DNA of 64,000 bases from Chitinophagales bacterium (GTDB lineage: Bacteria > Bacteroidota > Bacteroidia > Chitinophagales > Saprospiraceae). Each line of letters begins with the position of its first letter. Position 1 is the stretch's first letter. This document shows positions 1 through 64,000 of the stretch, piece by piece. The translations under genes were made by a program, and so were the position numbers. The stretch covers positions 1-64,000 of the forward strand of contig JAAFIM010000009.1 in the NCBI GenBank assembly GCA_013297745.1, written 5' to 3'. Below the pieces are notes generated by a model, which saw only the letters and a list, made by a program, of their open reading frames with translations, did no database searches and was not told the origin of the DNA.

Positions 1-62
1 GTATGGCGAAACGAACTCAACAAATAGTCACTGTAAATGTCTAATAACTCTGGATTTTTCAT
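1..62 (-). CDS. Transposase, N-terminal fragment cut by the window edge
   Basis: The minus strand from 62 reads ATG and then about 20 codons to the window edge, beginning MKNPELLDIYSDYLLSSF. This resembles the N-terminus of DDE transposases often annotated as IS701/IS4 family in Bacteroidota and cyanobacteria. It begins 45 bp inside the terminal repeat at 107-122, the usual arrangement for an IS. Whether the gene is intact cannot be seen. The family name is recalled rather than tested. Confidence 0.6.
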   Translation of the reverse strand, partial: MKNPELLDIYSDYLLSSFRH

Positions 63-122
63 AGTTTTTTTATACTGTTATTTTTTTTTATTTTCCTAAT
101 TTTTATACTGCGAAAGGTCAGT
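1..122 (-). mobile_element. Insertion sequence, one end only (rest lies outside the window)
   Basis: The window opens inside an IS. Read leftward, it starts with the terminal repeat ACTGACCTTTCGCAGT (107-122 on the minus strand), then about 45 bp of AT-rich leader, then a transposase start at 62. The same 16-bp end bounds the two 240-bp MITEs at 6391-6630 and 22685-22924. The flanking pentamer is TACTA (123-127), close to the TATTA that flanks both MITEs. The insertion lies directly next to the stop codon of the nucleotidyltransferase-like gene (129-587). Family assignment (IS4 superfamily, possibly IS701-like) rests on 20 residues and memory of similar N-termini. Confidence 0.7.
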
Positions 123-128
123 TACTAA

Positions 129-587
129 TTATAAAAAAGGAATATGAACTAGAATAAAATTTTTTTTGGTTTGATTTTTATCTTGCGAAAATTGTTTTTT
201 CCAAAAAATATCTTGTTCTGTTGTTATTTTTGTGCCTGTAAACACTAGATAAGCATCCACTACATCCCCATATTTTTCTTTAACTCCTTCAAAAGGAGTA
301 AATTTTGTCAATTTGGCATCTTGGGTAGAACCTTGAGTAGGTGCAAAAGAAACTACATCTATATCGTTTGGATGTTCTTTTTTTGAAATAAAACTTCCAT
401 CTACATACTGATAAAAATTAGCATTTAGTGTATTTTGTAAATCATAACAATAGCATTTATATTGTTCAAAAATCTGTTTTCTATGTTCATTAAAACAAAA
501 AAAATGTTCAATATCAGCTAAAGTGCAAGATAAAGGATTTGGGGCAGTAGCTAAATATAAATCATCAGTATTAAATATAAATTGCAT
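129..587 (-). CDS. Nucleotidyltransferase-like protein (DUF6932-type)
   Basis: A 152-residue protein with the segment VDGSFISKKEHPNDIDVV at about residues 63-80. This matches the nucleotidyltransferase-fold signature of G-S followed about ten residues later by D-x-D, as in the DUF6932 family; the enzymatic role of that family is not established. The gene starts 10 bp after the SDR gene stop and probably belongs to the same leftward transcript. Its stop codon (129-131) sits 7 bp from the IS terminal repeat, so the IS may have landed at, or slightly shortened, its 3' end. It could be half of an MNT-type toxin/antitoxin pair, but no HEPN partner is seen here. Confidence 0.6.
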   Translation of the reverse strand: MQFIFNTDDLYLATAPNPLSCTLADIEHFFCFNEHRKQIFEQYKCYCYDLQNTLNANFYQYVDGSFISKKEHPNDIDVVSFAPTQGSTQDAKLTKFTPFEGVKEKYGDVVDAYLVFTGTKITTEQDIFWKKQFSQDKNQTKKNFILVHIPFL

Positions 588-597
588 ACGGGTTTTT

Positions 598-1437
598 CTA
601 CTCTTTATTAGCTGGGCGTTTGGCTGTTTTTTTGCCTACGAATTTATCCATAGTTTTGTAAACGCCAAAGACTTTGCCCGCTATAAAATCAAAAGCGCGA
701 GTGGGCAACAAGCCTTTGAGTATGGGCAGGGATTTGACCATAAAAGGTTCTTTCAACACAATTTCGTTATTTTTGACCCCTTCTATAATTTTTTCTACAA
801 TATAATCAGGTTCCATTATGGGCGTAAGCAAAGGCGCTTTTACCCCGTCAAACATACCCGTATTGATATAACTTGGCAACACTGTAGTAATATGTACGCC
901 TGTGTGGTCGCGTTCCATCTCCAAGCGCAAAGATTCAGACCAACCTACTACAGCCCATTTGCTAGCTGCATAAACTGACATATTGGGATTGGGGATAAGT
1001 CCAGCCGCTGAAGCGATATTGACAATATGCCCTTCGCTTTGCTGCAACATACCTTGCAAAAATTCAAGTGCAACACGCATCACACCTGACACGTTTATAT
1101 CTATGGTTTTGGTAATATCTGTATGCGTATGTTCTGCAAAAGGCTTGCCCACAACGATACCAGCGTTATTGAATAAAATATCAACAACACCTTCATTATC
1201 GCGTACGGTTTGAGCTACGGTTTTGATTTCTTCCAAGTTGGAAATATCCACTTTGTAGGTAGAAACGCGATGATTTTCTTGTTCCAATTCGGCTTTGGTT
1301 TGTTCCAATTTGGCTTCATCTATATCCCAAAGAATAACTTTGTAAGCGCGTTCGGCCAAACAGCGAGCTGCCAATAATTTGCCTATACCAGCTGCGCCTC
1401 CTGTGATAAGAATGGTTCTGTTTGTGATTTTGGTCAT
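598..1437 (-). CDS. SDR family NAD(P)-dependent oxidoreductase
   Basis: A 279-residue classical short-chain dehydrogenase/reductase. It has the Rossmann motif TGGAAGIG (residues 12-19), NNAG (about 90-93) and the catalytic Ser and YAASK (Tyr near 156), then a C-terminal basic extension ending KKTAKRPANKE. Overall shape resembles the retinol or 17-beta-hydroxysteroid dehydrogenase-like SDRs, so an alcohol/ketone or lipid-like substrate is plausible, but the substrate cannot be read from sequence. It lies 25 bp after hemD and 10 bp before the nucleotidyltransferase-like gene, all leftward, suggesting one transcript. Confidence 0.85.
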   Translation of the reverse strand: MTKITNRTILITGGAAGIGKLLAARCLAERAYKVILWDIDEAKLEQTKAELEQENHRVSTYKVDISNLEEIKTVAQTVRDNEGVVDILFNNAGIVVGKPFAEHTHTDITKTIDINVSGVMRVALEFLQGMLQQSEGHIVNIASAAGLIPNPNMSVYAASKWAVVGWSESLRLEMERDHTGVHITTVLPSYINTGMFDGVKAPLLTPIMEPDYIVEKIIEGVKNNEIVLKEPFMVKSLPILKGLLPTRAFDFIAGKVFGVYKTMDKFVGKKTAKRPANKE

Positions 1438-1462
1438 ATCAAAAATATCGATTTTAAAGCTA

Positions 1463-2278
1463 TTATTCGCTTATTTTGGGTTCAGCGTCTATGGGCTTGG
1501 TTGTGGTCAAATTGGCATTGGCTGCCTTGATATAAGTTTCTATAGCGTTGGTCATCGACATCAATTTTTCGTCGGGTACAATATCTACCAATAAGCCACG
1601 TTCCTGTAAGGCTTTGGCAGCTGCTGACCCAAAAGCGGCTATGCGCGTGTTGTTTTGTTTGAAATCGGGAAAGTTGTCGTATAAAGCTTTTACGCTTAGC
1701 GGGTTGAAAAATACCAAAATATCATAAAAAACATCTTCCAAATCTTTAATATCGCTGCTTGCTGTTTGAAACATTTCTGCTTCTTGAAACTGAAATTCGC
1801 TTTCTTTCAACAAGTCAGTATAAGCATTTTGTCCTGCATTAGAACAAGGGATTAAGAATTTTTCTTTTTTGCGATGTTTTAATAAAGTGGGTATTAAATC
1901 AGCGAATTTGTTGCTGCCGTGAAATACCTTGCGTTTGCGGAATGTAATGTGTTTTTGCAAATAAAAAGCTATGTTTTCGGAGACACAAAAATACTTAATT
2001 TCTTCTGAAGTTTTATAACGCATTTCTTCGCAAAGACCAAAAAAATAATCCACAGCATTTTTGGAGGTAAAAATTATGGCGGTAAAATCATCCAAATTAA
2101 TTTTTTGGCGGCGAAACTCTCTCACTGGTAGCGGTCGTACTTCAGTAAAAGCTCGGTAATCGATTTTTATTTGGTACTTTTCTGCTATTTTATTGTAAGG
2201 CAGTAAATTAGCTTCATTCATTACTTGTGTTACCAATATACTTTTTACAGGGAGCAATCTTTCAGAATCCAAAGCCAT
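1463..2278 (-). CDS. hemD: Uroporphyrinogen-III synthase
   Basis: A 271-residue protein of the HemD family, which closes and inverts hydroxymethylbilane to uroporphyrinogen III in haem and siroheme synthesis. Supporting segments are FTAIIFTSKNAVDYFF (an SKNAV motif near residue 73), the central linker region, and the C-terminal TRIAAFGSAAAKALQERG. The family is poorly conserved in sequence, but the length, the motif and the next-door DUF4271 gene (33 bp upstream in the same orientation) are the usual Bacteroidota arrangement. It probably shares the promoter at 3442-3449. Confidence 0.85.
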   Translation of the reverse strand: MALDSERLLPVKSILVTQVMNEANLLPYNKIAEKYQIKIDYRAFTEVRPLPVREFRRQKINLDDFTAIIFTSKNAVDYFFGLCEEMRYKTSEEIKYFCVSENIAFYLQKHITFRKRKVFHGSNKFADLIPTLLKHRKKEKFLIPCSNAGQNAYTDLLKESEFQFQEAEMFQTASSDIKDLEDVFYDILVFFNPLSVKALYDNFPDFKQNNTRIAAFGSAAAKALQERGLLVDIVPDEKLMSMTNAIETYIKAANANLTTTKPIDAEPKISE

Positions 2279-2310
2279 GTTAGTGTTGAGGGTTGAAAAA
2301 GTTAATTTTT

Positions 2311-3423
2311 TTAGATTATAGACAACATCTTTAGACCAATCAAAATAGGTGCAATTTCAATACAAAGCACATATATCAAAAAATGGAACGAGTTGCTGAT
2401 TATGCAATCCAGTGCTGTGCTTGCTGCGCGCACACTTCTGTAGCCATAAACCGAAGTCAATAAAGCAAAGGAAGTGTAAAATAAAATCTCTTGTGCTGCT
2501 TCTGGTGCGTAAGCCAAACAAAGTACTAAAGGTAATAAAGCTATACCAACAACTTTATTGGTATTGGTAATCGTGAAATTGTAAAAATTAAATTCAGTTT
2601 GTGCAGGCAACCAATGACTGAAAGCCCAAACTTGCAAATGCTTGCTTAGATACAAGCCCAAAGAGCCCATTACACAAATTAGCCAAGCAGAAAAAGTATT
2701 GAATTGTTGTGCATCGCCAAAATGTTGGGCAGCCAAGAACAAAAATGTTCCCATTGTTAGCCCATAAGTTGCGTTGGCAAATAAAGTGGCAGGAGAAAAA
2801 AAGTTTTTATCTTCCCGAAACGATTGACCAGCCGCAGTGGCGCTAGCAAAGGCTTGAAAAGTATTGAAAAGTTCTGTTCTATGCAAGGTGAGTTGTGCAG
2901 CTACAAAGCCCAAAATTCCAAAAAAAGCTAATGCCATCCAAGTTGGCGTATCTGTAGAACCGTTGGGATTGCCCAAAGCTGTAACTTCTGCCCAAGTCTT
3001 ACTGAAGTATTCTAAATTGGAAGATTTAGGGGTTTGTTTGGTAGCTTGTTCTGTGTATATGGGCAGAGAAAAAGGATTCTCGCTATTGTCTATATTTAGT
3101 GGATTTTGGCTGTAATATTGCCATTCGATAGGCTTATTGTCGTACTTGATAACAAAAGACGCGGTTGGGTGTCCAATAAATTGCTCCTCAAACAAATATG
3201 GCTTAACTATATTGGCGGTATTGTTGAGAGTTTTAGTGGGCGTATTGGTGGGCGGGTTGTTGGTTATTTCTTTTTTGAAAGCAGTGGGTTCATCCAACAT
3301 ATTTCTACGTGAAAAATCGCTAGCCAAAAAATTGTTTTGTGCTTGTATCGTAAAGACCGAAATAGCACAGAAAAACCATAAAAACCAACCTTTTATATAT
3401 AATTGGGTTGTGTTCAAAATCAA
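2311..3423 (-). CDS. DUF4271 domain membrane protein
   Basis: An N-terminal signal peptide (GWFLWFFCAISVFTIQAQ), a polar linker of about 130 residues, then a C-terminal block of several hydrophobic helices typical of the Bacteroidota DUF4271 family; function unknown. No ATG precedes the signal peptide. The open frame begins with TTG at 3444, but that codon overlaps a -7 promoter box (3442-3449), so translation more likely starts at TTG 3423 or TTG 3417. I chose 3423, which leaves a leader of roughly 12 nt. It is first in a leftward run with hemD, the SDR gene and the nucleotidyltransferase-like gene. Confidence 0.75.
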   Translation of the reverse strand: MILNTTQLYIKGWFLWFFCAISVFTIQAQNNFLASDFSRRNMLDEPTAFKKEITNNPPTNTPTKTLNNTANIVKPYLFEEQFIGHPTASFVIKYDNKPIEWQYYSQNPLNIDNSENPFSLPIYTEQATKQTPKSSNLEYFSKTWAEVTALGNPNGSTDTPTWMALAFFGILGFVAAQLTLHRTELFNTFQAFASATAAGQSFREDKNFFSPATLFANATYGLTMGTFLFLAAQHFGDAQQFNTFSAWLICVMGSLGLYLSKHLQVWAFSHWLPAQTEFNFYNFTITNTNKVVGIALLPLVLCLAYAPEAAQEILFYTSFALLTSVYGYRSVRAASTALDCIISNSFHFLIYVLCIEIAPILIGLKMLSII

Positions 3424-3441
3424 TTTTTTTGAGTGTCGCCG

Positions 3442-3449
3442 CAAAGGTA
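3442..3449 (-). promoter_or_regulatory. -7 promoter box for DUF4271-hemD run
   Basis: Minus-strand TACCTTTG followed by C matches the Bacteroidota sigma-ABfrA -7 consensus TAnnTTTG. It overlaps the first open codon of the DUF4271 frame, which decides against the upstream TTG start. Confidence 0.6.
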
Positions 3450-3595
3450 CGACTTTTATTGGAATGACTTATTTTTTTTTATTTTTTTTTCGTTTTTTGG
3501 AACTTTTTTTTATTTAAAATCTCTTTGTTCAATAATTTTATACACTTTTGCATCATTTTTTGTCATATAGCACAAAATAGTTATTTTTATTCAAA

Positions 3596-4894
3596 ATGCA
3601 GCCTCAAATTCTACAATTACAAGCCGATTTATTATCTTCTGATGAGCAACGACAGACAGCTGCTTTAGCTATAATTGCACAACTTTTAGACGTCAAAGCG
3701 TTGGAATGGTTGCGCCCTGCGCTGATTGTTTTCTCCCAATTGCAATTAGACCCAGATTTGAAAGAAAAATCTACTGCTTTGTTGGCAGAAAAATACCCTT
3801 ATTTAGACCTCAAGCAGCTAAATTTGGATTTTGCTATTTTTGAAACTATCTCTTCTTGCTTGCCTTGGTCGGGGATAGATTATACCGATTTGCAACGGCG
3901 CAATTACGCGGCTTTTGCCAAAATAAAGTCCGAATACGACAACCTTTTGTCTTCTTTTGCTGTTTATACCGAGTTTTATTTGGATTTAGGGCGCAAGTTG
4001 TATATGTTGTTTCAGTTGGAACGCGAAGCGCAGCAGATTTTTGAAACAATTTTGCGGTATAATTCTCGAAGTGATGAAGCTCATTATTCGCTGGCGCGTA
4101 TTTTGGAAAAACAGGGCAATTCTGAACAAGCTTTATCGCATTATCAGACTTGTATCGAGTTGAATAACACACATTTATACGCATTATTGCAAGCTGGAGA
4201 TTTGCAAATTTCTTTGCATCAAGCTTATCAAACTGCTATTGATTTGTACAATAAAGCTATAGAAGTAGAACCTTATTCTGCTGATATTTACGGTAAGTTG
4301 GCAAATGGACATTATCAATTGGCTGAATATGGTTTAGCCCAACAATACGCTGAAGTTGCTTTGAGTATCAACGAACACCACGAATTTTCTTTGGAGTTGC
4401 TCGGTACAATGGCTTGGCGGGTGCATAAAGATGTAGAAAAGGCTTTAGAGTTTTACCAAAAAGGTTTAGACCATCAATTGCACGGCGATAGCGCGCTGTT
4501 GCTCGGCGCAATGGCCGAATTGCACACGGAAAGTTTGCAAGATTATCAAAAAGGGCGTTTATATTATCAAAAATCGTTGCGCTCTCAACCTTTGCAACCT
4601 GCGCGTTTGCGTAGATATATTATTTTACTAACGGAGCATTTTCAAGATACGGCGGCGGCTGTGGAAGCGTACGAAACTTATTTGAACCTTGCGCCCAACG
4701 ACACAACCATTCAAGCTGATTATCAACAGTTCAAAATCAAATTTCTACACGAACAACCCCAAAATCCTCAAGGCGAATATGTTAGCCCGCCCGTAAATGA
4801 AGATTTGGATGTGGTGCTTAATAATTTGTCTTTCGTGGATGAAGATGAGGACGACGAAGAGGTAGAAGCGGATTCGGCAAGCGATAGCGAGTAA
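3596..4894 (+). CDS. Tetratricopeptide repeat protein
   Basis: 432 residues, no signal peptide. The N-terminal 120 residues are helical and unassigned. From about residue 120 to 375 there are consecutive TPR units, with typical pieces EAHYSLARILEKQGNSEQAL, AIDLYNKAIEVEPYSADIYG and AAVEAYETYLNLAPND. The tail is very acidic (DEDEDDEEVEADSASDSE). It probably acts as a cytoplasmic scaffold; the partner is unknown. The gene is divergent from the DUF4271-hemD run and 31 bp ahead of the AlbA_2 gene. Confidence 0.8.
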   Translation: MQPQILQLQADLLSSDEQRQTAALAIIAQLLDVKALEWLRPALIVFSQLQLDPDLKEKSTALLAEKYPYLDLKQLNLDFAIFETISSCLPWSGIDYTDLQRRNYAAFAKIKSEYDNLLSSFAVYTEFYLDLGRKLYMLFQLEREAQQIFETILRYNSRSDEAHYSLARILEKQGNSEQALSHYQTCIELNNTHLYALLQAGDLQISLHQAYQTAIDLYNKAIEVEPYSADIYGKLANGHYQLAEYGLAQQYAEVALSINEHHEFSLELLGTMAWRVHKDVEKALEFYQKGLDHQLHGDSALLLGAMAELHTESLQDYQKGRLYYQKSLRSQPLQPARLRRYIILLTEHFQDTAAAVEAYETYLNLAPNDTTIQADYQQFKIKFLHEQPQNPQGEYVSPPVNEDLDVVLNNLSFVDEDEDDEEVEADSASDSE

Positions 4895-4925
4895 AAAAAT
4901 TCCATATTTTAAAATCATAGTTCAA

Positions 4926-6377
4926 ATGAATAATGAAGAATGTATTTCCATTTTGGAGCGCTTTATTCGGCTTGGTTCTGAATGTGAGTATTCAGAATTT
5001 AAAGAAAATGGTATAGAGCCTGAAAATCTTGGTCAATATATTTCTGCACTTTCTAATGGCGCGACTTTGCATAGTCAAAAATATGGATATTTATTTTTTG
5101 GTATTCAAGATAAAACATTAGAAATAGTAGGCACAACTTTTAACCCTAAAACTGCAAAAGCAAAGGGCAATGAAGAGTTAGAACCCTGGCTTGCTAGATT
5201 ATTGTCGCCAAGGATAGATTTTCAAATGTATTCTTTTGAATATCACGGAAAATATTTGGCGCTTATTCAAGTCCCAGCAGCATTTAGCCAACCAACACTT
5301 TTTAAAAACATAGGTTACGTTAGGGTTGGTAGCCATAAAAAATCACTGTTGGATTATCCTGAGAAGGAACGCAAACTGTGGCAAAGACCAGCAAGTGAAT
5401 TTGAGTTACAAATAGCTAAACAAAAAGTATCAGCCGCTGATGTTGTGGCGCTATTATATACGCAAGATATTTTTGATTTATTGCTAAAACAACCTTATCC
5501 CACTACACAACAAGGAGTTATAGAAAAAATGAAATCCGAAAAGCTAATTTTGCAAGACAACGGACATTATAATATAACGAACTTAGGCGCTTTGTTATTT
5601 GCCAAAAATTTAGCTGATTTTGGTTTGCAACACAAATCTGCACGCATCATCAAATACGCTGGTAAAAATAAATTAAATACTGAAAAAGACCAAATTGGTC
5701 AAAAAGGTTATGGTTCTGGCTTCTCGGGTATAATAAGCTTTCTAAACGCCTTGCTGCCTTCCAATGAAGTTATAGAAACAGCTTTGCGCAAAGAAGTTTT
5801 AATGTATCCGCTTTTGGCTATCCGCGAGTTGGTAGCTAATGCGCTTGTGCATCAAGACTTTTTGGAAAATGGCACTTCTCCAACTATAGAAATTTATGAG
5901 GATAGAATAGAAATTAGTAATCCTGGCCAGCCACTTATTGATACTCAACGATTTATAGACAGTAATAATACTAGAAACAGGTATTTGGCTGAAGCTTTGC
6001 GCCGAATGGGTTTCTGTGAAGTTAAGGGTAGCGGTATTGATAAAGTAATTTCTGAATGTGTGGCTATGCAATTACCTGCTCCTGATTTTAGAAAAACTAC
6101 CAATCAAACTATAGCTATATTGTATGCAACTCAAGCACTAAAAAATATGGATAAAGCTGATAAAATACGGGCAGCTTATCAATATTGTTGTTTGATGTAC
6201 ACAAGCAATCAAAAAATGACAAATGCTGGTTTGAGAGAGCGTTTCAAAAAAGATAACCCTTCTATTCAAGCTATTTCTAGTATTATAAAAGCTACATTAG
6301 AAGCCAATCTAATAAAACTCGAAAGTAACCAAAATACTTCCAAAAAATTTGTAAGCTACATTCCCTTTTGGGCTTAA
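4926..6377 (+). CDS. AlbA_2 (Schlafen-type) DNA-binding/ATPase protein
   Basis: 483 residues in the COG2865 architecture. The N-terminal AlbA_2 domain (about residues 10-135) contains SECEYSEFKE, NGATLHSQKYGYLFFGIQD and GYVRVGSHKK. It is followed by a GHKL-type ATPase domain with ELVANALVHQDF (N box) and IEIYEDRIEISNPGQPL (G1 box), then a winged-helix-like tail. Family members are annotated as putative transcriptional regulators or helicase-like proteins; some occur in defence islands. Both the AlbA_2 and GHKL halves look complete. A MITE begins 13 bp after the stop codon. Confidence 0.8.
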   Translation: MNNEECISILERFIRLGSECEYSEFKENGIEPENLGQYISALSNGATLHSQKYGYLFFGIQDKTLEIVGTTFNPKTAKAKGNEELEPWLARLLSPRIDFQMYSFEYHGKYLALIQVPAAFSQPTLFKNIGYVRVGSHKKSLLDYPEKERKLWQRPASEFELQIAKQKVSAADVVALLYTQDIFDLLLKQPYPTTQQGVIEKMKSEKLILQDNGHYNITNLGALLFAKNLADFGLQHKSARIIKYAGKNKLNTEKDQIGQKGYGSGFSGIISFLNALLPSNEVIETALRKEVLMYPLLAIRELVANALVHQDFLENGTSPTIEIYEDRIEISNPGQPLIDTQRFIDSNNTRNRYLAEALRRMGFCEVKGSGIDKVISECVAMQLPAPDFRKTTNQTIAILYATQALKNMDKADKIRAAYQYCCLMYTSNQKMTNAGLRERFKKDNPSIQAISSIIKATLEANLIKLESNQNTSKKFVSYIPFWA

Positions 6378-6390
6378 TTTTTTTTTATTA

Positions 6391-6630
6391 ACTGACCTTT
6401 CGCAGTATATTTTTCATTTTTTTTACAATTAGCTTTTTGCAGTTAAATTTTCCTATATGCGCTCAATAGCGTGGGGTTTTATACCCCGCGCGCTGATAAA
6501 TTTTCCATAAAAAAATAGAAAATATAACATTTTTTACCATTTTTGTGCGTGGGGTGTAAAACCCCACGCTATTGAGCGCACACTGTTATTTTTTTCAATC
6601 CACCAAATTTTTTAACTGCGAAAGGTCAGT
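6391..6630. mobile_element. MITE, copy 1 (240 bp)
   Basis: Bounded by perfect 16-bp inverted repeats ACTGACCTTTCGCAGT / ACTGCGAAAGGTCAGT and flanked on both sides by the pentamer TATTA (6386-6390 and 6631-6635), consistent with a 5-bp target duplication. It encodes nothing convincing. The interior carries a long inverted repeat built on GCGTGGGG...CCCC palindromes. By eye it differs from copy 2 (22685-22924) at one base. The ends equal the IS end at 107-122, so this is probably a non-autonomous derivative mobilised by that IS family. It lies 49 bp upstream of the malic enzyme start. Confidence 0.9.
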
Positions 6631-6679
6631 TATTAACAAGCATTTCAAACGTTTTCAAAATAACATTTATCAAACAGTT

Positions 6680-7861
6680 ATGAATTATTACGAAGAATCG
6701 TTAAAACTCCATTCTTACCTAAAAGGCAAAGTGGGCGTTACCAACAAAATGGATGTGCGCACAACCGAGCAGTTGGCTTTGGTTTATTCGCCTGGAGTAG
6801 CTGCCCCTTGTCAGGCTATAGCCGAAAATGTGGAAAAAGTATGGGAATACACTATGAAGGGCAATACTGTAGCTATTGTTTCTGATGGTTCGGCTGTGTT
6901 GGGCTTGGGTAATATCGGCGCAGAAGCTGCCATTCCCGTTATGGAGGGTAAAGCGATGTTGTTCCGCCGTTTTGCGGGCATTGACGCGTTCCCGATTTGT
7001 ATTAAATCACAAGACACAGAACAAATTATCCAAACTATCCGCAATATTGCACCCGTTTTTGGTGGTATCAATTTGGAAGATATAGCCGCGCCGCGCTGTT
7101 TTGAGATAGAAGAGCGTTTGCAGGATTTGGGTATTCCCGTTTTCCACGACGACCAACACGGTACAGCTGTAGTGGTTTTGGCTGCGCTTATCAACGCTTG
7201 CAAAATTTTGGACAAAAAACTAGAAGATTTATCTATAGTTATCAACGGTGCAGGTTCTGCTGGTGTGGCTATTGCTCGCCTATTGCGTTGTGTGGATAAT
7301 AAAGATAATATCGCTTGCGTGCCTGTCAAAGAGATTATTTTGTGCGATACCAAAGGCGCAATTTATGCCGACCGCCCCGATTTGAACGCTGCCAAACGCT
7401 CCACTTTATACTACACCAACCCCAACAACAAAAAAGGTACGGTGCAAGAGGTGTTGAAAGGTGCTGATGTATTCATTGGGGTAAGTTCAGCCAATTTATT
7501 GACTGCAGCCGATATTTCTACAATGGCCAAAGATGCTATAGTGTTGGCGTTGGCTAATCCCAATCCCGAAATTCTACCCGAAGAAGCGATAAAAGGTGGC
7601 GCAGCTATAGTTGGCACAGGCCGCAGCGATATGCCCAATCAAGTCAATAATGTTTTAGGTTTCCCTGGTATTTTTAGAGGTGCTTTGGATGCAAGAGCCA
7701 AACGCATTACGCCCAAAATGAAATTGGCGGCAGCTTATGCGATAGCGGATTCTATCCGTTTCCCGTCTCGCGATATGATTATACCTCCAGCACTCAACGA
7801 AGAAGTAGCTTACCGCGTGGCTGAAGCTGTGCGCAAAACTGCCTTGGAAGAGGGAGCTTAG
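6680..7861 (+). CDS. NAD(P)-dependent malic enzyme
   Basis: 393 residues from the ATG at 6680. It oxidatively decarboxylates malate to pyruvate. Visible features include the malic domain (VYSPGVAAPC, SDGSAVLGLGNIG, NLEDIAAPRCFEIE, FHDDQHGTAVV) and the Rossmann domain (INGAGSAGVAIARLL). The length fits the short bacterial form without the phosphotransacetylase-like domain of MaeB. The open frame extends 36 codons upstream, but that part lies in and just after the MITE, so the ATG beginning MNYYEESLKLH is chosen. A strong terminator follows at 7889-7929. Confidence 0.93.
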   Translation: MNYYEESLKLHSYLKGKVGVTNKMDVRTTEQLALVYSPGVAAPCQAIAENVEKVWEYTMKGNTVAIVSDGSAVLGLGNIGAEAAIPVMEGKAMLFRRFAGIDAFPICIKSQDTEQIIQTIRNIAPVFGGINLEDIAAPRCFEIEERLQDLGIPVFHDDQHGTAVVVLAALINACKILDKKLEDLSIVINGAGSAGVAIARLLRCVDNKDNIACVPVKEIILCDTKGAIYADRPDLNAAKRSTLYYTNPNNKKGTVQEVLKGADVFIGVSSANLLTAADISTMAKDAIVLALANPNPEILPEEAIKGGAAIVGTGRSDMPNQVNNVLGFPGIFRGALDARAKRITPKMKLAAAYAIADSIRFPSRDMIIPPALNEEVAYRVAEAVRKTALEEGA

Positions 7862-7888
7862 TTCTAATTTTTTTCTTTGCGAAATAAA

Positions 7889-7929
7889 AAAACGCGTAAC
7901 CTGATTGTTGGGTTACGCGTTTTTTTTTA
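7889..7929. terminator. Bidirectional intrinsic terminator
   Basis: AACGCGTAACC, an 8-nt loop and the complementary arm form a stem flanked by an A-run and a T-run. It can serve both malic enzyme and the convergent nuclease gene at 7939. Confidence 0.85.
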
Positions 7930-7938
7930 TGGCTTTGG

Positions 7939-8772
7939 TTAGAATTGCCATTTATTAACATCAAAATTCTGTTCCAATTGTTGTTGTTCGCTGCTGTTGA
8001 GACTTGGGAAAAAATTAAGCCCCGTTTTGCTTTCTATGTCTTGGATAGAAGTGGCGTATTCTTTTAAGGTTTTGGTTGCTTTTTCATTTTTGAATAAAAA
8101 TGCTATGCCTTTTTTACCTTTATAATCCAATACGATTTTAAAAAAAGTGGTCGGCACGGTTACATTATCGCCTATTTTTTGGCTAACTCGCTGGGGCAAA
8201 ATTCCACCCGCTATCACATAAACTTTGCCTTCGCTTTCTGCCCAATTGCGCACTTTATCCTCCAAAGATTTCCAAATACCGCGATTAAAACTCGGAAATT
8301 GTGGGCTTACATTGGTCAAATAAAAACTTTCTTCCATAGCCGTAGCGTTGAAACTCATATCTTCTGCGGGTACTAAATGCCCTTTGTCATAGCCCGAACC
8401 TGCATAATCTTCATTGGTAGCGGTTTCGGTAATGTTGGGGTCTTTTTTGAAATTAGATTCTCGCGCAATTTGTTGACTTTCAGCCTGTTCGCGCTGTTTT
8501 TTGTCCAACGAATAAGCTACCCATTCAGGATTTTTGTGCTTGCTAACATAAGAAACGGTATAGTATTTATACGCTTTTTCTTGGCCTTTGCCGCCTGTGG
8601 GAATAAATTCAAATTTAGAGCTTGTGTTGTTATTGCTGTTGTTTGAATTGTTATTGTTGTTTGTATTGCTGGAGTTATTGTTGTTGGAATTATTATTTAA
8701 TTCTTGTTCCAATAAATCGCAACTGGCGAAAAAAGCCAAACAGAATAACAATAAAAGGTAAAATTTAGACAT
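7939..8772 (-). CDS. DNA/RNA non-specific endonuclease, lipoprotein
   Basis: 277 residues from the ATG at 8772. The frame is open 14 codons further, but that part crosses the promoter. A lipoprotein signal (LLLLFCLAFFASC) is followed by about 40 residues of Asn/Ser spacer and then the NUC1-type nuclease domain (PF01223). The DKGHLVPAEDMSF segment carries the catalytic His, and NVSPQFPSFNRGIWKSLE carries the metal-binding Asn. Probably anchored in the envelope, cleaving nucleic acids for nutrition or biofilm turnover. A second copy of the same family follows upstream at 8868-9671. Confidence 0.88.
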   Translation of the reverse strand: MSKFYLLLLFCLAFFASCDLLEQELNNNSNNNNSSNTNNNNNSNNSNNNTSSKFEFIPTGGKGQEKAYKYYTVSYVSKHKNPEWVAYSLDKKQREQAESQQIARESNFKKDPNITETATNEDYAGSGYDKGHLVPAEDMSFNATAMEESFYLTNVSPQFPSFNRGIWKSLEDKVRNWAESEGKVYVIAGGILPQRVSQKIGDNVTVPTTFFKIVLDYKGKKGIAFLFKNEKATKTLKEYATSIQDIESKTGLNFFPSLNSSEQQQLEQNFDVNKWQF

Positions 8773-8802
8773 TTTTGTGTTGTTTAGATATGAAAATAAG
8801 CG

Positions 8803-8810
8803 CAAAGGTA
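8803..8810 (-). promoter_or_regulatory. -7 promoter box, lipoprotein nuclease
   Basis: Minus-strand TACCTTTG, 31 bp ahead of the ATG at 8772; matches TAnnTTTG. Confidence 0.6.
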
Positions 8811-8821
8811 GCACTTTTTGA

Positions 8822-8852
8822 TAAAAAAAAGCCTGCTTTTTGGGCAGACTTT
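8822..8852 (-). terminator. Intrinsic terminator of second nuclease gene
   Basis: Minus strand: AGTCTGC, short loop, GCAGGCT and then a run of eight T. It lies just past the stop of the gene at 8868-9671 and separates the two nuclease genes into individual transcripts. Confidence 0.7.
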
Positions 8853-8867
8853 ATAAAAAATGATAAT

Positions 8868-9671
8868 TTAAAAACTCCATTTATTAACATCAAAATTTTC
8901 TTCCAATTCTTTGCGCTCTGTTTCGCTCAAGTCGGGAAAAAAGTTAAAACCTGTCAATTTTTCTACTTCAGTTATAGAAGTTGCGTGTTCTTTCAGCGTT
9001 TTGGTCGCTTTGGCATTATCAAAGATAAAAGCTATAGCTTTTTTATTCCCATCTTCATAAACCATTACGATTTTAAAAAACTTATCTGGAATAGTTAGCC
9101 CTTTTGAGCCGATTTTTTTGCAATTTTTATCTAAAATTCCACCCGCTACGACATAAACTTTATGTTCGGAATACGCCCAAGCCCTAACTTTGTCTTCCAA
9201 TACTTTCCAAATGCCGCGATTAAAACTCGGATTTTGCGGGCTGATGTTGGTTACAAAAAAACTTTCTGATATGGCTGTGGTTTCAAAACTCATATCTTCA
9301 GCAGCTACCAAATGCCCACGGTCAAAACCCGAATTGGTATAATCTTGGTGCGTCGCTGTGCCTTTCAAACGGCTATCCAATCTAAAACTAGACTCGCGCG
9401 CTGCGTTGGTTTCGTCGGCTTGCAAACGCTGAATTTCGTCCAATGAATAAGCCACCCATTCTGGATTTTTATGCTCCAACGAATAAGACAAACTAAAGTA
9501 TTTATACTCCAAAACTTGCCCCTTGCCGCCTGTGGGGATAAAATTAAGCTCGCCAGAATCGGGTTGGTGAAAATAAGCGGCTTGTTGGTTAATCGCTGAA
9601 AAATTAGAAACTTGGGCAGTTTGAAAATTTGCTAAAAACGAAAATGTTAAAAATAAAAACGATGAAAACAT
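8868..9671 (-). CDS. DNA/RNA non-specific endonuclease, secreted
   Basis: 267 residues, clearly paralogous to 7939-8772 over the whole nuclease domain (both contain FIPTGGKGQ, the GHLV-AEDMSF active site and SFNRGIWK-LEDKVR, and end DVNKW-F). It differs at the N-terminus: an ordinary signal peptide (FLFLTFSFLANFQTAQ) with no lipobox Cys and no Asn-rich spacer, so this copy is probably released rather than lipid-anchored. A tandem duplication with changed localisation is inferred. Confidence 0.88.
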   Translation of the reverse strand: MFSSFLFLTFSFLANFQTAQVSNFSAINQQAAYFHQPDSGELNFIPTGGKGQVLEYKYFSLSYSLEHKNPEWVAYSLDEIQRLQADETNAARESSFRLDSRLKGTATHQDYTNSGFDRGHLVAAEDMSFETTAISESFFVTNISPQNPSFNRGIWKVLEDKVRAWAYSEHKVYVVAGGILDKNCKKIGSKGLTIPDKFFKIVMVYEDGNKKAIAFIFDNAKATKTLKEHATSITEVEKLTGFNFFPDLSETERKELEENFDVNKWSF

Positions 9672-9726
9672 AATTTAGAATTTTTGTAAAACTTTTTAAT
9701 AAAATGTGTGTTTGTAATGTTTGATG

Positions 9727-9734
9727 CAAAATTA
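9727..9734 (-). promoter_or_regulatory. -7 promoter box, secreted nuclease
   Basis: Minus-strand TAATTTTG about 56 bp before the ATG at 9671; fits TAnnTTTG. Confidence 0.5.
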
Positions 9735-9771
9735 ACTTTTTTAATTTCAATCATTTCACTTTACAAAAATT

Positions 9772-10392
9772 ATGCCAAAAAAAAATTATCAAGATGAACG
9801 CGAAGTTTCTCTAATTTCTTTGCCAGCCAACAAAATGTATTTGTATCTACTGCTTTTTGGTTTGACAATTGCTTTTTTAAGTCTTTCTATATCTTATATT
9901 TATACAAGAAACCAAAATGGGGTAGGCGGGGTGTATTTGCCGCCTATTTTTATTGTCAATTCGGTTATTTTATTGGCGAGTAGCTGGTTTATTAGCAGAG
10001 CCAACAAATGTTACGAAGCAGATGATACGGCAGGTTATCAAAGAAATTTATATGGCACATTGTTTACCACTTTTTTATTTATGGCTGCTCAATTTGGAGC
10101 TTGGACTTTGGCTGCTGACCAACTGCTGGGCGAAAATATAGGCAACGGCAAACAGTATTTATACGCGCTTTCTGGGCTGCATTTTGCGCACATAGCAGGC
10201 GGTATTCCATTTTTAATTTTGTTTCTTTATACGGCTCACAAGCGGATGAAAGAGCCTGTAAGTGTGTTAATTTATTTTTCTGACCCCGATAAACGATTAA
10301 AATTAGAATTATTAAGCACTTATTGGCATTTTTTGGATGGTTTGTGGTTGTTTTTAGTGTTTTTATTCTTAGCCAATATGTTTATTGGATAA
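9772..10392 (+). CDS. Cytochrome c oxidase subunit III family protein
   Basis: 206 residues with about five hydrophobic helices and the subunit III hallmarks LSGLHFAHIAGG and TYWHFLDGLWLFLVFLF near the C-terminus. It belongs to the haem-copper oxidase subunit 3 family, a non-redox integral membrane subunit of the terminal oxidase. The other oxidase subunits are not in this window, so it is either a stand-alone copy or the complex is dispersed. No promoter box is evident in the 100 bp before it. Two intergenic repeat elements follow. Confidence 0.85.
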   Translation: MPKKNYQDEREVSLISLPANKMYLYLLLFGLTIAFLSLSISYIYTRNQNGVGGVYLPPIFIVNSVILLASSWFISRANKCYEADDTAGYQRNLYGTLFTTFLFMAAQFGAWTLAADQLLGENIGNGKQYLYALSGLHFAHIAGGIPFLILFLYTAHKRMKEPVSVLIYFSDPDKRLKLELLSTYWHFLDGLWLFLVFLFLANMFIG

Positions 10393-10405
10393 TTTTTTTG
10401 TTATT

Positions 10406-10709
10406 ATACTAAATTGAAAAAGTAGATGTGTGTTAAAAATTTGCGCTATGCGCTACATTTTTTATTTTTATTACTTTTTTGATGGCAAAAAAGTAACCAA
10501 AAAAGCCAACGCCAAAAAGGCGTTTTTGCTTGTATTTTCTACGAAAATAAGCGCAAAACCGTCGCTACAAGCCGACGTTTTTTGCTATGCAAAAAAGCTA
10601 CTGCCCTCGCTGTGCTCGGTTGGTCGTCTTTCCGCGACATACGCTGGTTTTGGCGTCGCACGGCGGAAACCTGCGTAATTTATACACACTTACTTTTTAA
10701 ATTCTGTAT
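10406..10709. repeat. Inverted-repeat-bounded element, end type B, copy 1
   Basis: About 304 bp between imperfect ~28-bp inverted repeats. The left end starts ATACTAAATTGAAAAAGTAG; the right end, reverse-complemented, starts ATACAGAATTTAAAAAGTAA. The ends match those of the element at 45830-46145. The interior from about 10470 to 10672 is nearly the same as 31360-31563, including hairpins such as CCAACGCCAAAAAGGCG and a long shared stretch ending GGCGTCGCACGGCG. Short open frames in it (10430-10678) are judged spurious. No convincing target duplication. Confidence 0.7.
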
Positions 10710-10725
10710 TATGTGAAATAAATTG

Positions 10726-10921
10726 TTTGTGGTTAAAAAACTTACTTTTATTCGCTTATTGTCCCCGCGTTGTAACGCGGGGCTATTTCTGTTAAACCCC
10801 GTTGGGGTTTTATTTTGCCAACCCCGAAGGGGTTGAACGCCAATTGCCCCGTGTGAAACACGGGGTTTAGAAGAAAAAAATTAAAAATATCGTTGCAAAG
10901 ATGCTCATTTTTAATCACAAA
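10726..10921. repeat. Palindrome cluster with short terminal repeats, end type E
   Basis: Ends TTTGTGGTTAAAAA (10726) and TTTTTAATCACAAA (10908-10921) are inverted repeats with one mismatch. Inside lie several GC-rich palindromes: CCCCGCGTTGTAACGCGGGG, AAACCCCGTTGGGGTTT, AACCCCGAAGGGGTT and CCCCGTGTGAAACACGGGG. Related palindromes occur at 15930-16090, 45900-46070 and inside both MITEs. Together with the type B element it fills the 550-bp gap between cox3 and alkB; no gene is supported there. Confidence 0.55.
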
Positions 10922-10942
10922 TAAATCATTCTTTTTGTTATT

Positions 10943-11500
10943 ATGAATATAAATGGGCTGACCTACATAGAAAATTTTATCTCTCCAACTGTTGAAAATC
11001 AACTATTGGCGGCTATTGATAGTTCCGAATGGCTGGGCGACTTAAAGCGGCGGGTTCAACATTACGGGTATAAATACGACTATAAAAAACGCCACGTAGA
11101 TTATACGATGCACATAGGCGATTTGCCCGATTGGGCGGCTGCTATAGCTCAACAAATTCAACAGCAAAAATTAAGCCCTTTTTTATTCAATCAGTTGATT
11201 ATCAACGAATACGAAGCTGGTCAAGGCATAACAGCGCATATTGATTGCGAACCTTGTTTTGAAAATTGTATCGCTTCTTTGAGTTTGGGAACTGCTTGTG
11301 CGATGAATTTTTACGAAAAAAATAATCTATCCAACACCCAAAATTTATATTTACAACCGCGTAGTTTGTTGATTTTACGCGATGAAGCCCGCTTTAATTG
11401 GTTGCACGGCATCAAAAATATAAAAAATGATACAATTGATAATCAACGACTTGCGCGCGGTCGCCGCGTTTCGCTCACTTTTAGAAAGGTGATTTTATAA
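10943..11500 (+). CDS. alkB: AlkB-type alpha-ketoglutarate-dependent dioxygenase
   Basis: 185 residues. Visible are the iron ligands H99-x-D101 (HIDCEP) and His155 (WLHGI), and the 2-oxoglutarate-binding arginine segment RRVSLTFR near 174-181. LIINEYEAGQGI is also typical of AlkB-type proteins. Family members oxidatively demethylate alkylated bases in DNA or RNA; the exact substrate class (AlkB vs ALKBH-like) is not decided. Monocistronic by layout, with a UUCG-loop terminator at 11516-11541. Confidence 0.87.
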   Translation: MNINGLTYIENFISPTVENQLLAAIDSSEWLGDLKRRVQHYGYKYDYKKRHVDYTMHIGDLPDWAAAIAQQIQQQKLSPFLFNQLIINEYEAGQGITAHIDCEPCFENCIASLSLGTACAMNFYEKNNLSNTQNLYLQPRSLLILRDEARFNWLHGIKNIKNDTIDNQRLARGRRVSLTFRKVIL

Positions 11501-11515
11501 GTTTTTTTGATTTAT

Positions 11516-11541
11516 AGCTTCCTTCGGGAGGCTTTTTTTAT
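11516..11541 (+). terminator. Intrinsic terminator after alkB
   Basis: A 7-bp stem (AGCTTCC / GGAGGCT with one G-T pair) closed by a TTCG tetraloop and followed by seven T. Confidence 0.8.
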
Positions 11542-11558
11542 TTTTGTGAAAAATAGCT

Positions 11559-11566
11559 TATCTTTG
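11559..11566 (+). promoter_or_regulatory. -7 promoter box ahead of ptuA
   Basis: TATCTTTG followed by C, a strong match to TAnnTTTG, placed directly after the alkB terminator. It leaves a leader of about 110 nt before ptuA that contains the palindrome at 11605-11650. It could be the ancestral promoter of the transketolase gene if ptuAB was inserted later. Confidence 0.6.
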
Positions 11567-11604
11567 CGGCCGATATGTTTATTTTTATATATCTGTTTTT
11601 TTTA

Positions 11605-11650
11605 CCGCGCAAACCTATAAGGTTTTTAAAACCTTATAGGTTTATAGCGC
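11605..11650. repeat. Perfect 16-bp palindrome in the ptuA leader
   Basis: Arms AAACCTATAAGGTTTT (11611-11626) and AAAACCTTATAGGTTT (11628-11643) are separated by one base and extended by CGCGC/GCGCG on the outside. It is not followed by a T-run, so it is not a typical terminator. Similar AACCTATAAGGTT palindromes are common intergenic repeats in Bacteroidota. It lies between promoter and ptuA start. Confidence 0.75.
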
Positions 11651-11682
11651 GAATATAAATTAAAAAATAAAATTTAGGAATT

Positions 11683-13149
11683 ATGGAAAATTTGGAAGAA
11701 GAAAAAGAAAAAATCTTGAAAATAGTAGATAAACATCTGCTAGATATAGAAAATTGTATGGATAGGTTTTCTATTTTAAGCGATTCTATAGCACTCTTGC
11801 CTTCAGGTTTTGGATACAATCCTTTTCGGATAGCCTTATTGGACTTTCAAATTTCTAGAATGTTAAACTTTGAAAAACCTTTAGAACTATTTTTAATTAA
11901 GACTAATCTATTTAAATACTTGTATTTAATATCCCCTCACCGCAGAGCCGCAACAAAAGAAGAAACTATAGGGGAATTAGAAAATATGAAATTAAGGGTA
12001 GAAAAATTGAAAGATATTTTACAAAATAACATTTATTTATTACCCGCTGTTTCCCAATACCAATATATTAGACAAATTTGTTTGTGGCCTTCATACAGTT
12101 TAGCTCTTGATTTTGGCGATTATTCGCAATTTGTAGTTTTATTAGGCGATAATGCTCAAGGCAAAACAATTATCCTGAAAGATATAGTTGGTAATAGCGT
12201 TTCGCTTTGTTTTAAAAATAATAAAGCCATTGCAATGCGGGGTAAAATAAAACCTCGCGATAAGCCAGAATTTGTGCTGGGCTATGACGATAGGCTGATT
12301 GACAGGGAGTTTGCTATAGAAACAGAGAATAATGAAAAAATTTCCCTACTCGGCTATTCTGCTTCTCGCGTAACTTTGCAAAGTGAACACAATACTATAA
12401 GCAGCGACTCATTAAGGGCGAGCAGCACAAAGCATTTATTAAGCAATGACCCGCTACCACTCTTGAATATAGAAACTTGGTTAAAAAATAAACGTCTTGA
12501 TGGATTTGACGACTTAGTAAAACAAGTCTGTTTAATGCTTGCTAAAATGACTCCAGAATGTAAAAGTGTGGAGTTACGAGGAAGTAAAGTGATATATACA
12601 GACATTTTTGGCGTTGAGTATAGTTTTTTAGAATTATCAATGGGACAAAAAACAATAATTGCTTTAATGGGCGATATTGCGATTCGTTTATTTGATTTGC
12701 AGCCAGAAGTGGAAAAAGTAGAAGATTTGCAGGGCATTGTGTTGATTGATGAATTGGAGGCGCATTTACACCCCAAATGGCAGCGCGAATTTCCCACTTT
12801 ATTGAAAACATATTTGCCCAAAGTACAATTTATTGTCAGCACGCACAGCCCTATGATTGTGTTGGGTATGCCCGAAAATACTTGTTATTTCCACGTCCAA
12901 AAAGACCAAGAAGGTAATATACAAGCCGAAAAGGTGGAAATTGATGTGAAAAATATGTTGCCTAATCAGATTTTGACCTCTCCATTATTTGGGTTGGCAA
13001 GTGATGAAATTTTAGCAGCTCCAAATGAGGGTTTGGAAAATTTGCATACAGAAACTAATTTTGAGGAGTTAGAATCTCGAAAAAGTCTATTTGAGCGTTT
13101 GCGGCAAAAAGCTAAAGATTACGAAACCAATAAAAACGCTGAAAAATGA
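11683..13149 (+). CDS. ptuA: Septu-like defence ATPase PtuA
   Basis: 488 residues. An N-terminal helical region (1-140) is followed by an ABC/AAA_21-type ATPase: Walker [11 protein letters not shown] (153-162), signature-like [10 protein letters not shown] (near 315), Walker [15 protein letters not shown] (352-365) and the H-loop VSTHSP (385-390). In Septu systems and in retron-Ec78 this ATPase partners the HNH nuclease PtuB to abort phage infection. The stop codon overlaps the ptuB start by 4 bp (ATGA), so translation is coupled. No reverse transcriptase is near, which favours stand-alone Septu over a retron. Assignment is by motif and gene order. Confidence 0.82.
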
Positions 13150-15047
13150 TAAAAATAATTCGCCCTCAACCTGCAGAAGATGAAGAAGCCAAAAAGGCTT
13201 TTGATGCTTTAATTGCTGCGCAAAGTGAAATTGAGTTTGAAAACGCTATTTTAAAAGCTCAAAATAACTATAAAAAATGGAATACAAGGCAATACAGCGA
13301 CCCGATTAAAGAGTTTTTATTCAAAGTCTATAACGGAAAATGTGGTTTTTGTGAAGAAAAATTGCTAGATATAAATGCTACTGACACCACCCATAACAAT
13401 ACTTTCACGGTGGAACATTATCGCCCCAAAACTCATTATTGGTGGCTTGGCAACGAATGGACGAATTTATTTCCGACTTGTTTGAAATGCAATAATGCGA
13501 AAGATAAAGAGTTTCCATTATATTCTGAAAAAGATAAAATTCCCAATACCCACATTGAGCTAAAAAAAGGAATGTTGAACCAAACATTTGATTATTTTAA
13601 TGCCAATTGTAAGTTTTTAAAACAAGAACGCCCCCTTTTTTTGCACCCAGAAATTGATGAGCCTGAAAACTATTTTAGTTTTGAAAATGGAACGAAATGT
13701 TTTGAAATGAAAGCCCAAAATGGCTTAGGACAATACGAACAACAACGCGCAACAAAAATGCTCAATAAATTTTTAAATGTTACGAATGTCAAACTAAATA
13801 GAAAAAAATATTTTGATGATTTAATTACACATTTAGCCAATGCGCTTGAAAATTATTTTGATAATGAACACGTTGCTGTTTCAGAAGAGAATAAATTAAA
13901 TCTTATATTTGGTGGTTTTTTCAAAACTTTAAAGGAAAATATCGGGAAAGATAAAAGATTTTCTTTGTTTGCTACATTTTTGTACGAAAATTTTATAGAT
14001 ACTTTTGTAGCCTATTTTGAAGTAGCGCAATTACCCACAGACACGATAACGAAAGCTTACGAGCTATTTAAAATTAAATACAATAAATCAATAATGACCT
14101 TATCCTCTATAAAATTCACACAAAAAAAAGCCACCCGCGACGGTTTCGGGCAAGGGCTTTACGAAGTCGCACAACAAAATCCAAATGTAGTAGCTTTGTG
14201 CGCAGATTTGATTGGTTCGCTCAAAATGGAGAAATTTATTGAGCATTTTCCCCAGCGTTTTGTGCAAGTGGGCATAGCTGAAGCCAATATGATGGGCATA
14301 GCGGCTGGTTTGGCTACAGCGGGCAAAATTCCTTATACGGGGACTTTTGCTAATTTTTCTACGGGGCGCGTATATGACCAAATTCGCCAATCTATAGCCT
14401 ATTCGCATAAAAATGTAAAAATTTGTGCTTCTCACGCGGGTTTGACTTTGGGAGAGGACGGCGCAACGCATCAGATTTTGGAAGATATGGGTATGATGAA
14501 AATGTTGCCCAATATGATAGTGATAAATCCCTGCGATTACGAACAAACTCGCCGCGCTACTATAGCTATAGCTGCTGTGGATAATCCCGTCTATTTGCGC
14601 TTTGGTCGCCCGAGTTGGCCAGTTTTTACCGAAAATATGCCTTTTGAAATTGGCAAAGTGTTGGTTTTGAATGAAGGCGCGGACGTTTCTATTTTTGCAA
14701 CAGGGCATTTGGTTTGGAAAGCTGTAGAAGCTGCCCGCCAATTGGAAAGCGAGGGAATTAGCTGCGAATTGATAAATATACACACGATTAAACCTTTGGA
14801 TGAAGCGGCTATTTTGGCTTCTGTGCGCAAAACTAAGCGCGTGGTTGTGGCTGAAGAACACAATATCATCGGCGGATTGGGCGAAAGTATAGCTGGATTA
14901 TTGGCACGAAATTTGCCTGCGCCTATGGAGTTTGTGGGTACAAATGACACTTTTGGCGAAAGCGGCAAAGCCGACGAGTTGTTGGCAAAATATGGCTTAG
15001 ATACCAAAGATGTTTATAATGCTGCAAAACGCGTTTTATTGCGTTAA
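13146..15047 (+). CDS. PtuB HNH nuclease fused in frame to transketolase C-terminal subunit
   Basis: A single open frame of 633 residues. Residues 1-316 are a PtuB/TIGR02646-type HNH nuclease: C66-GF-C69, VEHYRPK (His91), EWTNLFPT and C112-LK-C115-NNAK. Residues 317-633 are a complete transketolase C-terminal subunit: [48 protein letters not shown] and a C-terminal domain ending KRVLLR, with its native Met at 317 (ATG 14094). No stop codon separates the halves. The product may be one bifunctional chain, or transketolase may also start internally. The transketolase N-terminal (TPP) subunit is not in the window. A frameshift or base error could create the fusion and should be excluded. Confidence 0.85.
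14094..15047 (+). other. Probable internal start and native extent of transketolase C-terminal subunit
   Basis: ATG at 14094 begins [19 protein letters not shown], which lines up with the usual N-terminus of Bacteroidota transketolase C-terminal subunits and gives 317 residues, the normal length. This part supplies the pyrimidine-binding and C-terminal domains that, with a separate N-terminal subunit, transfer two-carbon units in the pentose phosphate pathway. There is no clear Shine-Dalgarno upstream, as is normal in this phylum. Ten or so AT-rich bases before the ATG belong to the ptuB frame. Confidence 0.7.
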
Positions 15048-15077
15048 TCCAATTTTATACAAATAAAATTTTGTTCT

Positions 15078-15860
15078 ATGAGAAAATACCTCTTTTTCTG
15101 TTTGTTGTTAGCTTTTTCCGCTTGCAAAAATGGCTTGGGGCTGAATGTCTTTACTTTGCAACAAGACAAACAATTGGGCGATAAACTAAAAGCTGAAATT
15201 TTATCCAATCCGTCCAAATATCCCGTTTTGCCCTATCAAGGTAACGAAAAAGCCTATAATTATTTGTATGCTATGCGCGATGAGATTCTAAAATCGGATA
15301 AAATTCGCTATCGCAGCCAATTCAAATGGGAACTTCACATTATAAAAGACGATAAAACGCTCAATGCGTTTGCTGCTCCTGGCGGTTTTATGTGTGTTTA
15401 TACGGGTTTGATAAAATATCTAGAACACGCCGACCACTTGGCTGGAGTGTTGGGACACGAAATCGCCCACGCCGACCAACGCCATTCCACTCAAGCGATG
15501 ACCAAAGCCTACGGTTTGCAGGTCGTTACTCAAGTGGCTGCTGGTAGCGGTGGCGGACAATTGGCTGAAATAGCGGCTGGTTTGACCCAATTAAGTTTTT
15601 CTCGCGGACACGAAAAAGATGCGGATGAACATTCGGTAGAATATCTTTGCGATACGCGTTATGCTTCCAACGGCGCGGCTGGTTTTTTTGAAAAATTAGT
15701 TGCTAATAAAGCTGCTGGCGGCACGCCCGCTTTCCTTTCTACCCACCCAAGCCCCAAAAATCGGGTTAAAGACATCAACGATTTAGCCAAAAAATTGCGC
15801 TGCAAAACCACAATGGCTGATAATACAGGTTGGGCGCAGTTTAAAGCTTCTGTGAAATAA
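15078..15860 (+). CDS. M48 family metallopeptidase, lipoprotein
   Basis: 260 residues with a lipoprotein signal (FCLLLAFSAC), then an M48 peptidase domain: zinc motif HEIAH (127-131), preceded by NAFAAPGGFMCVYTGLI, and the third-ligand region HEKDADEHSVEYL. It resembles Oma1/LoiP/BepA-type envelope quality-control peptidases. It is 30 bp downstream of the transketolase part and could be cotranscribed. An inverted-repeat element begins 3 bp after its stop. Confidence 0.9.
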   Translation: MRKYLFFCLLLAFSACKNGLGLNVFTLQQDKQLGDKLKAEILSNPSKYPVLPYQGNEKAYNYLYAMRDEILKSDKIRYRSQFKWELHIIKDDKTLNAFAAPGGFMCVYTGLIKYLEHADHLAGVLGHEIAHADQRHSTQAMTKAYGLQVVTQVAAGSGGGQLAEIAAGLTQLSFSRGHEKDADEHSVEYLCDTRYASNGAAGFFEKLVANKAAGGTPAFLSTHPSPKNRVKDINDLAKKLRCKTTMADNTGWAQFKASVK

Positions 15861-15863
15861 CTA

Positions 15864-16134
15864 AGAAGTTGTTTAGTAAGAATTTTTCTACATTTTCAAT
15901 TAAGAAAAATAATCAGCTATGTATTTCAAGCAACAGACTAAAGTCTGTTGTAATCGTTTTTTGCCTTTCAACGGGTTAAAACCCGTTGGTATTGATTGAT
16001 GAAACTATATAACGCGCGGGACTTTAGTCCCAAAAGCGCGAAAAAATCCTAAATCTCAATTGTGCTGGGACTTTAGTCCCGCACGCACAAAACAGAGAAA
16101 TTAAAATATAAAAAAAGCATACTAAACAACTTCT
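15864..16134. repeat. Inverted-repeat-bounded element with palindromes, end type D
   Basis: Ends AGAAGTTGTTTAGTAAG (15864) and CATACTAAACAACTTCT (to 16134) are inverted repeats with one mismatch, as in a MITE. The interior holds CAACAGACTAAAGTCTGTTG, CAACGGGTTAAAACCCGTTG, GCGGGACTTTAGTCCC and a second GGGACTTTAGTCCC copy. No coding potential and no clear target duplication. It accounts for the 315-bp gap after the M48 gene. Confidence 0.75.
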
Positions 16135-16143
16135 AAAATAAAA

Positions 16144-16177
16144 AAAGTCCTCTCCGCTGTGGAAAGGACTTTTTTTT
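16144..16177. terminator. Intrinsic terminator of the lutB-porQ operon
   Basis: AAAGTCCTCTCC, loop, GGAAAGGACTTT with flanking A- and T-runs. It lies at the end of porQ on the minus strand and may also stop rightward transcription from the M48 gene. Confidence 0.75.
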
Positions 16178-17234
16178 ATGCCGATTTTTTCTTCAAAAAG
16201 GAGTTTAAATTGGTAGAAAAGGTAAAATGATGCACCATTCCCGCAAAGTGCATAATGTTTAAACCATAATCTATGCGAAATTTGGAAATTTTAATCCCAA
16301 AACCTGTAGAAAATCCCGCCAAACCGCGCAAACCTTGTACGCGCATTTCTGCACTGTGCAAATAATTGTAACCCAAACGCAAACGCAAAACCTCTTTTTT
16401 ACCCAAAGATAATTCAGCGTTAAAAATTAAATGGCGGAAAAAATTATCCACAAAAACCCCAAAACCTGGGCGGGTCGTAACGGTGTCGTTAAATAATTGA
16501 TTTCTGTCCCGAATGGCTGGGTCGTCGTAAGCTATAGCCCAACGCTGCAATTGTTGGCCAATCACAGAAAAGCGCAAAGGCAGATATTTTAACCGCTTGG
16601 AAATGCCAAATTGTATCTCAAAAGGCAAAGGTTCAAAATTTTTATCTTTGTTGTAGGTCGTTAATTGACTACCAAAATTCCTAAACGTAAGCGCAGCCAC
16701 AAATCGCGCTGCTGTATCTTCATAAATTGCCGCTACATCGCCAGCCAAACCCACAGATTTATAACTCGCCAATTGAGATTGTACAAACTTTAAATTTGCG
16801 CCTACAGTCAAACGGTCGCTTAAAGCTCTACTTCCGCCCACGTTCAGAGCCAATTCGCGCGCACTAAATTCGCCCGTTATGCTGCCGTCTGGTTCGGTTT
16901 GTTGAAATTTGCCGTAATTGATGTATTGAACTCCAGCTTGGAAAGTGCCGATTTTATCAAAATTTTGTCCATAACTCAAATATCCAAAAGTTGCGCCTGC
17001 TGGGTGTATGGTTTGATTAAAACTAATCTGTTTGTCCATTGTGGCGTTCAATAAAGCGGGATTGGCCAACGACAAAGCCACATCGTCATCTTTTGTAGCG
17101 ATTAGACTTCCGCCCAAAGCTGTAGCGCGCGCAGAAGAGGATAAACGCAAAAATTGATAAACTGCATCGCCTCCAATTTGCGCCTGAAGGGCTGCTGCTT
17201 GTGCCAAAACTGCACAAATTAAAACTATTCGCAT
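16176..17234 (-). CDS. porQ: Type IX secretion system protein PorQ
   Basis: 352 residues with an N-terminal signal (LICAVLAQAAALQAQ), then GGDAVYQFLRLSSSARATALGGSLIATKDDD, the typical start of PorQ, and a PorV/FadL-like outer-membrane beta-barrel with alternating hydrophobic strands to the C-terminus. PorQ is a component associated with type IX secretion in Bacteroidota. It is the last gene of a tight leftward run (8 bp after the DUF6155 gene). The secreted YHYH protein at 31669 carries the matching sorting domain. Confidence 0.85.
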   Translation of the reverse strand: MRIVLICAVLAQAAALQAQIGGDAVYQFLRLSSSARATALGGSLIATKDDDVALSLANPALLNATMDKQISFNQTIHPAGATFGYLSYGQNFDKIGTFQAGVQYINYGKFQQTEPDGSITGEFSARELALNVGGSRALSDRLTVGANLKFVQSQLASYKSVGLAGDVAAIYEDTAARFVAALTFRNFGSQLTTYNKDKNFEPLPFEIQFGISKRLKYLPLRFSVIGQQLQRWAIAYDDPAIRDRNQLFNDTVTTRPGFGVFVDNFFRHLIFNAELSLGKKEVLRLRLGYNYLHSAEMRVQGLRGLAGFSTGFGIKISKFRIDYGLNIMHFAGMVHHFTFSTNLNSFLKKKSA

Positions 17235-17242
17235 AAAAAAAA

Positions 17243-17854
17243 TTATGAATTTTTTGGGGAGTTATTTATTGATACCCAACTATAGGTAGAAAAATTACCA
17301 TTAAACTCTACTTGATAGGGAAAATTTTTGCCGTAGTGTTCGTTATAAACTTCTATTAAATTAATTAAAAAATCTATTTCGTAATAGCCTGTATGACTAG
17401 TAAAAAGGGTTTCAATGTCAGCATCAAAATATCCATATAAAAGATTATCCCGCACTAAAATACAAAACTCTTTGAAGGATGTATAACTAGATTGAAAAAA
17501 ACTACTGGATAGTTCATTCCAATGGTCTTTCAATAAAAGTTCAATTGCACATTTTGCTCTATGGAGTAGCAAACGCGCCAAGTCGTAGGGAAAAACAGAA
17601 ATTTGTTTAAATTCGCTGATAATTTGGCGAATTTTTATTGGAGAAACTGAAGCGACAGATTTCATAGCAGCATTAAGTTTCTTTTTATACGTTTCCAAAC
17701 AAGTTTCCCGCGCTGCATCGCTGCCCAAGTCTTGAGTATAATGGTTTTGTACTTGCTCGTATCGTTCAAACAATTTGAGCATTTCAGCAGCCATTTCTTC
17801 TTTGGTCATTTGGGCTAAGTACTTTTTGAATTCAGTTTTTTTGAGTTTAGCCAT
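17243..17854 (-). CDS. DUF6155 family protein, copy 2
   Basis: 203 residues, predicted cytoplasmic and helical. Begins MAKLKKTEFKKYLAQMTKEE, parallel to the next gene upstream (MAKIRKTELKKFLSQLSKEE), and shares HYTQDLGSD, IFPYDLA/IFPYELA and VEVYN. These are hallmarks of the DUF6155 family, whose function is not known to me. The two genes are 3 bp apart and clearly tandem duplicates with considerable divergence. Confidence 0.7.
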   Translation of the reverse strand: MAKLKKTEFKKYLAQMTKEEMAAEMLKLFERYEQVQNHYTQDLGSDAARETCLETYKKKLNAAMKSVASVSPIKIRQIISEFKQISVFPYDLARLLLHRAKCAIELLLKDHWNELSSSFFQSSYTSFKEFCILVRDNLLYGYFDADIETLFTSHTGYYEIDFLINLIEVYNEHYGKNFPYQVEFNGNFSTYSWVSINNSPKNS

Positions 17855-17857
17855 ATT

Positions 17858-18433
17858 CTAGATGATATTGTTAAGGTAAGAAATGTGATATTTTATCTTT
17901 TTGGGAAAGGGTTTATTCCAATATCTATTATAAACTTCAACGAGGTCAGGCCCCAAATAGTTGGTTTTTCGCCCTTTGTTGCAGATTAAAATATCCATTT
18001 CTCTTTCAAACTGAGCGAATAAAAGATTATTTTTTATCAACTCGCAAAGGTCTTCGTAAGCGGTAATGGTAGAATTGTGAAAAGCTGAAGGCAAAAATCC
18101 CATTTCTTCGTATAGTTCTAACGATAATTCTATCCTATAAAACATCAATTTTGCTAATTCATAAGGAAAAATGCTAATTTTTTTATACTCTGCAATCACT
18201 TTTCGCATTTGTGAAATTACAGGCAATTTGCGAAAGCTACCGAATAATTTGCGCATTTTTTCCCTATAGTCGTTCAATAAACGATTTCTATCCTCGTCGC
18301 TGCCCAAATCTTGAGTGTAATGTTCTTGAATTTGGCTGTATTTTTCAAATAAATTCATTATTTCAGTTTCCAATTCTTCTTTGGAAAGTTGCGATAAAAA
18401 TTTTTTCAACTCGGTTTTTCGTATTTTAGCCAT
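17858..18433 (-). CDS. DUF6155 family protein, copy 1
   Basis: 191 residues from the ATG at 18433. The frame is open 25 codons further but would run into lutB, so the start that matches its paralogue is used. It contains MAKIRKTELKKFL at the N-terminus, an EHYTQDLGSDEDR segment and SIFPYELAKLMFYRIELSLE. Function unknown. It lies 28 bp downstream of lutB in one operon with the second DUF6155 gene and porQ. Confidence 0.7.
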   Translation of the reverse strand: MAKIRKTELKKFLSQLSKEELETEIMNLFEKYSQIQEHYTQDLGSDEDRNRLLNDYREKMRKLFGSFRKLPVISQMRKVIAEYKKISIFPYELAKLMFYRIELSLELYEEMGFLPSAFHNSTITAYEDLCELIKNNLLFAQFEREMDILICNKGRKTNYLGPDLVEVYNRYWNKPFPKKIKYHISYLNNII

Positions 18434-18461
18434 ATTATTTTGTTTTGGGATTTTATGGAAT

Positions 18462-19838
18462 TTAGACCAAGCCCTTTTTCCAAAGTTGGTTGAATGTTTT
18501 GCCCTCAAATTGGGGAAAAACGCGCCTTTCGCCCCATAGCGGCATCAAATATCGCTTGGCAAACCAGCGTTTGGCAAATCGGGGCGTGTTCATTAGCCAG
18601 CGTTTGGAAGACAACCAAGCCCACATTTTCCACATTCTTTGCTCGTCTGTGGGTTTTAGATTTTTTTCTGTTTCCAAATGGCGATTATATAAAATAAGTT
18701 CGTGCAGATTGATTTTGACAGGGCAAGATTCAGTACAAGCCCCACAGAGCGAAGAAGCGTTGGATAAATGCGCATTTTCCTCAAAATTGCCCAAATGCGG
18801 CATCAATACAGCCCCAATAGGGCCAGGATAGGGCGCATCGTAAGTATGTCCGCCTATATTTTTATAAACAGGGCAATTATTCAAACAAGAACCGCAGCGA
18901 ATACAGTACAAACTTTCCCGCAATTTGGGGTCAGCTACCAATCGCGAGCGGCCGTTATCTATCAAAATAACGTACATTTGTTGCGCGCCGTCTTTTTCAT
19001 TTTTTTGTTGCGGTGCAGAAATCAGCGTGTTATAAACTGTCAATTGTTGCCCCGTGCCGTAAGTTGATAAAAGGGGTAAAAATACGTCCAAATCTTGTAC
19101 CGAAGGCAATACTTTTTCAATCCCCACCAAAGCAATATGCACGGGCGGAAGGGTAGAAGTAAGACGCGCATTTCCTTCATTTTCAGTGATTAAGATGCTG
19201 CCTGTGTCGGCGATGATAAAATTTGCGCCCGTAATTCCCACTTGAGCTTGAGCGAATTTTGCCCGCATTTGTTGCCGCACAAAAGCCATAATTTGGGCTG
19301 GAGTTGCGTCGGCTGGAGTAGCAAATTTTTGATGAAATAACTCCGCTACATCGGCTTTATTCAAGTGCATTGCTGGAGTTATAATATGATAAGGCGTTTC
19401 ATTCCGCAGTTGAACGATGTACTCGCCCAAATCAGTTTCCAACACTTCAATATCTTGTTCAGCCAAAAAATCGTTCAATTCTATCTCTTCAGTTATCATT
19501 GATTTTGATTTAACGACCAAATCCGTTTTTTGTTCTATTAAGATATTTTTTATCAAAATTCGGGCTTGGGCTGCGTCTTCTGCCCACAAAACTTTGCCGC
19601 CGCGCGCTGTGAAATTTCGTTCAAACTCCAATAACAAAGTCGGCAAATTTTCTATAGCTTGCCATTTTATATTTTTTGCCAATTGACGCGCTTTTTCCAA
19701 ATCGGCAAATTGTTGTTTGCCAATAGCCACTTTTTCATCATAACGACTGATATTAAACTGAATAGTTTGGCGATGGCGGCGCGAAAATGCTTTTTGGTCG
19801 GCTTGGTTGAGAAACGTTGATAAAATATCTTGTTGCAT
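18462..19838 (-). CDS. lutB: Lactate utilisation iron-sulfur protein LutB (LUD domain)
   Basis: 458 residues from the ATG at 19838. The upstream TTG (19862) is inside the -7 box and is rejected. The N-terminal LUD domain includes KSKSMITEEIELNDFL and GITGANFIIADTGSILI. It is followed by two 4Fe-4S cysteine clusters, CIRCGSCLNNCPVY and CGACTESCPVKI, then a helical tail with RWLMNTPRFAKRW. In the LutABC pathway this protein helps oxidise L-lactate to pyruvate. LutA is not in the window and a LutC-like gene lies 8.6 kb away (27094-27726). First gene of the operon with DUF6155 and porQ genes. Confidence 0.88.
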   Translation of the reverse strand: MQQDILSTFLNQADQKAFSRRHRQTIQFNISRYDEKVAIGKQQFADLEKARQLAKNIKWQAIENLPTLLLEFERNFTARGGKVLWAEDAAQARILIKNILIEQKTDLVVKSKSMITEEIELNDFLAEQDIEVLETDLGEYIVQLRNETPYHIITPAMHLNKADVAELFHQKFATPADATPAQIMAFVRQQMRAKFAQAQVGITGANFIIADTGSILITENEGNARLTSTLPPVHIALVGIEKVLPSVQDLDVFLPLLSTYGTGQQLTVYNTLISAPQQKNEKDGAQQMYVILIDNGRSRLVADPKLRESLYCIRCGSCLNNCPVYKNIGGHTYDAPYPGPIGAVLMPHLGNFEENAHLSNASSLCGACTESCPVKINLHELILYNRHLETEKNLKPTDEQRMWKMWAWLSSKRWLMNTPRFAKRWFAKRYLMPLWGERRVFPQFEGKTFNQLWKKGLV

Positions 19839-19859
19839 AAAATTAGGTTTTTTGGACGG

Positions 19860-19867
19860 CAAAGATA
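19860..19867 (-). promoter_or_regulatory. -7 promoter box for lutB operon
   Basis: Minus-strand TATCTTTG followed by C; exact TAnnTTTG, 22 bp before the chosen ATG. Confidence 0.6.
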
Positions 19868-19895
19868 CAATTTTTCCACCAATCTATAACAAATA

Positions 19896-19925
19896 AAAAA
19901 CGCTTTCAGCCAAAGCCAAAAGCGA
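19896..19925 (-). terminator. Intrinsic terminator
   Basis: Minus strand TTCGCTTTTGGC...GCTGAAAGCG followed by six T; lies just after the gene at 19931-20470. Confidence 0.55.
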
Positions 19926-19930
19926 ATAAA

Positions 19931-20470
19931 TTAACATAATTTTTTTAATTCTTGCAGCCAAGTTTTGAATTCGGCTAATTCTGTGGCATTTTTATAGTCG
20001 TCTTCCAAATCGCCATATTTGGTGATTAACATTTTTTCGTGTGGGTTTTTATCGCTGCGCAGTTTGAAAAGTTTTTCCCAAAAGATGATTTTTTGCTGTT
20101 CCAAATCCAAATGTATTTGATAATTGGCTAATTTTTCCAAAATATCGGTTTCATTTTCCGCTTCGCGGTTTGGGTTTAAATTTTCGCGATAGAAAAATAA
20201 ACGCTGCTTGCTGTTGGGATTATAAAATTCAAAAAGTAGCGTTTTATCCGTTTTGGCTGTTTTTTCTGCAAAACAAAAAGGTTGCAAAAGCCGCATTTGA
20301 TAAGCGCAAAGTGCGTCTATTTCGTGGCTGCATTTGGAAATTTCTACCTCACATTCAGCCAAAGCTTGGTTGCTATGGAGTGGAATTTTTCCGCTTGTTT
20401 TTCTATTGATTAGCAAAAATACAACCGTTATGCTGATAATTAAGGCAAGGATAGAGATAAAAATCCACAT
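19931..20470 (-). CDS. Hypothetical protein with one N-terminal membrane helix
   Basis: 179 residues. Residues 2-22 (WIFISILALIISITVVFLLI) form a single membrane anchor followed by a basic stop-transfer (NRKTSGK). The rest is charged and mostly helical with several Cys. I do not recognise the family. It is probably an inner-membrane protein with a cytoplasmic tail. It is flanked by the tRNA-Asn terminator upstream and its own terminator downstream. Confidence 0.55.
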   Translation of the reverse strand: MWIFISILALIISITVVFLLINRKTSGKIPLHSNQALAECEVEISKCSHEIDALCAYQMRLLQPFCFAEKTAKTDKTLLFEFYNPNSKQRLFFYRENLNPNREAENETDILEKLANYQIHLDLEQQKIIFWEKLFKLRSDKNPHEKMLITKYGDLEDDYKNATELAEFKTWLQELKKLC

Positions 20471-20493
20471 ATTTTAGCAATTTTTGATTATGA

Positions 20494-20526
20494 AAAAAGC
20501 CTCAGCGATTTACATCACTAAGGCTT
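20494..20526 (-). terminator. Terminator of the tRNA-Asn transcript
   Basis: Minus strand AAAGCCTTAGTGA, loop, TCGCTGAGGCTTT followed by a T-run, about 35 bp after the tRNA 3' end. Confidence 0.7.
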
Positions 20527-20561
20527 TAATTTACTTTCCAACTTTTTCCAAATCTTTTGGG

Positions 20562-20635
20562 CGCCCCCGACTGGACTCGAACCAGTGACCTACGGATTAA
20601 CAGTCCGTTGCTCTAACCGACTGAGCTACAAGGGC
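20562..20635 (-). tRNA. tRNA-Asn (anticodon GTT)
   Basis: The minus strand folds as a full cloverleaf: acceptor GCCCTTG pairs with CGGGGGC, D arm GCTCAGTCGGTTAGAGC, anticodon arm ACGGACTGTTAATCCGT with anticodon GTT, variable loop AGGTC, and T arm ACTGGTTCGAGTCCAGT. CCA is not encoded (CCC follows the discriminator). It has its own promoter box (20675-20682) and terminator. Confidence 0.95.
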
Positions 20636-20674
20636 AATTGTATTATTTAAATTCGGTTGAATTGTTTGATGCTG

Positions 20675-20682
20675 CAAAGGTA
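20675..20682 (-). promoter_or_regulatory. -7 promoter box for tRNA-Asn
   Basis: Minus-strand TACCTTTG followed by C, 39 bp before the tRNA 5' end. Confidence 0.6.
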
Positions 20683-20847
20683 AAGCAAGTTTGCGGAGTG
20701 GCCAAATTTTTTTTCAAAAAAAATACACTTTTTTTTGTTTTTATTTAAAAAAACTACATTTTTTTGATAAAATGCGACTTTTCTAACTAAAATGTAAAAA
20801 TTTAAACGCTCAAAATTTTCGTTTTTTTTAAAAGCAGCCTTGTTTTG

Positions 20848-20992
20848 TTGGTGAGTACGAGCATATAACCTGAGAGTGGCTGCTAAAGTTCCTAACGCTA
20901 AATTTTTTTTTAATTATTATTATTTTCGCGTTATTTTGTCTTATTGGCGAGTACGAGCATATAACCCGTGAGTAGCTGTTAAAGTTCCCACG
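20848..20992. repeat. Direct repeat of about 50 bp, two copies about 96 bp apart
   Basis: Copy 1 (20848-20897) and copy 2 (20944-20992) share GAGTACGAGCATATAACC, then GAGT-GCTG-TAAAGTTCC with a few substitutions. They lie in a 497-bp gap between the tRNA promoter and the pfkB-type kinase, upstream of the kinase -7 box. A minus-strand frame (20828-21082) covers both copies but has no independent support. I cannot assign the repeats to a known RNA or operator. Apart from these, the gap is AT-rich with nothing visible. Confidence 0.75.
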
Positions 20993-21055
20993 ATGAAAAA
21001 AATATGTAGAAAATTTTTTTTCAAAAAAAATAATTGGGGATTGTACAAAATTATG

Positions 21056-21063
21056 TATTTTTG
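21056..21063 (+). promoter_or_regulatory. -7 promoter box for PfkB-type kinase
   Basis: TATTTTTG followed by C, 69 bp before the ATG at 21133. Confidence 0.5.
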
Positions 21064-21132
21064 CAGCCGATTTTTTAAACATTAAAATATCTCACAAAAT
21101 ATAGTCTTTTATTATCTATTTCAATATACAAT

Positions 21133-22047
21133 ATGAGTTTATTAGTTTTGGGTACGGTAGCTTTTGATACCATAGAAACCCCTTTTGGCAAAGCGGAGCG
21201 AATTATTGGCGGGGCTGGTACTTATGTGGCTTGGGCTGCATCGCATTTTTATCAAGATATTAAATTGGTTTCTATCATAGGCGATGATTATCCAGAGGCA
21301 GAATTGGCTGCTTTGCGTGCGCGTGGTGTTGATACTACAGGTTTGGAGGTACGCAAAGGCGAAAAAAGTTTTTTTTGGGCGGGTCGTTACCACAACAATA
21401 TGAACAGCCGCGATACGTTGGCTACCGAATTGAATGTGTTGGCGGATTTTAATCCCAAATTGCCTGCTGCTTATACTGAAGTGGATTATTTGATGCTCGG
21501 CAATTTTGCGCCTGCTGTACAAATGCAAGTGATTAACCAAATTACTCGCCGTCCTAAATTAGTGGTTATGGATACTATGAATTTTTGGATGGATATTGCT
21601 TTGGAGGACTTGAAAAAAGTAATTGCCAAAGTGGATGTACTTACCGTCAATGACGAAGAAGCGCGCCAATTATCAGGTGAACACGCCTTGCCCAAAGCTG
21701 CTAAAGCTATTCACGCTATGGGACCCAAAACTGTAGTAATCAAAAAAGGCGAACACGGTGCTTTGCTTTTTCACGAAGGACAAACATTTTTTGCGCCTGC
21801 TATGCCTTTGGAAACTGTTTTTGACCCAACTGGTGCAGGTGATTCATTTGCTGGTGGTTTTATTGGTTATTTAGCCAAAACAGACGATATTTCTTTTGCC
21901 AATATGCGCCGCGCTTTAATTCACGGTTCAGCTATTGCGTCTTTTTGCGTAGAAAAATTTGGACCCACACGTTTGCAAGAAATTCAGCCTGCTGATATTC
22001 AAGAGCGTTTGCAACAGTTCAAAAACTTAATGCATGTAGATTTTTAA
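21133..22047 (+). CDS. PfkB family sugar/nucleoside kinase
   Basis: 304 residues with both ribokinase-family signatures: an N-terminal GGAGTYVAWAA segment and the C-terminal DPTGAGDSFAGG containing the catalytic Asp. It phosphorylates a sugar or nucleoside; the substrate is not identifiable, though the short N-terminal lid and overall length resemble adenosine kinase-like bacterial members. It probably shares a transcript with the acidic protein 51 bp downstream. Confidence 0.87.
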   Translation: MSLLVLGTVAFDTIETPFGKAERIIGGAGTYVAWAASHFYQDIKLVSIIGDDYPEAELAALRARGVDTTGLEVRKGEKSFFWAGRYHNNMNSRDTLATELNVLADFNPKLPAAYTEVDYLMLGNFAPAVQMQVINQITRRPKLVVMDTMNFWMDIALEDLKKVIAKVDVLTVNDEEARQLSGEHALPKAAKAIHAMGPKTVVIKKGEHGALLFHEGQTFFAPAMPLETVFDPTGAGDSFAGGFIGYLAKTDDISFANMRRALIHGSAIASFCVEKFGPTRLQEIQPADIQERLQQFKNLMHVDF

Positions 22048-22098
22048 ATTCAAATTATCATAAAACAACCTTTTTCCTTCCAACCACCTTGTTAGGCT

Positions 22099-22671
22099 AT
22101 GAACAAAAAACCAACCTCCAACAAAAAACGTATCGTCAAAGATTATGATGCGCTGCCAGAAGATATTCTGAATCAAATTAAATTGAAATATCCTCGCGGG
22201 TTCGCCGAAAATTTGGTCTATTATACTGACCAACACGGTAAAAAAGTTTCAGCATTGCCTTTTGAAACTGAAGAAATTTACTATCTTGTGCGTATGACCG
22301 TGCAAGAAGCCAAACAGATTATTGAAGAAGACGATGATTACGATGAAAGCGGCACATTGCGCAATGATTTTGGTTCAGATACGTCTGAAGGCGATGATGA
22401 TGATTTGCCACAAGCTCAAGGTCTAGACGAAGTTTATCAACACGAAGTCTCCACAGTAGAATTAGACCCAGAATATCAAGAACAACAAACCAAAGAGGCT
22501 ATGCACAAAGATAGTGAATATGCTGATGTGGATTTTGATAGTCTTAATTTGGATGGAGAAGACGAAGAGGAAAAAACTGAAGCGGATGCTTATGATTCGT
22601 ACGACGAATACGAAGATTATGAAGATGATTTAGGTTTTAAAGGAGATAAAAAATCACCCGAAAAAGACTAA
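22099..22671 (+). CDS. Conserved acidic cytoplasmic protein
   Basis: 190 residues. The N-terminus is basic (MNKKPTSNKKRIVKDYDALP), followed by a compact domain with ILNQIKLKYPRGF and TEEIYYLVRMTVQEA. The remaining two thirds is extremely acidic and probably disordered (DDDYDESG, EEDEYDSYDEYEDYEDD-like runs). Similar small proteins are found across Bacteroidota, sometimes mis-annotated as DNA primase. No function is known to me. A MITE begins 13 bp after the stop. Confidence 0.65.
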   Translation: MNKKPTSNKKRIVKDYDALPEDILNQIKLKYPRGFAENLVYYTDQHGKKVSALPFETEEIYYLVRMTVQEAKQIIEEDDDYDESGTLRNDFGSDTSEGDDDDLPQAQGLDEVYQHEVSTVELDPEYQEQQTKEAMHKDSEYADVDFDSLNLDGEDEEEKTEADAYDSYDEYEDYEDDLGFKGDKKSPEKD

Positions 22672-22684
22672 CTTCAACTTATTA

Positions 22685-22924
22685 ACTGACCTTTCGCAGT
22701 ATATTTTTCATTTTTTTTACAATTAGCTTTTTGCAGTTAAATTTTCCTATATGCGCTCAATAGCGTGGGGTTTTATACCCCGCGCGCTGATAAATTTTCC
22801 ATAAAAAAATAGAAAATATAACATTTTTTACCATTTTTGTGCGTGGGGTGTAAAACCCCACGCTATTGAGCGCACACTGTTATTTTTTTCAATCTACCAA
22901 ATTTTTTAACTGCGAAAGGTCAGT
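22685..22924. mobile_element. MITE, copy 2 (240 bp)
   Basis: Same 16-bp terminal inverted repeats, same length and, by eye, the same sequence as copy 1 except one C/T difference near the right end. Flanked by TATTA on both sides (22680-22684 and 22925-22929). The near identity indicates recent movement. It lies between a convergent gene pair, where insertion should be harmless. Confidence 0.9.
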
Positions 22925-22929
22925 TATTA

Positions 22930-22965
22930 AAAGCTTTTCCTACACACAGGAAAGGCTTTTTTATT
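22930..22965. terminator. Terminator after MITE copy 2
   Basis: AAAGCTTTTCC, short loop, GGAAAGGCTTTTTT. It serves the gene at 22969-23331 on the minus strand and probably the acidic-protein transcript from the left. Confidence 0.7.
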
Positions 22966-22968
22966 TGG

Positions 22969-23331
22969 CTAATTTTCATCTTCCCATTCTGCTTCTTCCC
23001 ATTCGCCCACTTGTGGGTCATATTTTATAAAATTATCGTCCACCATTTCCGAGCAATCCATAGAAATTTCAAAAATATCATCTCCTTTGGCGGTAAAATA
23101 AAGTACGTTATTGGTCAGCATAGCCGTTACGCTCGCAAATCCTTTCTTTTCATAACATTGAAAACCCTCATAAAGGCGGGTGGGATAATATCCGTAACTC
23201 AATAGTTTATCCTTCAGGATATTTATTTCTTTTTTGGTAAAAGCGCAAACTGAATTATTATGCTCATTCTCTTCCCAAAAATTAGGGTGATTTTGTGCAG
23301 CTTTTCTACACAATTGTACATCGTAGCTCAT
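22969..23331 (-). CDS. Hypothetical small acidic protein
   Basis: 120 residues, no signal peptide, beginning MSYDVQLCRKAAQNHPNF and ending in a very acidic tail (VGEWEEAEWEDEN). The MSYDVxL start and size recall immunity-type or SMI1-like small cytoplasmic proteins, but I cannot place it in a family. A proper stop and a terminator downstream support it being a real gene. Confidence 0.55.
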   Translation of the reverse strand: MSYDVQLCRKAAQNHPNFWEENEHNNSVCAFTKKEINILKDKLLSYGYYPTRLYEGFQCYEKKGFASVTAMLTNNVLYFTAKGDDIFEISMDCSEMVDDNFIKYDPQVGEWEEAEWEDEN

Positions 23332-23391
23332 ATTTATACCAGAATTTTAATTTTTTGCTTTATTACGTATATTTTTATGATAAAGTTGCAA

Positions 23392-23829
23392 TTAGCGGGT
23401 TCTAAATTGAATTGGGAGATTGTAGCCCACGCGCACAAACTGCCCATTTTGGAAGCCAGCCCGAAATTGATAAGTTGAAACAAACTCCCGAACCCAATGT
23501 AAGGCTTCCGCATCCAAAATATCATCTACGCCTTTTACGACTTTTAAATTGCTAATTGCTCCATCTTTTTCTACGATAAAATAAACGATTACTTTTGCAT
23601 TGAGATTATTCCGCATACGCCAAGAATCATTTTTTGGATATTTTGGGGAAAAGTTTAAAATTTTGTTGTTGTGGCAGGCTTGTTGCTGTTGCCAATTTTG
23701 GTTAGCGTCCGCACAATCAATAATAATAGGCATTTGTTGTACAACACGATAAACCGTTGTATCTTCTATTTGAGCAAATAAACTATTGAAAATCAACAAA
23801 TTAAAAATTAAAAGAATTAAAATTTTCAT
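23392..23829 (-). CDS. TonB C-terminal domain protein, secreted
   Basis: 145 residues with a signal peptide (LILLIFNLLIFNSLFAQ), then a TonB-C domain: VYRVVQQMPIIIDCAD, AKVIVYFIVEKDGAISNLKVVKGVDDILDAEAL and LPIQFRTR. There is no membrane anchor or proline-rich region, so it is not a canonical energy-transducing TonB but one of the small periplasmic TonB-C proteins common in Bacteroidota. Role unknown. Confidence 0.8.
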   Translation of the reverse strand: MKILILLIFNLLIFNSLFAQIEDTTVYRVVQQMPIIIDCADANQNWQQQQACHNNKILNFSPKYPKNDSWRMRNNLNAKVIVYFIVEKDGAISNLKVVKGVDDILDAEALHWVREFVSTYQFRAGFQNGQFVRVGYNLPIQFRTR

Positions 23830-23867
23830 AGCATAAGCATTTTTTTTGTGAATATGCTAAAAGATGC

Positions 23868-23875
23868 TAACTTTG
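23868..23875 (+). promoter_or_regulatory. -7 promoter box for the DinB-like gene
   Basis: TAACTTTG followed by C, 53 bp before the ATG at 23929. Confidence 0.55.
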
Positions 23876-23928
23876 CGCTTTAAGTTGCGTATAAACCCTA
23901 TTTTATCAATAAAAATACAATCAATAAT

Positions 23929-24489
23929 ATGAATTATTTAGAAAGTGTGCGCCAGCAGTTTGAGTACTACAAACTTTTGGGGGAAAAAACCTTCGCTCAA
24001 CTCGCTGATGAGCATTTATTTTGGCAATATAATTCCGAAAGCAACAGCATCGCCAACATAGTTAAACATCTTTGGGGGAATATGTTGTCGCGTTGGACGG
24101 ATTTTTTGACCACAGATGGGGAAAAAACTTGGCGTGACCGCGATGCAGAGTTTGAAAATGATTTTGTAACCCGCCAACAACTTTTGGAAAAATGGAATGA
24201 AGGCTGGGCTTGCTTGTTTGCGGCAATAAATTCTATTACTGAAGCTGATTTGGGTAAAATTATCTACATTCGCAATCAAGGACACACTGTAGCTGAGGCC
24301 ATAAATCGGCAGTTGGCGCATTATCCGTATCATATTGGGCAGATGGTTTTCATAGGAAAACTATGCGCAGAAAAATGGAATTCTTTGTCTATTCCCAAAA
24401 ATCATTCGCTAGCTTACAATTCCCAAAAATTTGCACAAGAACAACGCATTGAACATTTTACAAAAGAATTTTTAGATAAAACAGAATAA
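23929..24489 (+). CDS. DUF1572 family protein (DinB-like four-helix fold)
   Basis: 186 residues. Carries SIANIVKHLWGNMLSRWTDFL (first His-containing helix) and NRQLAHYPYHIGQMVFIGK (a HxxYHxGQ motif), typical of DUF1572/DinB-superfamily proteins that bind a metal with three histidines. Members include thiol-dependent transferases, but this one has no assignable reaction. Monocistronic by layout. Confidence 0.8.
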   Translation: MNYLESVRQQFEYYKLLGEKTFAQLADEHLFWQYNSESNSIANIVKHLWGNMLSRWTDFLTTDGEKTWRDRDAEFENDFVTRQQLLEKWNEGWACLFAAINSITEADLGKIIYIRNQGHTVAEAINRQLAHYPYHIGQMVFIGKLCAEKWNSLSIPKNHSLAYNSQKFAQEQRIEHFTKEFLDKTE

Positions 24490-24514
24490 AATTTGTTCCG
24501 ATTAGAATAATCGT

Positions 24515-24630
24515 TTTAAAACAGAATTTTATTTGGATTAGTGTTTTTGCTAAAATTTGATAATCATTTAATTAGCATTGTGCTGGGTTAAAAATACTAA
24601 ATATAATATCCGAATAAAATTCGTTTTAAA
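24515..24630. repeat. Short imperfect inverted repeat element
   Basis: The left arm TTTAAAACAGAATTTTATTT and the right arm (reverse complement TTTAAAACGAATTTTATTC) enclose about 70 bp of AT-rich sequence. It could be a very small MITE or a chance AT-rich inverted repeat. No other feature is visible in the 24490-24698 gap. Confidence 0.4.
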
Positions 24631-24698
24631 GTTTTTTATTCTATAAAAAACAAATTTTATACCGAAAATTTTAATTATTCAAAATTTAATAGAAAAAT

Positions 24699-25112
24699 AT
24701 GAGTAAATTCGCAAGTAGTTATAAATTGGCTATTGGCTATGCGCGGGGTAATGACGCTTCGCATTGTTGGATAGCTTTGCATCGTTGTGTGGAGGCTTTG
24801 GCGCGTAGCAAAGGTCAAAGTTTTAATAGTATTTTTGAGCATTTGGAGAAACAGTTTTTTTTCAAAAGAAAAAATAAAGCGCAATGGCCTTCAATAGAAA
24901 ATATGTTAATGGCTGCCTACTATTTGAAAGCGGAAAGAGATATTTTTTTAGAAACATTAAACTTTGAAACCAAAATTAGAAAAATTGAAAAAAAACAAGG
25001 CAAACGATGGAGCCAAAATAAAGAGTTTTTAGAATTGTCTCATCAACAAAATGCTTATAAACAGCCACGTGTAGGTTATTGGGGTTGGAAAAATAGAACT
25101 GAAAATCAATAA
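24699..25112 (+). CDS. Hypothetical basic protein
   Basis: 137 residues, no signal peptide, rich in Lys/Arg and aromatic residues. N-terminal MSKFASSYKLAIGYARGND, central ASHCWIALHRCVEALARSKG and NMLMAAYYLKAERDIF helices. No family recognised; the helical core with HCWIALHRCVEAL faintly recalls HEPN-like folds, but I see no RxxxxH signature. A strong terminator directly after the stop supports a real transcript. Confidence 0.5.
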   Translation: MSKFASSYKLAIGYARGNDASHCWIALHRCVEALARSKGQSFNSIFEHLEKQFFFKRKNKAQWPSIENMLMAAYYLKAERDIFLETLNFETKIRKIEKKQGKRWSQNKEFLELSHQQNAYKQPRVGYWGWKNRTENQ

Positions 25113-25151
25113 AAAAAGTCCTTTCCGTTGGTTTTGGAAAGGACTTTTTTT
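25111..25151. terminator. Bidirectional terminator
   Basis: AAAGTCCTTTCC, loop, GGAAAGGACTTTTTTT between convergent genes (24699-25112 and 25163-25564). Confidence 0.85.
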
Positions 25152-25162
25152 ATTGGAATGAT

Positions 25163-25564
25163 TTAGTTCACACCCGTGATTTTACCCAATTCGCGCTTGC
25201 TGCTATCGAAAGTAAATTGTGAGTTGAGAATGCTATAATTTTTGGGGTCGGCGCAATAAGGATAAGCAAATTTTGCATAATCCAACTTATCATTTTCAAA
25301 AGTGAAAGCTGAAGTGACCATCGAAATTTGTTGGGCTGTGAGGCAACCGCCATTGGTGGTTACTTGTTTGGCCACGCGCATTTTATCTTTATCAAAAGTT
25401 TCGGCTGTAACGCGGCTATGTGCGGGACCAAACTCACCTTGGGTCATTGGCACGCATCTATAAGTTGTATTTTGTGGATTGTTGATAGCGCCGCGTATCA
25501 CATCGCAACTGCTCATTTGAAAAACGCTGGCTATCAAAAAAGCCAAACTAAGTAATTGTTTCAT
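25163..25564 (-). CDS. DUF4476 domain lipoprotein
   Basis: 133 residues with a lipoprotein signal (SLAFLIASVFQMSSC). The rest shows the Bacteroidota DUF4476 pattern: FDKDKMRVAKQ, CLTAQQISMVTSAFTFENDKLDYAKFAYPYCADPKNY and LNSQFTFDSSKREL. Anchored in the envelope; function unknown. Confidence 0.82.
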   Translation of the reverse strand: MKQLLSLAFLIASVFQMSSCDVIRGAINNPQNTTYRCVPMTQGEFGPAHSRVTAETFDKDKMRVAKQVTTNGGCLTAQQISMVTSAFTFENDKLDYAKFAYPYCADPKNYSILNSQFTFDSSKRELGKITGVN

Positions 25565-25663
25565 ATCTATGTTATAATTTGTTGGATATTATAAAAAAAA
25601 TGTTTTAAAATCAGTAGCCTGCATTACAAAAATGATGCCAATTGAAAAAAAAGAGGCAAAAAA

Positions 25664-25689
25664 AAGAGAATAGACAAGCTATTCTCTTA
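25664..25689 (-). terminator. Intrinsic terminator of the TPR/PD40 gene
   Basis: AGAGAATAG, ACAAG loop, CTATTCTCT; on the minus strand followed by a long T-run. Confidence 0.75.
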
Positions 25690-25709
25690 TTTCGATTGGT
25701 TATATCAGT

Positions 25710-27029
25710 TTATTTATTTGCTGTTTCGCCCACTTTATAGCGCAAAGTAGCTGGCATCAATAGCGTTTCTTCTTTGTTTTGGCTAACGCGGTTGGTGGTA
25801 ATATAGATGTTTTGGGCATCTTGGCGATAAAAAATATCGTTATAAATTGAATTAATAGGCGCAGGCAATAAAATAGGCTGGTCTTCTACCCATTTGTAAG
25901 GCTCGCCTGTGATTTGATACACATTAAATCCATCCAAATCGGCTTGTTTGTTAGAACTAAAAAATAGTTCTTGGTTTTCTTGCCAATAAAAAGGGGTAAT
26001 TTCATCATTTGACGAGTTGATGCGCATACCCAAGTGATAAGCGTTGGAAAAATCGCCATTATTGAGTTTGTAAGCGTACCAAATATCATAACCGCCATTG
26101 CCGCCTGCCATAGTAGAAGAAAAATATAAAATTTCTTGTCCATCAGCTTGTATAGCTGCGGCTGGATGCATAGAAGAATGTCCCATTTTGTTGATACCAG
26201 AACCGAGACGTTGGACATTAACTAAGTCGCCATTTATATTCCGTTGTGCGCTATAAATTTTATATTCTTTTAGCCCTTGAGCGTTGGTTTCGGGGCGCAT
26301 AAAATAAATAGTTGTGCCGTCAGGCGAAATACAAGGGGCAGCAGAATGAAAGGCTTCGTCACCGACAGAAGTTTCCATATCTACAAGTTCACCATTTTCG
26401 TCCACTTTTTTGATACTAGTTCCATTTTCAGTTTCATATTCAGCAAATTGCGCACCATTTTGGGCTCTAGGAGTGAAAGCGCGAGTCTGGCCTGTAGCTT
26501 TGGAATTAACTAAATTGGCTTGTTGGCGATTGAGTTGCAAAATAGCTAAGTCGCGCAAACCTTGTTGGCAAGTTTTGATATGTTCTTTTGATATAGCTAA
26601 ATAATCGTTGGCGACATCATTGCTGTGTTGTTGTATATAAATTTCAAATTGCTGTATGGCCAAATGAAATTCACCCGTATTTTTCAATACATTTGCATAT
26701 TCAAAACGAGCCAACGGAAAATTTTTGTTGTTGTTGGAAGCACGACGCAAAAGTGGTTCAGCTATTTGATAATCACCCACAAATAAAGCGGCTTTGCCTA
26801 GCCTATAATTTTCTGTGCTGTTGAGTTTGCTGCGCACTTGGCTCAAAGCCAAATAATACAAATAGGCCTCGTTGAGGTTGTGTTGTTTGTATAATTTTTT
26901 AGCGGTTTTTGAAATTTTTTGAGGAGACAGCGTTTTTATTTGCGTTAAATCTGGTGCATTAGGTTTGCCAAAGGCTAACAAATTGAAAGATAAGCAAAAG
27001 CAAGCAAAAACTAATAAGACATTTTTCAT
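25710..27029 (-). CDS. Secreted TPR and PD40 beta-propeller protein
   Basis: 439 residues from the ATG at 27029. An upstream frame extension overlaps lutC and is rejected. Signal peptide VLLVFACFCLSFNLLAFG, then TPR units (about 35-170: NLNEAYLYYLALSQ, GDYQIAEPLLRRASN, GEFHLAIQQFEIYIQ). These are followed by PD40-type blades (SAAPCISPDGTTIYFMRPE, GQEILYFSSTMAGGNGGYDIWYAY, ITPFYWQENQELFFSSN). The order TPR then propeller resembles the T9SS protein PorE/SprE-associated proteins, but the OmpA peptidoglycan-binding domain is absent. Periplasmic or outer-membrane role inferred. Confidence 0.75.
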   Translation of the reverse strand: MKNVLLVFACFCLSFNLLAFGKPNAPDLTQIKTLSPQKISKTAKKLYKQHNLNEAYLYYLALSQVRSKLNSTENYRLGKAALFVGDYQIAEPLLRRASNNNKNFPLARFEYANVLKNTGEFHLAIQQFEIYIQQHSNDVANDYLAISKEHIKTCQQGLRDLAILQLNRQQANLVNSKATGQTRAFTPRAQNGAQFAEYETENGTSIKKVDENGELVDMETSVGDEAFHSAAPCISPDGTTIYFMRPETNAQGLKEYKIYSAQRNINGDLVNVQRLGSGINKMGHSSMHPAAAIQADGQEILYFSSTMAGGNGGYDIWYAYKLNNGDFSNAYHLGMRINSSNDEITPFYWQENQELFFSSNKQADLDGFNVYQITGEPYKWVEDQPILLPAPINSIYNDIFYRQDAQNIYITTNRVSQNKEETLLMPATLRYKVGETANK

Positions 27030-27093
27030 TTTGAAAAAATTTATAAAAAAAATTGTAGAATTTCGTATGATAAGGGTTATGTAGCGAGATTGT

Positions 27094-27726
27094 TTATTCG
27101 AGTAAAAACACATAAATTTCTTTGGGTCCGTGTGCGCCCATTACTAAGGTTTTTTCTATATCTGCTGTGCGGCTTGCGCCTGTAATAATACTCCAAACTG
27201 AAGGCAATTGATTATTTTGTAAGGCAGCTTGGGGCAAAATATCGGATAGATTGGCGACAATTTGCCCAACACGAGCCACAACAATATGTGCTGGCGGCAC
27301 TATAGAAATACCGCGTCCTTTGCTCTGCCAACTGTCTATAATTATACTGCCTGTACGTGCTACCAAGGCTCTGCACGAGGTCAAAGCCACATCCGTAGTC
27401 AATAAAGTGGCGGCATCGTTGTTAAAATTAAACGCTAATTGATGCAAAAAATCTTGCAAAAATGGTTCCCAACACGCAATTTTTTTCCATTGTTTTAGAT
27501 TAAATAATTGCATAAGTTGAGCAGCTAATTCTTGGCTATTTTCACAATAAAAAAATTGCCCGCCTACAGCCGCAAATTGTTCAGCAAAACATATATCTAA
27601 ATGTTCAATCGTTTGATTTTCAAATATATCTTTGCTGTTTTGTATGGTGGGAAATGGTTTTGCTGTTTTGTTTTGCAATGCATTTTGTAGCCTTGCAAGT
27701 ATGTTTTTTTTGGATAAATCCGACAT
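27094..27726 (-). CDS. lutC: LUD domain protein, LutC-like
   Basis: 210 residues with the LUD/YkgG core: TTDVALTSCRALVARTGSIIID, SIVPPAHIVVARVGQIVANLSDIL, SVWSIITGASRTADIEKTLVMGAHGPKEIYVFLL. LutC works with LutA and LutB in lactate oxidation. The lutB gene is 8.6 kb away on the same strand, so the set is dispersed in this genome. It has its own promoter box at 27778-27785 and is followed 64 bp later by the TPR/PD40 gene. Confidence 0.85.
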   Translation of the reverse strand: MSDLSKKNILARLQNALQNKTAKPFPTIQNSKDIFENQTIEHLDICFAEQFAAVGGQFFYCENSQELAAQLMQLFNLKQWKKIACWEPFLQDFLHQLAFNFNNDAATLLTTDVALTSCRALVARTGSIIIDSWQSKGRGISIVPPAHIVVARVGQIVANLSDILPQAALQNNQLPSVWSIITGASRTADIEKTLVMGAHGPKEIYVFLLE

Positions 27727-27777
27727 TTTTTAAGGGATTGAAACGCATAAAAAGCAAAAACACCACTTTTGCGGCTG

Positions 27778-27785
27778 CAAAGGTA
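27778..27785 (-). promoter_or_regulatory. -7 promoter box for lutC
   Basis: Minus-strand TACCTTTG followed by C, 51 bp before the ATG. Confidence 0.6.
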
Positions 27786-27920
27786 GTGCTTTTATTTAGA
27801 GTAACTAACTTTTTTTCAAAAAAAATGATGAAAAGTCGAAATTTAGAGGTTTTTAATCAATTTAACTTTTTAATCTAATCGTTTATCGGTTTTTTGTTGC
27901 ATAAGATAACTTCAAAATGA

Positions 27921-28955
27921 TTAATAACCAGCACTTTGGAATTGTTGCAACAAACGCACGTCATTCTCAAAAAGCAGTCGTATGTCGTCAATTTGATATT
28001 TTAGCATAGCAATCCGCTCCACACCCATACCGAAAGCAAAACCTGTATATTTTTGGCTATCAATACCGCAGTTTTCCAACACTTGAGGGTCAATCATTCC
28101 ACAGCCCAAAATTTCCAACCAGCCCGTGCCTTTGGTAATTCTATAATCTGTGTCTGAATTTAAACCCCAATACACATCCACTTCAGCCGATGGTTCGGTA
28201 AAAGGAAAATATGAAGGGCGCATACGAATTTGGGTAGCTCCGAACATTTCTTTGGCAAAAAAGTAAATCGTTTGACGCAAATCGGCGAAACTAACCCCTT
28301 CGGCTACAAAAAGTCCTTCTATTTGGTGAAATTGACAATGCGAGCGGGCAGAAATCGTTTCGTTTCTATACACGCGCCCTGGAGCTATGATGCGAATAGG
28401 CGGCTTTTGTTTGCCCATTACGCGAATTTGTACAGAAGAAGTATGCGTGCGCAACAGGGCTTCCACATCGTTGAGTAGATAAAAAGTATCTTGCATATCC
28501 CGCGCTGGGTGGTCGGCTGGCGTTCCCAAAGCGGTAAAATTATGCCAATCGTCTTCAATCTCGCGCTCTTCAGCTACAGTAAAACCAATCCGTTCAAAAA
28601 TGCTTATCATTTCGTTCATTACCAACGAAATCGGGTGGCGACTGCCCAAAGGCAAACCGTAAGCATTAGCGGTTAAATCAAATTTGTTGGTTTCTTGGCT
28701 TTCTTGGCGCGCAAATTGGCTTTGCAATTGGTCAAACTTAGCTTGTGCGGCTTGTAGTGCTTCGTTAGTTTTTATCCCAAAATTCTTTTTTTCTTCGTTG
28801 GGTAGCTCTTTGATGCGTGGGGTTAAGTCTTTAAACGCGTTTTTTGTACCCAAAAAACGGATTCTAAACTGCTCCAATTCGGCTTCGTTCTGTGGATTGG
28901 TCGCTTCCAATTCAGCTCTAAGTTCGGCTATTTTATCAAAAAGTTCGTGGCTCAT
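27921..28955 (-). CDS. pheS: Phenylalanine--tRNA ligase alpha subunit
   Basis: 344 residues, the usual length. The N-terminal coiled coil (LFDKIAELRAELEAT) binds tRNA. The class II catalytic core follows: motif 1 region NEMISIFERIGF, VYRNETISARSHCQFHQIEG (motif 2 with the HS-H-F-Q pocket) and GFAFGMGVERIAMLKY (motif 3). It charges tRNA-Phe together with PheT, which is not in this window. Divergent from ridA. Confidence 0.96.
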   Translation of the reverse strand: MSHELFDKIAELRAELEATNPQNEAELEQFRIRFLGTKNAFKDLTPRIKELPNEEKKNFGIKTNEALQAAQAKFDQLQSQFARQESQETNKFDLTANAYGLPLGSRHPISLVMNEMISIFERIGFTVAEEREIEDDWHNFTALGTPADHPARDMQDTFYLLNDVEALLRTHTSSVQIRVMGKQKPPIRIIAPGRVYRNETISARSHCQFHQIEGLFVAEGVSFADLRQTIYFFAKEMFGATQIRMRPSYFPFTEPSAEVDVYWGLNSDTDYRITKGTGWLEILGCGMIDPQVLENCGIDSQKYTGFAFGMGVERIAMLKYQIDDIRLLFENDVRLLQQFQSAGY

Positions 28956-28989
28956 TTTTATATTTTTATCAATAAATGAATTTTCGGGG

Positions 28990-28997
28990 CAAAGGTA
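28990..28997 (-). promoter_or_regulatory. -7 promoter box for pheS
   Basis: Minus-strand TACCTTTG followed by C, 34 bp before the pheS ATG. Confidence 0.6.
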
Positions 28998-29041
28998 GGT
29001 TTTTTTTGTATAAAAACGCTTTTTTTATAGCTAACTTTTTC

Positions 29042-29049
29042 TACTTTTG
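29042..29049 (+). promoter_or_regulatory. -7 promoter box for ridA
   Basis: TACTTTTG followed by C, 46 bp before the ridA ATG; divergent from the pheS box with about 45 bp between them. Confidence 0.6.
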
Positions 29050-29095
29050 CAGAGTTTTTTAATTTAATTCAAAATTATCTATACTTATCAATTTT

Positions 29096-29479
29096 ATGTC
29101 AAAACAAATTATCCACGTTCCCAACGCGCCGCGCCCTATCGCGCCTTATAGCCCAGCGATTATAGCCAATGGTTTGGTTTTTGTGTCTGGTCAAATTCCA
29201 CTCAATCCCACTACAGGGCAAATGGTGCAGGAAACTATAGCCGCCGAAACGCACCAAGTGATGCAAAATGTAGCCGCTGTGTTGGCTGCTGCTGGTTCTA
29301 ATTGGGATAAAGTGGTCAAAGCAACCATTTTTTTAACCGATATGAACGATTATGCTGTAGTGAATGAAATTTATGGGCAGTATTTTGATAATCAAACCGC
29401 ACCCGCTCGCGAATGTGTACAAGTGGGACGTTTGCCCAAAGATGCGCACGTGGAAATTTCAGTTATCGCTTTGGTTTAA
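29096..29479 (+). CDS. ridA: RidA family enamine/imine deaminase
   Basis: 127 residues, full-length RidA/YjgF/UK114. Motifs: AIIANGLVFVSGQIPLNPTTG, VVKATIFLTDMNDYAVVNEIYGQYF, APARECVQVGRLPKDAHVEISVIAL, including the conserved Arg (PARE) that binds the substrate carboxylate. Detoxifies reactive 2-aminoacrylate by hydrolysing enamines. A weak hairpin with a T-run follows at about 29502-29533. Confidence 0.93.
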   Translation: MSKQIIHVPNAPRPIAPYSPAIIANGLVFVSGQIPLNPTTGQMVQETIAAETHQVMQNVAAVLAAAGSNWDKVVKATIFLTDMNDYAVVNEIYGQYFDNQTAPARECVQVGRLPKDAHVEISVIALV

Positions 29480-29575
29480 TCCTTATTTTGGGTGAAAATA
29501 GTACAAAAACGGCTTTTTTTAAGGTCGTTTTTTTCGTTTAATTAAACTTATTAAATCCAAAACAGTCAAAGTTTG

Positions 29576-30244
29576 ATGAAAAAATGCTTAGTTTTTTTAT
29601 TCTTATTGGCTAATTTCGTTAGAATTTTTGCCCAACAACAACTCAATTTTCAAATTAATTGGGAAAATGAACCGCTAATTTTATCCAAAAACTACTTTTC
29701 CAACTTCAATAAAGATAGTCTAAAAATAGAAAAATTACAGTTTTATGTTTCTGATATTTGTTTGTTGAAAAAGGGAAAAATTGTGTATAAATTGCTACCA
29801 AAATACAAACTGATAGATTTAGAAAATCCCAATTCGCAGCAAATTAAGTTCAAAACCAAAAAAAAATTTGATGCTGTACAGTTTAATCTGGGCATTGATA
29901 GTTTAACAAACGCTTCAGGTGCCAAAAGTGGAGATTTAGACCCGCGCTTGGGTATGTATTGGGCTTGGCAAAGTGGTTATATCAACCTAAAAATGGAAGG
30001 ACATTCGCCAATTTGTACGAGCAGAAACCAATTTTTCCAGTTTCATTTGGGCGGGTTTTTAAACAATTTTTATGCTATTCAAAAAATACAATTTACTGTA
30101 AATCAACAGAATATGAACGTAAAATTACAAATAGATAAATTTTTTGAACAGGTTAATTTATCCCAACAGCACGAAATAATGAGCCCAAATCAAAAAGCGG
30201 TTGTTTTGTCTCAAATTATAGCCAATAGTTTTAAGATAGATTAG
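29576..30244 (+). CDS. MbnP-like copper-binding secreted protein
   Basis: 222 residues from ATG 29576 (the frame also opens at TTG 29573). Signal peptide LVFLFLLANFVRIFAQ, then IEKLQFYVSDICLL, GDLDPRLGMYWAWQSGYINLKMEG and FQFHLGG. The GMYWxWQSGYIN segment is the signature of the MbnP family, in which a conserved Trp is oxidised to kynurenine by the partner MbnH to complete a copper site. The di-haem partner gene begins 1 bp after this stop, which strongly supports the pairing. Confidence 0.8.
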   Translation: MKKCLVFLFLLANFVRIFAQQQLNFQINWENEPLILSKNYFSNFNKDSLKIEKLQFYVSDICLLKKGKIVYKLLPKYKLIDLENPNSQQIKFKTKKKFDAVQFNLGIDSLTNASGAKSGDLDPRLGMYWAWQSGYINLKMEGHSPICTSRNQFFQFHLGGFLNNFYAIQKIQFTVNQQNMNVKLQIDKFFEQVNLSQQHEIMSPNQKAVVLSQIIANSFKID

Positions 30245-30245
30245 A

Positions 30246-31265
30246 ATGTATAAAACAATAATTATTTTTATAGCTGTTGTCTTTTTGTTGGGCTGTGTGG
30301 CTTATCAACCTCAAAAATTGCCCTATCCTCAACATATTCCCGCTTCGGCGTATAATTTTAAAGAAAATAATTACAAAGAAGAGAAAATAAATTTGGGTAG
30401 ATTTTTGTTCTACGACCCCAATTTGTCGGCTGACGGGACGATTTCTTGCGCTTCTTGCCATTCGCCTTACAATGCTTTCGCACACACAGACCACAATTTG
30501 AGCCACGGGATAAAAGACCAAATCGGCCGCCGCAATGCGCCCGCTTTATTCAATTTGGCTTGGCATTCGTCTTTTATGTGGGACGGAGCTATACAACATC
30601 TTGATATGCAAGCACTTGCGCCGATTGAAGACGAGCGGGAAATGGATAGCGATATATCTCAAGTCGTTGCGAAATTGCAAAAATCGCCCATTTATCCCGA
30701 ACTGTTTAGATTGGCTTACGGCAGCAACGAGATTAGCAGCGAGCGAATTTTGAAAGCGTTGGCTGTTTTTCAGTTGAGTTTGACCTCTTTTGATAGCAAA
30801 TACGACCAAGTTAAGCAACAAAAAGCCATTTTTACCGAACAAGAGGAAAAAGGTTATCAATTATTTTTAACCCATTGCAATACTTGCCACACAGAACCTT
30901 TATTTACAAATTTGGATTTTGCCAACAACGGGCTGCCTTTGGATACGACTTTACGCGATTACGGCAAAGGGGCGATTACGCTGCAAGCGAAAGATAGTTT
31001 TCTGTTCAAAATTCCAAGTTTGCGCAATTTAAGTTATACATATCCGTATATGCACGACGGGCGTTTTAGCAAACTAAGCCAAGTTTTGACCCATTATCAA
31101 AAAGGCGTACAAAAAACGACAAACTTACATCCTAATTTAGCAAATGGGTTGCCGCTCACAGCTAATGAAAAAGTGGATATTATCGCTTTTTTGCTGACTT
31201 TAGATGATGCAAAATTTGTTTTTAACCCCAAACATCAATTTCCTAAAGAATTGATAAATAACTGA
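30246..31265 (+). CDS. Di-haem cytochrome c peroxidase family protein (MbnH-like)
   Basis: 339 residues with a lipoprotein signal (FIAVVFLLGC). Two haem c sites: CASCH (GTISCASCHSPYNAFAH) and CNTCH (HCNTCHTEPLF). Typical cytochrome c peroxidase/MauG segments follow: GRRNAPALFNLAWHSSFMWDGA and YPYMHDGRFSKLSQVLTHY. With MbnP immediately upstream it is probably an MbnH/MauG-type enzyme that modifies the partner rather than a housekeeping peroxidase. An inverted-repeat element starts at the base after the stop. Confidence 0.85.
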   Translation: MYKTIIIFIAVVFLLGCVAYQPQKLPYPQHIPASAYNFKENNYKEEKINLGRFLFYDPNLSADGTISCASCHSPYNAFAHTDHNLSHGIKDQIGRRNAPALFNLAWHSSFMWDGAIQHLDMQALAPIEDEREMDSDISQVVAKLQKSPIYPELFRLAYGSNEISSERILKALAVFQLSLTSFDSKYDQVKQQKAIFTEQEEKGYQLFLTHCNTCHTEPLFTNLDFANNGLPLDTTLRDYGKGAITLQAKDSFLFKIPSLRNLSYTYPYMHDGRFSKLSQVLTHYQKGVQKTTNLHPNLANGLPLTANEKVDIIAFLLTLDDAKFVFNPKHQFPKELINN

Positions 31266-31614
31266 AGTTACGCTTGAGGCTTCATTTTAGTACAAAAAAA
31301 CTAAAAATTAAATTGGGTAGAAATTTTTTTAACGGCTTACGCCTAAAAAATTTATCTTTCGTACTTTTTTGATGGCAAAAAAGTACCAAAAAAGCCAACG
31401 CCAAAAAGGCGTTTTTGCTTATTTTGCTTCATTTCATTGCGCAAAAAGCGCAAAACCGTCGCTACAAGCCGACGTTTTTTGCTATGCAAAAAAGCTACTG
31501 CCCTCGCTGCGCTCGGTTGGTCGTCTTTCCGCGACATACGCTGGTTTTGGCGTCGCACGGCGAATATTTAGCTTTCCAACTTGACTTTTATTACAAAATA
31601 GCTCAAGCGTAACT
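31266..31614. repeat. Inverted-repeat-bounded element, end type C
   Basis: Perfect 13-bp ends AGTTACGCTTGAG (31266-31278) and CTCAAGCGTAACT (31602-31614). The interior 31360-31563 is nearly the same as 10470-10672 although the ends differ from that element. A stretch near 31330 (AACGGCTTACGCC) recurs inverted at 48850-48865. The small frames inside (31369-31584 and others) repeat the same peptide as at 10430-10678 and are judged non-coding. It fills most of the 403-bp gap before the YHYH gene. Confidence 0.75.
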
Positions 31615-31668
31615 ACAGTAAACAAATAATTCAGCTTTTTTAATTTTTCAAATAATTATAAAATTTCT

Positions 31669-33033
31669 ATGAAAAAAGTTATTACAACTTCTCTTCTTTT
31701 CGCGGCGTTGGGCAGCACGCAAGCCCAATTGAGCCCAGCTATCACCAGTTGGTTGCAAAACACAACCCAAACGGGAACTTACTACACTTCGGGCAATTCT
31801 ACAGCCCAAAGCAACGGAATTTTGGTGAATTGCCAAACTGTGCAGTATTCTACCAATTTTGCTTATGTTTCTACTCAAGGCGTACCCGCTTACCCAACGG
31901 GGCCTTTTATGGACGGCAATCCCTCTAATGCTACAGCCCAAAACGCTATTTTTAAATTTCCATTAAGCCCAACCCAAAATACAGGCACGCCTACAGCTAC
32001 TTCAGGTGGTAATATCGGCGTGTTTATAAACGGTGTGGCTTTGTTTGATTATAGAGATGGCGTATCTTGGAACACCACCACCAACGCTTTGTGCGGAGGA
32101 CCAGGCAACCCATCTTGTCCAATGGGAACAACAATGGCTTGGAATAGAGATGCGGTTTTGGCAGAACGTAGCGGTTTTGATTGTTCCAAAGGGCATCCAG
32201 CTATGGGCAATTATCACCACCACCAAAACCCAAGCGCGTTTGATTTGGATATGACCGTACTTTCTACAGTTTGCAATTTGTACGACGCAGACGGTTTGTA
32301 TGTTATCAACAGCAGCCAACATTCGCCTTTGTTGGGTTTTGCTTATGACGGATTTCCGATTTATGGGGCTTATGGATACGCCAACACCAACGGCACGGGC
32401 GGCATCACGAGGATAAAAAGTGGTTATCAGTTGAGAAATATAACCGCCCGCACACATCACGCCGACGGTACGGATGTAGCGGATGGTCCTGTGGTGAGTA
32501 CAACTTATCCTTTGGGTTATTTTAGAGAAGATTATGAGTTTGTGAGCAACGCAAGCCAAGATTATTTGGACGAACACAACGGTCGTTTTTGCATAACTCC
32601 AGAATATCCAAACGGTACTTATGCTTATTTTTTGACTGTAGATGCCAATCATAATTCTTTCTATCCTTACGCTGTGGGGCCTACTTATTATGGCACTTAT
32701 GCGAATAGAAAAGTTACTTCTATCACAGAAAGTACGACTACTTACGTTCCTGCTGTTTCTATAACGGAAGCAGAGTTTAACGGTTTGGATATCAACGTTT
32801 TCCCTAATCCCGCTTCGGACTTGGTAGCTGTGCAAATTGGTAGTTTGGTTACTGAAAATGTACGGATTAGCCTTTTTGATTTGACAGGTCGCCAAATCCA
32901 ACAAACCCAAATTAGCGCAGGGCAGACAATCGCTTTTTTTGATACACAAACCTTGTACGCTGGTACTTATGTTTTGCAAATTACGAGCGGCAAACACAAC
33001 ACAACCCGCAAAATTGTGATAGAAAAAAACTAA
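31669..33033 (+). CDS. YHYH domain protein with T9SS type A sorting signal
   Basis: 454 residues. Signal peptide VITTSLLFAALGSTQAQ; a YHYH domain with GNYHHHQNP, PLLGFAYDGFPIYGAYGY and TYAYFLTVDANHNSFYPYAVGPTYYG; then a C-terminal sorting domain (about 375-454) with VFPNPASDLVAVQI, SLFDLTGRQI and LYAGTYVLQITSGKHNTTRKIVIEKN. It is exported to the surface or medium by type IX secretion. The YHYH domain is of unknown function, with a cluster of His suggesting metal binding. Confidence 0.88.
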   Translation: MKKVITTSLLFAALGSTQAQLSPAITSWLQNTTQTGTYYTSGNSTAQSNGILVNCQTVQYSTNFAYVSTQGVPAYPTGPFMDGNPSNATAQNAIFKFPLSPTQNTGTPTATSGGNIGVFINGVALFDYRDGVSWNTTTNALCGGPGNPSCPMGTTMAWNRDAVLAERSGFDCSKGHPAMGNYHHHQNPSAFDLDMTVLSTVCNLYDADGLYVINSSQHSPLLGFAYDGFPIYGAYGYANTNGTGGITRIKSGYQLRNITARTHHADGTDVADGPVVSTTYPLGYFREDYEFVSNASQDYLDEHNGRFCITPEYPNGTYAYFLTVDANHNSFYPYAVGPTYYGTYANRKVTSITESTTTYVPAVSITEAEFNGLDINVFPNPASDLVAVQIGSLVTENVRISLFDLTGRQIQQTQISAGQTIAFFDTQTLYAGTYVLQITSGKHNTTRKIVIEKN

Positions 33034-33047
33034 AAATTATTAAATGC

Positions 33048-33081
33048 AAAAAGCTGTTAGTCTCCCTAACAGCTTTTTTTT
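33048..33081 (+). terminator. Intrinsic terminator after YHYH gene
   Basis: AAGCTGTTAG, TCTCC loop, CTAACAGCTT and a run of T. Confidence 0.85.
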
Positions 33082-33113
33082 ATTTTAAAAACCTAACATT
33101 CAAAAATCTGTTG

Positions 33114-33121
33114 TACTTTTG
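33114..33121 (+). promoter_or_regulatory. Apparent orphan -7 box pointing into the 3' end of the dioxygenase gene
   Basis: TACTTTTG followed by CAGC is an excellent TAnnTTTG match on the plus strand, but no plus-strand gene follows; the next plus gene starts at 34140. It may drive an antisense RNA or be left from a deleted or inverted gene. Confidence 0.4.
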
Positions 33122-33132
33122 CAGCAAATACG

Positions 33133-34026
33133 CTAAGCCTTTTCTATTTTTACTGAAGTCATTGTTAGCGAACCACCTACAGCTTTATCATTGAAAAAAT
33201 TGGCTTGTTCATTTTCTTCTTGCAAAGCCAAAACGTACAACAAAGGCAGATAATGTTCGGGAGTGGGGATAGCATATTGCAAAGATTTGGCTTGTTGGCG
33301 ATAATCGCAAAGGGGCTGATGCTCTTTTTTGCGAATCCAATTTTTTACCAATTCGTTGGCTTCTGTAGCCCAATCGTAAGCGTAATTATCAACTTTCATC
33401 TTGTCCCAAGCCACAGCACCCAAGTTGTGAACGATATTGCCACTTCCCACGATTAAAACCCCTTTGCGGCGCAATTGTGCTAATTGTTTGGCTAATTGAT
33501 AATGTTGGGCTGGGCTTAAGGTATAATCCAAACTCATCTGCAATACAGGCACATCAGCTTTGGGGTATAAATGTTTGATAACGCTCCAGCTGCCGTGGTC
33601 AAGTCCCCAATCGTAATCCAAACCTACAGCAGTGGGGGATAAATCCGTTTGTATAGATTTGGCTAATTCTGGGTTGCCTTTGGCTGGATATTGCACAGCG
33701 AATAATTCGGGGGGAAAACCGCCAAAATCGTGGATTGTTTTCGGCTCGTTCATAGCCGTAATACGCGTGCCTTTAGTTTCCCAATGCGCAGAAATACACA
33801 AAATTGCTTTTGGTTTTTCCAAACCAGCTACAGATTGGCGAAAACCAAAAGCAAATTCGTTCTCTTCTATAGCATTCATAGGGCTGCCGTGTCCCAAAAA
33901 TAAGAGCGGCATTTTATCGCTGTTTTCCCAATTATGGGCAACTTCATTTTGTAATGCGTTGAGTTTTACCCCGTTGGCGATGAAAGGTAGAGCAGCCAAC
34001 CATTTTAAAAAATCCATTCTTTTCAT
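33133..34026 (-). CDS. ygiD: DODA-type (LigB-fold) extradiol dioxygenase
   Basis: 297 residues. After a hydrophobic N-terminus (FLKWLAALPFIANGVKL) come PLLFLGHGSPMNAIEENEFA (metal His), ILCISAHWETKGT, GLDYDWGLDHGSWSVIKHLYP, VLIVGSGNIVHNLGA and AIPTPEHYLPLLYVLAL. These match the 4,5-DOPA extradiol dioxygenase family (E. coli YgiD). The N-terminus with MKRMDFLKW looks like an export signal, unusual for this enzyme. The physiological substrate is unknown. Promoter box at 34046-34053. Confidence 0.88.
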   Translation of the reverse strand: MKRMDFLKWLAALPFIANGVKLNALQNEVAHNWENSDKMPLLFLGHGSPMNAIEENEFAFGFRQSVAGLEKPKAILCISAHWETKGTRITAMNEPKTIHDFGGFPPELFAVQYPAKGNPELAKSIQTDLSPTAVGLDYDWGLDHGSWSVIKHLYPKADVPVLQMSLDYTLSPAQHYQLAKQLAQLRRKGVLIVGSGNIVHNLGAVAWDKMKVDNYAYDWATEANELVKNWIRKKEHQPLCDYRQQAKSLQYAIPTPEHYLPLLYVLALQEENEQANFFNDKAVGGSLTMTSVKIEKA

Positions 34027-34045
34027 ACTTTTATTTATTTTACTG

Positions 34046-34053
34046 CAAAGATA
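34046..34053 (-). promoter_or_regulatory. -7 promoter box for dioxygenase gene
   Basis: Minus-strand TATCTTTG followed by C, 20 bp before the ATG. Confidence 0.6.
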
Positions 34054-34139
34054 ATCAAAGACTTACAAAGAAAAAATGTTTGTACCTACAAATAACTTTT
34101 TTTTAACAGTTTTTTATTTTACCATTACTCATTTTGATT

Positions 34140-35153
34140 ATGAAAACAATTTTTTTGACGGGCGCGAGCGGTTTTGTGGGTGCGTATTTATTAAAACTAT
34201 TGGTAGAAAAAGGCTATCAAGTGCGAGCTTTGCGCCGAAAAAACAGTAATTTATTACTAACAGAAGCTTTTCACGACAAAGTAGAATGGATTACGGGCGA
34301 TATTAACGATGTGGATTTGCTGGACGATGCGCTACAGGGCGTAGATGAAGTTTATCACTCGGCTGCTTTGGTTTCTTTCCACGCACAAGACGCAGCGCAA
34401 ATGTTGATAACCAACGCAGAAGGCACAGCCAATTTGGTCAATGCAGCTTTGGACGCTTCAGTCAAAAAATTTTTACACGTGAGTTCTATAGCCGCTTTGG
34501 GGCGCAAAAAACACCAAAATCATTATACCGAAACCGCTCAATGGGAAAATAGTCCGCTAAATACGCATTATGCCATTTCCAAATTTAAAGCCGAGTGTGA
34601 AGTTTGGCGCGGGATAGAAGAGGGGCTTAATGCGGTGATTATCAACCCGTCTATGATTTTGGGTGCTGGTTTTTGGCAACAAGGCACGGGACAATTTTTT
34701 CATCTGGTCGCTAATCGGATGTATTTTCACCCGCGCGGCGCAACCGCTTTTGTGGATGTGCGCGATGTGGCTGAAGCTGCTTATCAACTGATGCAAAGTC
34801 CAATTCAAGCCCAACGGTTTATTTTGGGACACCACAATATAGCCTATAAAGATTTTTTTGCACAAATAGCCGCCGCTCTCCATTGCGCGCCGCCTTCGCG
34901 CCCTTTGCCCGATTGGTTGGGGGAAATTGCTTGGCGGGCTGATTATTTGAAATCCAAATTTTTTGGCAAAAAGCCCGTGCTTACGCGCGAATTGGTGCAA
35001 AATACCCGCAATAGTTTTACCTATTCGAGCGAGGCGATTATTAAAGCTATAGATTTTAAATTTCGTCCGTTGGAACAAACCATAAAAGAAACAGCAGCAG
35101 CTTATCGCCAATCGCAAAAAGATAATATCGGTTATGCGATGCTGGATTTCTAA
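34140..35153 (+). CDS. NAD-dependent epimerase/dehydratase family protein
   Basis: 337 residues from the ATG at 34140 (a TTG two codons earlier is ignored). Extended SDR: TGASGFVGAYLLKLL (residues 6-20), GDINDVDLLDDALQGVDEVYHSAALVSF, FLHVSSIAALGR, and the catalytic YAISK. It is close to dihydroflavonol-4-reductase-like proteins. Substrate unknown. The GbsR-type regulator gene follows after 48 bp and may be cotranscribed. Confidence 0.87.
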   Translation: MKTIFLTGASGFVGAYLLKLLVEKGYQVRALRRKNSNLLLTEAFHDKVEWITGDINDVDLLDDALQGVDEVYHSAALVSFHAQDAAQMLITNAEGTANLVNAALDASVKKFLHVSSIAALGRKKHQNHYTETAQWENSPLNTHYAISKFKAECEVWRGIEEGLNAVIINPSMILGAGFWQQGTGQFFHLVANRMYFHPRGATAFVDVRDVAEAAYQLMQSPIQAQRFILGHHNIAYKDFFAQIAAALHCAPPSRPLPDWLGEIAWRADYLKSKFFGKKPVLTRELVQNTRNSFTYSSEAIIKAIDFKFRPLEQTIKETAAAYRQSQKDNIGYAMLDF

Positions 35154-35201
35154 CCAATTTTATAAAAACAAGCTATTCATTAAATATACTTTTTCCAAAT
35201 T

Positions 35202-35699
35202 ATGCAGCTCAATGAAGCCAAACAAAAATTTATAGCCGCTTGGGGTGCTTTTGGCTCCAATTGGGGTATCAACCGAACTATGGCGCAAGTTCACGCGTTG
35301 CTGTTGTGTTCGCCTACCGAACTATCAGCAGAACAGGTGATGGAACAATTAGAAATTTCGCGCGGCAACGCTAATATCAACTTACGCGCCTTGATAGATA
35401 TTGGTTTAGTTCATAAAAAACTCAAAACGGGCGACCGCCGCGAGTACTTTTTTGCGGAAAAAAATATGTTGAAAGTTGTTCGCCAAATTATACAACATCG
35501 CAAACGCAAAGAGTTGGAACCGCTTTTAGAAATGCTCGAAGGGGTCAAAGGTATCACCGAAAAAGGCAGCGAAACGGACGCTTTTATCGGCACAATAGAC
35601 GATATTCAATTATTCGCACAAAAAACGGATAAATTATTAGATATTATGCTGGAGGCTGATGCCGAATGGTTGTTGAATAATTTTCTGCGGTTTAAATAG
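35202..35699 (+). CDS. GbsR/MarR family transcriptional regulator
   Basis: 165 residues. The winged helix-turn-helix spans about 20-90 (GINRTMAQVHALLLCSPTELSAEQVMEQLEISRGNANINLRALIDIGLVHKK, then the wing KTGDRREYFFA). The SRGNANINLRAL recognition helix is typical of the GbsR branch. C-terminal dimerisation helices follow. Local target unknown; the epimerase upstream is a candidate. Confidence 0.87.
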   Translation: MQLNEAKQKFIAAWGAFGSNWGINRTMAQVHALLLCSPTELSAEQVMEQLEISRGNANINLRALIDIGLVHKKLKTGDRREYFFAEKNMLKVVRQIIQHRKRKELEPLLEMLEGVKGITEKGSETDAFIGTIDDIQLFAQKTDKLLDIMLEADAEWLLNNFLRFK

Positions 35700-35712
35700 A
35701 AATTTTGCTAAT

Positions 35713-35750
35713 AAAAAAAAGCCCTTTACCGATTTGGTAAGGGCTTTTTT
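35713..35750. terminator. Bidirectional terminator
   Basis: AAAGCCCTTTACC, short loop, GGTAAGGGCTTTTTT between the convergent regulator and valS. Confidence 0.85.
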
Positions 35751-35752
35751 CG

Positions 35753-38479
35753 TTAATTTAGTTTGGCTAAACTATCTTCTAATAAATTGATTTTCAATAA
35801 ATTGTCAGCTAATTTGCGACGCTCAAATTCTACAACTTCGGGTTTGGCATTTTGTACAAATTTATCATTAGATAATTTTTTCTCAATAGTAGCCACAAAA
35901 CCGCGCACATATTCCAACTCCTTGGCTAATTTGCTGCGTTCTTCCTCTATGTTGATGGTTTTTTGCAAAACTACAGCGAATTGCATCGCGCCAGCTAAGA
36001 AAGAAACCGTAGAAGGTTGTTCTTGGTTGGATAATTCCAAACTTTCAAAAAATCCTAGTTTTATCAAAGCCTCTTTTGCTCCAACCAAACTCAACAATTG
36101 GTTAGTTTCTGCACTTTCTTTGCCTACAATTTTTAGCAACTGTTTGGGCGAAAGTTGGTTTTGATTGCGAACCTCGCGCACGCCGATAATGATTTGTTGT
36201 AGTTGTTGGATTTGCTCCAAAAGTTGATTATCAAAAGTTCCCGCTTTTGGCCAACTGCTTAAAATACAGTCTGTTTCGTTGGGGTTTTCTTTGAGTGCAG
36301 CCCAAAGTTCTTCAGTAATAAAGGGCATAAATGGATGCAATAAAGTCAGCATTTTTTTGAAAATTGCTAAACTAAAATCATAAGTCGCTTTATCCATTGG
36401 GCTTTGATAAGCGGGTTTTATCCATTCCAAATACCAAGAGCAAAAATCGTCCCAAATGAAATTGTACAAAGTCATCAAGGCTTCAGATAAGCGATATTGG
36501 GCAAAACTTTGGTCTATAGAAACGATAGTTTTTTGCAATAAATTATCCAACCAGCGCATAGCGAGTTGATTGGTTTGAGGAGTTGGCGTTCCTGTAGTTT
36601 CGCAGCCTTTGAGCATACGCAAAGCATTCCACAATTTATTGGTAAAATTACGCCCTATTTCGCAAACCTTGCTTTCGTTTTTGATTTTGGTAGATTTTAA
36701 TTTCGGGTCGCCGTCAAAATCTGCGTCAAAAATAACATCATTGCCCACAGAAGAACAGGACAACATACCAAAACGAACCCCATCCGCGCTGTATTTTTCT
36801 ATCAAAACCAAACTATCAGGAGAGTTGCCCAAGTTTTTGGACATTTTACGGCCTAATTTATCGCGTACCATTCCTGTAAAATAAACGTCTTTGAACGGGA
36901 AAACGCCTTTTTGTTTGGCCAATTCTTCGCCCAACAAATCTCCAGCCCATTCGTAACCAGCCATTATCATCCGCGCTACCCAGAAAAACATAATATCCCA
37001 GCCCGTAATCAACACATTGGTAGGGTAGTAGTAGCGGAAATCGGTTTTGTCGCCGTCTTTTTCAAACGCATCAAATACAGACAAAGGCCACAACCAAGAC
37101 GAAAACCAAGTATCTACTACATCTTCATCTTGTTTCAAATCAGCGAGTTGGTAAGTTCCACCGTTGGCGTTGAGTTCAGCTAAAGCTTCTTCTTTGCTAT
37201 TGGCTACAGCTACTTTGCCGTCGGGCGTGTAGTAGGCGGGAATTTGTTGTCCCCACCACAATTGGCGAGAAATACACCAATCGCGTACATTTTCGGGCTG
37301 CAACCAAGAGCGGTACATATTCAAAAAGTCTTTTGGCAAGAAATTAACTTCGCCATTTTCTACAGCAGCCAAAGCAGAAGCAGCGAATTTATCCATTTTC
37401 AAAAACCATTGTTCAGTCAAACGCGGTTCTATAATGGATTTATTCCGTTCAGAACGGCCAACTTTATTCAAATGCTCTTCAGTTTTTGCCAAAAAACCTG
37501 CGGCTTCCAAATCTTTGGCTATAATTTTTCGTACAATAAAGCGGTCTTTGCCAACATAAAGCTGCGCTTTTTCGTTTAAAGTGCCGTCTTCATTCAATAT
37601 ATCTATAACTTCCAAATTGTGGCGGCGGCCAACTTCAAAGTCGTTGAGGTCGTGAGCTGGGGTAATTTTGAGCGCGCCCGTCCCAAAATCCATTTTTACA
37701 TAACTATCTGCTATAATCGGAATGGCTTTGCCCAACAGGGGAATTTTAACCATTTTGCCAACCAAATGCGTATAACGCTCATCTTTGGGATTAATGGCTA
37801 TGGCTACGTCTGCCATTATCGTTTCGGGGCGAGTAGTCGCTATAGTAATGTGTCCGTCTCCCTCTGCGAAAGGATAATTGATAAAAAATAGTTTGGAAGT
37901 TTCTTCCGAGTGGATAACCTCTTCGTTGCCCAAAGCTGTTTTTACCTCGCAATCCCAATTGCACATACGCAAGCCTTTATAAATATAACCTTTGCGGTAC
38001 AAATCCACAAAAGACCAAGTTACGGCGTTGGATAGTTTGTCTTCCATCGTAAAACGGGTGCGTTCCCAATCGCAAGACGCGCCCATTAGCTTGAGTTGTT
38101 CTATGATTATACCGCCATATTTTTCTTTCCAAGCAAAAGCGTGTTTCAAAAACTCTTCGCGGCTAATATCGCTTTTTTTGATACCTTGAGATTTGAGCAA
38201 ATCAATAACTTTATTCTCTGTGGCTATAGAAGCGTGGTCTGTACCTGGCACCCAGCAAGCGTTTTTGCCGTCCAAACGCGCTTTGCGTATCAATACGTCG
38301 TGAATGGTGATATTCAATAAATGCCCCATATGCAAAACGCCTGTTACGTTGGGCGGAGGCAATACTATAGTATAAGGTTCTTTTTCGTTGGGCGTAGAGT
38401 GGAAATAGCCCTTTTCTTGCCAATGTTTATACCATTTGGCTTCTGTTTCGGCTGCATTATAGCGGGTCGATAGTTCCAT
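35753..38479 (-). CDS. valS: Valine--tRNA ligase
   Basis: 908 residues, full length class I synthetase. HIGH region PPPNVTGVLHMGHLLN (near 40-55), the CP1 editing domain (TTRPETIMADVAIAINP), KMSKNLGNSPD (KMSKS signature), anticodon-binding helical domain and the C-terminal coiled coil (INIEEERSKLAKELEYVRGFVATIEKKL). Charges tRNA-Val and edits mischarged Thr. Monocistronic. Confidence 0.97.
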   Translation of the reverse strand: MELSTRYNAAETEAKWYKHWQEKGYFHSTPNEKEPYTIVLPPPNVTGVLHMGHLLNITIHDVLIRKARLDGKNACWVPGTDHASIATENKVIDLLKSQGIKKSDISREEFLKHAFAWKEKYGGIIIEQLKLMGASCDWERTRFTMEDKLSNAVTWSFVDLYRKGYIYKGLRMCNWDCEVKTALGNEEVIHSEETSKLFFINYPFAEGDGHITIATTRPETIMADVAIAINPKDERYTHLVGKMVKIPLLGKAIPIIADSYVKMDFGTGALKITPAHDLNDFEVGRRHNLEVIDILNEDGTLNEKAQLYVGKDRFIVRKIIAKDLEAAGFLAKTEEHLNKVGRSERNKSIIEPRLTEQWFLKMDKFAASALAAVENGEVNFLPKDFLNMYRSWLQPENVRDWCISRQLWWGQQIPAYYTPDGKVAVANSKEEALAELNANGGTYQLADLKQDEDVVDTWFSSWLWPLSVFDAFEKDGDKTDFRYYYPTNVLITGWDIMFFWVARMIMAGYEWAGDLLGEELAKQKGVFPFKDVYFTGMVRDKLGRKMSKNLGNSPDSLVLIEKYSADGVRFGMLSCSSVGNDVIFDADFDGDPKLKSTKIKNESKVCEIGRNFTNKLWNALRMLKGCETTGTPTPQTNQLAMRWLDNLLQKTIVSIDQSFAQYRLSEALMTLYNFIWDDFCSWYLEWIKPAYQSPMDKATYDFSLAIFKKMLTLLHPFMPFITEELWAALKENPNETDCILSSWPKAGTFDNQLLEQIQQLQQIIIGVREVRNQNQLSPKQLLKIVGKESAETNQLLSLVGAKEALIKLGFFESLELSNQEQPSTVSFLAGAMQFAVVLQKTINIEEERSKLAKELEYVRGFVATIEKKLSNDKFVQNAKPEVVEFERRKLADNLLKINLLEDSLAKLN

Positions 38480-38531
38480 ACGATTAGATAATTTGATAAG
38501 GTTTTTTAATTTTTTTTGTATAAATAAGCCG

Positions 38532-38539
38532 CAAATGTA
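38532..38539 (-). promoter_or_regulatory. -7 promoter box for valS
   Basis: Minus-strand TACATTTG followed by C, 52 bp before the valS ATG. Confidence 0.55.
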
Positions 38540-38549
38540 GGGTTTTTTT

Positions 38550-38557
38550 TACCTTTG
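38550..38557 (+). promoter_or_regulatory. -7 promoter box for lipoprotein gene
   Basis: TACCTTTG followed by C, 10 bp from the divergent valS box. It overlaps the first codons of the open frame at 38555, so the gene start is placed at 38612. Confidence 0.6.
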
Positions 38558-38611
38558 CAGCCCAATCATCTTATTTTTAAACATTTTACGCTGTATTTTA
38601 AGCCTTTTTTT

Positions 38612-39130
38612 ATGAACAAAATTCTTTTTATTGGTTTTTTCTTAATGGTATCTATGTTTTATGCCTGCCAAGCAGATAAACCCAATAGCAATGCCGCCAT
38701 ACCAGAACCACCTTTTGAGCTAAAAATAGAACAAACTTTAGATTTGAAAAGTTATAATCTACCTTTTTCTATAAAAGTTCCCGCCAACGCCAAAGTAGAA
38801 GCCAAAAAAGGCTTTACACCCGAATATGTAATAGCTACCAGAGGTTATTATTTACAGATTATGCCTGTCAATTTGGGAACTTCCAATCGCAAAAAAATTA
38901 AGGACGAATCTCTAAAAGAAATAGAAGCCCGCCCCGAATTTTCTAAAGTTATACTTAATGATAGCTTTGGGTTTGTGTATGAAACCAAATGGGAAAAATT
39001 GCCCAACGCGTATAATTTTAGGTATTTTTACACACAAGGCGAAACGTATTATGATTTCAGAAGTGCCAATAGTAGAGGAGTCAAACAAGACGAAGCTTTA
39101 CTCATTTATAAAAATATCAAGCAAGAGTAG
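38612..39130 (+). CDS. Hypothetical lipoprotein
   Basis: 172 residues from ATG 38612. Lipoprotein signal ILFIGFFLMVSMFYAC, then a linker (DKPNSNAAIPEPP) and a compact globular domain with LPFSIKVPANAKVEAKKG and YYLQIMPVNLG. No family recognised. Divergent from valS; the RHS-like secreted protein follows after 75 bp. Confidence 0.65.
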   Translation: MNKILFIGFFLMVSMFYACQADKPNSNAAIPEPPFELKIEQTLDLKSYNLPFSIKVPANAKVEAKKGFTPEYVIATRGYYLQIMPVNLGTSNRKKIKDESLKEIEARPEFSKVILNDSFGFVYETKWEKLPNAYNFRYFYTQGETYYDFRSANSRGVKQDEALLIYKNIKQE

Positions 39131-39205
39131 AAATAGGCTTGTTACCCTATTTTTTTTTAACGTCCCAAGTGGCGATATATTTTTTTACAACAAAAAATCG
39201 TTAAT

Positions 39206-40009
39206 ATGAAAAAAAATAAAATTTTAGCATTTTGTTATTTCTTTTTGGGTTTCTTATCTTTGACCCAAGCGCAAACAGATGCTGAAAAAGAAAACTTGAA
39301 AGGCGCGGTAAAAGAAACCACTGAATATATTATCGTTGAGGGCGAAGGCAAAAAATTAAACCGCAAAGCTTTATTTAGTACAAAAGGTGCGATTAAGGAA
39401 GAGCAAACTTATCATCCTGAAGGCAACCGCCGCCACGTGTATAATTACGACAAAGACGGTAAGTTGGCGACCAAGCAAAGTTTTGACCCAATGAATGTTT
39501 TGGTAGAACAATGGGACTGGAAGTACAACAGCAAAGGCCAATCTACAGGGCGAAGCAGCCAAACCAAAACTGAAAAAGGTATGCAGTTGGCGCGCATTTT
39601 TGAATGTAAATACAACAACGCTGGGCAATTGGAAGAGGAAAAAGAAATGGATAGCAAAAAGAAAGTTATTGGCACATTCAAATTTGAATACAACGAAAAT
39701 GGCACTCTCAAAACGCTAACTGTAGTCGTTGGGCGAGTAGATTTTTTCTATAACGACAAAAAGCAGTTGTTGGAAACCAAATTTTATACAGAAGATGGCG
39801 AATACAACGCTCAAAAAACTTTTGCTTACGACGAGCAAGGCAACCAAAGCGAGTATTCAGAGTTGCAAGTGGGCGAAGAAAAACCTTATTCTGTAGAAAA
39901 AGATGTCTATCAATACGATGCCCAAAACAATTGGATTTTGCGCACAACTACCTATCTCAACGGCAAAACCCGCATAATGAGCCGAGTGATAGAATACCAC
40001 GAACAGTAA
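39206..40009 (+). CDS. Secreted protein with RHS/YD-like repeats
   Basis: 267 residues with a signal peptide (ILAFCYFFLGFLSLTQAQ). The mature part is a series of short units of the form (Y/F)xYxxxGxL: YNYDKDGKLATKQSF, WKYNSKGQS, CKYNNAGQLEE, FEYNENGTLKTL, FFYNDKKQLLETKFY, FAYDEQGNQSEY, YQYDAQNNWI. This is the YD-repeat pattern found in RHS proteins and in many small Bacteroidota secreted proteins. Role unknown. A terminator follows. Confidence 0.7.
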   Translation: MKKNKILAFCYFFLGFLSLTQAQTDAEKENLKGAVKETTEYIIVEGEGKKLNRKALFSTKGAIKEEQTYHPEGNRRHVYNYDKDGKLATKQSFDPMNVLVEQWDWKYNSKGQSTGRSSQTKTEKGMQLARIFECKYNNAGQLEEEKEMDSKKKVIGTFKFEYNENGTLKTLTVVVGRVDFFYNDKKQLLETKFYTEDGEYNAQKTFAYDEQGNQSEYSELQVGEEKPYSVEKDVYQYDAQNNWILRTTTYLNGKTRIMSRVIEYHEQ

Positions 40010-40029
40010 AAATTAAATTATTGATTGCA

Positions 40030-40058
40030 AAAGTCTTCCCAATGGAAGGCTTTTTTTT
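40030..40058 (+). terminator. Intrinsic terminator
   Basis: AAAGTCTTCCC, AAT loop, GGAAGGCTTTTTTTT after the RHS-like gene. Confidence 0.7.
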
Positions 40059-40090
40059 ATCATTTTTTTTCTATTTTATAGAAACAAAAC

Positions 40091-40098
40091 TATCTTTG
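40091..40098 (+). promoter_or_regulatory. -7 promoter box for enoyl-CoA hydratase
   Basis: TATCTTTG followed by C, 34 bp before the ATG at 40133. Confidence 0.6.
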
Positions 40099-40132
40099 CG
40101 CTGTTTTTACCAAAAAAATTATTCAATCCGCA

Positions 40133-40918
40133 ATGAATCCATATCAAAACTTGCTCATCAGTGAGCTAAACGGTGTTTTGACCGTTACTATTAACCGCCC
40201 CGAAGCTCTAAATGCGCTCAATCAACAAACGATGCGCGATTTGGCTAATTTTTTTAGAGATGCTTTGCCCAATGTGGCGCAAATCAAAGGGGTAATTATC
40301 ACAGGCGCAGGCGCGAAATCGTTTGTAGCTGGTGCTGATATTTCCGAATTTACCCAATTGGATGCTCAAGGCGCGCTAGAAATGGCACAAAATGGGCAAG
40401 ATATTTTCTTTCAAATAGAGCGTTTTCCCCGCCCTGTGATTGCTGCTGTCAATGGTTTTGCCTTGGGCGGCGGTTGTGAGTTGGCTATGGCTTGTCATTT
40501 GCGGATAGCGGGCGAAAAAGCAAAATTTGGTCAGCCCGAAGTCAATTTGGGTATAATCCCCGGCTATGGCGGCACTCAACGCCTTTGCCAATTGGTGGGC
40601 AAAGCCAAAGCGTTGGAGTTGATGATGACGGCCGATATGATAGGCGCAGAAGAAGCACACCGTTTGGGATTGGCCAATCACGTCGTTGCAGCTGGCGAAG
40701 AAGTAGCCAAAGCTACAGAAATTATTGAAAAAATAGCCACTAAAGCTCCTTTGGCCATTAGCAAAGTGATAGAATGTGTAAATGCAAACTATCAAGATGG
40801 CAAAGATGGTTATCAAACCGAAATATCAGAATTTGCTTCTTGTGTGCGTACCAACGACTTCAAAGAGGGCGCAACTGCCTTTTTGGAGAAAAGAAAACCC
40901 GTTTTTAAAAATTTATAA
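40133..40918 (+). CDS. Enoyl-CoA hydratase/isomerase
   Basis: 261 residues, crotonase family. NRPEALNALNQQTM near residue 22, GAGAKSFVAGADISEF (oxyanion hole), AAVNGFALGGGCELAMACHLRIA, and EVNLGIIPGYGGTQRLCQLVG with catalytic Glu residues. Hydrates 2-enoyl-CoA in fatty acid or butanoyl-CoA metabolism. Monocistronic, with a terminator at 40955-40991. Confidence 0.93.
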   Translation: MNPYQNLLISELNGVLTVTINRPEALNALNQQTMRDLANFFRDALPNVAQIKGVIITGAGAKSFVAGADISEFTQLDAQGALEMAQNGQDIFFQIERFPRPVIAAVNGFALGGGCELAMACHLRIAGEKAKFGQPEVNLGIIPGYGGTQRLCQLVGKAKALELMMTADMIGAEEAHRLGLANHVVAAGEEVAKATEIIEKIATKAPLAISKVIECVNANYQDGKDGYQTEISEFASCVRTNDFKEGATAFLEKRKPVFKNL

Positions 40919-40954
40919 TCGTTGGCTATCTGCATTGATATATTTGTACCAAAA

Positions 40955-40991
40955 TAAAAAAGCCCTTACTATTGCAGTAAGGGCTTTTTTT
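40955..40991. terminator. Bidirectional terminator
   Basis: AAAGCCCTTACT, ATTGC loop, AGTAAGGGCTTTTTTT between convergent enoyl-CoA hydratase and histidine kinase genes. Confidence 0.85.
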
Positions 40992-42525
40992 ATGCTGTAG
41001 TTTGCTCGCCAGGATATTGGAACGGAAAAAATAGGGTAAATGCGCTACCTTTGCCCAACTCACTTTTTACGGAGATATGGCCGTAGTGGGCTTCTACAAT
41101 CCCTTTGACATAACTCAATCCCAACCCAAAACCTTTGATATTGTGCAAGTTGCCTGTCGGTACGCGATAAAAAGTTTCAAAAATATGCTTTTGTCCCTCT
41201 TTGTTGATACCAGTTCCTTTGTCTTCAATAGTAATAAATATACCTTTTGCATCGTTATGGCTGCGCACGGTAATATCAGGACTTTGTGGCGAGTATTTGT
41301 TGGCATTGTCTAATAAATTAAGCACTGCGTTCAAAAAATGGGTTTCGTCAGCTTGTATATTGTGATTTTTAGCCTCCAAAAAAGTCTGTATTTTACCATC
41401 TCGTTTTTCTACTTGCAAAGACAAAGTATTGACAGCTTTATTTATAAATTCGTGAGCATCAAGATTTTGTATATTTAGTTTTAAATCATTTTTTTCCATA
41501 CGCGCCATTTGCAGTACTTTTTCTACCTGATTATTCATACGGCTATTTTCTTCGCGTATGATATTGATAAAACGTTCCATTTTGTCAATTTTTTGGCTGG
41601 CGTGCAAACCTTTAAGCATATCCGAAGCCAAAGAAATAGTAGCTATAGGCGTTTTGAACTCGTGGGTCATATTATTCAAAAAATCATTTTTCATTTCTGA
41701 TACTTTTTTCTGATTTAGAATAATCTGAATGGTGTAAGCAAAACAAAAAATAATCGTGCTGGTGAATAAAATAGTCCCCAATAGGTAAAAAATAATGCTA
41801 GTCCATACAAAAGCTTTGCGGTGGGGAAAATCGACGTGTAAGGTAGCTAATATGTTTTGGGAGGTGGGAAACAATTGTGCTTGGTATGCGTAGTCTTTGG
41901 CGCAGTTGGGTAAAATTTTTGATTTTTCGCAATAAGATTTTTGAAAAATAAAAGCATTTTTTTTGTGCGAAAAAACGCCATAACTGTATTCGGTACTCAA
42001 TCCTTTGGTGAGCAGTTCCGCTTTTAAAATATTCTCTAATAAAGTGAGGCTTACTCTTTTTTCTACAGGTATATCTTGCGCTATGCCGTGATGTACAAAA
42101 AATCGCTCAAAATGTATCTGAAAAGCCTCTTGGCTGCCTTTTTTCCAAGTGCGGCGGGATTCTTTGGCTATAAATTGTTCTTCTAGTCGCGGAAAATGTT
42201 GTTCGGCTGTCAGCATATCTGTATTGGAAGCCCGCACCGTATCGACCGACAAGTGGGTAGAAATTTCATCCACCAAAGCTATAGGCATAGACAAATTGTC
42301 GTTTTTTATGCTGGGTTTGGGTATATGATACCTTTTGCCGAGATGAGCGAGTTCTGCTTGTTCCAATTTGGCTACTGTTTGGGTCAAAGCTGCGTGTACA
42401 TTGTGGTCAAAAGCTTCATAATTCAATCTTAGCCGCGACACTATAGAATAAATTTGCATAGATACAATACCTATTAAAGCAAATATCATCAACACAATAA
42501 TTTTAATAAAGGCTTGTTTGGACAT
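40990..42525 (-). CDS. Sensor histidine kinase, RprX-like
   Basis: 511 residues. Membrane helix 8-29, a periplasmic sensor of about 210 residues, a second helix (SIIFYLLGTILFTSTIIFCF), then HisKA with MTHEFKTPIA (phospho-acceptor His near 288). The HATPase domain has NLLDNANKYS (N box), ITIEDKGTGI (G1) and GFGLGLSYVKGIVEAHYG (G2). The general layout resembles RprX of Bacteroides. No response regulator is adjacent; an RprY-like regulator lies at 61880-62584. Confidence 0.88.
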   Translation of the reverse strand: MSKQAFIKIIVLMIFALIGIVSMQIYSIVSRLRLNYEAFDHNVHAALTQTVAKLEQAELAHLGKRYHIPKPSIKNDNLSMPIALVDEISTHLSVDTVRASNTDMLTAEQHFPRLEEQFIAKESRRTWKKGSQEAFQIHFERFFVHHGIAQDIPVEKRVSLTLLENILKAELLTKGLSTEYSYGVFSHKKNAFIFQKSYCEKSKILPNCAKDYAYQAQLFPTSQNILATLHVDFPHRKAFVWTSIIFYLLGTILFTSTIIFCFAYTIQIILNQKKVSEMKNDFLNNMTHEFKTPIATISLASDMLKGLHASQKIDKMERFINIIREENSRMNNQVEKVLQMARMEKNDLKLNIQNLDAHEFINKAVNTLSLQVEKRDGKIQTFLEAKNHNIQADETHFLNAVLNLLDNANKYSPQSPDITVRSHNDAKGIFITIEDKGTGINKEGQKHIFETFYRVPTGNLHNIKGFGLGLSYVKGIVEAHYGHISVKSELGKGSAFTLFFPFQYPGEQTTA

Positions 42526-42566
42526 ATGATTTGATTTTTGAATGAAGCCTAAAGAAATATTTTTTG

Positions 42567-42574
42567 CAAAAATA
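42567..42574 (-). promoter_or_regulatory. -7 promoter box for histidine kinase
   Basis: Minus-strand TATTTTTG followed by C, 41 bp before the ATG. Confidence 0.5.
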
Positions 42575-42597
42575 GATATTTTTTATAAAAAACTCCT

Positions 42598-42605
42598 TAT
42601 GTTTG
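42598..42605 (+). promoter_or_regulatory. -7 promoter box for small secreted protein
   Basis: TATGTTTG followed by C, 68 bp before the ATG at 42674. Confidence 0.5.
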
Positions 42606-42673
42606 CAGGCTGTTTAACAAATAATTAGCAATTTTTTATCTACATTTCAATTTTTTAAATTAACTCTTATACA

Positions 42674-43000
42674 ATGAAAAACATTTTGTTTGCTGGCTTG
42701 CTTGCTGCTTTAGCCGCCCCTACTTTTGCTCAAATTGCAAATACGCAGAAAAAAGTTGTTAAAATCACTTCAGAAACAGATTTGAAAAATTACGAAAAAA
42801 GTCAGCAAACAGCTGATAAATCTGCTCCCAATGCACAAATACCCAATAAAATAAACCATTCGGGCAAAGTTGCAGAAGAAGAATACACAGAAGAAGAGTT
42901 GCAAAAAATTTTGGAATGGTATGGGCGTTGTGCTGAAGAAAATCCGACCGCTTTCAGAAGTGCGAATAAAGATAAGTCGCCAAAAACTAACAAAAAATAA
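42674..43000 (+). CDS. Hypothetical small secreted protein
   Basis: 108 residues with a good signal peptide (ILFAGLLAALAAPTFAQ). The mature part is short and charged (EEEYTEEELQKILEWYGRCAEENP), with a single Cys. No family recognised. A terminator follows the stop, supporting an independent transcript. Confidence 0.6.
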   Translation: MKNILFAGLLAALAAPTFAQIANTQKKVVKITSETDLKNYEKSQQTADKSAPNAQIPNKINHSGKVAEEEYTEEELQKILEWYGRCAEENPTAFRSANKDKSPKTNKK

Positions 43001-43005
43001 TTTTA

Positions 43006-43037
43006 ATACCTTTAGTGATGGCTAAAGGTATTTTTTT
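43006..43037 (+). terminator. Intrinsic terminator
   Basis: ATACCTTTAG, loop, CTAAAGGTATTTTTTTT. Confidence 0.75.
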
Positions 43038-43081
43038 TATAAATTTTTATTAAATAATAGTGCTATTGTTAAAACAATAAT

Positions 43082-43089
43082 TATCTTTG
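43082..43089 (+). promoter_or_regulatory. -7 promoter box for TonB-dependent receptor
   Basis: TATCTTTG followed by C, 32 bp before the ATG at 43122. Confidence 0.6.
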
Positions 43090-43121
43090 CAATCTAATTT
43101 ATTTATAAAATTTTTTTTGCG

Positions 43122-45764
43122 ATGGGAAAATTTTTTTGCTTGTTTTTTGCTTTATTTTTAAGCACAGGAGGATATTTATACGCTATACAAGGCACTGTTC
43201 GGGGCAAAGCCACAGATAAATCCACAGGAGAAAACTTAGTTGGGGCTGAAGTTATTTTATTGCAAGGCAAAAAAGTATTTGGTAGAACCTTAACAGACGG
43301 CGAAGGTAATTTTGTGGTCAATGTTATGGAACTAGGTACTTATGATTTGCTTTGTCAGTCGCCTATGCACATACCACAAAAAATTATTGGTTTGCAAATG
43401 AAAGCTAATGCTACCCGTTTGGCTTATTTCAAACTCAATTATGATGGGCGCGGATTAAGTTCGGACAAAGGCAAAAAGAAAAAAAATATATATGCGGATT
43501 CTATAGATTTGGTCTATACTTATGCTTCTCTCCAAGCCAAACAATTGGCTGAGTCCAAAACGGGGACAGCCACGGCTGACAATTTATTTGATGCGCCGCT
43601 AACAGGTTATATTATCACGAGCGAAGAGATAGAGCAAAGAGGTTATGTGCATTTGATAGATATTTTGCGACAAATACCAGAAATAGAGTTGCAAGAAAAT
43701 GCAGACCGCCTCACTCAAACTGTTGTCTCTTCTCGCGGTATTGTGGGTGCTGGGGCTTGGGTAATTATGCAAGATGGGGTTAGAATAAGTAGTTTTGTAG
43801 GGACTGATATTGTAGTAGCGCAAAATTTTTTGATACGCCACGCTGCACAAGTAGAAATTGTAGTTGGCGCTTCAGCTGTAATTTATGGGGCTGATGCCTT
43901 TGCGGGCGTTATTAATGTGATTACCAAAAAAGGGGACAAATTGAACGGTGCCGAATTAATGGCTAGTTATGGAATGTTTGATAATACAAATAATAGTCTA
44001 ACTATCGGATACGGTAAAAAAGACATAGCTATTTTTGGGGCTTTTTCTTATTATTCTAGCCAACTGGCTAATCCCGCCCAGTATTATGCAGATGATTTTA
44101 GTATTTACAACAATAATTATGTAAACAACAATCAAGTATTGGCCAATTTGGGCGATAATAATACATTCAGAACATTGGAAGGTAGCCCCCAAAAAACCAA
44201 TTTGCCTATTACTGGGTTTTCAGCCAATATGAAAACTAAAATTAAAAATTTAGAATTGGGTTGGATTAGCAATTACGAAACGCACAGTTCCACTTTAGGG
44301 GATAGGTTTGAATATGCTCCACCAAGCCGCGACCGTATTTATGGCACTAGCCAAGACAATTTGTATATACAACACCAAATTATACAACCCAAATGGGATT
44401 TGACCACTATTTTGCAAGCGGGCAATGTGCGCTTAAACACAAAATCAAGTTTTCAAAATTTTTATTCTAATTATCGACCCGTTTATAAGTATGGATTTGA
44501 GTCTTCAGGTTTTTTTAGAAGTATTTTTACCTATAAAATTAAGACCAATCAAAAACTAACATTTGGCAATACAGCCCAATATACTTATACTTTAGCTAAT
44601 TCTGCGGATTTGCCTGTAATGTGGGAAAGTGGTCAAGATTTTGGAGAGCAAAATTTTGTATATTTAGGAACAGATACTACAGATTATTTGGGCAATGACT
44701 TGTCTATCAAACAGGTTGCTTTTTTTGAGCGTCGTGCGCAGATAGGCACGTATGCTCAATATCAATGGAATTATAAAAACAAACTTTATCTGTTGGCTGG
44801 TTTGCGTTATGATTATACAGAGTCTTTGCACTTGTACGAAAATGATAAAGAAATATATCCTGCTTTCAACGGCAAATTAGGAGTAGTATATAAGCTCAAC
44901 AAGGAATGGCGATTGAAATTATTTTATGGCACAGGCTATTTGATACCAAGTTCTCAAACTATGCTTACCCATTATGGTTCTTTCAATTTGGTCAAAGATA
45001 GCTTGGATAGAATAACAGGAGTACAAGCTGGTTTTTGGAAACTGCCCTCCAATGCTGTAGGCAGAGCAAATATAGATAGCGATAATGAAAATTTCAAGGC
45101 TGCTCGTTCTAACACTGCTGAATTTAATATCTCGTATAGCAAAAATGATTTTTTATTGGTCGTCAACGGCTTTTATAACCAGTATCAAAATCTACTAAAT
45201 CGTAAATTAGTTTTTAATGTGCCTTTTGTGGATACAGTGAGCAATCAAACAGTAGCTGTGGGGCGTATTATAGTGCCTAATGAAGACTTTTTCGCTTATG
45301 GCGGTACAGCGAGGGCTGAATATCGCTGGCGTTTTAACGATAATATGGATATAAAAGCCAATGCAGCCTATAGTTTTGCCAATGGGCAAATGAAGAATAC
45401 AATCAATAATGAGGTTACAGGTTTGGAGTTTACGGCTATGCACAGCATCAAAGCAGGGCTAAACTTACGCTACAAAACTTGGAATACTTATCTCAATATG
45501 TTGTATAGAAGTACTTCATCTGCTGGGACTAATCCTACAGAACGTAAATCTAATCGTGCTTTTGTAGTTTTTGACTTATATACACGCTACACGGTAGCCG
45601 AATTGGATAAAAAACGCTTGAATGTTAGTGTTTTTATGAATGTACAAAACTTAACAGACAGACGTTTTTATCATATTAATGCTGTTGATGATATAGCTAT
45701 GAATAGAGTGCCACAACAACCGTTCAGAATACAAGGCGGCGTATTAATCAATTTTAATCGCTAA
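43122..45764 (+). CDS. TonB-dependent outer-membrane receptor
   Basis: 880 residues. Signal peptide FFCLFFALFLSTGGYLYA; a carboxypeptidase-regulatory-like domain (GTVRGKATDKSTGENLVGAEVILLQGKKV); a plug with GYVHLIDILRQIPEIELQ and VEIVVGASAVIYGADAFAGVINVITKKG; then a 22-strand-type barrel ending in IQGGVLINFNR. No SusD partner follows, so it is not a classical polysaccharide-utilisation pair. The substrate (siderophore, vitamin, peptide) is not evident. Monocistronic with its own terminator. Confidence 0.92.
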   Translation: MGKFFCLFFALFLSTGGYLYAIQGTVRGKATDKSTGENLVGAEVILLQGKKVFGRTLTDGEGNFVVNVMELGTYDLLCQSPMHIPQKIIGLQMKANATRLAYFKLNYDGRGLSSDKGKKKKNIYADSIDLVYTYASLQAKQLAESKTGTATADNLFDAPLTGYIITSEEIEQRGYVHLIDILRQIPEIELQENADRLTQTVVSSRGIVGAGAWVIMQDGVRISSFVGTDIVVAQNFLIRHAAQVEIVVGASAVIYGADAFAGVINVITKKGDKLNGAELMASYGMFDNTNNSLTIGYGKKDIAIFGAFSYYSSQLANPAQYYADDFSIYNNNYVNNNQVLANLGDNNTFRTLEGSPQKTNLPITGFSANMKTKIKNLELGWISNYETHSSTLGDRFEYAPPSRDRIYGTSQDNLYIQHQIIQPKWDLTTILQAGNVRLNTKSSFQNFYSNYRPVYKYGFESSGFFRSIFTYKIKTNQKLTFGNTAQYTYTLANSADLPVMWESGQDFGEQNFVYLGTDTTDYLGNDLSIKQVAFFERRAQIGTYAQYQWNYKNKLYLLAGLRYDYTESLHLYENDKEIYPAFNGKLGVVYKLNKEWRLKLFYGTGYLIPSSQTMLTHYGSFNLVKDSLDRITGVQAGFWKLPSNAVGRANIDSDNENFKAARSNTAEFNISYSKNDFLLVVNGFYNQYQNLLNRKLVFNVPFVDTVSNQTVAVGRIIVPNEDFFAYGGTARAEYRWRFNDNMDIKANAAYSFANGQMKNTINNEVTGLEFTAMHSIKAGLNLRYKTWNTYLNMLYRSTSSAGTNPTERKSNRAFVVFDLYTRYTVAELDKKRLNVSVFMNVQNLTDRRFYHINAVDDIAMNRVPQQPFRIQGGVLINFNR

Positions 45765-45786
45765 GTACTTTTTTTGTCGTGCCCAA

Positions 45787-45822
45787 TAAAAAAGCCCTTA
45801 CTAAATTTAGTAAGGGCTTTTT
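45787..45822 (+). terminator. Intrinsic terminator after TonB receptor
   Basis: AAAGCCCTTACTAAA, TTTAGTAAGGGCTTTTT. Confidence 0.85.
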
Positions 45823-45829
45823 GGGTTTT

Positions 45830-46145
45830 ATACCGAATTTAAAAAATAAGTGTGTAATAAGAGCTATTAAGCATTATAATTATAAAAATGAGCGAGAGTG
45901 TGGGGTTTTATACCCCACGTGGTGAAGAATCTTATTAGCGTTGGGTTTTATACCCAACGCAAGAATAAAGTTTTATGAAATATATTTTTGTTGTGTTGGG
46001 TGTAAAACCCAACACTAATAAGGTTTTTTTATTTACCGCACGGGGTATAAAACCCCGTGCTATTGTAAAAAATCTATACTCTCGTAACTCCAATATTTTA
46101 AAAAATTTATGCTGCTATTACACACTCACTTTTTAAATTCTGTAT
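45830..46145. repeat. Inverted-repeat-bounded element, end type B, copy 2, with covarying palindromes
   Basis: Ends ATACCGAATTTAAAAAATAA (45830) and, reverse-complemented, ATACAGAATTTAAAAAGTGA (to 46145) are the same end type as 10406-10709. The interior is different: four palindromes GTGGGGTTTTATACCCCAC, GTTGGGTTTTATACCCAAC, GTTGGGTGTAAAACCCAAC and ACGGGGTATAAAACCCCGT, whose arms change together. The first also occurs within the MITEs. Nothing coding; it explains the 394-bp gap. Confidence 0.75.
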
Positions 46146-46158
46146 TATATTGCAATGG

Positions 46159-46848
46159 TTATTTTTTCTCGGGGCTACCTTTTTTTATCTCGTCCATATT
46201 TTCTTTGTAAGAGATATTGAGGTCTTGCAAAATAGATTCCAAAATGGGGTCTTTTTGCGCGCTGTAGCCTTGTTGTAGGTTGTAGCCATACCACACGCCC
46301 ATAGATTGCCATTTGAACGCTTCCCACTCGCCACGCAATTGGGCGATGACATCGTAAAAAGGTTTGTTGAGTTCGCGTTCTACCATTTTTATCAAAATAT
46401 AGCCTTGTGTTTTGGTGAGGCGTTTCAATTCTTCTTCATATCGCGGTTTCAAATCTTTTTCCAACGATTTGGAATACTTTTTGCGTTTGCCTTTTTTCAT
46501 TTCTGCTGTTTCTCTTTCTATTTGCCTGTGTATACGAATAGCTTCGGCTGCATAAGGATAGACTTTGGCGGCGTGCTTGCGCCATTGATGATAACGACGG
46601 CGTTCGTCAGGGGAAGAAAAGCTGCGTTTTTGGGATACTTCTATAGGGTCAAAATCTACAACAGGCAAAGTATCGCCGTCAATGACCAATATCCGCACAA
46701 CAGTGCCATTGATAGTAGCCGTGCCATAAGTTTCGTTGTCGCGCAATTGGGTGTTGTTAGGTTCTTGTGCAACTATTAAATTTAAAAAAGTAAAAAATAT
46801 AGCCCATAAACATATATTTTTAACCAAAAAAGCCTTTATTTGCATCAT
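46159..46848 (-). CDS. DUF4294 domain protein, exported
   Basis: 229 residues with an N-terminal hydrophobic signal (FLVKNICLWAIFFTFLNLIVAQ), then the DUF4294 region: VVRILVIDGDTLPVVDFDPIEV, HQWRKHAAKVYPYAAEAIRIHRQIE, LIKMVERELNKPFYDVIAQLRGEWEAFKWQ and GVWYGYNLQQGY. A Bacteroidota-specific family of unknown function. ATG codons at 46848 and 46845 are both possible. Divergent promoters lie at 46916-46936. Confidence 0.85.
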   Translation of the reverse strand: MMQIKAFLVKNICLWAIFFTFLNLIVAQEPNNTQLRDNETYGTATINGTVVRILVIDGDTLPVVDFDPIEVSQKRSFSSPDERRRYHQWRKHAAKVYPYAAEAIRIHRQIERETAEMKKGKRKKYSKSLEKDLKPRYEEELKRLTKTQGYILIKMVERELNKPFYDVIAQLRGEWEAFKWQSMGVWYGYNLQQGYSAQKDPILESILQDLNISYKENMDEIKKGSPEKK

Positions 46849-46915
46849 AATAAAAAAATGTGATAAAAAAATGTGATAAAAAAAATTAAAATGATAATAA
46901 ATTCAAAAAAAGTCC

Positions 46916-46923
46916 TAATTTTG
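46916..46923 (+). promoter_or_regulatory. -7 promoter box for small lipoprotein genes
   Basis: TAATTTTG followed by C, 74 bp before the ATG at 46998. Five bases separate it from a divergent box. Confidence 0.55.
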
Positions 46924-46928
46924 CCCCG

Positions 46929-46936
46929 CAAATGTA
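46929..46936 (-). promoter_or_regulatory. -7 promoter box for DUF4294 gene
   Basis: Minus-strand TACATTTG followed by C, 80 bp before the ATG; nearly abuts the opposite-facing box at 46916-46923. Confidence 0.5.
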
Positions 46937-46997
46937 AGGTTTTTAATTTAAACAACTTTCATAATTCAAAAAAACAAGCTAAAACAATTTTTTTAAA

Positions 46998-47237
46998 ATG
47001 AAAAAAACTCTTTTGGGCGTATTCGCGCTAACGTTGTCTATGGCTATGGTAAGCTGTGGCGGTGGTAAAACTCCTGAGCAAATTAAAGCTGAAGCAACAG
47101 CTGCTTTTGACAAGAAAAAAACGGAATTGGAAACTAAAGCAACTTCTGATTGCGATGGCAAAAAAGCCGCTTACCAACAAGCTGCTGCTGATTCGATAGC
47201 TGCTGCTAATCCTGCTCCTACGCCAGCAACCAATTAA
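46998..47237 (+). CDS. Small lipoprotein
   Basis: 79 residues. Lipobox signal GVFALTLSMAMVSC, then GGGKTPEQIKAEATAAFDKKKTELETKATSDCDGKK and an Ala/Pro-rich tail. The helical TPEQIKAE segment parallels TAEQQVAK in the next gene, so the two look distantly related. Probably a small envelope lipoprotein; no known function. 43 bp separate it from the next gene, suggesting cotranscription. Confidence 0.7.
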   Translation: MKKTLLGVFALTLSMAMVSCGGGKTPEQIKAEATAAFDKKKTELETKATSDCDGKKAAYQQAAADSIAAANPAPTPATN

Positions 47238-47280
47238 TTTTTTCCAAAATTTTCAAACTTAAAAAAAACAACAACTTAAA

Positions 47281-47769
47281 ATGAAAAAAAACCTTTTCTT
47301 TGTTGCTACTGCTTTCTTTTTGGGCGGTGCTATGATGAGCTTTGACGGTGGCACACAAACTGCTGAACAACAAGTAGCCAAAATCGTTGATTCTTTGTCT
47401 AACGATTTCTTGATGAAAAAAGATGTAGAGTGCCGCGCTGCTGCTGTATCTGCTGCTGTAGCTGCTTTCGAGGCTAGCAAAACTGTTGCTCCTGAAGTAG
47501 TAGAAGAACCAGCCAAAGGCGGTAAAACTAAACCAGCCAAAGATAAAAAACCAACCACTACAACTGGCGGCACCACTACAACTGGTGGCGCAACAACTGG
47601 TGGTGCTACTAGCGGTGGTACTCCTACCCCAACCCCAACAGATGCTAAAAAAGATAAAATGAGCGGCGACAAAACTACAACTACCGACGCTAAAAAAGAT
47701 AAAATGAGTGGCGATAAAACCAACGCTACTGATGCTAAAAAAGATAAAATGAACAAAGGCGGTAATTAA
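47281..47769 (+). CDS. Secreted low-complexity protein with DAKKDKMSGDKT repeats
   Basis: 162 residues. Signal peptide (LFFVATAFFLGGAMMSF), a short helical domain (TAEQQVAKIVDSLSNDFLMKKDVECRAAAVSAAV), then a Thr/Gly linker and three repeats of the unit DAKKDKMSGDK at the C-terminus, lysine-rich. The N-terminal part resembles the preceding lipoprotein. The basic tail could bind cell-wall or polyanionic polymers (inference). A terminator pair follows. Confidence 0.7.
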   Translation: MKKNLFFVATAFFLGGAMMSFDGGTQTAEQQVAKIVDSLSNDFLMKKDVECRAAAVSAAVAAFEASKTVAPEVVEEPAKGGKTKPAKDKKPTTTTGGTTTTGGATTGGATSGGTPTPTPTDAKKDKMSGDKTTTTDAKKDKMSGDKTNATDAKKDKMNKGGN

Positions 47770-47792
47770 TCACGCGCGCGTTTTATATTTTC

Positions 47793-47871
47793 AAAAACTC
47801 TCAATTTTTATAAATTGAGGGTTTTTTTTATAAAAAAAATAGTGTTAGCTTGCACCAACACTATTTTTATG
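47793..47871 (+). terminator. Two consecutive hairpins (terminator region)
   Basis: First hairpin CTCAATTTTTATAAATTGAG followed by a T-run (47793-47831). Second hairpin AAATAGTGTTAG, loop, CAACACTATTTTT (47833-47871), which also fits the end of the convergent gene at 47942. Confidence 0.7.
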
Positions 47872-47941
47872 TAAAACTATATTTTGTACTCTACTACAAA
47901 ACTATATTTTTAGCTACGAGACTTTTGGGATTTATTCTTGA

Positions 47942-48454
47942 TTAACGAGCCTCAATGATATAGTTGTATAATTCTTCCGCATAACGGTCAGCATCAGCTT
48001 TGCTGTAGAATATCCACTCTACAAAATTTGCATTTTCATCTACTGGTTTAGCTTTTAGGCGTTTGTATGATTTGCGGGTAAATTGTTTGCCCTCGTGAGG
48101 ATACATAGTGATGACATAAAAACCATCCTCTTTGACAGCTTGTACATCTTCCTCCAAATTGATTTCACTCAAAAACATCATATAAACGTCAATTTCTTTG
48201 TCGTTCACTTTTCCCGCAAATTCGTCGGGCTTGGTCACGCGTGTGATGACGCAAAAACCTAAGTCGGTATCGTATTGAACATATAAATCTACCATCGCTT
48301 CTTCACCTTTCATATAGCCCGTGAAAAAAAGCGTGCCATTTACCAAAACATCTTCACCTTTAAAGTTAATAGTTGTAACGTCTTGAGCAGCAACTTGGGT
48401 GTGGGTAAAAGCGAAGCTACAAAGTAGCAAAAGAGAGAACAAAAGTGTACGCAT
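47942..48454 (-). CDS. Hypothetical secreted protein
   Basis: 170 residues with signal peptide LLFSLLLLCSFAFTHTQVAAQ, then a compact domain (INFKGEDVLVNGTLFFTGYMKGEEAMVDLYVQYD, FYVITMYPHEGKQFTRKSYKRLKA). No family recognised; periplasmic or secreted location is the only inference. Well separated from neighbours; no promoter box found. Confidence 0.6.
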   Translation of the reverse strand: MRTLLFSLLLLCSFAFTHTQVAAQDVTTINFKGEDVLVNGTLFFTGYMKGEEAMVDLYVQYDTDLGFCVITRVTKPDEFAGKVNDKEIDVYMMFLSEINLEEDVQAVKEDGFYVITMYPHEGKQFTRKSYKRLKAKPVDENANFVEWIFYSKADADRYAEELYNYIIEAR

Positions 48455-48620
48455 TGTTTTGAATTGATTTTTTTTTGGTTTGAAATAGTGTAAAAAAAAT
48501 TTAAAAACAATTCAGCTTTTTATTTGGTATTTTTGGTAGAGCGCAACACCTTTGGCTGATTATCTTAACGAACTATTAACATCAAAAAGCGTGCCAATAT
48601 CTTAAAATTGGCAAAAAAAT

Positions 48621-48905
48621 AGTAATTTTTACTTTTTTTTATCAAAAATAATTCAAATAAGTACGTAGACAAAAACAAAGTGAAAAATCGCGCGGAGCGC
48701 GTAACTACACCAATCCGTTGAGTTTCTACACTGTTTGAAGTGAGACGGAGCGCAGCGTTAGCAAGCGGAGCGAACAAGTTTGTAGAAACAAGGCGTTTTT
48801 GGTACTTTTTGCGCCTGCAAAAAGTACGAAGAAAAGAAATTTTTAGGCGCAAGCCGTTAAGAAAATTTCCAAAACCCAAGTTTTTACTGAAGCGTAAAAA
48901 TTACT
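48621..48905. repeat. Inverted-repeat-bounded element, end type F
   Basis: Ends AGTAATTTTTAC (48621-48632) and GTAAAAATTACT (48894-48905) are perfect 12-bp inverted repeats. Read on the minus strand the interior begins AACGGCTTGCGCC, a TTTCTTTTCTTCGTAC stretch and a hairpin AAAAAGTACC, matching the start of the interior of the 31266-31614 element, and then diverges into CGCTCCGCTTGC-type repeats. No coding frame is supported. The rest of the 503-bp gap (48455-48620, 48906-48957) shows nothing. Confidence 0.5.
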
Positions 48906-48957
48906 TCCATTTTGTTCAGTTACTTATAACTTTTTTAATTCCCTGTTCCAGCATTTT

Positions 48958-49980
48958 TTATTCGGGTTTTGTCCACACTTCGCAACCTTCTGTACAATTG
49001 CGACAAATGTCTATTTTATCCCGCCCCTGTAAAATTTGTGTTCTAAATTTTTTATAATCTGCTGATTGCCAAATATTTGCAAAGTTTTCATTTTTTAAAT
49101 CGCCCATTTTATAATCTGCATCTTTATCAAAACAACAGGGCACAACCCAACCGTCCCAAGTAATAACGCAAGAATGCCATAATTTCCAACAATGATTGAG
49201 CCAGCGATTTTTAATTTTATATTTTCCGTCTGTTTGTTGTTGATAGCGCGAGTAGCGGGGATTTTGGGGGATTAGTTCGTTTCCATTTTCATAATCATAA
49301 ATTTGCGCTGTTTTCAGCTTTACCTCATCTACGCCCAACTCTTTGGCTAATTCATAAACCTTTGGAATTTGATGTTCGTTGGGTGCAACCACCAAAAATT
49401 GAAAAATAATATGTGGCGTAGCCGATTTTAGCTCGCGTTTCCATTTTATCAAATTGCGCGTACCTTGCAATACGTTGTCCAATTTGCCATTTTTTCTGTA
49501 GGCTTCATAAGTTTCTTGAGTTGTGCCATCTATAGAAATTATAATCCTATCCAAACCCGATTCTATAGTCGCTTTGGCGTTTTTATCGTTCAAAAAATGT
49601 CCGTTGGTAGAAGTCGCTGTATAAATTTTCTTATCGTGGGCGTATTTGACCATATCCAAAAAATTGGGGTTGATATAAGGCTCACCCTGAAAATAAAAAG
49701 TTAGATAAAACGCTTCTTTGTGTAATTGGTCTATCATTTGGCGAAAAAAATCCGATTTCAGATTGCCTGTGTCTCGGCTAAAACTGCGCAAACCGCTTGG
49801 GCATTCTGGACAGCGCAAATTGCAAGCTGTGGTCGGTTCTATAGCTATAGAAAAGGGTTTTCCCCACAAAATGGGCTTTTTCGTCCAACGGCTCAAAAAA
49901 AACGACAAATATATTTTCAATACATTCCAAACTCTTTTTATAGTCAAAAGGCGAATTATATTTTTAGTATCTGATTTCAT
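48958..49980 (-). CDS. Radical SAM/SPASM domain protein
   Basis: 340 residues. The radical SAM cluster is CNLRCPEC in IEPTTACNLRCPECPSG (near 53-60). The TIM-barrel segments are FYFQGEPYINPNFLDMVKYAHDK and IIISIDGTTQETYEAYRK. A C-terminal SPASM region has cysteines in HSCVITWDGWVVPCCFD and CRNCTEGCEVW. Family members modify peptides or enzymes; no precursor peptide is obvious in the flanks. Not similar in layout to tRNA-modifying members. Confidence 0.87.
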   Translation of the reverse strand: MKSDTKNIIRLLTIKRVWNVLKIYLSFFLSRWTKKPILWGKPFSIAIEPTTACNLRCPECPSGLRSFSRDTGNLKSDFFRQMIDQLHKEAFYLTFYFQGEPYINPNFLDMVKYAHDKKIYTATSTNGHFLNDKNAKATIESGLDRIIISIDGTTQETYEAYRKNGKLDNVLQGTRNLIKWKRELKSATPHIIFQFLVVAPNEHQIPKVYELAKELGVDEVKLKTAQIYDYENGNELIPQNPRYSRYQQQTDGKYKIKNRWLNHCWKLWHSCVITWDGWVVPCCFDKDADYKMGDLKNENFANIWQSADYKKFRTQILQGRDKIDICRNCTEGCEVWTKPE

Positions 49981-50194
49981 ATAAAATTAAATTTGTATTT
50001 TAGAATATAAAGAATATAAAATTTTATTAAGATATAATTAATATGAAAAAAAAGAGATAAAATACGACTTACCAAATCTAATTTTCATACGTTTAAGAAA
50101 ATGATAACAAAATATATCAATAATTGGCTTGAAATTTGCAGCAAACTATAGAAAAATACACTTTTACAACCAACGACAAGAATTAAAAAATCCT

Positions 50195-52717
50195 ATGAAA
50201 TACATTTTTTTGCTTTTTTGGAGTTTCGCTATAACTTCATTATGGGCACAAAATCCAGCCCCGCCGCCTGCCAAACCCAAAACTGTAGTGTCGGGCGTTA
50301 TACGCGATGCCAAAACCAAAGAACCGCTTTCTTTCGCTAATGTTTACTTTTTGGGCAGTTTGTCGGGTATCAACGCGGATATGGACGGGAATTACACTAT
50401 AGAAACCGAAGAAAAATTGGATACTTTGGTTTTTAATTATTTGGGTTACGATGACAAAACGTTGAGAATCAGCAGATACAAAACCCAAACTTTGGATATT
50501 TTGCTCAACAATCGCGAAAATGTGTTGCAAACCGCTACAGTTACCGCGTCGCGCAAGGGAAAAATTCCCAAAGACACTTTTGCGTTAGAAGTTTGGCATC
50601 AAATTATAGCGCATAAAGCTGAAAATCAAAAAATTAAGTCGCCATATTTAGCTTATAAAGATTATACAAAAACTCAATTTGATTGGTACAAATCTTCTTT
50701 TATGCGCCAACTTCCCATTTTTAAGCGCAAAAAAAGCAAGCTAAATTTTGTGCCACGCTATATGATACCTGAAGAAGGCAATGCAAAGGTAGAAATTTTG
50801 CCTTGTTTGATGAAAGAAACCATTTCGGAAATTCACTTGCGTTCTGAACCCAAAAAACGCAAAGAAACCATATTAGCCGACCGTTTTTCGGGGGTAACCA
50901 ATCAAAGCATTTCTGAAGGTTTGGGGGTACAATTGTATGAAATAGATTTGTACAAAAACGTAATTGATGTAATGGGTAAGTCTTTTATCAGCCCTTTTGC
51001 CAACACAGCCAACATTACTTATCGTTTTTTTATCACAGATAGTTTGGTGAAAAATGGAGACACTTATTACAAAATGGATTTTTGGGGCAAATCTCCTCAA
51101 GATTTATCCTTTGCGGGTACAGCTTGGATACACGCGCCAACTTATGCTATAGAACAAGCAAGTTTTGAAATTCCCCAAAATGCCAACATCAACCACGTAC
51201 AACGCTACAAAGTAGTACAAACTTACACCCGTTTGGCAGATAGCACTTGGTTTCGCAATTATGAAAATACAGAAATTGTTTTGGCTGTGTTCAAATTGGG
51301 CAAAGGTCGCCAACCAAGAAGTGTGGTTTGTAGAAAAATTTTTGAAGCGTATGATATAGCACTTCATCAAAGTTTGCCTGATTCGGTGATGGCTGGGGAT
51401 AAATACGGTTGGAAAAAAGGCGCATTCCACGCCAACGACACCATTTGGGACAGTATACGCCCCACAACAATCAATCACGTCGAAAAAAGCGTTTATAAAA
51501 TGGTAGATTCTATCAAAGTTACGCCCGCTTTCAAACGGATTTTTGGGGGAATAATGATGCTGACCACAGAACACATCCCATTCAAACAGGTAGAATTTGG
51601 GCGCGCGTTAGAGTTTGTGAGTTGGAACGCTGTAGAAGGCACAAGATTAAAGTTGGGTATGCGTACTCGTGCCACATTTAGCCCACAAGTGAGTTTAAGC
51701 GGATTTATAGCTTATGGCACTTTAGACAAAGCTTGGAAAACGGGCGGAGTATTTTCTTGGAATATACCAAATAAGAAAAATCGCTGGCAAAATTTACGCG
51801 CTGAATATCGCTACGATTATACCCAAATTGGCAATATCAACCGTTTGATGACTTACGACAACATCATTTCTTCATTAACACGCCGTACGCCATTGACCAA
51901 ATTGATGAAGATGCAAACGGCAGAATTGGCTTTCAATCGCGCTTGGATACCAGGTTTTAGCAATGGATTTGCTACTAGACACAGAATTTATTATGCTACT
52001 CCAGACAATGGATTTGATTTTAGTTCGGGCGGGCAGCAGATTTTATCCCAATTTTCTGTATCTGAAGCGCAAGTTACGACCAATTGGAATCCTGGGGAAT
52101 TATTTTTTAGCAATGGAGCGGCCAGCCGTATTTCTTTAGGTTCAAAATTGCCCGTTTTCGCGTTAGATTATACTTTCCGTTATATGGATAATTTTATGGG
52201 GCAGAATTTGACCAATCACAAGTTAGATTTTAGAGTACGTCATCGTTGGGCTTGGCAGTTGGGTTATACCCGTTACAATATCAACGCATCCAAAATTTGG
52301 GGAGCTGCGCCTTATCCGTTGATGACTATCCACCAAGGCAACGGTTCTTATATGTACAATCGCAACGCTTTCAATCTGATGAATGAATTTGAATTTATTT
52401 CCGATACTTACGCTTCGTTGATGTTTGCGCACCATTTTGATGGTTTTTTCTTGAATAAAATTCCATTAATTCGCAAGTTGAAGTTTAGAGAGATTTTTAC
52501 TTTCAACGCACTTTACGGCAATGTGAGCCAAAATAATTTAAATCTTTTGCCTTTGCCCAATGATTCGCAACAAGCTAATTTTTACGCAGAAATTGGTTTT
52601 GGTATAGAAAATATAGCTGAAGCTTTGCGCGTGGATTTTATTTGGCGGCTTACGCACTTAAATAATCCCAATACTATCCCTTTTGGTATAAAATTGTCTT
52701 TCGCACCTAAGTTTTAA
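50195..52717 (+). CDS. DUF5686 / carboxypeptidase-like regulatory domain outer-membrane protein
   Basis: 840 residues from ATG 50195 (the earlier ATG at 50129 would add 22 residues ahead of the signal peptide). Signal FLLFWSFAITSLWAQ; a CarboxypepD_reg-like domain (VVSGVIRDAKTKEPLSFANVYFLG, DTLVFNYLGYDDKTLRI); then a DUF5686 region and a beta-rich C-terminus ending PFGIKLSFAPKF typical of an outer-membrane barrel. Function unknown; the fold suggests a membrane-spanning surface protein. A terminator follows at once. Confidence 0.87.
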   Translation: MKYIFLLFWSFAITSLWAQNPAPPPAKPKTVVSGVIRDAKTKEPLSFANVYFLGSLSGINADMDGNYTIETEEKLDTLVFNYLGYDDKTLRISRYKTQTLDILLNNRENVLQTATVTASRKGKIPKDTFALEVWHQIIAHKAENQKIKSPYLAYKDYTKTQFDWYKSSFMRQLPIFKRKKSKLNFVPRYMIPEEGNAKVEILPCLMKETISEIHLRSEPKKRKETILADRFSGVTNQSISEGLGVQLYEIDLYKNVIDVMGKSFISPFANTANITYRFFITDSLVKNGDTYYKMDFWGKSPQDLSFAGTAWIHAPTYAIEQASFEIPQNANINHVQRYKVVQTYTRLADSTWFRNYENTEIVLAVFKLGKGRQPRSVVCRKIFEAYDIALHQSLPDSVMAGDKYGWKKGAFHANDTIWDSIRPTTINHVEKSVYKMVDSIKVTPAFKRIFGGIMMLTTEHIPFKQVEFGRALEFVSWNAVEGTRLKLGMRTRATFSPQVSLSGFIAYGTLDKAWKTGGVFSWNIPNKKNRWQNLRAEYRYDYTQIGNINRLMTYDNIISSLTRRTPLTKLMKMQTAELAFNRAWIPGFSNGFATRHRIYYATPDNGFDFSSGGQQILSQFSVSEAQVTTNWNPGELFFSNGAASRISLGSKLPVFALDYTFRYMDNFMGQNLTNHKLDFRVRHRWAWQLGYTRYNINASKIWGAAPYPLMTIHQGNGSYMYNRNAFNLMNEFEFISDTYASLMFAHHFDGFFLNKIPLIRKLKFREIFTFNALYGNVSQNNLNLLPLPNDSQQANFYAEIGFGIENIAEALRVDFIWRLTHLNNPNTIPFGIKLSFAPKF

Positions 52718-52756
52718 TAAAAAATCCCTTTTCCAGTTCGGAAAAGGGATTTTTTG
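52718..52756 (+). terminator. Intrinsic terminator after DUF5686 gene
   Basis: AAAATCCCTTTTCC, AGTTC loop, GGAAAAGGGATTTTTT. Confidence 0.85.
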
Positions 52757-52815
52757 TTGGTCGTCATGAATAAAAAATATAACAAAAAAAATTTTTTTAT
52801 TGATAAACATTCATG

Positions 52816-52823
52816 TACATTTG
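52816..52823 (+). promoter_or_regulatory. -7 promoter box for restriction-modification locus
   Basis: TACATTTG followed by C; rules out the TTG start at 52800 and supports ATG 52857. Confidence 0.55.
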
Positions 52824-52856
52824 CAAAAATTTATTAACAATCAACAATATTGTTTT

Positions 52857-53921
52857 ATGATAATAAACCAAGACAAAGTAATTGATTTTTTGGCGGAAAC
52901 TGCTCAACAGGCGGATATAAATATACTTAAAAATAATATAAAATTATTACAAAAAAGTATCACAAATTTCCAATCAGATGATTTAGCTGTTTTAAATATA
53001 ACTATAAATGCAGGCGAAACTATCTTTTTTAATACACAATTATTTCAATCCGAACTTATCCAAATACTTGAAAGTCAAACATTAGAACGCGCCCATTACT
53101 ACACTAAAAGACTTATAAAATCTATATCAGAGGTTAAAACAAGTAAAATAAATGACTTGAATTTAAATCGCTGGAAAGAGTATACAGACATACAAACAGA
53201 TTCACTTTGGGTTATAGAAAAAAGGGATAACTCAGGCGCACATAATGCCAAATACTGGGGAAATTTTGTGCCACAAATCCCTAACCAATTTATGAAACGC
53301 TATACAAAAAAAGGTGAATGGGTTTTAGATACATTTTTAGGGAGCGGTACAACGCTAATAGAAGCGCAACGTTTGGGTAGAAATGCTATTGGGGTGGAAT
53401 TGCAGCCTAAAGTGGTAGCTTTAGCTCAACAAAATTTGCAAAATGATATGTTTGCTAATGGGCGAACAGAAATTATCAACGCAGATTGCACAACAGTAAA
53501 TTATCAAAATGAATTAGAAAAAATTGGTATTTCTTCTGTGCAAATGGTAATAATGCATCCACCTTATTGGGATATTATTAAATTTAGCGATGACCAGCGC
53601 GATATGTCAAATGCTGCTACTATTGAGGATTTTCTACAAATGTTTGGGCAAGCTGTAGATAATGTTTTACCCATTTTGGATAAAGGTCGTTATTTGGTGG
53701 TAGTTATTAGCGATAAGTACAAAGGCGGAGAGTGGATTCCACTTGCTTTTTATACGATGCAAGAAGTACAGAAAAGAGGCTTAACGCTAAAATCTACTAT
53801 TGTTAAAAATTTTGAAGATACCAAAGCTAAAGCCAATCAAAAAGAACTTTGGCGTTATCGGGCATTAGTTGGGGGCTTTTATGTGTTTAAACACGAATAC
53901 ATTTTTTTATTTAAAAAATAA
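52857..53921 (+). CDS. Site-specific DNA methyltransferase (Type II-like)
   Basis: 354 residues. N-terminal region 1-125 is helical and unassigned. The catalytic part has the SAM motif DTFLGSGTTLIEAQRLGRNAIGVE (158-181, motif I) preceding HPPYW (234-238, motif IV). This order (SAM site first) is opposite to common beta-class enzymes that have TSPPYW at the N-terminus. The HPPYW form fits N6-adenine or N4-cytosine amino-methylation. The HNH gene 11 bp downstream makes a restriction-modification pair likely. Recognition sequence unknown. Confidence 0.82.
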   Translation: MIINQDKVIDFLAETAQQADINILKNNIKLLQKSITNFQSDDLAVLNITINAGETIFFNTQLFQSELIQILESQTLERAHYYTKRLIKSISEVKTSKINDLNLNRWKEYTDIQTDSLWVIEKRDNSGAHNAKYWGNFVPQIPNQFMKRYTKKGEWVLDTFLGSGTTLIEAQRLGRNAIGVELQPKVVALAQQNLQNDMFANGRTEIINADCTTVNYQNELEKIGISSVQMVIMHPPYWDIIKFSDDQRDMSNAATIEDFLQMFGQAVDNVLPILDKGRYLVVVISDKYKGGEWIPLAFYTMQEVQKRGLTLKSTIVKNFEDTKAKANQKELWRYRALVGGFYVFKHEYIFLFKK

Positions 53922-53932
53922 AAATTATAATT

Positions 53933-54625
53933 ATGGAAAATAAAAACCCATTTAAAGAAGGTACAACTTCTTGGCAAGATTATGAGGTTATGAAGGATTT
54001 GCAATGGCATTGCACTCGCCACGAATTAAAATCTGCACAAGCCAAAACTTGGCAAATTTGGCGGCAGCAAGGTTTAGATTTAGCAAAAGACGAAAAAGAT
54101 AATTTTTATAAATCTATGTTTTGCAAGCATTGTCAAACCAAAACTGTACACAGAAAATTAAATTCTTTGTCAATTGCAGAAGATACAAGCATACGCGCAA
54201 ATATGCCCGCCAAATTGGCCGAAAAAATAAAAAAGCATTACAAAAATATGGAAGCATTTTTGTTGCGAGAATTACCAAGCAAAGAACTTGAAATTGACCA
54301 TAAATTTCCTCAAATTCGCTGGGCTGGTGATGAACCTGAAAATTCTCCCGAAATGAATGTGGCAGAAATTGAAAAAAGGTTTATTTTGCTCAATAGAAGC
54401 AACAATTTGCTGAAATCCCGTGCTTGTGAAAAATGTGTGGAAACAAAAAAACGCGGCTGCTTTCCAGGACTGAAATTTTGGTATCAAGGCACAGAAAACT
54501 GGGATAGTAATATATCAGAAAATGATGAAAAAGGCTGTGTTGGTTGCTTTTGGTATAATCCTAACGAATGGCGAAGTGAGTTACAGAAATTGATTGATGA
54601 AAATAAAAATTCACAAAAAATTTAA
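53933..54625 (+). CDS. HNH restriction endonuclease-like protein
   Basis: 230 residues. Zinc-type cysteines CKHC (64-67), an HNH core around LEIDHKFPQIRW (His123) followed by EKRFILLNRSNNLLKSRACEKC (Asn-containing helix, C165/C168), and further cysteines GCVGCFWYNP. The NxxKxxxCxxC arrangement is typical of HNH endonucleases in Type II systems. Directly downstream of the methylase, so probably the cognate restriction enzyme. No close named relative is asserted. Confidence 0.75.
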   Translation: MENKNPFKEGTTSWQDYEVMKDLQWHCTRHELKSAQAKTWQIWRQQGLDLAKDEKDNFYKSMFCKHCQTKTVHRKLNSLSIAEDTSIRANMPAKLAEKIKKHYKNMEAFLLRELPSKELEIDHKFPQIRWAGDEPENSPEMNVAEIEKRFILLNRSNNLLKSRACEKCVETKKRGCFPGLKFWYQGTENWDSNISENDEKGCVGCFWYNPNEWRSELQKLIDENKNSQKI

Positions 54626-54675
54626 AAAAATTCACAAAAAAATTAAAAAATAATCATTTAATCACAAAAAAATAC

Positions 54676-54683
54676 TAATTTTG
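54676..54683 (+). promoter_or_regulatory. -7 promoter box for HTH gene
   Basis: TAATTTTG followed by C, 31 bp before ATG 54714, giving the regulator its own promoter inside the restriction-modification locus. Confidence 0.55.
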
Positions 54684-54713
54684 CCGCTAAATAAACTAAA
54701 AATTTTAGAAATC

Positions 54714-54929
54714 ATGGCAAAAAAGCAAATCAAAAACTTATCTGAATTAGCAGCAGCTTTGGGTATCAGCAAAACTCAACTTTCTAATATCTTATCCAAT
54801 AAATTTGAGCCTATAAAAGCTAATGTATTGGAATTAGCCAAATTTTTGGGAGTACAGCCCACTGATTTGATAAAACAAATAGAACAAGAACAACCAATAG
54901 CCCAAGATGAAGATAAGCCTAAGCCATAG
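54714..54929 (+). CDS. Small XRE-family HTH regulator
   Basis: 71 residues from ATG 54714 (the frame opens at 54681, but those codons overlap the promoter). An XRE-type helix-turn-helix covers nearly all of it: IKNLSELAAALGISKTQLSNILSNKFEPIKANVLELAKFLGVQPTDLIKQ, with a short acidic tail. Located immediately after the HNH gene, so it may be the controller (C) protein of the restriction-modification locus, although C proteins usually precede the nuclease gene. Confidence 0.78.
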   Translation: MAKKQIKNLSELAAALGISKTQLSNILSNKFEPIKANVLELAKFLGVQPTDLIKQIEQEQPIAQDEDKPKP

Positions 54930-54940
54930 TTTTCACATAT

Positions 54941-54982
54941 AAAAAAAAATCCCTTTTCCGAGCTGGAGAAGGGATTTTTTTA
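54941..54982 (+). terminator. Intrinsic terminator of restriction-modification locus
   Basis: AAATCCCTTTTCC, GAGCT loop, GGAGAAGGGATTTTTTT. Confidence 0.8.
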
Positions 54983-55326
54983 TACTTGTGATTAGTTATT
55001 AAAAAACACTTTTTAAGCATCATTTTTTTTTTTTTTTCAAATAGAAAAGTCTTTATTTTGTGTTTTTTTTGTCAAAAAACTACTTTTTTTTACTTTTCGA
55101 CCTATTTTTAATAAAATAAATTTGGCAGTACAAAATTATCAACTTAACTTTGCATTGTCAAAATACAAAATTAAAACTCAAAATTCTGCGCAGATAAAAG
55201 TTAGCTTCTGATGACTTGCAATAATTCGGAAAATAGCTTTTGAGGGCTAATTTTAGCATTTTTGCTGCTTTTTTCTAGATAAAAGGCATTTTTTGAACCT
55301 TTTTCAAACCTTTTAATTTTTTCAAA
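54983..55326. other. AT-rich intergenic region with one promoter box
   Basis: 344 bp with no supported gene, including a run of 16 T near 55026. The only signal is TAACTTTG followed by C at 55145-55152, a plus-strand -7 box that would leave a leader of about 170 nt for the gene at 55327. No terminator-like hairpin or riboswitch motif was recognised in that leader. Confidence 0.5.
55145..55152 (+). promoter_or_regulatory. -7 promoter box for hypothetical gene at 55327
   Basis: TAACTTTG followed by C, matching TAnnTTTG; the resulting leader is unusually long for this window (about 170 nt). Confidence 0.5.
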
Positions 55327-55689
55327 ATGTTGAATTTCATTCTTGCGGCTGCACTTTCTTTTAATTTTGCGCCGCAAATTGCAACTATTATTCCTGAAGC
55401 TTCAACTGCTGTAAATATAGCACAAGAACCTCAAGGAAATCCTATCATTCAAGTTACAAGTGTGGAAGTTACACAATGCAAAGGTAAAGGAGCAACTATG
55501 CCTTTTGGGGCGACAGGAACTGTTGTAGTGATGTTCCCTCCATCTTATGCTTCTTATTCTTATGATTTTACAGTCTATTGTGATGGTTCTGTATCAGTTT
55601 CGCCTTCTAATTTAGAATCTCCTGAACTTGATGCTGAAACACTTGCGCAAGTTGAAAACGTGATTTGGAGTACTTACTTTACTTTATAA
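55327..55689 (+). CDS. Hypothetical exported protein
   Basis: 120 residues. The N-terminus MLNFILAAALSFNFAPQIA is hydrophobic but lacks early basic residues, so it is a weak signal peptide. The mature part includes two Cys (TQCKGKG, VYCDGSVS), a central beta-rich stretch (VVVMFPPSYASYSYDFTVYCDG) and an acidic C-terminal helix. No family recognised; a short secreted peptide or envelope protein is possible. The GLPGLI-like gene starts 43 bp later. Confidence 0.55.
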   Translation: MLNFILAAALSFNFAPQIATIIPEASTAVNIAQEPQGNPIIQVTSVEVTQCKGKGATMPFGATGTVVVMFPPSYASYSYDFTVYCDGSVSVSPSNLESPELDAETLAQVENVIWSTYFTL

Positions 55690-55732
55690 TTAAATAATAG
55701 CCATACATCTTATAGGTGTATGGCTTATAATA

Positions 55733-56398
55733 ATGTCAAATAAGATGATAAAATATATATTCGTCTTCTCTTTGTTATTGGCTCAAAAAGCTATAGCACA
55801 AATTATTACTTATGAGGGTAAAGTTTCGCTCAAAAATACCATTCCTGCAAGTAATGATATTAACCACGCTTTAATTTTCGAAATGATACCAGAATTTATA
55901 TATGAACAAAAGGTGGTTATTACTACCAAAAAATTTGCATATTCATATTCTGCGCCAGTGGCCAAGCAAAAAGAAAATACTATCAAAAAAGAAGGTAATT
56001 ATAAGTGGATAAATTATGACGCGGGTTTTACTTATGCTCATAAACAAGGAAATTTTAGCCCACCAGCATTGGATATTGTAGCTACTAACGAAACAAAAAT
56101 AATTTGCGGCTACGTTTGTAAAATGTACTATCATATATATGATTACAAAGGAAAAACTGACACTTGTTTTTTTTGGATAACGGATAAATTGCCTGATAAA
56201 ATTAGCCCTGGCGGTTTATTTAATAACAATCAGAAAATAAAGGGTGCGGTTTTAGCAGAAAAAAGTAGTTTTAGTACTTGGGAAGCTATTTCGGTAGAAA
56301 AATGCGATAAAATAGATAAAAAATTATTTGATTGGTCTCTGCATCCCAACAATGTAAATTCTGAGCAGTTGAAAAAGTATGTGCCTTGTAAATTTTAG
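55733..56398 (+). CDS. GLPGLI-family-like secreted protein
   Basis: 221 residues. Signal peptide IKYIFVFSLLLAQKAIAQ, then IITYEGKVSL and the GLPGLI-type stretch IICGYVCKMYYHIYDYKGKTDTCFFWITDKLPDKISPGGLFNNN, where the GLPGLI motif itself is degenerate. This Bacteroidota family is of unknown function and usually comes with TonB receptors. An ATG at 55745 is an alternative start. A terminator follows. Confidence 0.6.
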   Translation: MSNKMIKYIFVFSLLLAQKAIAQIITYEGKVSLKNTIPASNDINHALIFEMIPEFIYEQKVVITTKKFAYSYSAPVAKQKENTIKKEGNYKWINYDAGFTYAHKQGNFSPPALDIVATNETKIICGYVCKMYYHIYDYKGKTDTCFFWITDKLPDKISPGGLFNNNQKIKGAVLAEKSSFSTWEAISVEKCDKIDKKLFDWSLHPNNVNSEQLKKYVPCKF

Positions 56399-56400
56399 TA

Positions 56401-56440
56401 TAAAAAAAATCCCTTCTCCAACTCGGAAAAGGGATTTTTC
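56401..56440. terminator. Bidirectional terminator
   Basis: AAATCCCTTCTCC, AACTC loop, GGAAAAGGGATTTTT between convergent genes. Confidence 0.8.
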
Positions 56441-56443
56441 GTT

Positions 56444-57721
56444 TTATTTTATTTTGTATTTAGATTTGTATTTTTCGTACAAACGGCTTTGTTTATTATC
56501 CAAATTTACTTTTTTGCCGTTGATATAAGCGTCAGTAATCACTGAAGATTGCATATCTAGAATATCGCCGCGACTGATGACGAAAGTTGCATCTTTGCCC
56601 ACTTCCAAACTACCAACTTGAGCATCAATACCCAAAATTTGAGCAGCGGAAAGGGTTACAGATTTCAACGCTTCTTCTTTGCTTACGCCATAAGCCACAG
56701 TATTGCCAGCGATAAAGGGCAAGTTGCGCATTTGCCAAGAACCGCCGCCTAAGCCCAAACAGTAGCGAACTCCAGCCTGTTGCAACAAGAAAGGCGTTTT
56801 GTACATTTGGTCTATATCCATATCCGCATTGCTAGGTAATTCGTGAGTTCCCATATACACTACAGGTATATTATTTTTTTTCAATACATCGGCTATCAAA
56901 TAGCTTTCCAACGCACCCACAAAAACAATATCTACATTATACGGCTGCAACACTTCTATAGCGTCCAACATAGCGCGAGCTTCGTCGGCGTGTACGAATA
57001 ATTTTTTCTTTTTATTCAAAACCGCTTTCATCGCCTCAAATTTCAAATTTTTGGGATTGGGGTTGGGGTTTTGTGAATAAGCTACAGCTTCGTCAAAATA
57101 CATTTTGATAGCCGTAACATCTTTGCTATAGCCTTTGTGTCCTTGTGTTTTGCCCGGTTCTGCCCACCAGCCCGTGTAGTGAAAACGGTTGGGAAAGTTT
57201 AAATGAACGCCATTATCAGCAGCCAAAACTGCATCTTCCCAAGAAAAGGCTTCTAATTTGACCATACTCGATTGTCCAGAAATACGCCCGCCTTGAGGCA
57301 CGGTTTGAGCGATAAGAACGCCATTGCTGCGCACTGTGGGCAAAATTTCCGAGTCTGTGTTGTAAGCAATAAGCGAGCGGATATTGGGATTAAAATGTCC
57401 AACTTCAGCAAAATCGCGAGTAGCGCGCACAGCTTCCACTTCCACCAAACCCAATTGCGTATTGGGCGCGATAAGTGAAGGGTATAAATGCTGGCGTTGC
57501 CCATCTATAGCGTTGGGATATTTGTTTTTATCAAAATTGGCGGTTGCGCCTACGGCTGCAATTTTTCCTTTTTCCACCACGATAAAACCGTTGTCAATAA
57601 CGCTACCATTGCCAATATGCACGGTCAAATTCTGAATAACAAAACTATTTTCGGATTGGGAAAAGGCCTTTTGTTGGGATAAAAAACTACAAATTAGCAA
57701 AACAGCTTGCAAAAAACGCAT
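56444..57721 (-). CDS. Amidohydrolase-like exported protein lacking the HxH motif
   Basis: 425 residues with a signal peptide (LLICSFLSQQKAFSQ), then the imidazolonepropionase-like composite domain (FVIQNLTVHIGNGSVIDNGFIVVEKGKIAAVG), a TIM-barrel region and a C-terminal LGIDAQVGSLEVGKDATFVISRGD. Where active members have the metal-binding PGxIDxHxH, this protein has YPSLIAPNTQLGLVEVE, so the first two zinc-ligand histidines are absent. Later candidate residues remain (FVHADEARAML, VYMGTHEL). This is a recognisable Bacteroidota subgroup, probably not a conventional hydrolase, perhaps a binding or accessory protein. Confidence 0.8.
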   Translation of the reverse strand: MRFLQAVLLICSFLSQQKAFSQSENSFVIQNLTVHIGNGSVIDNGFIVVEKGKIAAVGATANFDKNKYPNAIDGQRQHLYPSLIAPNTQLGLVEVEAVRATRDFAEVGHFNPNIRSLIAYNTDSEILPTVRSNGVLIAQTVPQGGRISGQSSMVKLEAFSWEDAVLAADNGVHLNFPNRFHYTGWWAEPGKTQGHKGYSKDVTAIKMYFDEAVAYSQNPNPNPKNLKFEAMKAVLNKKKKLFVHADEARAMLDAIEVLQPYNVDIVFVGALESYLIADVLKKNNIPVVYMGTHELPSNADMDIDQMYKTPFLLQQAGVRYCLGLGGGSWQMRNLPFIAGNTVAYGVSKEEALKSVTLSAAQILGIDAQVGSLEVGKDATFVISRGDILDMQSSVITDAYINGKKVNLDNKQSRLYEKYKSKYKIK

Positions 57722-57760
57722 AGTCAGTTGATTTTTGTAAATAAATGAGATTAAATATAA

Positions 57761-57768
57761 TAACTTTG
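57761..57768 (+). promoter_or_regulatory. -7 promoter box for WecA-like gene
   Basis: TAACTTTG followed by C, 70 bp before ATG 57839. Confidence 0.55.
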
Positions 57769-57838
57769 CGCCGCAAAATTAGTGTTTTTTGCCAAAACTG
57801 TGCGTTAAAATTATTTTTTGATTGTTTTTTTTATCAAA

Positions 57839-58894
57839 ATGCCTTATACAGACCTTATAGGCGCGGTGATTACTGCGTTGGCGGTTACTTTTTTTTCCAT
57901 TCCTTCTATTATCAAAATTTCGCGAATTAAGCATTTATTTGATAAGATAGATGAACGGCGTTCTCACCAAACCCCCATTCCGACTTTGGGCGGCGTGGCT
58001 ATGTTTGCTGGGCTGTTGTTTTCTTTCACTTTTTGGGCGAGTTTTGGACAAACTAATAATTCCCAATATATTTTATGCGCTTATATTATTATTTTTCTAA
58101 TTGGTGCAAAAGACGATTTAGTTCCGCTAACGGCGTTCAAAAAATTTGCGGGGGAGATTATAGCTGCTGTTTTGTTGGTTTATAAAGCTGATATTCGCCT
58201 GACGAGTTTGTACGGTATTTTTGGACTGCACGAAATTCCAATATGGTTGAGTATTCCACTTAGTATTTTTGTGATATTGTTGATTATCAACGCTTTAAAC
58301 CTGATAGATGGAATAGACGGATTGGCAGCTAGTATTGGTTTATTGGCTTGTATGGCTTTTGGGGCTTGGTTTTATCTATTTGGAAAAATGGATTTAGCGA
58401 TATTGGCGGCTGCTTTATCTGGTGCTTTGTTAGCGTTTTTGCATTATAATTTTGTGTTGCGCCCAGCGCGTATTTTTATGGGCGACACGGGCAGTTTGTT
58501 GGTGGGTTTGACTATGGCGATTTTGTCCATACAGTTTATAGAAGCGAATAAAATTTGGCAAAATAATTGGTCTATACAATCTGTGCCTGCTGTGGCTGTG
58601 GCGATTTTGATAGTGCCTTTATTTGATACTTTGCGGGTGTTTACGCTGCGGGCTGTACGGCGCAAATCTCCTTTTCAGCCCGATAAAACCCATATTCATC
58701 ATTTATTGTTGGAAATTGGTTTTTCGCATCGACAATCTACAGTTATATTGGTGATTGCTAATTTATTGTTTATCGTTTTGGCTTATTATTTGCAGTTTTT
58801 GGGAACTTCCATTTTATTATTTTTGCTCTTGGCTTTGGCTATGTTTTTGACTTGGTTAGTTTTTATCAAGGCGCGTCAAAAATCATCTTCATAA
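57839..58894 (+). CDS. WecA/MraY-type undecaprenyl-phosphate GlcNAc-1-phosphate transferase
   Basis: 351 residues from ATG 57839. Integral membrane protein with about ten helices and the family motifs GAKDDLVPLT (DDxxP-type), NALNLIDGIDGLAASIG, FMGDTGSLLVGL and PDKTHIHHLLLEIGFSHRQ. It transfers GlcNAc-1-phosphate to a polyprenyl phosphate, initiating O-antigen or other surface polysaccharide synthesis at the inner membrane. No other polysaccharide genes are adjacent. The 3' end overlaps recX by 19 bp on the opposite strand. Confidence 0.9.
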   Translation: MPYTDLIGAVITALAVTFFSIPSIIKISRIKHLFDKIDERRSHQTPIPTLGGVAMFAGLLFSFTFWASFGQTNNSQYILCAYIIIFLIGAKDDLVPLTAFKKFAGEIIAAVLLVYKADIRLTSLYGIFGLHEIPIWLSIPLSIFVILLIINALNLIDGIDGLAASIGLLACMAFGAWFYLFGKMDLAILAAALSGALLAFLHYNFVLRPARIFMGDTGSLLVGLTMAILSIQFIEANKIWQNNWSIQSVPAVAVAILIVPLFDTLRVFTLRAVRRKSPFQPDKTHIHHLLLEIGFSHRQSTVILVIANLLFIVLAYYLQFLGTSILLFLLLALAMFLTWLVFIKARQKSSS

Positions 58895-59400
58895 GCCTCA
58901 AAATCGCTATCATCGTCTATATTTTTACCTTTGGGGTTGAAATTTTTAATCGCTTTCCATACTATATTGGATTCAAAACCTCTGCTTAAAGCCGCTTGCG
59001 CCAATTTTTGGTTGCGTTTGAAAGGTTCTTTATCTTTGATAACTCGCGATTTGGCTGCCAATAATTCTAATAAAGTTTGTTCGTACGCGGCATCATCGCC
59101 CAATTCATCCAACAAAACTTGCTCAATAAGGTCGCTATTTACCCCTTTCATACGCAATTCTTGCCTGATTTTAATCCGCCCCCAGCGTTTGAACCTAAAT
59201 TTGCCCCGTGCAAAAGCTGCAGTAAATCGCTCTTCGTTGATAAAATTAAATTCGCGCAAATACTCCAAAATTTTATTTATATCTTCCACCTCTGCGCCCA
59301 AATCTTTTAGCTTTTGTTTGACTTCTTGAGTAGAACGTTCTTGATAAGCGCAAAAATTTTGTATTTTATCTATAATTTGTTGGTATGAAAGTGTTTGCAT
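58876..59400 (-). CDS. recX: Regulatory protein RecX
   Basis: 174 residues, helical, with the RecX pattern: QNFCAYQERSTQEVKQKL, ILEYLREFNFINEERFTAAFARGKFRFKRWGRIKIRQELRMKGV and AALSRGFESNIVWKAI. Inhibits RecA filament activity. recA is not in this window. Convergent with the WecA-like gene with a 19-bp 3' overlap. Confidence 0.88.
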   Translation of the reverse strand: MQTLSYQQIIDKIQNFCAYQERSTQEVKQKLKDLGAEVEDINKILEYLREFNFINEERFTAAFARGKFRFKRWGRIKIRQELRMKGVNSDLIEQVLLDELGDDAAYEQTLLELLAAKSRVIKDKEPFKRNQKLAQAALSRGFESNIVWKAIKNFNPKGKNIDDDSDFEAYEDDF

Positions 59401-59483
59401 AATTATAATTTTTATACTTTTCTACCGTTTTAGGGTTTAATTTGTTTCAAATTTTTTTTATAACTCCAAAAATCCTTTTAGCA

Positions 59484-60005
59484 ATGCAAAAAATAATCTA
59501 CGCTGCTATCGCTATTTGTTGCCTAACGGCTTGCAAAAACAACACAAGCAACCAAGTTCCGCCCGCACCGACAAAAGAAAAAAAGACAGTTACTAAAATG
59601 TCTGCTGCCGAAGTAAGCCAAAAATTTGGTATTGACGGCGTGCTTCAACTCACTTATAGCGGCTATTATGAAGCCATTACAGATAGTCTAAATAAAGAAA
59701 TTTTGGTGGGTACTTTTGCGCTCAAAAGTGATGAACAACAGTTAAAACCTGAAGATGCGGAATTATTTACCGTAGCCGAATACAAAGGTAGTTACAATAA
59801 TGGGCAAAAAGATGGCGTTTTTTCTATGCGAAGAGATTTTTATGAAGCAAGCGATACTGCAAGTCTTAATTTTAGCAATGGAAAATGTATAGATGGCTTT
59901 TATAAAACTACAGAAGCGGGTTTTTGTACATTTTTTAGAGGCAAATTGAAAAATGGTACTTTTGAAGAGGCTATTAGTAACGCCCAAGAAATAGAATGTC
60001 AATAA
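59484..60005 (+). CDS. Hypothetical lipoprotein, paralogue 1
   Basis: 173 residues from ATG 59484. Lipobox signal IIYAAIAICCLTAC followed by KNN, then EKKTVTKMSAAEVSQKFGIDGVLQLTYSGYYEAITD and a FRGKLKNGTFEEAIS C-terminal region. The next gene (60054-60587) shares the same architecture and even a similar 30-bp upstream segment (ATCCTTTTAGC-ATGCAAAAAATAAT), so they are recent tandem duplicates. Function unknown; repeated SGYYEA/YNNGQKDGVFSM units suggest short beta repeats like MORN. Confidence 0.75.
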   Translation: MQKIIYAAIAICCLTACKNNTSNQVPPAPTKEKKTVTKMSAAEVSQKFGIDGVLQLTYSGYYEAITDSLNKEILVGTFALKSDEQQLKPEDAELFTVAEYKGSYNNGQKDGVFSMRRDFYEASDTASLNFSNGKCIDGFYKTTEAGFCTFFRGKLKNGTFEEAISNAQEIECQ

Positions 60006-60053
60006 TTTTGTTTTTTCAAAATTTTTTTTTATAATCCAAAAATCCTTTTAGCC

Positions 60054-60587
60054 ATGCAAAAAATAATTTATGCAGCTTTGGTGTTTTGTTGTTTAACCGC
60101 TTGCAAAAACAACACCACTACACCCACACCAGCCAACGTGCCTGCGCCTGTGAAAGAGAAAAAAACAATTACCAAAATGCCAAGTGCCGAAGTGAGCAAA
60201 AAATTTGGTATTGATGCAGAACCCGATTTAACTTATAGCGGCTATTATGAAGCTGTTGTTAGCCAAAATCAAGAAACTTTGAGCGGTAAGTTTGAAATCG
60301 AAAGTACAGAAAAAATGGAAGATTTTGACCAAGAGAAAATTTGGGATTTCGTAAGTGCCAAATACACAGGCAGTTATGACAATGGCAGCAAAGAAGGTAT
60401 TTTTACTATGGAATCAGGTCCAAATACAGCCACGATTACTTTTAGCAAAGGTCAATGTACAGAAAGCACTTACGAGGGCGCGGAAGAAGGGCAGTGTTAT
60501 GGCTTCAAAGGAAAATTACCAAATTGCACTTTTGGCGAAATTTCCAAACACACCAAAGAAGTAGATTGCGAAACAATTAAATTTTAA
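60054..60587 (+). CDS. Hypothetical lipoprotein, paralogue 2
   Basis: 177 residues. Same design as the previous gene: signal IIYAALVFCCLTAC, CKNNTTTPTP linker, then EKKTITKMPSAEVSKKFGIDAEPDLTYSGYYEAVV, GSYDNGSKEGIFTME and FKGKLPNCTFGEIS. Divergence is concentrated in the central acidic part. Its 3' end overlaps the convergent membrane-protein gene at 60577 by 11 bp. Confidence 0.75.
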   Translation: MQKIIYAALVFCCLTACKNNTTTPTPANVPAPVKEKKTITKMPSAEVSKKFGIDAEPDLTYSGYYEAVVSQNQETLSGKFEIESTEKMEDFDQEKIWDFVSAKYTGSYDNGSKEGIFTMESGPNTATITFSKGQCTESTYEGAEEGQCYGFKGKLPNCTFGEISKHTKEVDCETIKF

Positions 60588-61200
60588 CTTGTTTGGCTAA
60601 ACCAATTTCTATAAAATCCTTAATTTCTTTTGGATTTAAACAATACACAAGTATAGGTTGTAGGCTATCCAAATACACGGCTAAATGCCCCTCTGCTATT
60701 TGGGTAGCTGAAATATCTTTAATTTTTATAATTTTATCCCTTTGTATCTTTTTGGTTGGCAACTCGCTGATTATCAAATAATCTATGCTCAAATAATATG
60801 CAACTTGTTGATATTGAAGGGCTTTGTAAAGGCGAGAATTTCTTCGAAAATAGAGAACCGCAAGAAAAATAATTGAAAAAGCTACTATTAGTGTTATAAA
60901 AGCATTTTTTTGGTCAAGTCTGTTTTCTGTTAGACTGCTAGAAATCAGTTGTATAATAATACTTATAATCATCACAGTAGAAAGACAGCCAAAGCTCATT
61001 ACAAACTCGGTTATTTCTTTATTTTTTTCGGGATGTTCTTCGGCTTTTTTTATCGCTTCATCGCTCACGTCTTGCATAGCCCACATATATTCAAAGTGGT
61101 TGCTAATAGGTTCGCGATAGTTGTATTTATTATATTTTTTGATAATTCCAGCTAGGCGTTCTTTCAAAAAGTCGCGTGCATTACCGCTTAAATGTTTCAT
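60577..61200 (-). CDS. Hypothetical membrane protein, paralogue 1
   Basis: 207 residues with two membrane helices (near 70-92 and 100-120: MSFGCLSTVMIISIIIQLI and FITLIVAFSIIFLAVLYF). It shares with the next gene the N-terminal pattern FLKERLAGIIKKYNKYNYREPISNHFEYMWAMQD and the C-terminal AYYLSIDYLIISEL, ISATQIAEGHLAVYLDSLQPILVY. The soluble C-terminus is presumably cytoplasmic. Unknown family. Eight bp from its paralogue, so cotranscribed. Confidence 0.65.
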   Translation of the reverse strand: MKHLSGNARDFLKERLAGIIKKYNKYNYREPISNHFEYMWAMQDVSDEAIKKAEEHPEKNKEITEFVMSFGCLSTVMIISIIIQLISSSLTENRLDQKNAFITLIVAFSIIFLAVLYFRRNSRLYKALQYQQVAYYLSIDYLIISELPTKKIQRDKIIKIKDISATQIAEGHLAVYLDSLQPILVYCLNPKEIKDFIEIGLAKQVKI

Positions 61201-61207
61201 ATTTGCT

Positions 61208-61798
61208 TTACTTTTCCAAGTGTTTTTCTATAAAAATTTGCAGATTTTCCAACCCAACACCATACACAAGCAAAGGGTTCAAATTATCCAAATATACAGC
61301 TAAATAATTAGTTTCTATTTTGGTCGCGCTCATATCTGCTATTTTTATAAAATCGGTTTTAATCTCTTTGTTGTTTTGCAACTCACTGATTATCAAGTAA
61401 TCCACACTCAAATAATAAGCAATTTGTTTGTAACGAAAAGGCTTTTTTATCGCATAATTCACCGCCAAATAGATACAATTTATAATCGTAAAAACACCCA
61501 TCGCGACTATAAAAAACATTCTATTTTGTTGGCTTACATCATCTTGAGCGTTCCATTGTTCAAAAATACCCTTTGCCCAAAATGCAGCAGCCACCCAACC
61601 AGCGGATAAGTATTGATTGAATTTTTTTTGCTTATCTTTGGCTTTTTGAGCCGACTGTACAGCTTCTTGAGGCTGGTCTTGCATCAACCACATATAATCA
61701 AAGCGGTTTTTTATCATATCTTCATACTTATATTTTTTGATAATTTCCGCAATATGCTGCTGTAAAAAACTGCTTGCATTTTCGTTTAAATAATTCAT
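61208..61798 (-). CDS. Hypothetical membrane protein, paralogue 2
   Basis: 196 residues, first gene of the leftward pair. N-terminal FLQQHIAEIIKKYKYEDMIKNRFDYMWLMQDQP and C-terminal AYYLSVDYLIISELQNNKE, MSATKIETNYLAVYLDNLNPLLVYGVG parallel the other copy. Two membrane helices around 65-110. Conserved ends with variable middles point to a retained interaction surface (inference). No family recognised. Confidence 0.65.
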   Translation of the reverse strand: MNYLNENASSFLQQHIAEIIKKYKYEDMIKNRFDYMWLMQDQPQEAVQSAQKAKDKQKKFNQYLSAGWVAAAFWAKGIFEQWNAQDDVSQQNRMFFIVAMGVFTIINCIYLAVNYAIKKPFRYKQIAYYLSVDYLIISELQNNKEIKTDFIKIADMSATKIETNYLAVYLDNLNPLLVYGVGLENLQIFIEKHLEK

Positions 61799-61879
61799 AA
61801 TTTAAAAAAATAATTTGGTTAAAAATATACACTTTACAACAACCAATCACTAATAACTAACAACTAATAACTAAAAAAT

Positions 61880-62584
61880 ATGGACACAAACGCCAAAATT
61901 TTATTGGTAGATGACGAAACCAATTTCGCGGAAGTGCTTTCTTCTTATTTGGAAATGAACGATTTTGAGGTAACGCTGGCGCACGACGGCGTCGAAGGTT
62001 TGGAGGCGTTCAAAAAGGGAAAATTTGACCTTTGTATTTTTGATGTGATGATGCCCCGCAAGGATGGATTTAGCTTGGCAGAAGATGTGCGCAAGACTGA
62101 TGCAGAAACGCCCATTGTGTTTTTGACCGCCAAAGTGATGAAAGAGGACATTATACAAGGCTTCAAAGCGGGCGCGGACGATTATATCACCAAACCTTTT
62201 TCGAGCGAAGAATTTTTGTTGCGGATACAAGCCATTCTCAAACGCACGAGCAAATTTTCGGAAAAAAACAAATTGGATTTAAAAGATATTTCCATTGGGA
62301 CTTATTCTTTTAATGTGCCTTTGCGCACGTTGGTGGATAAAGACGGACAAAGCGAAAAATTATCGCCCAAAGAAGCCGAATTGCTGCATTTATTCTGCCA
62401 ACACCGCAACGAAGTACTAAGCCGCAGCCACGCACTCAAAGAAATTTGGGGCGAAGATAACTATTTTACCGCTCGCAGTATGGACGTTTTTATCACCAAA
62501 TTGCGCAAATATCTCAAAAATGACGAAAAAGTAGAAATTGTCAACATTCACGGCAATGGCTTTCAGCTACAAGTACGCGACTAA
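61880..62584 (+). CDS. OmpR-type response regulator, RprY-like
   Basis: 234 residues. Receiver: ILLVDDETNFAEVLSSYL (acidic pair), FDVMMPRKDG with the phosphorylated Asp, and FLTAKVMKEDIIQGFKAGADDYITKPF. C-terminal winged helix: LSPKEAELLHLFCQHRNEVLSRSHALKEIWGEDNYFTARSMDVFITKLRKYLK. Very similar in pattern to RprY of Bacteroides. Its kinase is not adjacent; the RprX-like kinase at 40990-42525 is a candidate partner. Confidence 0.9.
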   Translation: MDTNAKILLVDDETNFAEVLSSYLEMNDFEVTLAHDGVEGLEAFKKGKFDLCIFDVMMPRKDGFSLAEDVRKTDAETPIVFLTAKVMKEDIIQGFKAGADDYITKPFSSEEFLLRIQAILKRTSKFSEKNKLDLKDISIGTYSFNVPLRTLVDKDGQSEKLSPKEAELLHLFCQHRNEVLSRSHALKEIWGEDNYFTARSMDVFITKLRKYLKNDEKVEIVNIHGNGFQLQVRD

Positions 62585-62604
62585 AAACTGATATTTTTTT
62601 ATAT

Positions 62605-62660
62605 TAAGGTTACAAGGGTATGAATTATGCGATTTGCTGATTTATATTTTTGTAACCTTA
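62605..62660. promoter_or_regulatory. Inverted repeat overlapping the Crp/Fnr gene promoter
   Basis: Perfect 11-bp arms TAAGGTTACAA (62605-62615) and TTGTAACCTTA (62650-62660). The right arm overlaps the -7 box TATTTTTG (62645-62652). It could be an operator pair or a hairpin at the end of the regulator upstream; no T-run follows it. Confidence 0.45.
62645..62652 (+). promoter_or_regulatory. -7 promoter box for Crp/Fnr regulator gene
   Basis: TATTTTTG, 65 bp before ATG 62717; overlapped by an inverted repeat arm. Confidence 0.45.
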
Positions 62661-62716
62661 TTTATTAAAATTGAAAATATAGACAATCTATTAAAAATCA
62701 ATTCTATATCTCTAAA

Positions 62717-63298
62717 ATGAATAGCAAAATTATTGATTACGCACAAAAACTCGTTCCGCTTTCCCAACAAGAAGCCGAATTATTCGCATCAGTATTTGTA
62801 GAGACTAAAGTTAAAAAAAGGCAATACGTTGTACAACCAAGTTTTACGGCTAAAAAAAGATATTTTGTGCTGGAGGGCGCATTTCGCGCTTTTGTGGTGG
62901 GCGACGATGGCAACGATTATACCATTTCTTTTGCTATTGAAAATTGGTGGATTACGGATTACAACAGTTATATTTATCAACAGCCTGCCACTATGTTTGT
63001 GATGGCGTTGGAAGATAGCATTGTTTTGCAGCTCGATTTTGAAAAAGAACAGGAATTGAAAAAGGCTAATCATAAATTTGAGACTATTTTTCGCATAATG
63101 GCAGAACGCGGTTTAGCTTTTCAGCAGCGCAGGCTCATTTCTAATCTCACCCAAACGGCAGAAGAGCGTTATGACCTTTTTATAGAAAAATATCCGCAGG
63201 TATTGCAGCGATTGCCGCAGTATGTTTTAGCCTCATTTTTGGGAATGACAACCGAATTTTTATCTAAAATAAGGAACAATAAAGTAAAGCGAAAATAA
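62717..63298 (+). CDS. Crp/Fnr family transcriptional regulator
   Basis: 193 residues. A cyclic-nucleotide-binding-like beta-roll (RQYVVQPSFTAKKRYFVLEGAFRAFVVGDDGNDYTISFAIENWWITD) without obvious cAMP- or iron-sulfur-binding residues, a dimer helix, then a C-terminal helix-turn-helix (LPQYVLASFLGMTTEFLSKIRNN). This short Bacteroidota subgroup often neighbours the gene it regulates. A Crp/Fnr-type palindrome (63300-63313) begins 2 bp after its stop and precedes the AhpD-like gene. Confidence 0.88.
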   Translation: MNSKIIDYAQKLVPLSQQEAELFASVFVETKVKKRQYVVQPSFTAKKRYFVLEGAFRAFVVGDDGNDYTISFAIENWWITDYNSYIYQQPATMFVMALEDSIVLQLDFEKEQELKKANHKFETIFRIMAERGLAFQQRRLISNLTQTAEERYDLFIEKYPQVLQRLPQYVLASFLGMTTEFLSKIRNNKVKRK

Positions 63299-63299
63299 G

Positions 63300-63313
63300 T
63301 TGAACTAGTTCAA
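63300..63313. promoter_or_regulatory. Crp/Fnr-type operator palindrome
   Basis: TTGAACTAGTTCAA is a perfect 14-bp palindrome with TTGA-N6-TCAA half-sites, as recognised by Crp/Fnr-family proteins. Its centre lies about 67 bp upstream of the start site predicted from the -7 box at 63360-63367, a typical class I activator position. The adjacent Crp/Fnr gene encodes the likely ligand. Confidence 0.6.
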
Positions 63314-63359
63314 TGTTTTTTCCTAATCTACTTCATTGGCCAGAAACTGTTGCCCGTCG

Positions 63360-63367
63360 TACCTTTG
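63360..63367 (+). promoter_or_regulatory. -7 promoter box for AhpD-like gene
   Basis: TACCTTTG followed by C. It lies inside the upstream open frame at 63313 and so places the real start downstream at 63412. Confidence 0.6.
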
Positions 63368-63411
63368 CAGCGTCAATAATGACAAAAGAAAATTTTAAAA
63401 CACAAAGTGAT

Positions 63412-63960
63412 ATGAACACAGCAACAGAAGGAACTTTTACAGTCCCCACCAAAGCAGAAGTATCTGCCGCCAATCAAGTGATTTTTGATAATCTCAAAAA
63501 AAATTTAGGTTTTGTCCCCAATCTCTACGCTTATTATGCTAAAAATGAGACTGCTTTGGGCGACTATCTTGCGCTTCAAAATCGCAAAAGCACTTTATCA
63601 GGTAAAGAAAGAGAAGTCGTAAATTTAGTAACCAGCCAAATAAACGGTTGCCGTTATTGCCAGTCCGCGCACACAGTTATTGGCAAAATGTATGGTTTGA
63701 GTGAAGAACAAATTTTAGAAATTCGCAAAGGTTCAGCCTCCTTCAACAGCAAATTGGATGCTCTAGCAAAATTTACAGCATCTGTAGTTGAAAATCGCGG
63801 CAAAGCCACCACCGCAGCCAAAGAAATATTCTTCAACGCTGGCTATACAGAAGCCAATATGATTGATGTCGTGATTATCGTTGGCGATAAAATTATAAGC
63901 AACTATATTCATAACTTGACCAATCTAGAAATTGATTTCCCCATAGCGGATGCTATCTAA
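63412..63960 (+). CDS. Carboxymuconolactone decarboxylase (AhpD-like) family protein
   Basis: 182 residues from ATG 63412 (ATG 63379 is possible but would leave a leader of only about 6 nt). Contains NGCRYCQSAHTVIGK with the CxxC redox pair and His typical of AhpD-type alkylhydroperoxidase proteins, then LDALAKFTASVVENRGKA and FNAGYTEANMIDVVIIVG. Probably acts in peroxide detoxification or thiol redox. Likely activated by the neighbouring Crp/Fnr regulator through the palindrome at 63300-63313. The last 40 bases of the window show nothing. Confidence 0.87.
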   Translation: MNTATEGTFTVPTKAEVSAANQVIFDNLKKNLGFVPNLYAYYAKNETALGDYLALQNRKSTLSGKEREVVNLVTSQINGCRYCQSAHTVIGKMYGLSEEQILEIRKGSASFNSKLDALAKFTASVVENRGKATTAAKEIFFNAGYTEANMIDVVIIVGDKIISNYIHNLTNLEIDFPIADAI

Positions 63961-64000
63961 ACGATTTGTACCCGCCGCAAACAAAAAGGTTACTGAAGTG

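Follow-up and report, generated by a model that had tools for sequence, protein, structure and literature searches.

Does a reading frame that joins a defence nuclease to an enzyme of central metabolism encode a working fusion protein, or have two neighbouring genes merely come to share a frame? This question is raised by an open reading frame of 633 residues on the forward strand (positions 13146-15047) of the window, by which we mean the whole stretch of 64,000 nucleotides analysed here. Both the ORF list and the translation give it as a single frame with no internal stop, bearing out the in-frame join of ptuB to tktC proposed in the first-pass annotation. The front part of the chain is the HNH nuclease PtuB of a Septu module. 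TktC, the C-terminal subunit of a split transketolase, follows from residue 317, whose codon is its native start, the ATG at 14094. A genuine frame would mean that a defence nuclease has become locked into the same reading frame as a central-metabolism enzyme. We consider it probable that a rearranged Septu module came to lie before tktC, that separate TktC is made from ATG 14094 and that the fused chain is a tolerated by-product. The argument turns on the following features.

10393-11682, no strand assigned: upstream part of the seam, comprising a repeat-bearing spacer, a 2OG-Fe(II) oxygenase gene (10943-11500, forward strand) and a palindrome before ptuA (annotation, repeat searches)
11683-13149, forward strand: ptuA, AAA-type ATPase of the Septu module, 488 residues (PADLOC PtuA model PDLC00287, E 2.7e-50; PtuA chains in the PDB)
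13146-14093, forward strand: ptuB, HNH nuclease of the Septu module, residues 1-316 of the fused chain, with no stop of its own (PADLOC model PDLC00316, E 4e-34)
14067-14096, forward strand: junction, consisting of the last PtuB codons, an AT-rich leader and the tktC ATG at 14094-14096 (sequence, start-context score, folding)
14094-15047, forward strand: tktC, C-terminal subunit of a split transketolase, 317 residues plus stop (Pfam PF02779 and PF02780; PDB 6yaj)
15078-15860, forward strand: M48 peptidase gene, ancestral downstream neighbour of tktC (Pfam PF01435; downstream in the related genomes G489, G538, G470 and G563)

The two halves of the fused frame

The genes in front of tktC form a recognizable Septu module. 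A PtuA-type ATPase gene is adjoined by a PtuB-type HNH nuclease gene with a 4-bp overlap, just as the first-pass annotation had described, and PtuA displays, by eye, a Walker A motif (GDNAQGKT), a further stretch of 17 residues and a stretch STHSP. In the PtuB half, residues 14-306 align with positions 19-296 of the 301-position PDLC00316 profile, and the CxxC, EHYRPK and CxxCN residues are invariant in an alignment of five sequences (PtuB and four relatives). Since these residues are conserved and the PtuB half differs by only a few residues from its nearest unfused relatives in where it ends, the nuclease is not truncated, and its initial description as complete stands.

What sets this PtuB apart is that no stop precedes 15047. 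A separate PtuB protein is usual in Septu and not strictly defining, as PADLOC also includes PtuB-PtuA single chains. The model of such a chain, PDLC00292, is matched by ptuB in its front and by ptuA in its rear, a pattern which suggests that PtuB may tolerate a C-terminal partner. An AlphaFold2 model of the chain, with the PtuB half lacking homologues, has a mean pLDDT of 60.7 and residues 64-223 below 50; this low-confidence model places a helix at 298-312 and is of low confidence at 311-315.

The identity of the rear half is equally clear. Its 317 residues contain both domains of a split-transketolase C subunit, Transket_pyr and Transketolase_C, over the Pfam cut-offs (PF02779, E 2.2e-41; PF02780, E 5e-33), in accord with the full-length subunit beginning at residue 317 that had been noted before. 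Its top-ranking PDB hit, with E 2.2e-92, is chain C of the split transketolase 6yaj, matches to single-chain transketolases fall in the back half of those long chains, and the unfused gene of the relative G489 encodes a protein 79% identical to it. The genome has no second close copy of this tktC, the three other matches being distant (E 3e-15 or weaker). The N-terminal subunit gene, whose presence elsewhere the first-pass annotation had wished to see checked, does exist: one full tktN of 281 residues lies on another contig (C95:1670-2515). Both halves of the fused chain keep their conserved residues, and either may be active.

The junction and the start of tktC

As the sequence reads, ptuB lacks a stop codon and its only predicted product is joined to TktC. 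The open frame across the junction is confirmed for the present assembly. It depends, however, on a short AT-rich tract being of exactly the length that this draft assembly gives. Around the junction one of the other two frames has stops at 14069, 14075 and 14084, and the other at 14092 and 14095; the nearest upstream ones, 14084-14086 and 14092-14094, both lie no more than 10 bases before ATG 14094. By our own estimate, an open frame across two abutting genes is not improbable, being expected for about one frame in three. For comparison we used the other genes of the window, an automatic set of 45 ATG-initiated ORFs of at least 180 residues, in none of which does the frame stay open for 60 codons or more ahead of the ATG.

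Within the sampled genomes the fusion is a singleton. A search with the whole chain in 199 genomes of the family produced matches in 109 at E 1e-60, and only in the present genome did the match span residues 1-633. A search with tktC in 398 family genomes produced 201 at E 1e-100, and among the matches listed only the present frame exceeds 391 codons. Three other long frames were considered as possible fusions. In L195, the 187 open codons upstream of tktC overlap a neighbouring gene in another frame; in G550, a frame of 527 codons has a TAG inside the matched stretch and reads 321 in the tktC search; the 596-codon frame of G014:C221 likewise has a TAG inside the matched stretch. Among the matches listed, the search for the same fusion in relatives, proposed with the original observation, thus points to the present genome only, and the tktC genes of relatives are unfused. 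A PtuB-transketolase fusion was also not found in the literature searched by title and start of abstract.

Such a solitary case invites the suspicion that the genes are separate in life, and that a small sequence or assembly error hides a ptuB stop at or beside the tktC start of what is truly an operon. In addition to the unfused tktC of relatives and the closure of both other frames so near the ATG, this reading can draw on TAATG at 14092-14096, which would be a stop-start overlap in a frame other than the fused one; TA directly precedes the ATG in only one of the 45 other starts in the window. On the other hand, PtuB, read in the present frame, stays similar to its relatives right up to the final residues, so that an error could lie only within a short tract, and the lack of a comparable upstream open frame in any of the 45 other window genes means that no general error load is visible. 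We therefore regard a hidden stop as unlikely.

If the frame is taken as real, the next question is whether TktC depends on it. According to PMC6847099, Bacteroidetes lack Shine-Dalgarno signals, and initiation in Flavobacterium johnsoniae is favoured where position -3 is an A and the RNA is little structured. ATG 14094 has both properties: A is found at -3, as in 27 of the 45 window genes, and the surrounding 60 bases fold at -0.6 kcal/mol, compared with means of -3.7 for gene starts and -9.1 for internal ATGs. Its start-context score, from a position model built from the 45 window genes that rewards AT-richness (and ptuB is AT-rich), is 5.97. Of the 45 real starts 10 reach this value, whereas all 279 ATGs internal to window genes stay below it. 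For the ptuB start the score is 1.32, and for the three ATGs within ptuB it is -2.8 to -5.9. Free TktC of 317 residues is thus probably made from its own start, and metabolism could then do without the fused chain. Internal initiation, in a phylum that lacks Shine-Dalgarno signals, would probably rescue the downstream gene. An annotation pipeline would call one protein of 633 residues where two products are likely. We also looked for a tktC promoter inside ptuB. The motif TTG-N(16-21)-TAnnTTTG, which we take to be the promoter consensus, matches at 13980; we give this no weight, as there are 32 matches in the window and three in the ORF.

Broken gene order and the origin of the join

The neighbourhood of tktC offers the best clue to how the join arose. 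Of the 163 family genomes inspected, 145 carry tktN no more than 193 bases upstream of tktC. In 16 of the remaining 18, the upstream sequence that was read contains no tktN; one genome has an insert between the two genes, and for one the stretch is too short. For this count, which leaves aside G010, G562, G535, G567, G523, G014:C221 and five places from the 398-genome tktC search, the short loci L075, L081, L078 and L089 gave way to longer stretches covering those places, namely L053, L280, L282 and L281. The order coxA15-SRAP-tktN-tktC-M48 is common to G489, G538, G470 and G563, where coxA15 and SRAP are presumptive labels given by eye. In the present genome, a 4.28-Mb draft of 154 contigs that is 96% complete and, judging by the named records with the most similar tktC genes, probably belongs to the Saprospiraceae, coxA15-SRAP-tktN lies on C95, and tktC-M48 lies together with ptuAB on C144. 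The ancestral order has thus been broken between tktN and tktC, with ptuAB at the seam. On the upstream side of the seam are cox3 and two nuclease-like genes, a block which lies away from tktC in G470, G563 and G489. Between these two blocks, kept apart in relatives, are 3.7 kb containing the repeat-bearing spacer, the AlkB-like gene and ptuAB.

The GC content is 31.0% in ptuB, 44.1% in tktC, 35.6% in cox3 and 37.1% in the whole window; with cox3 and the window also low in GC, composition alone does not prove ptuAB foreign. No repeat explaining the break was found at the junction. Close relatives of PtuB were not found in the genome contigs or viral contigs searched. The ptuB stop may have been lost in the break itself or by a later small change. 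At E 0.001, PtuB relatives occur in 7 of 60 related genomes, the present one counted, in frames of 204-344 codons except for two in G014 (484 and 834). At E 1e-12 they occur in 2 of 395 genomes of the phylum, again counting the present one, and the other is 30% identical. Plasmid matches are 22-36% identical among 20 of the 35 matching records.

Several repeats and duplications were observed in the same region. The intergenic stretch 10461-10665, upstream of the AlkB-like gene, recurs at 31351-31562 with 91% identity over 214 nt. A 33-nt palindrome lies just upstream of ptuA (11611-11643), and its 16-nt arm occurs once more in the genome (C2:6373-6405). Two similar adjacent genes, by their look presumably secreted DNA/RNA non-specific endonucleases, occupy 7939-9671; relatives have one such gene beside cox3.

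The place between tktN and tktC is occasionally occupied in other genomes. Among the 163 inspected family genomes the only insert there is in a Saprospiraceae MAG (L128:4286-5990 of CAMDAB010000157.1, the same as L292 of G828), where it consists of an AriA-like ATPase gene (AriA model, E 1.4e-37) and a gene of 144 residues with a weak PDC-M29B match. In the 16 genomes without upstream tktN, six read to 5,000 bases and ten to 2,500, no defence pair upstream of tktC was obvious by eye. We considered whether defence genes tend to accumulate in this gap, making it a hot spot, but two cases, the present genome included, are too few for such a claim. In 80 named loci, tktN is adjacent in 47, separated by more than 1 kb in 18 and missing upstream in 14, one locus being too short. 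Those of the 18 larger gaps that were read mostly contain one vWA-like gene, otherwise one or two other genes. A vWA-like gene, which we take to encode a vWA-domain protein, lies between tktN and tktC in L162, L189, L195 and L201 from other Bacteroidota.

These observations agree best with the following course of events. A complete two-gene Septu module would have ended up, through genome rearrangement, directly before tktC in the place of tktN. With no in-frame stop at tktC, ribosomes finishing ptuB could not terminate and would continue into tktC, and PtuB would be made only as the 633-residue PtuB-TktC chain. TktC would most likely be produced as the normal 317-residue subunit from ATG 14094 and pair with TktN encoded elsewhere in the genome. 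The long chain would most likely be a tolerated by-product, and any activity of PtuA and PtuB would be that of a usual Septu complex of ATPase and nuclease, here with one domain added. The idea of a defence insertion that captured a housekeeping start, offered in the first-pass annotation, fits the broken gene order, the change in GC from 31.0% to 44.1% and the unfused tktC of relatives.

The location of tktN on another contig of a draft assembly would also fit a misassembly, in which the assembler joined two unrelated stretches at 14094. The division of the ancestral tktN-tktC neighbourhood between C95 and C144 and the shift in GC at the junction are what such a chimera would produce. However, each gene is complete and the two join at a native start codon, where a random false join would be unlikely to fall, and the 16 of 163 sampled genomes without tktN upstream of tktC make a real break credible. 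A chimeric contig is accordingly improbable.

The functional link between metabolism and immunity, also offered in the first-pass annotation, is not supported. TktC might anchor PtuB to transketolase or make the nuclease responsive to sugar phosphates. Besides the open frame, with conserved residues kept in both halves, single-chain transketolases carry the matching C half behind another domain, which makes an N-terminal extension conceivable. Yet the fusion occurs once in the genomes searched and has no co-occurrence or conservation in its support, the sole close tktC copy must serve metabolism and has a strong-looking start of its own, and two further PtuA-PtuB-like pairs in the same genome, with 4-bp overlaps (C75, L126:3848-5892; C122, L127:4629-6547), are unfused. 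A fusion selected for its function is therefore highly improbable. It would be just as surprising if PtuB worked only as the PtuB-TktC chain, with the Septu complex docked on TktN and placed at or gated by a pentose-phosphate enzyme, or if the join made the module hard to lose through the frame shared with the only close tktC of the cell. A selected link of this kind, possible on the strength of the open frame, would be striking if true; we infer that there is none.

Relation to known systems

In its core the module agrees with Septu: an ATPase, PtuA, and an HNH nuclease, PtuB, are encoded by adjacent genes overlapping by 4 bp, and PADLOC models match most of the conserved parts. The differences are that PtuB here runs on into TktC and that PtuA has about 110 additional N-terminal residues compared with its nearest family relatives (11683-12120 of the window; residue 143 of the query aligns to position 31). 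The same protein families act as retron effectors (Ec78/Eco7, TIGR02646), and our proteins match TIGR02646 (E 1.8e-11), NF041760 (E 1.4e-37) and retron PtuA chains in the PDB, although all NCBIfam scores are under the cut-offs. In a retron, a reverse transcriptase and a retron RNA would stand beside PtuAB; no reverse transcriptase was seen near ptuA among the ORFs of 8000-20000 read by eye, and 9500-15200 had no Rfam match. Among the ORFs between cox3 and ptuA, the nearest gene is the 2OG-Fe(II) oxygenase. As to activity, PMC11555353 reports that Septu PtuAB targets nicked DNA and that PtuAB of retron Eco7 depletes tRNA-Tyr, and the 2026 abstract of PMC13096335 reports a Septu system cleaving tRNA-Tyr.

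The second component resembles the split transketolase of Carboxydothermus (TktN and TktC; 6yaj) in having a two-domain C chain and a separate N-chain gene. Its setting differs: tktN, which immediately precedes tktC in most of the relatives inspected, is encoded on a separate contig in the present genome, and the position in front of tktC is occupied by a defence nuclease. The closest parallel to this arrangement is the insert of L128/L292 in G828, where tktC is likewise directly preceded by two genes, one for an ATPase and a small one; there, however, the families are different, tktN is still found upstream and the last gene stops before tktC. Septu and split transketolase are both already known systems, and their fusion is a one-off variant.
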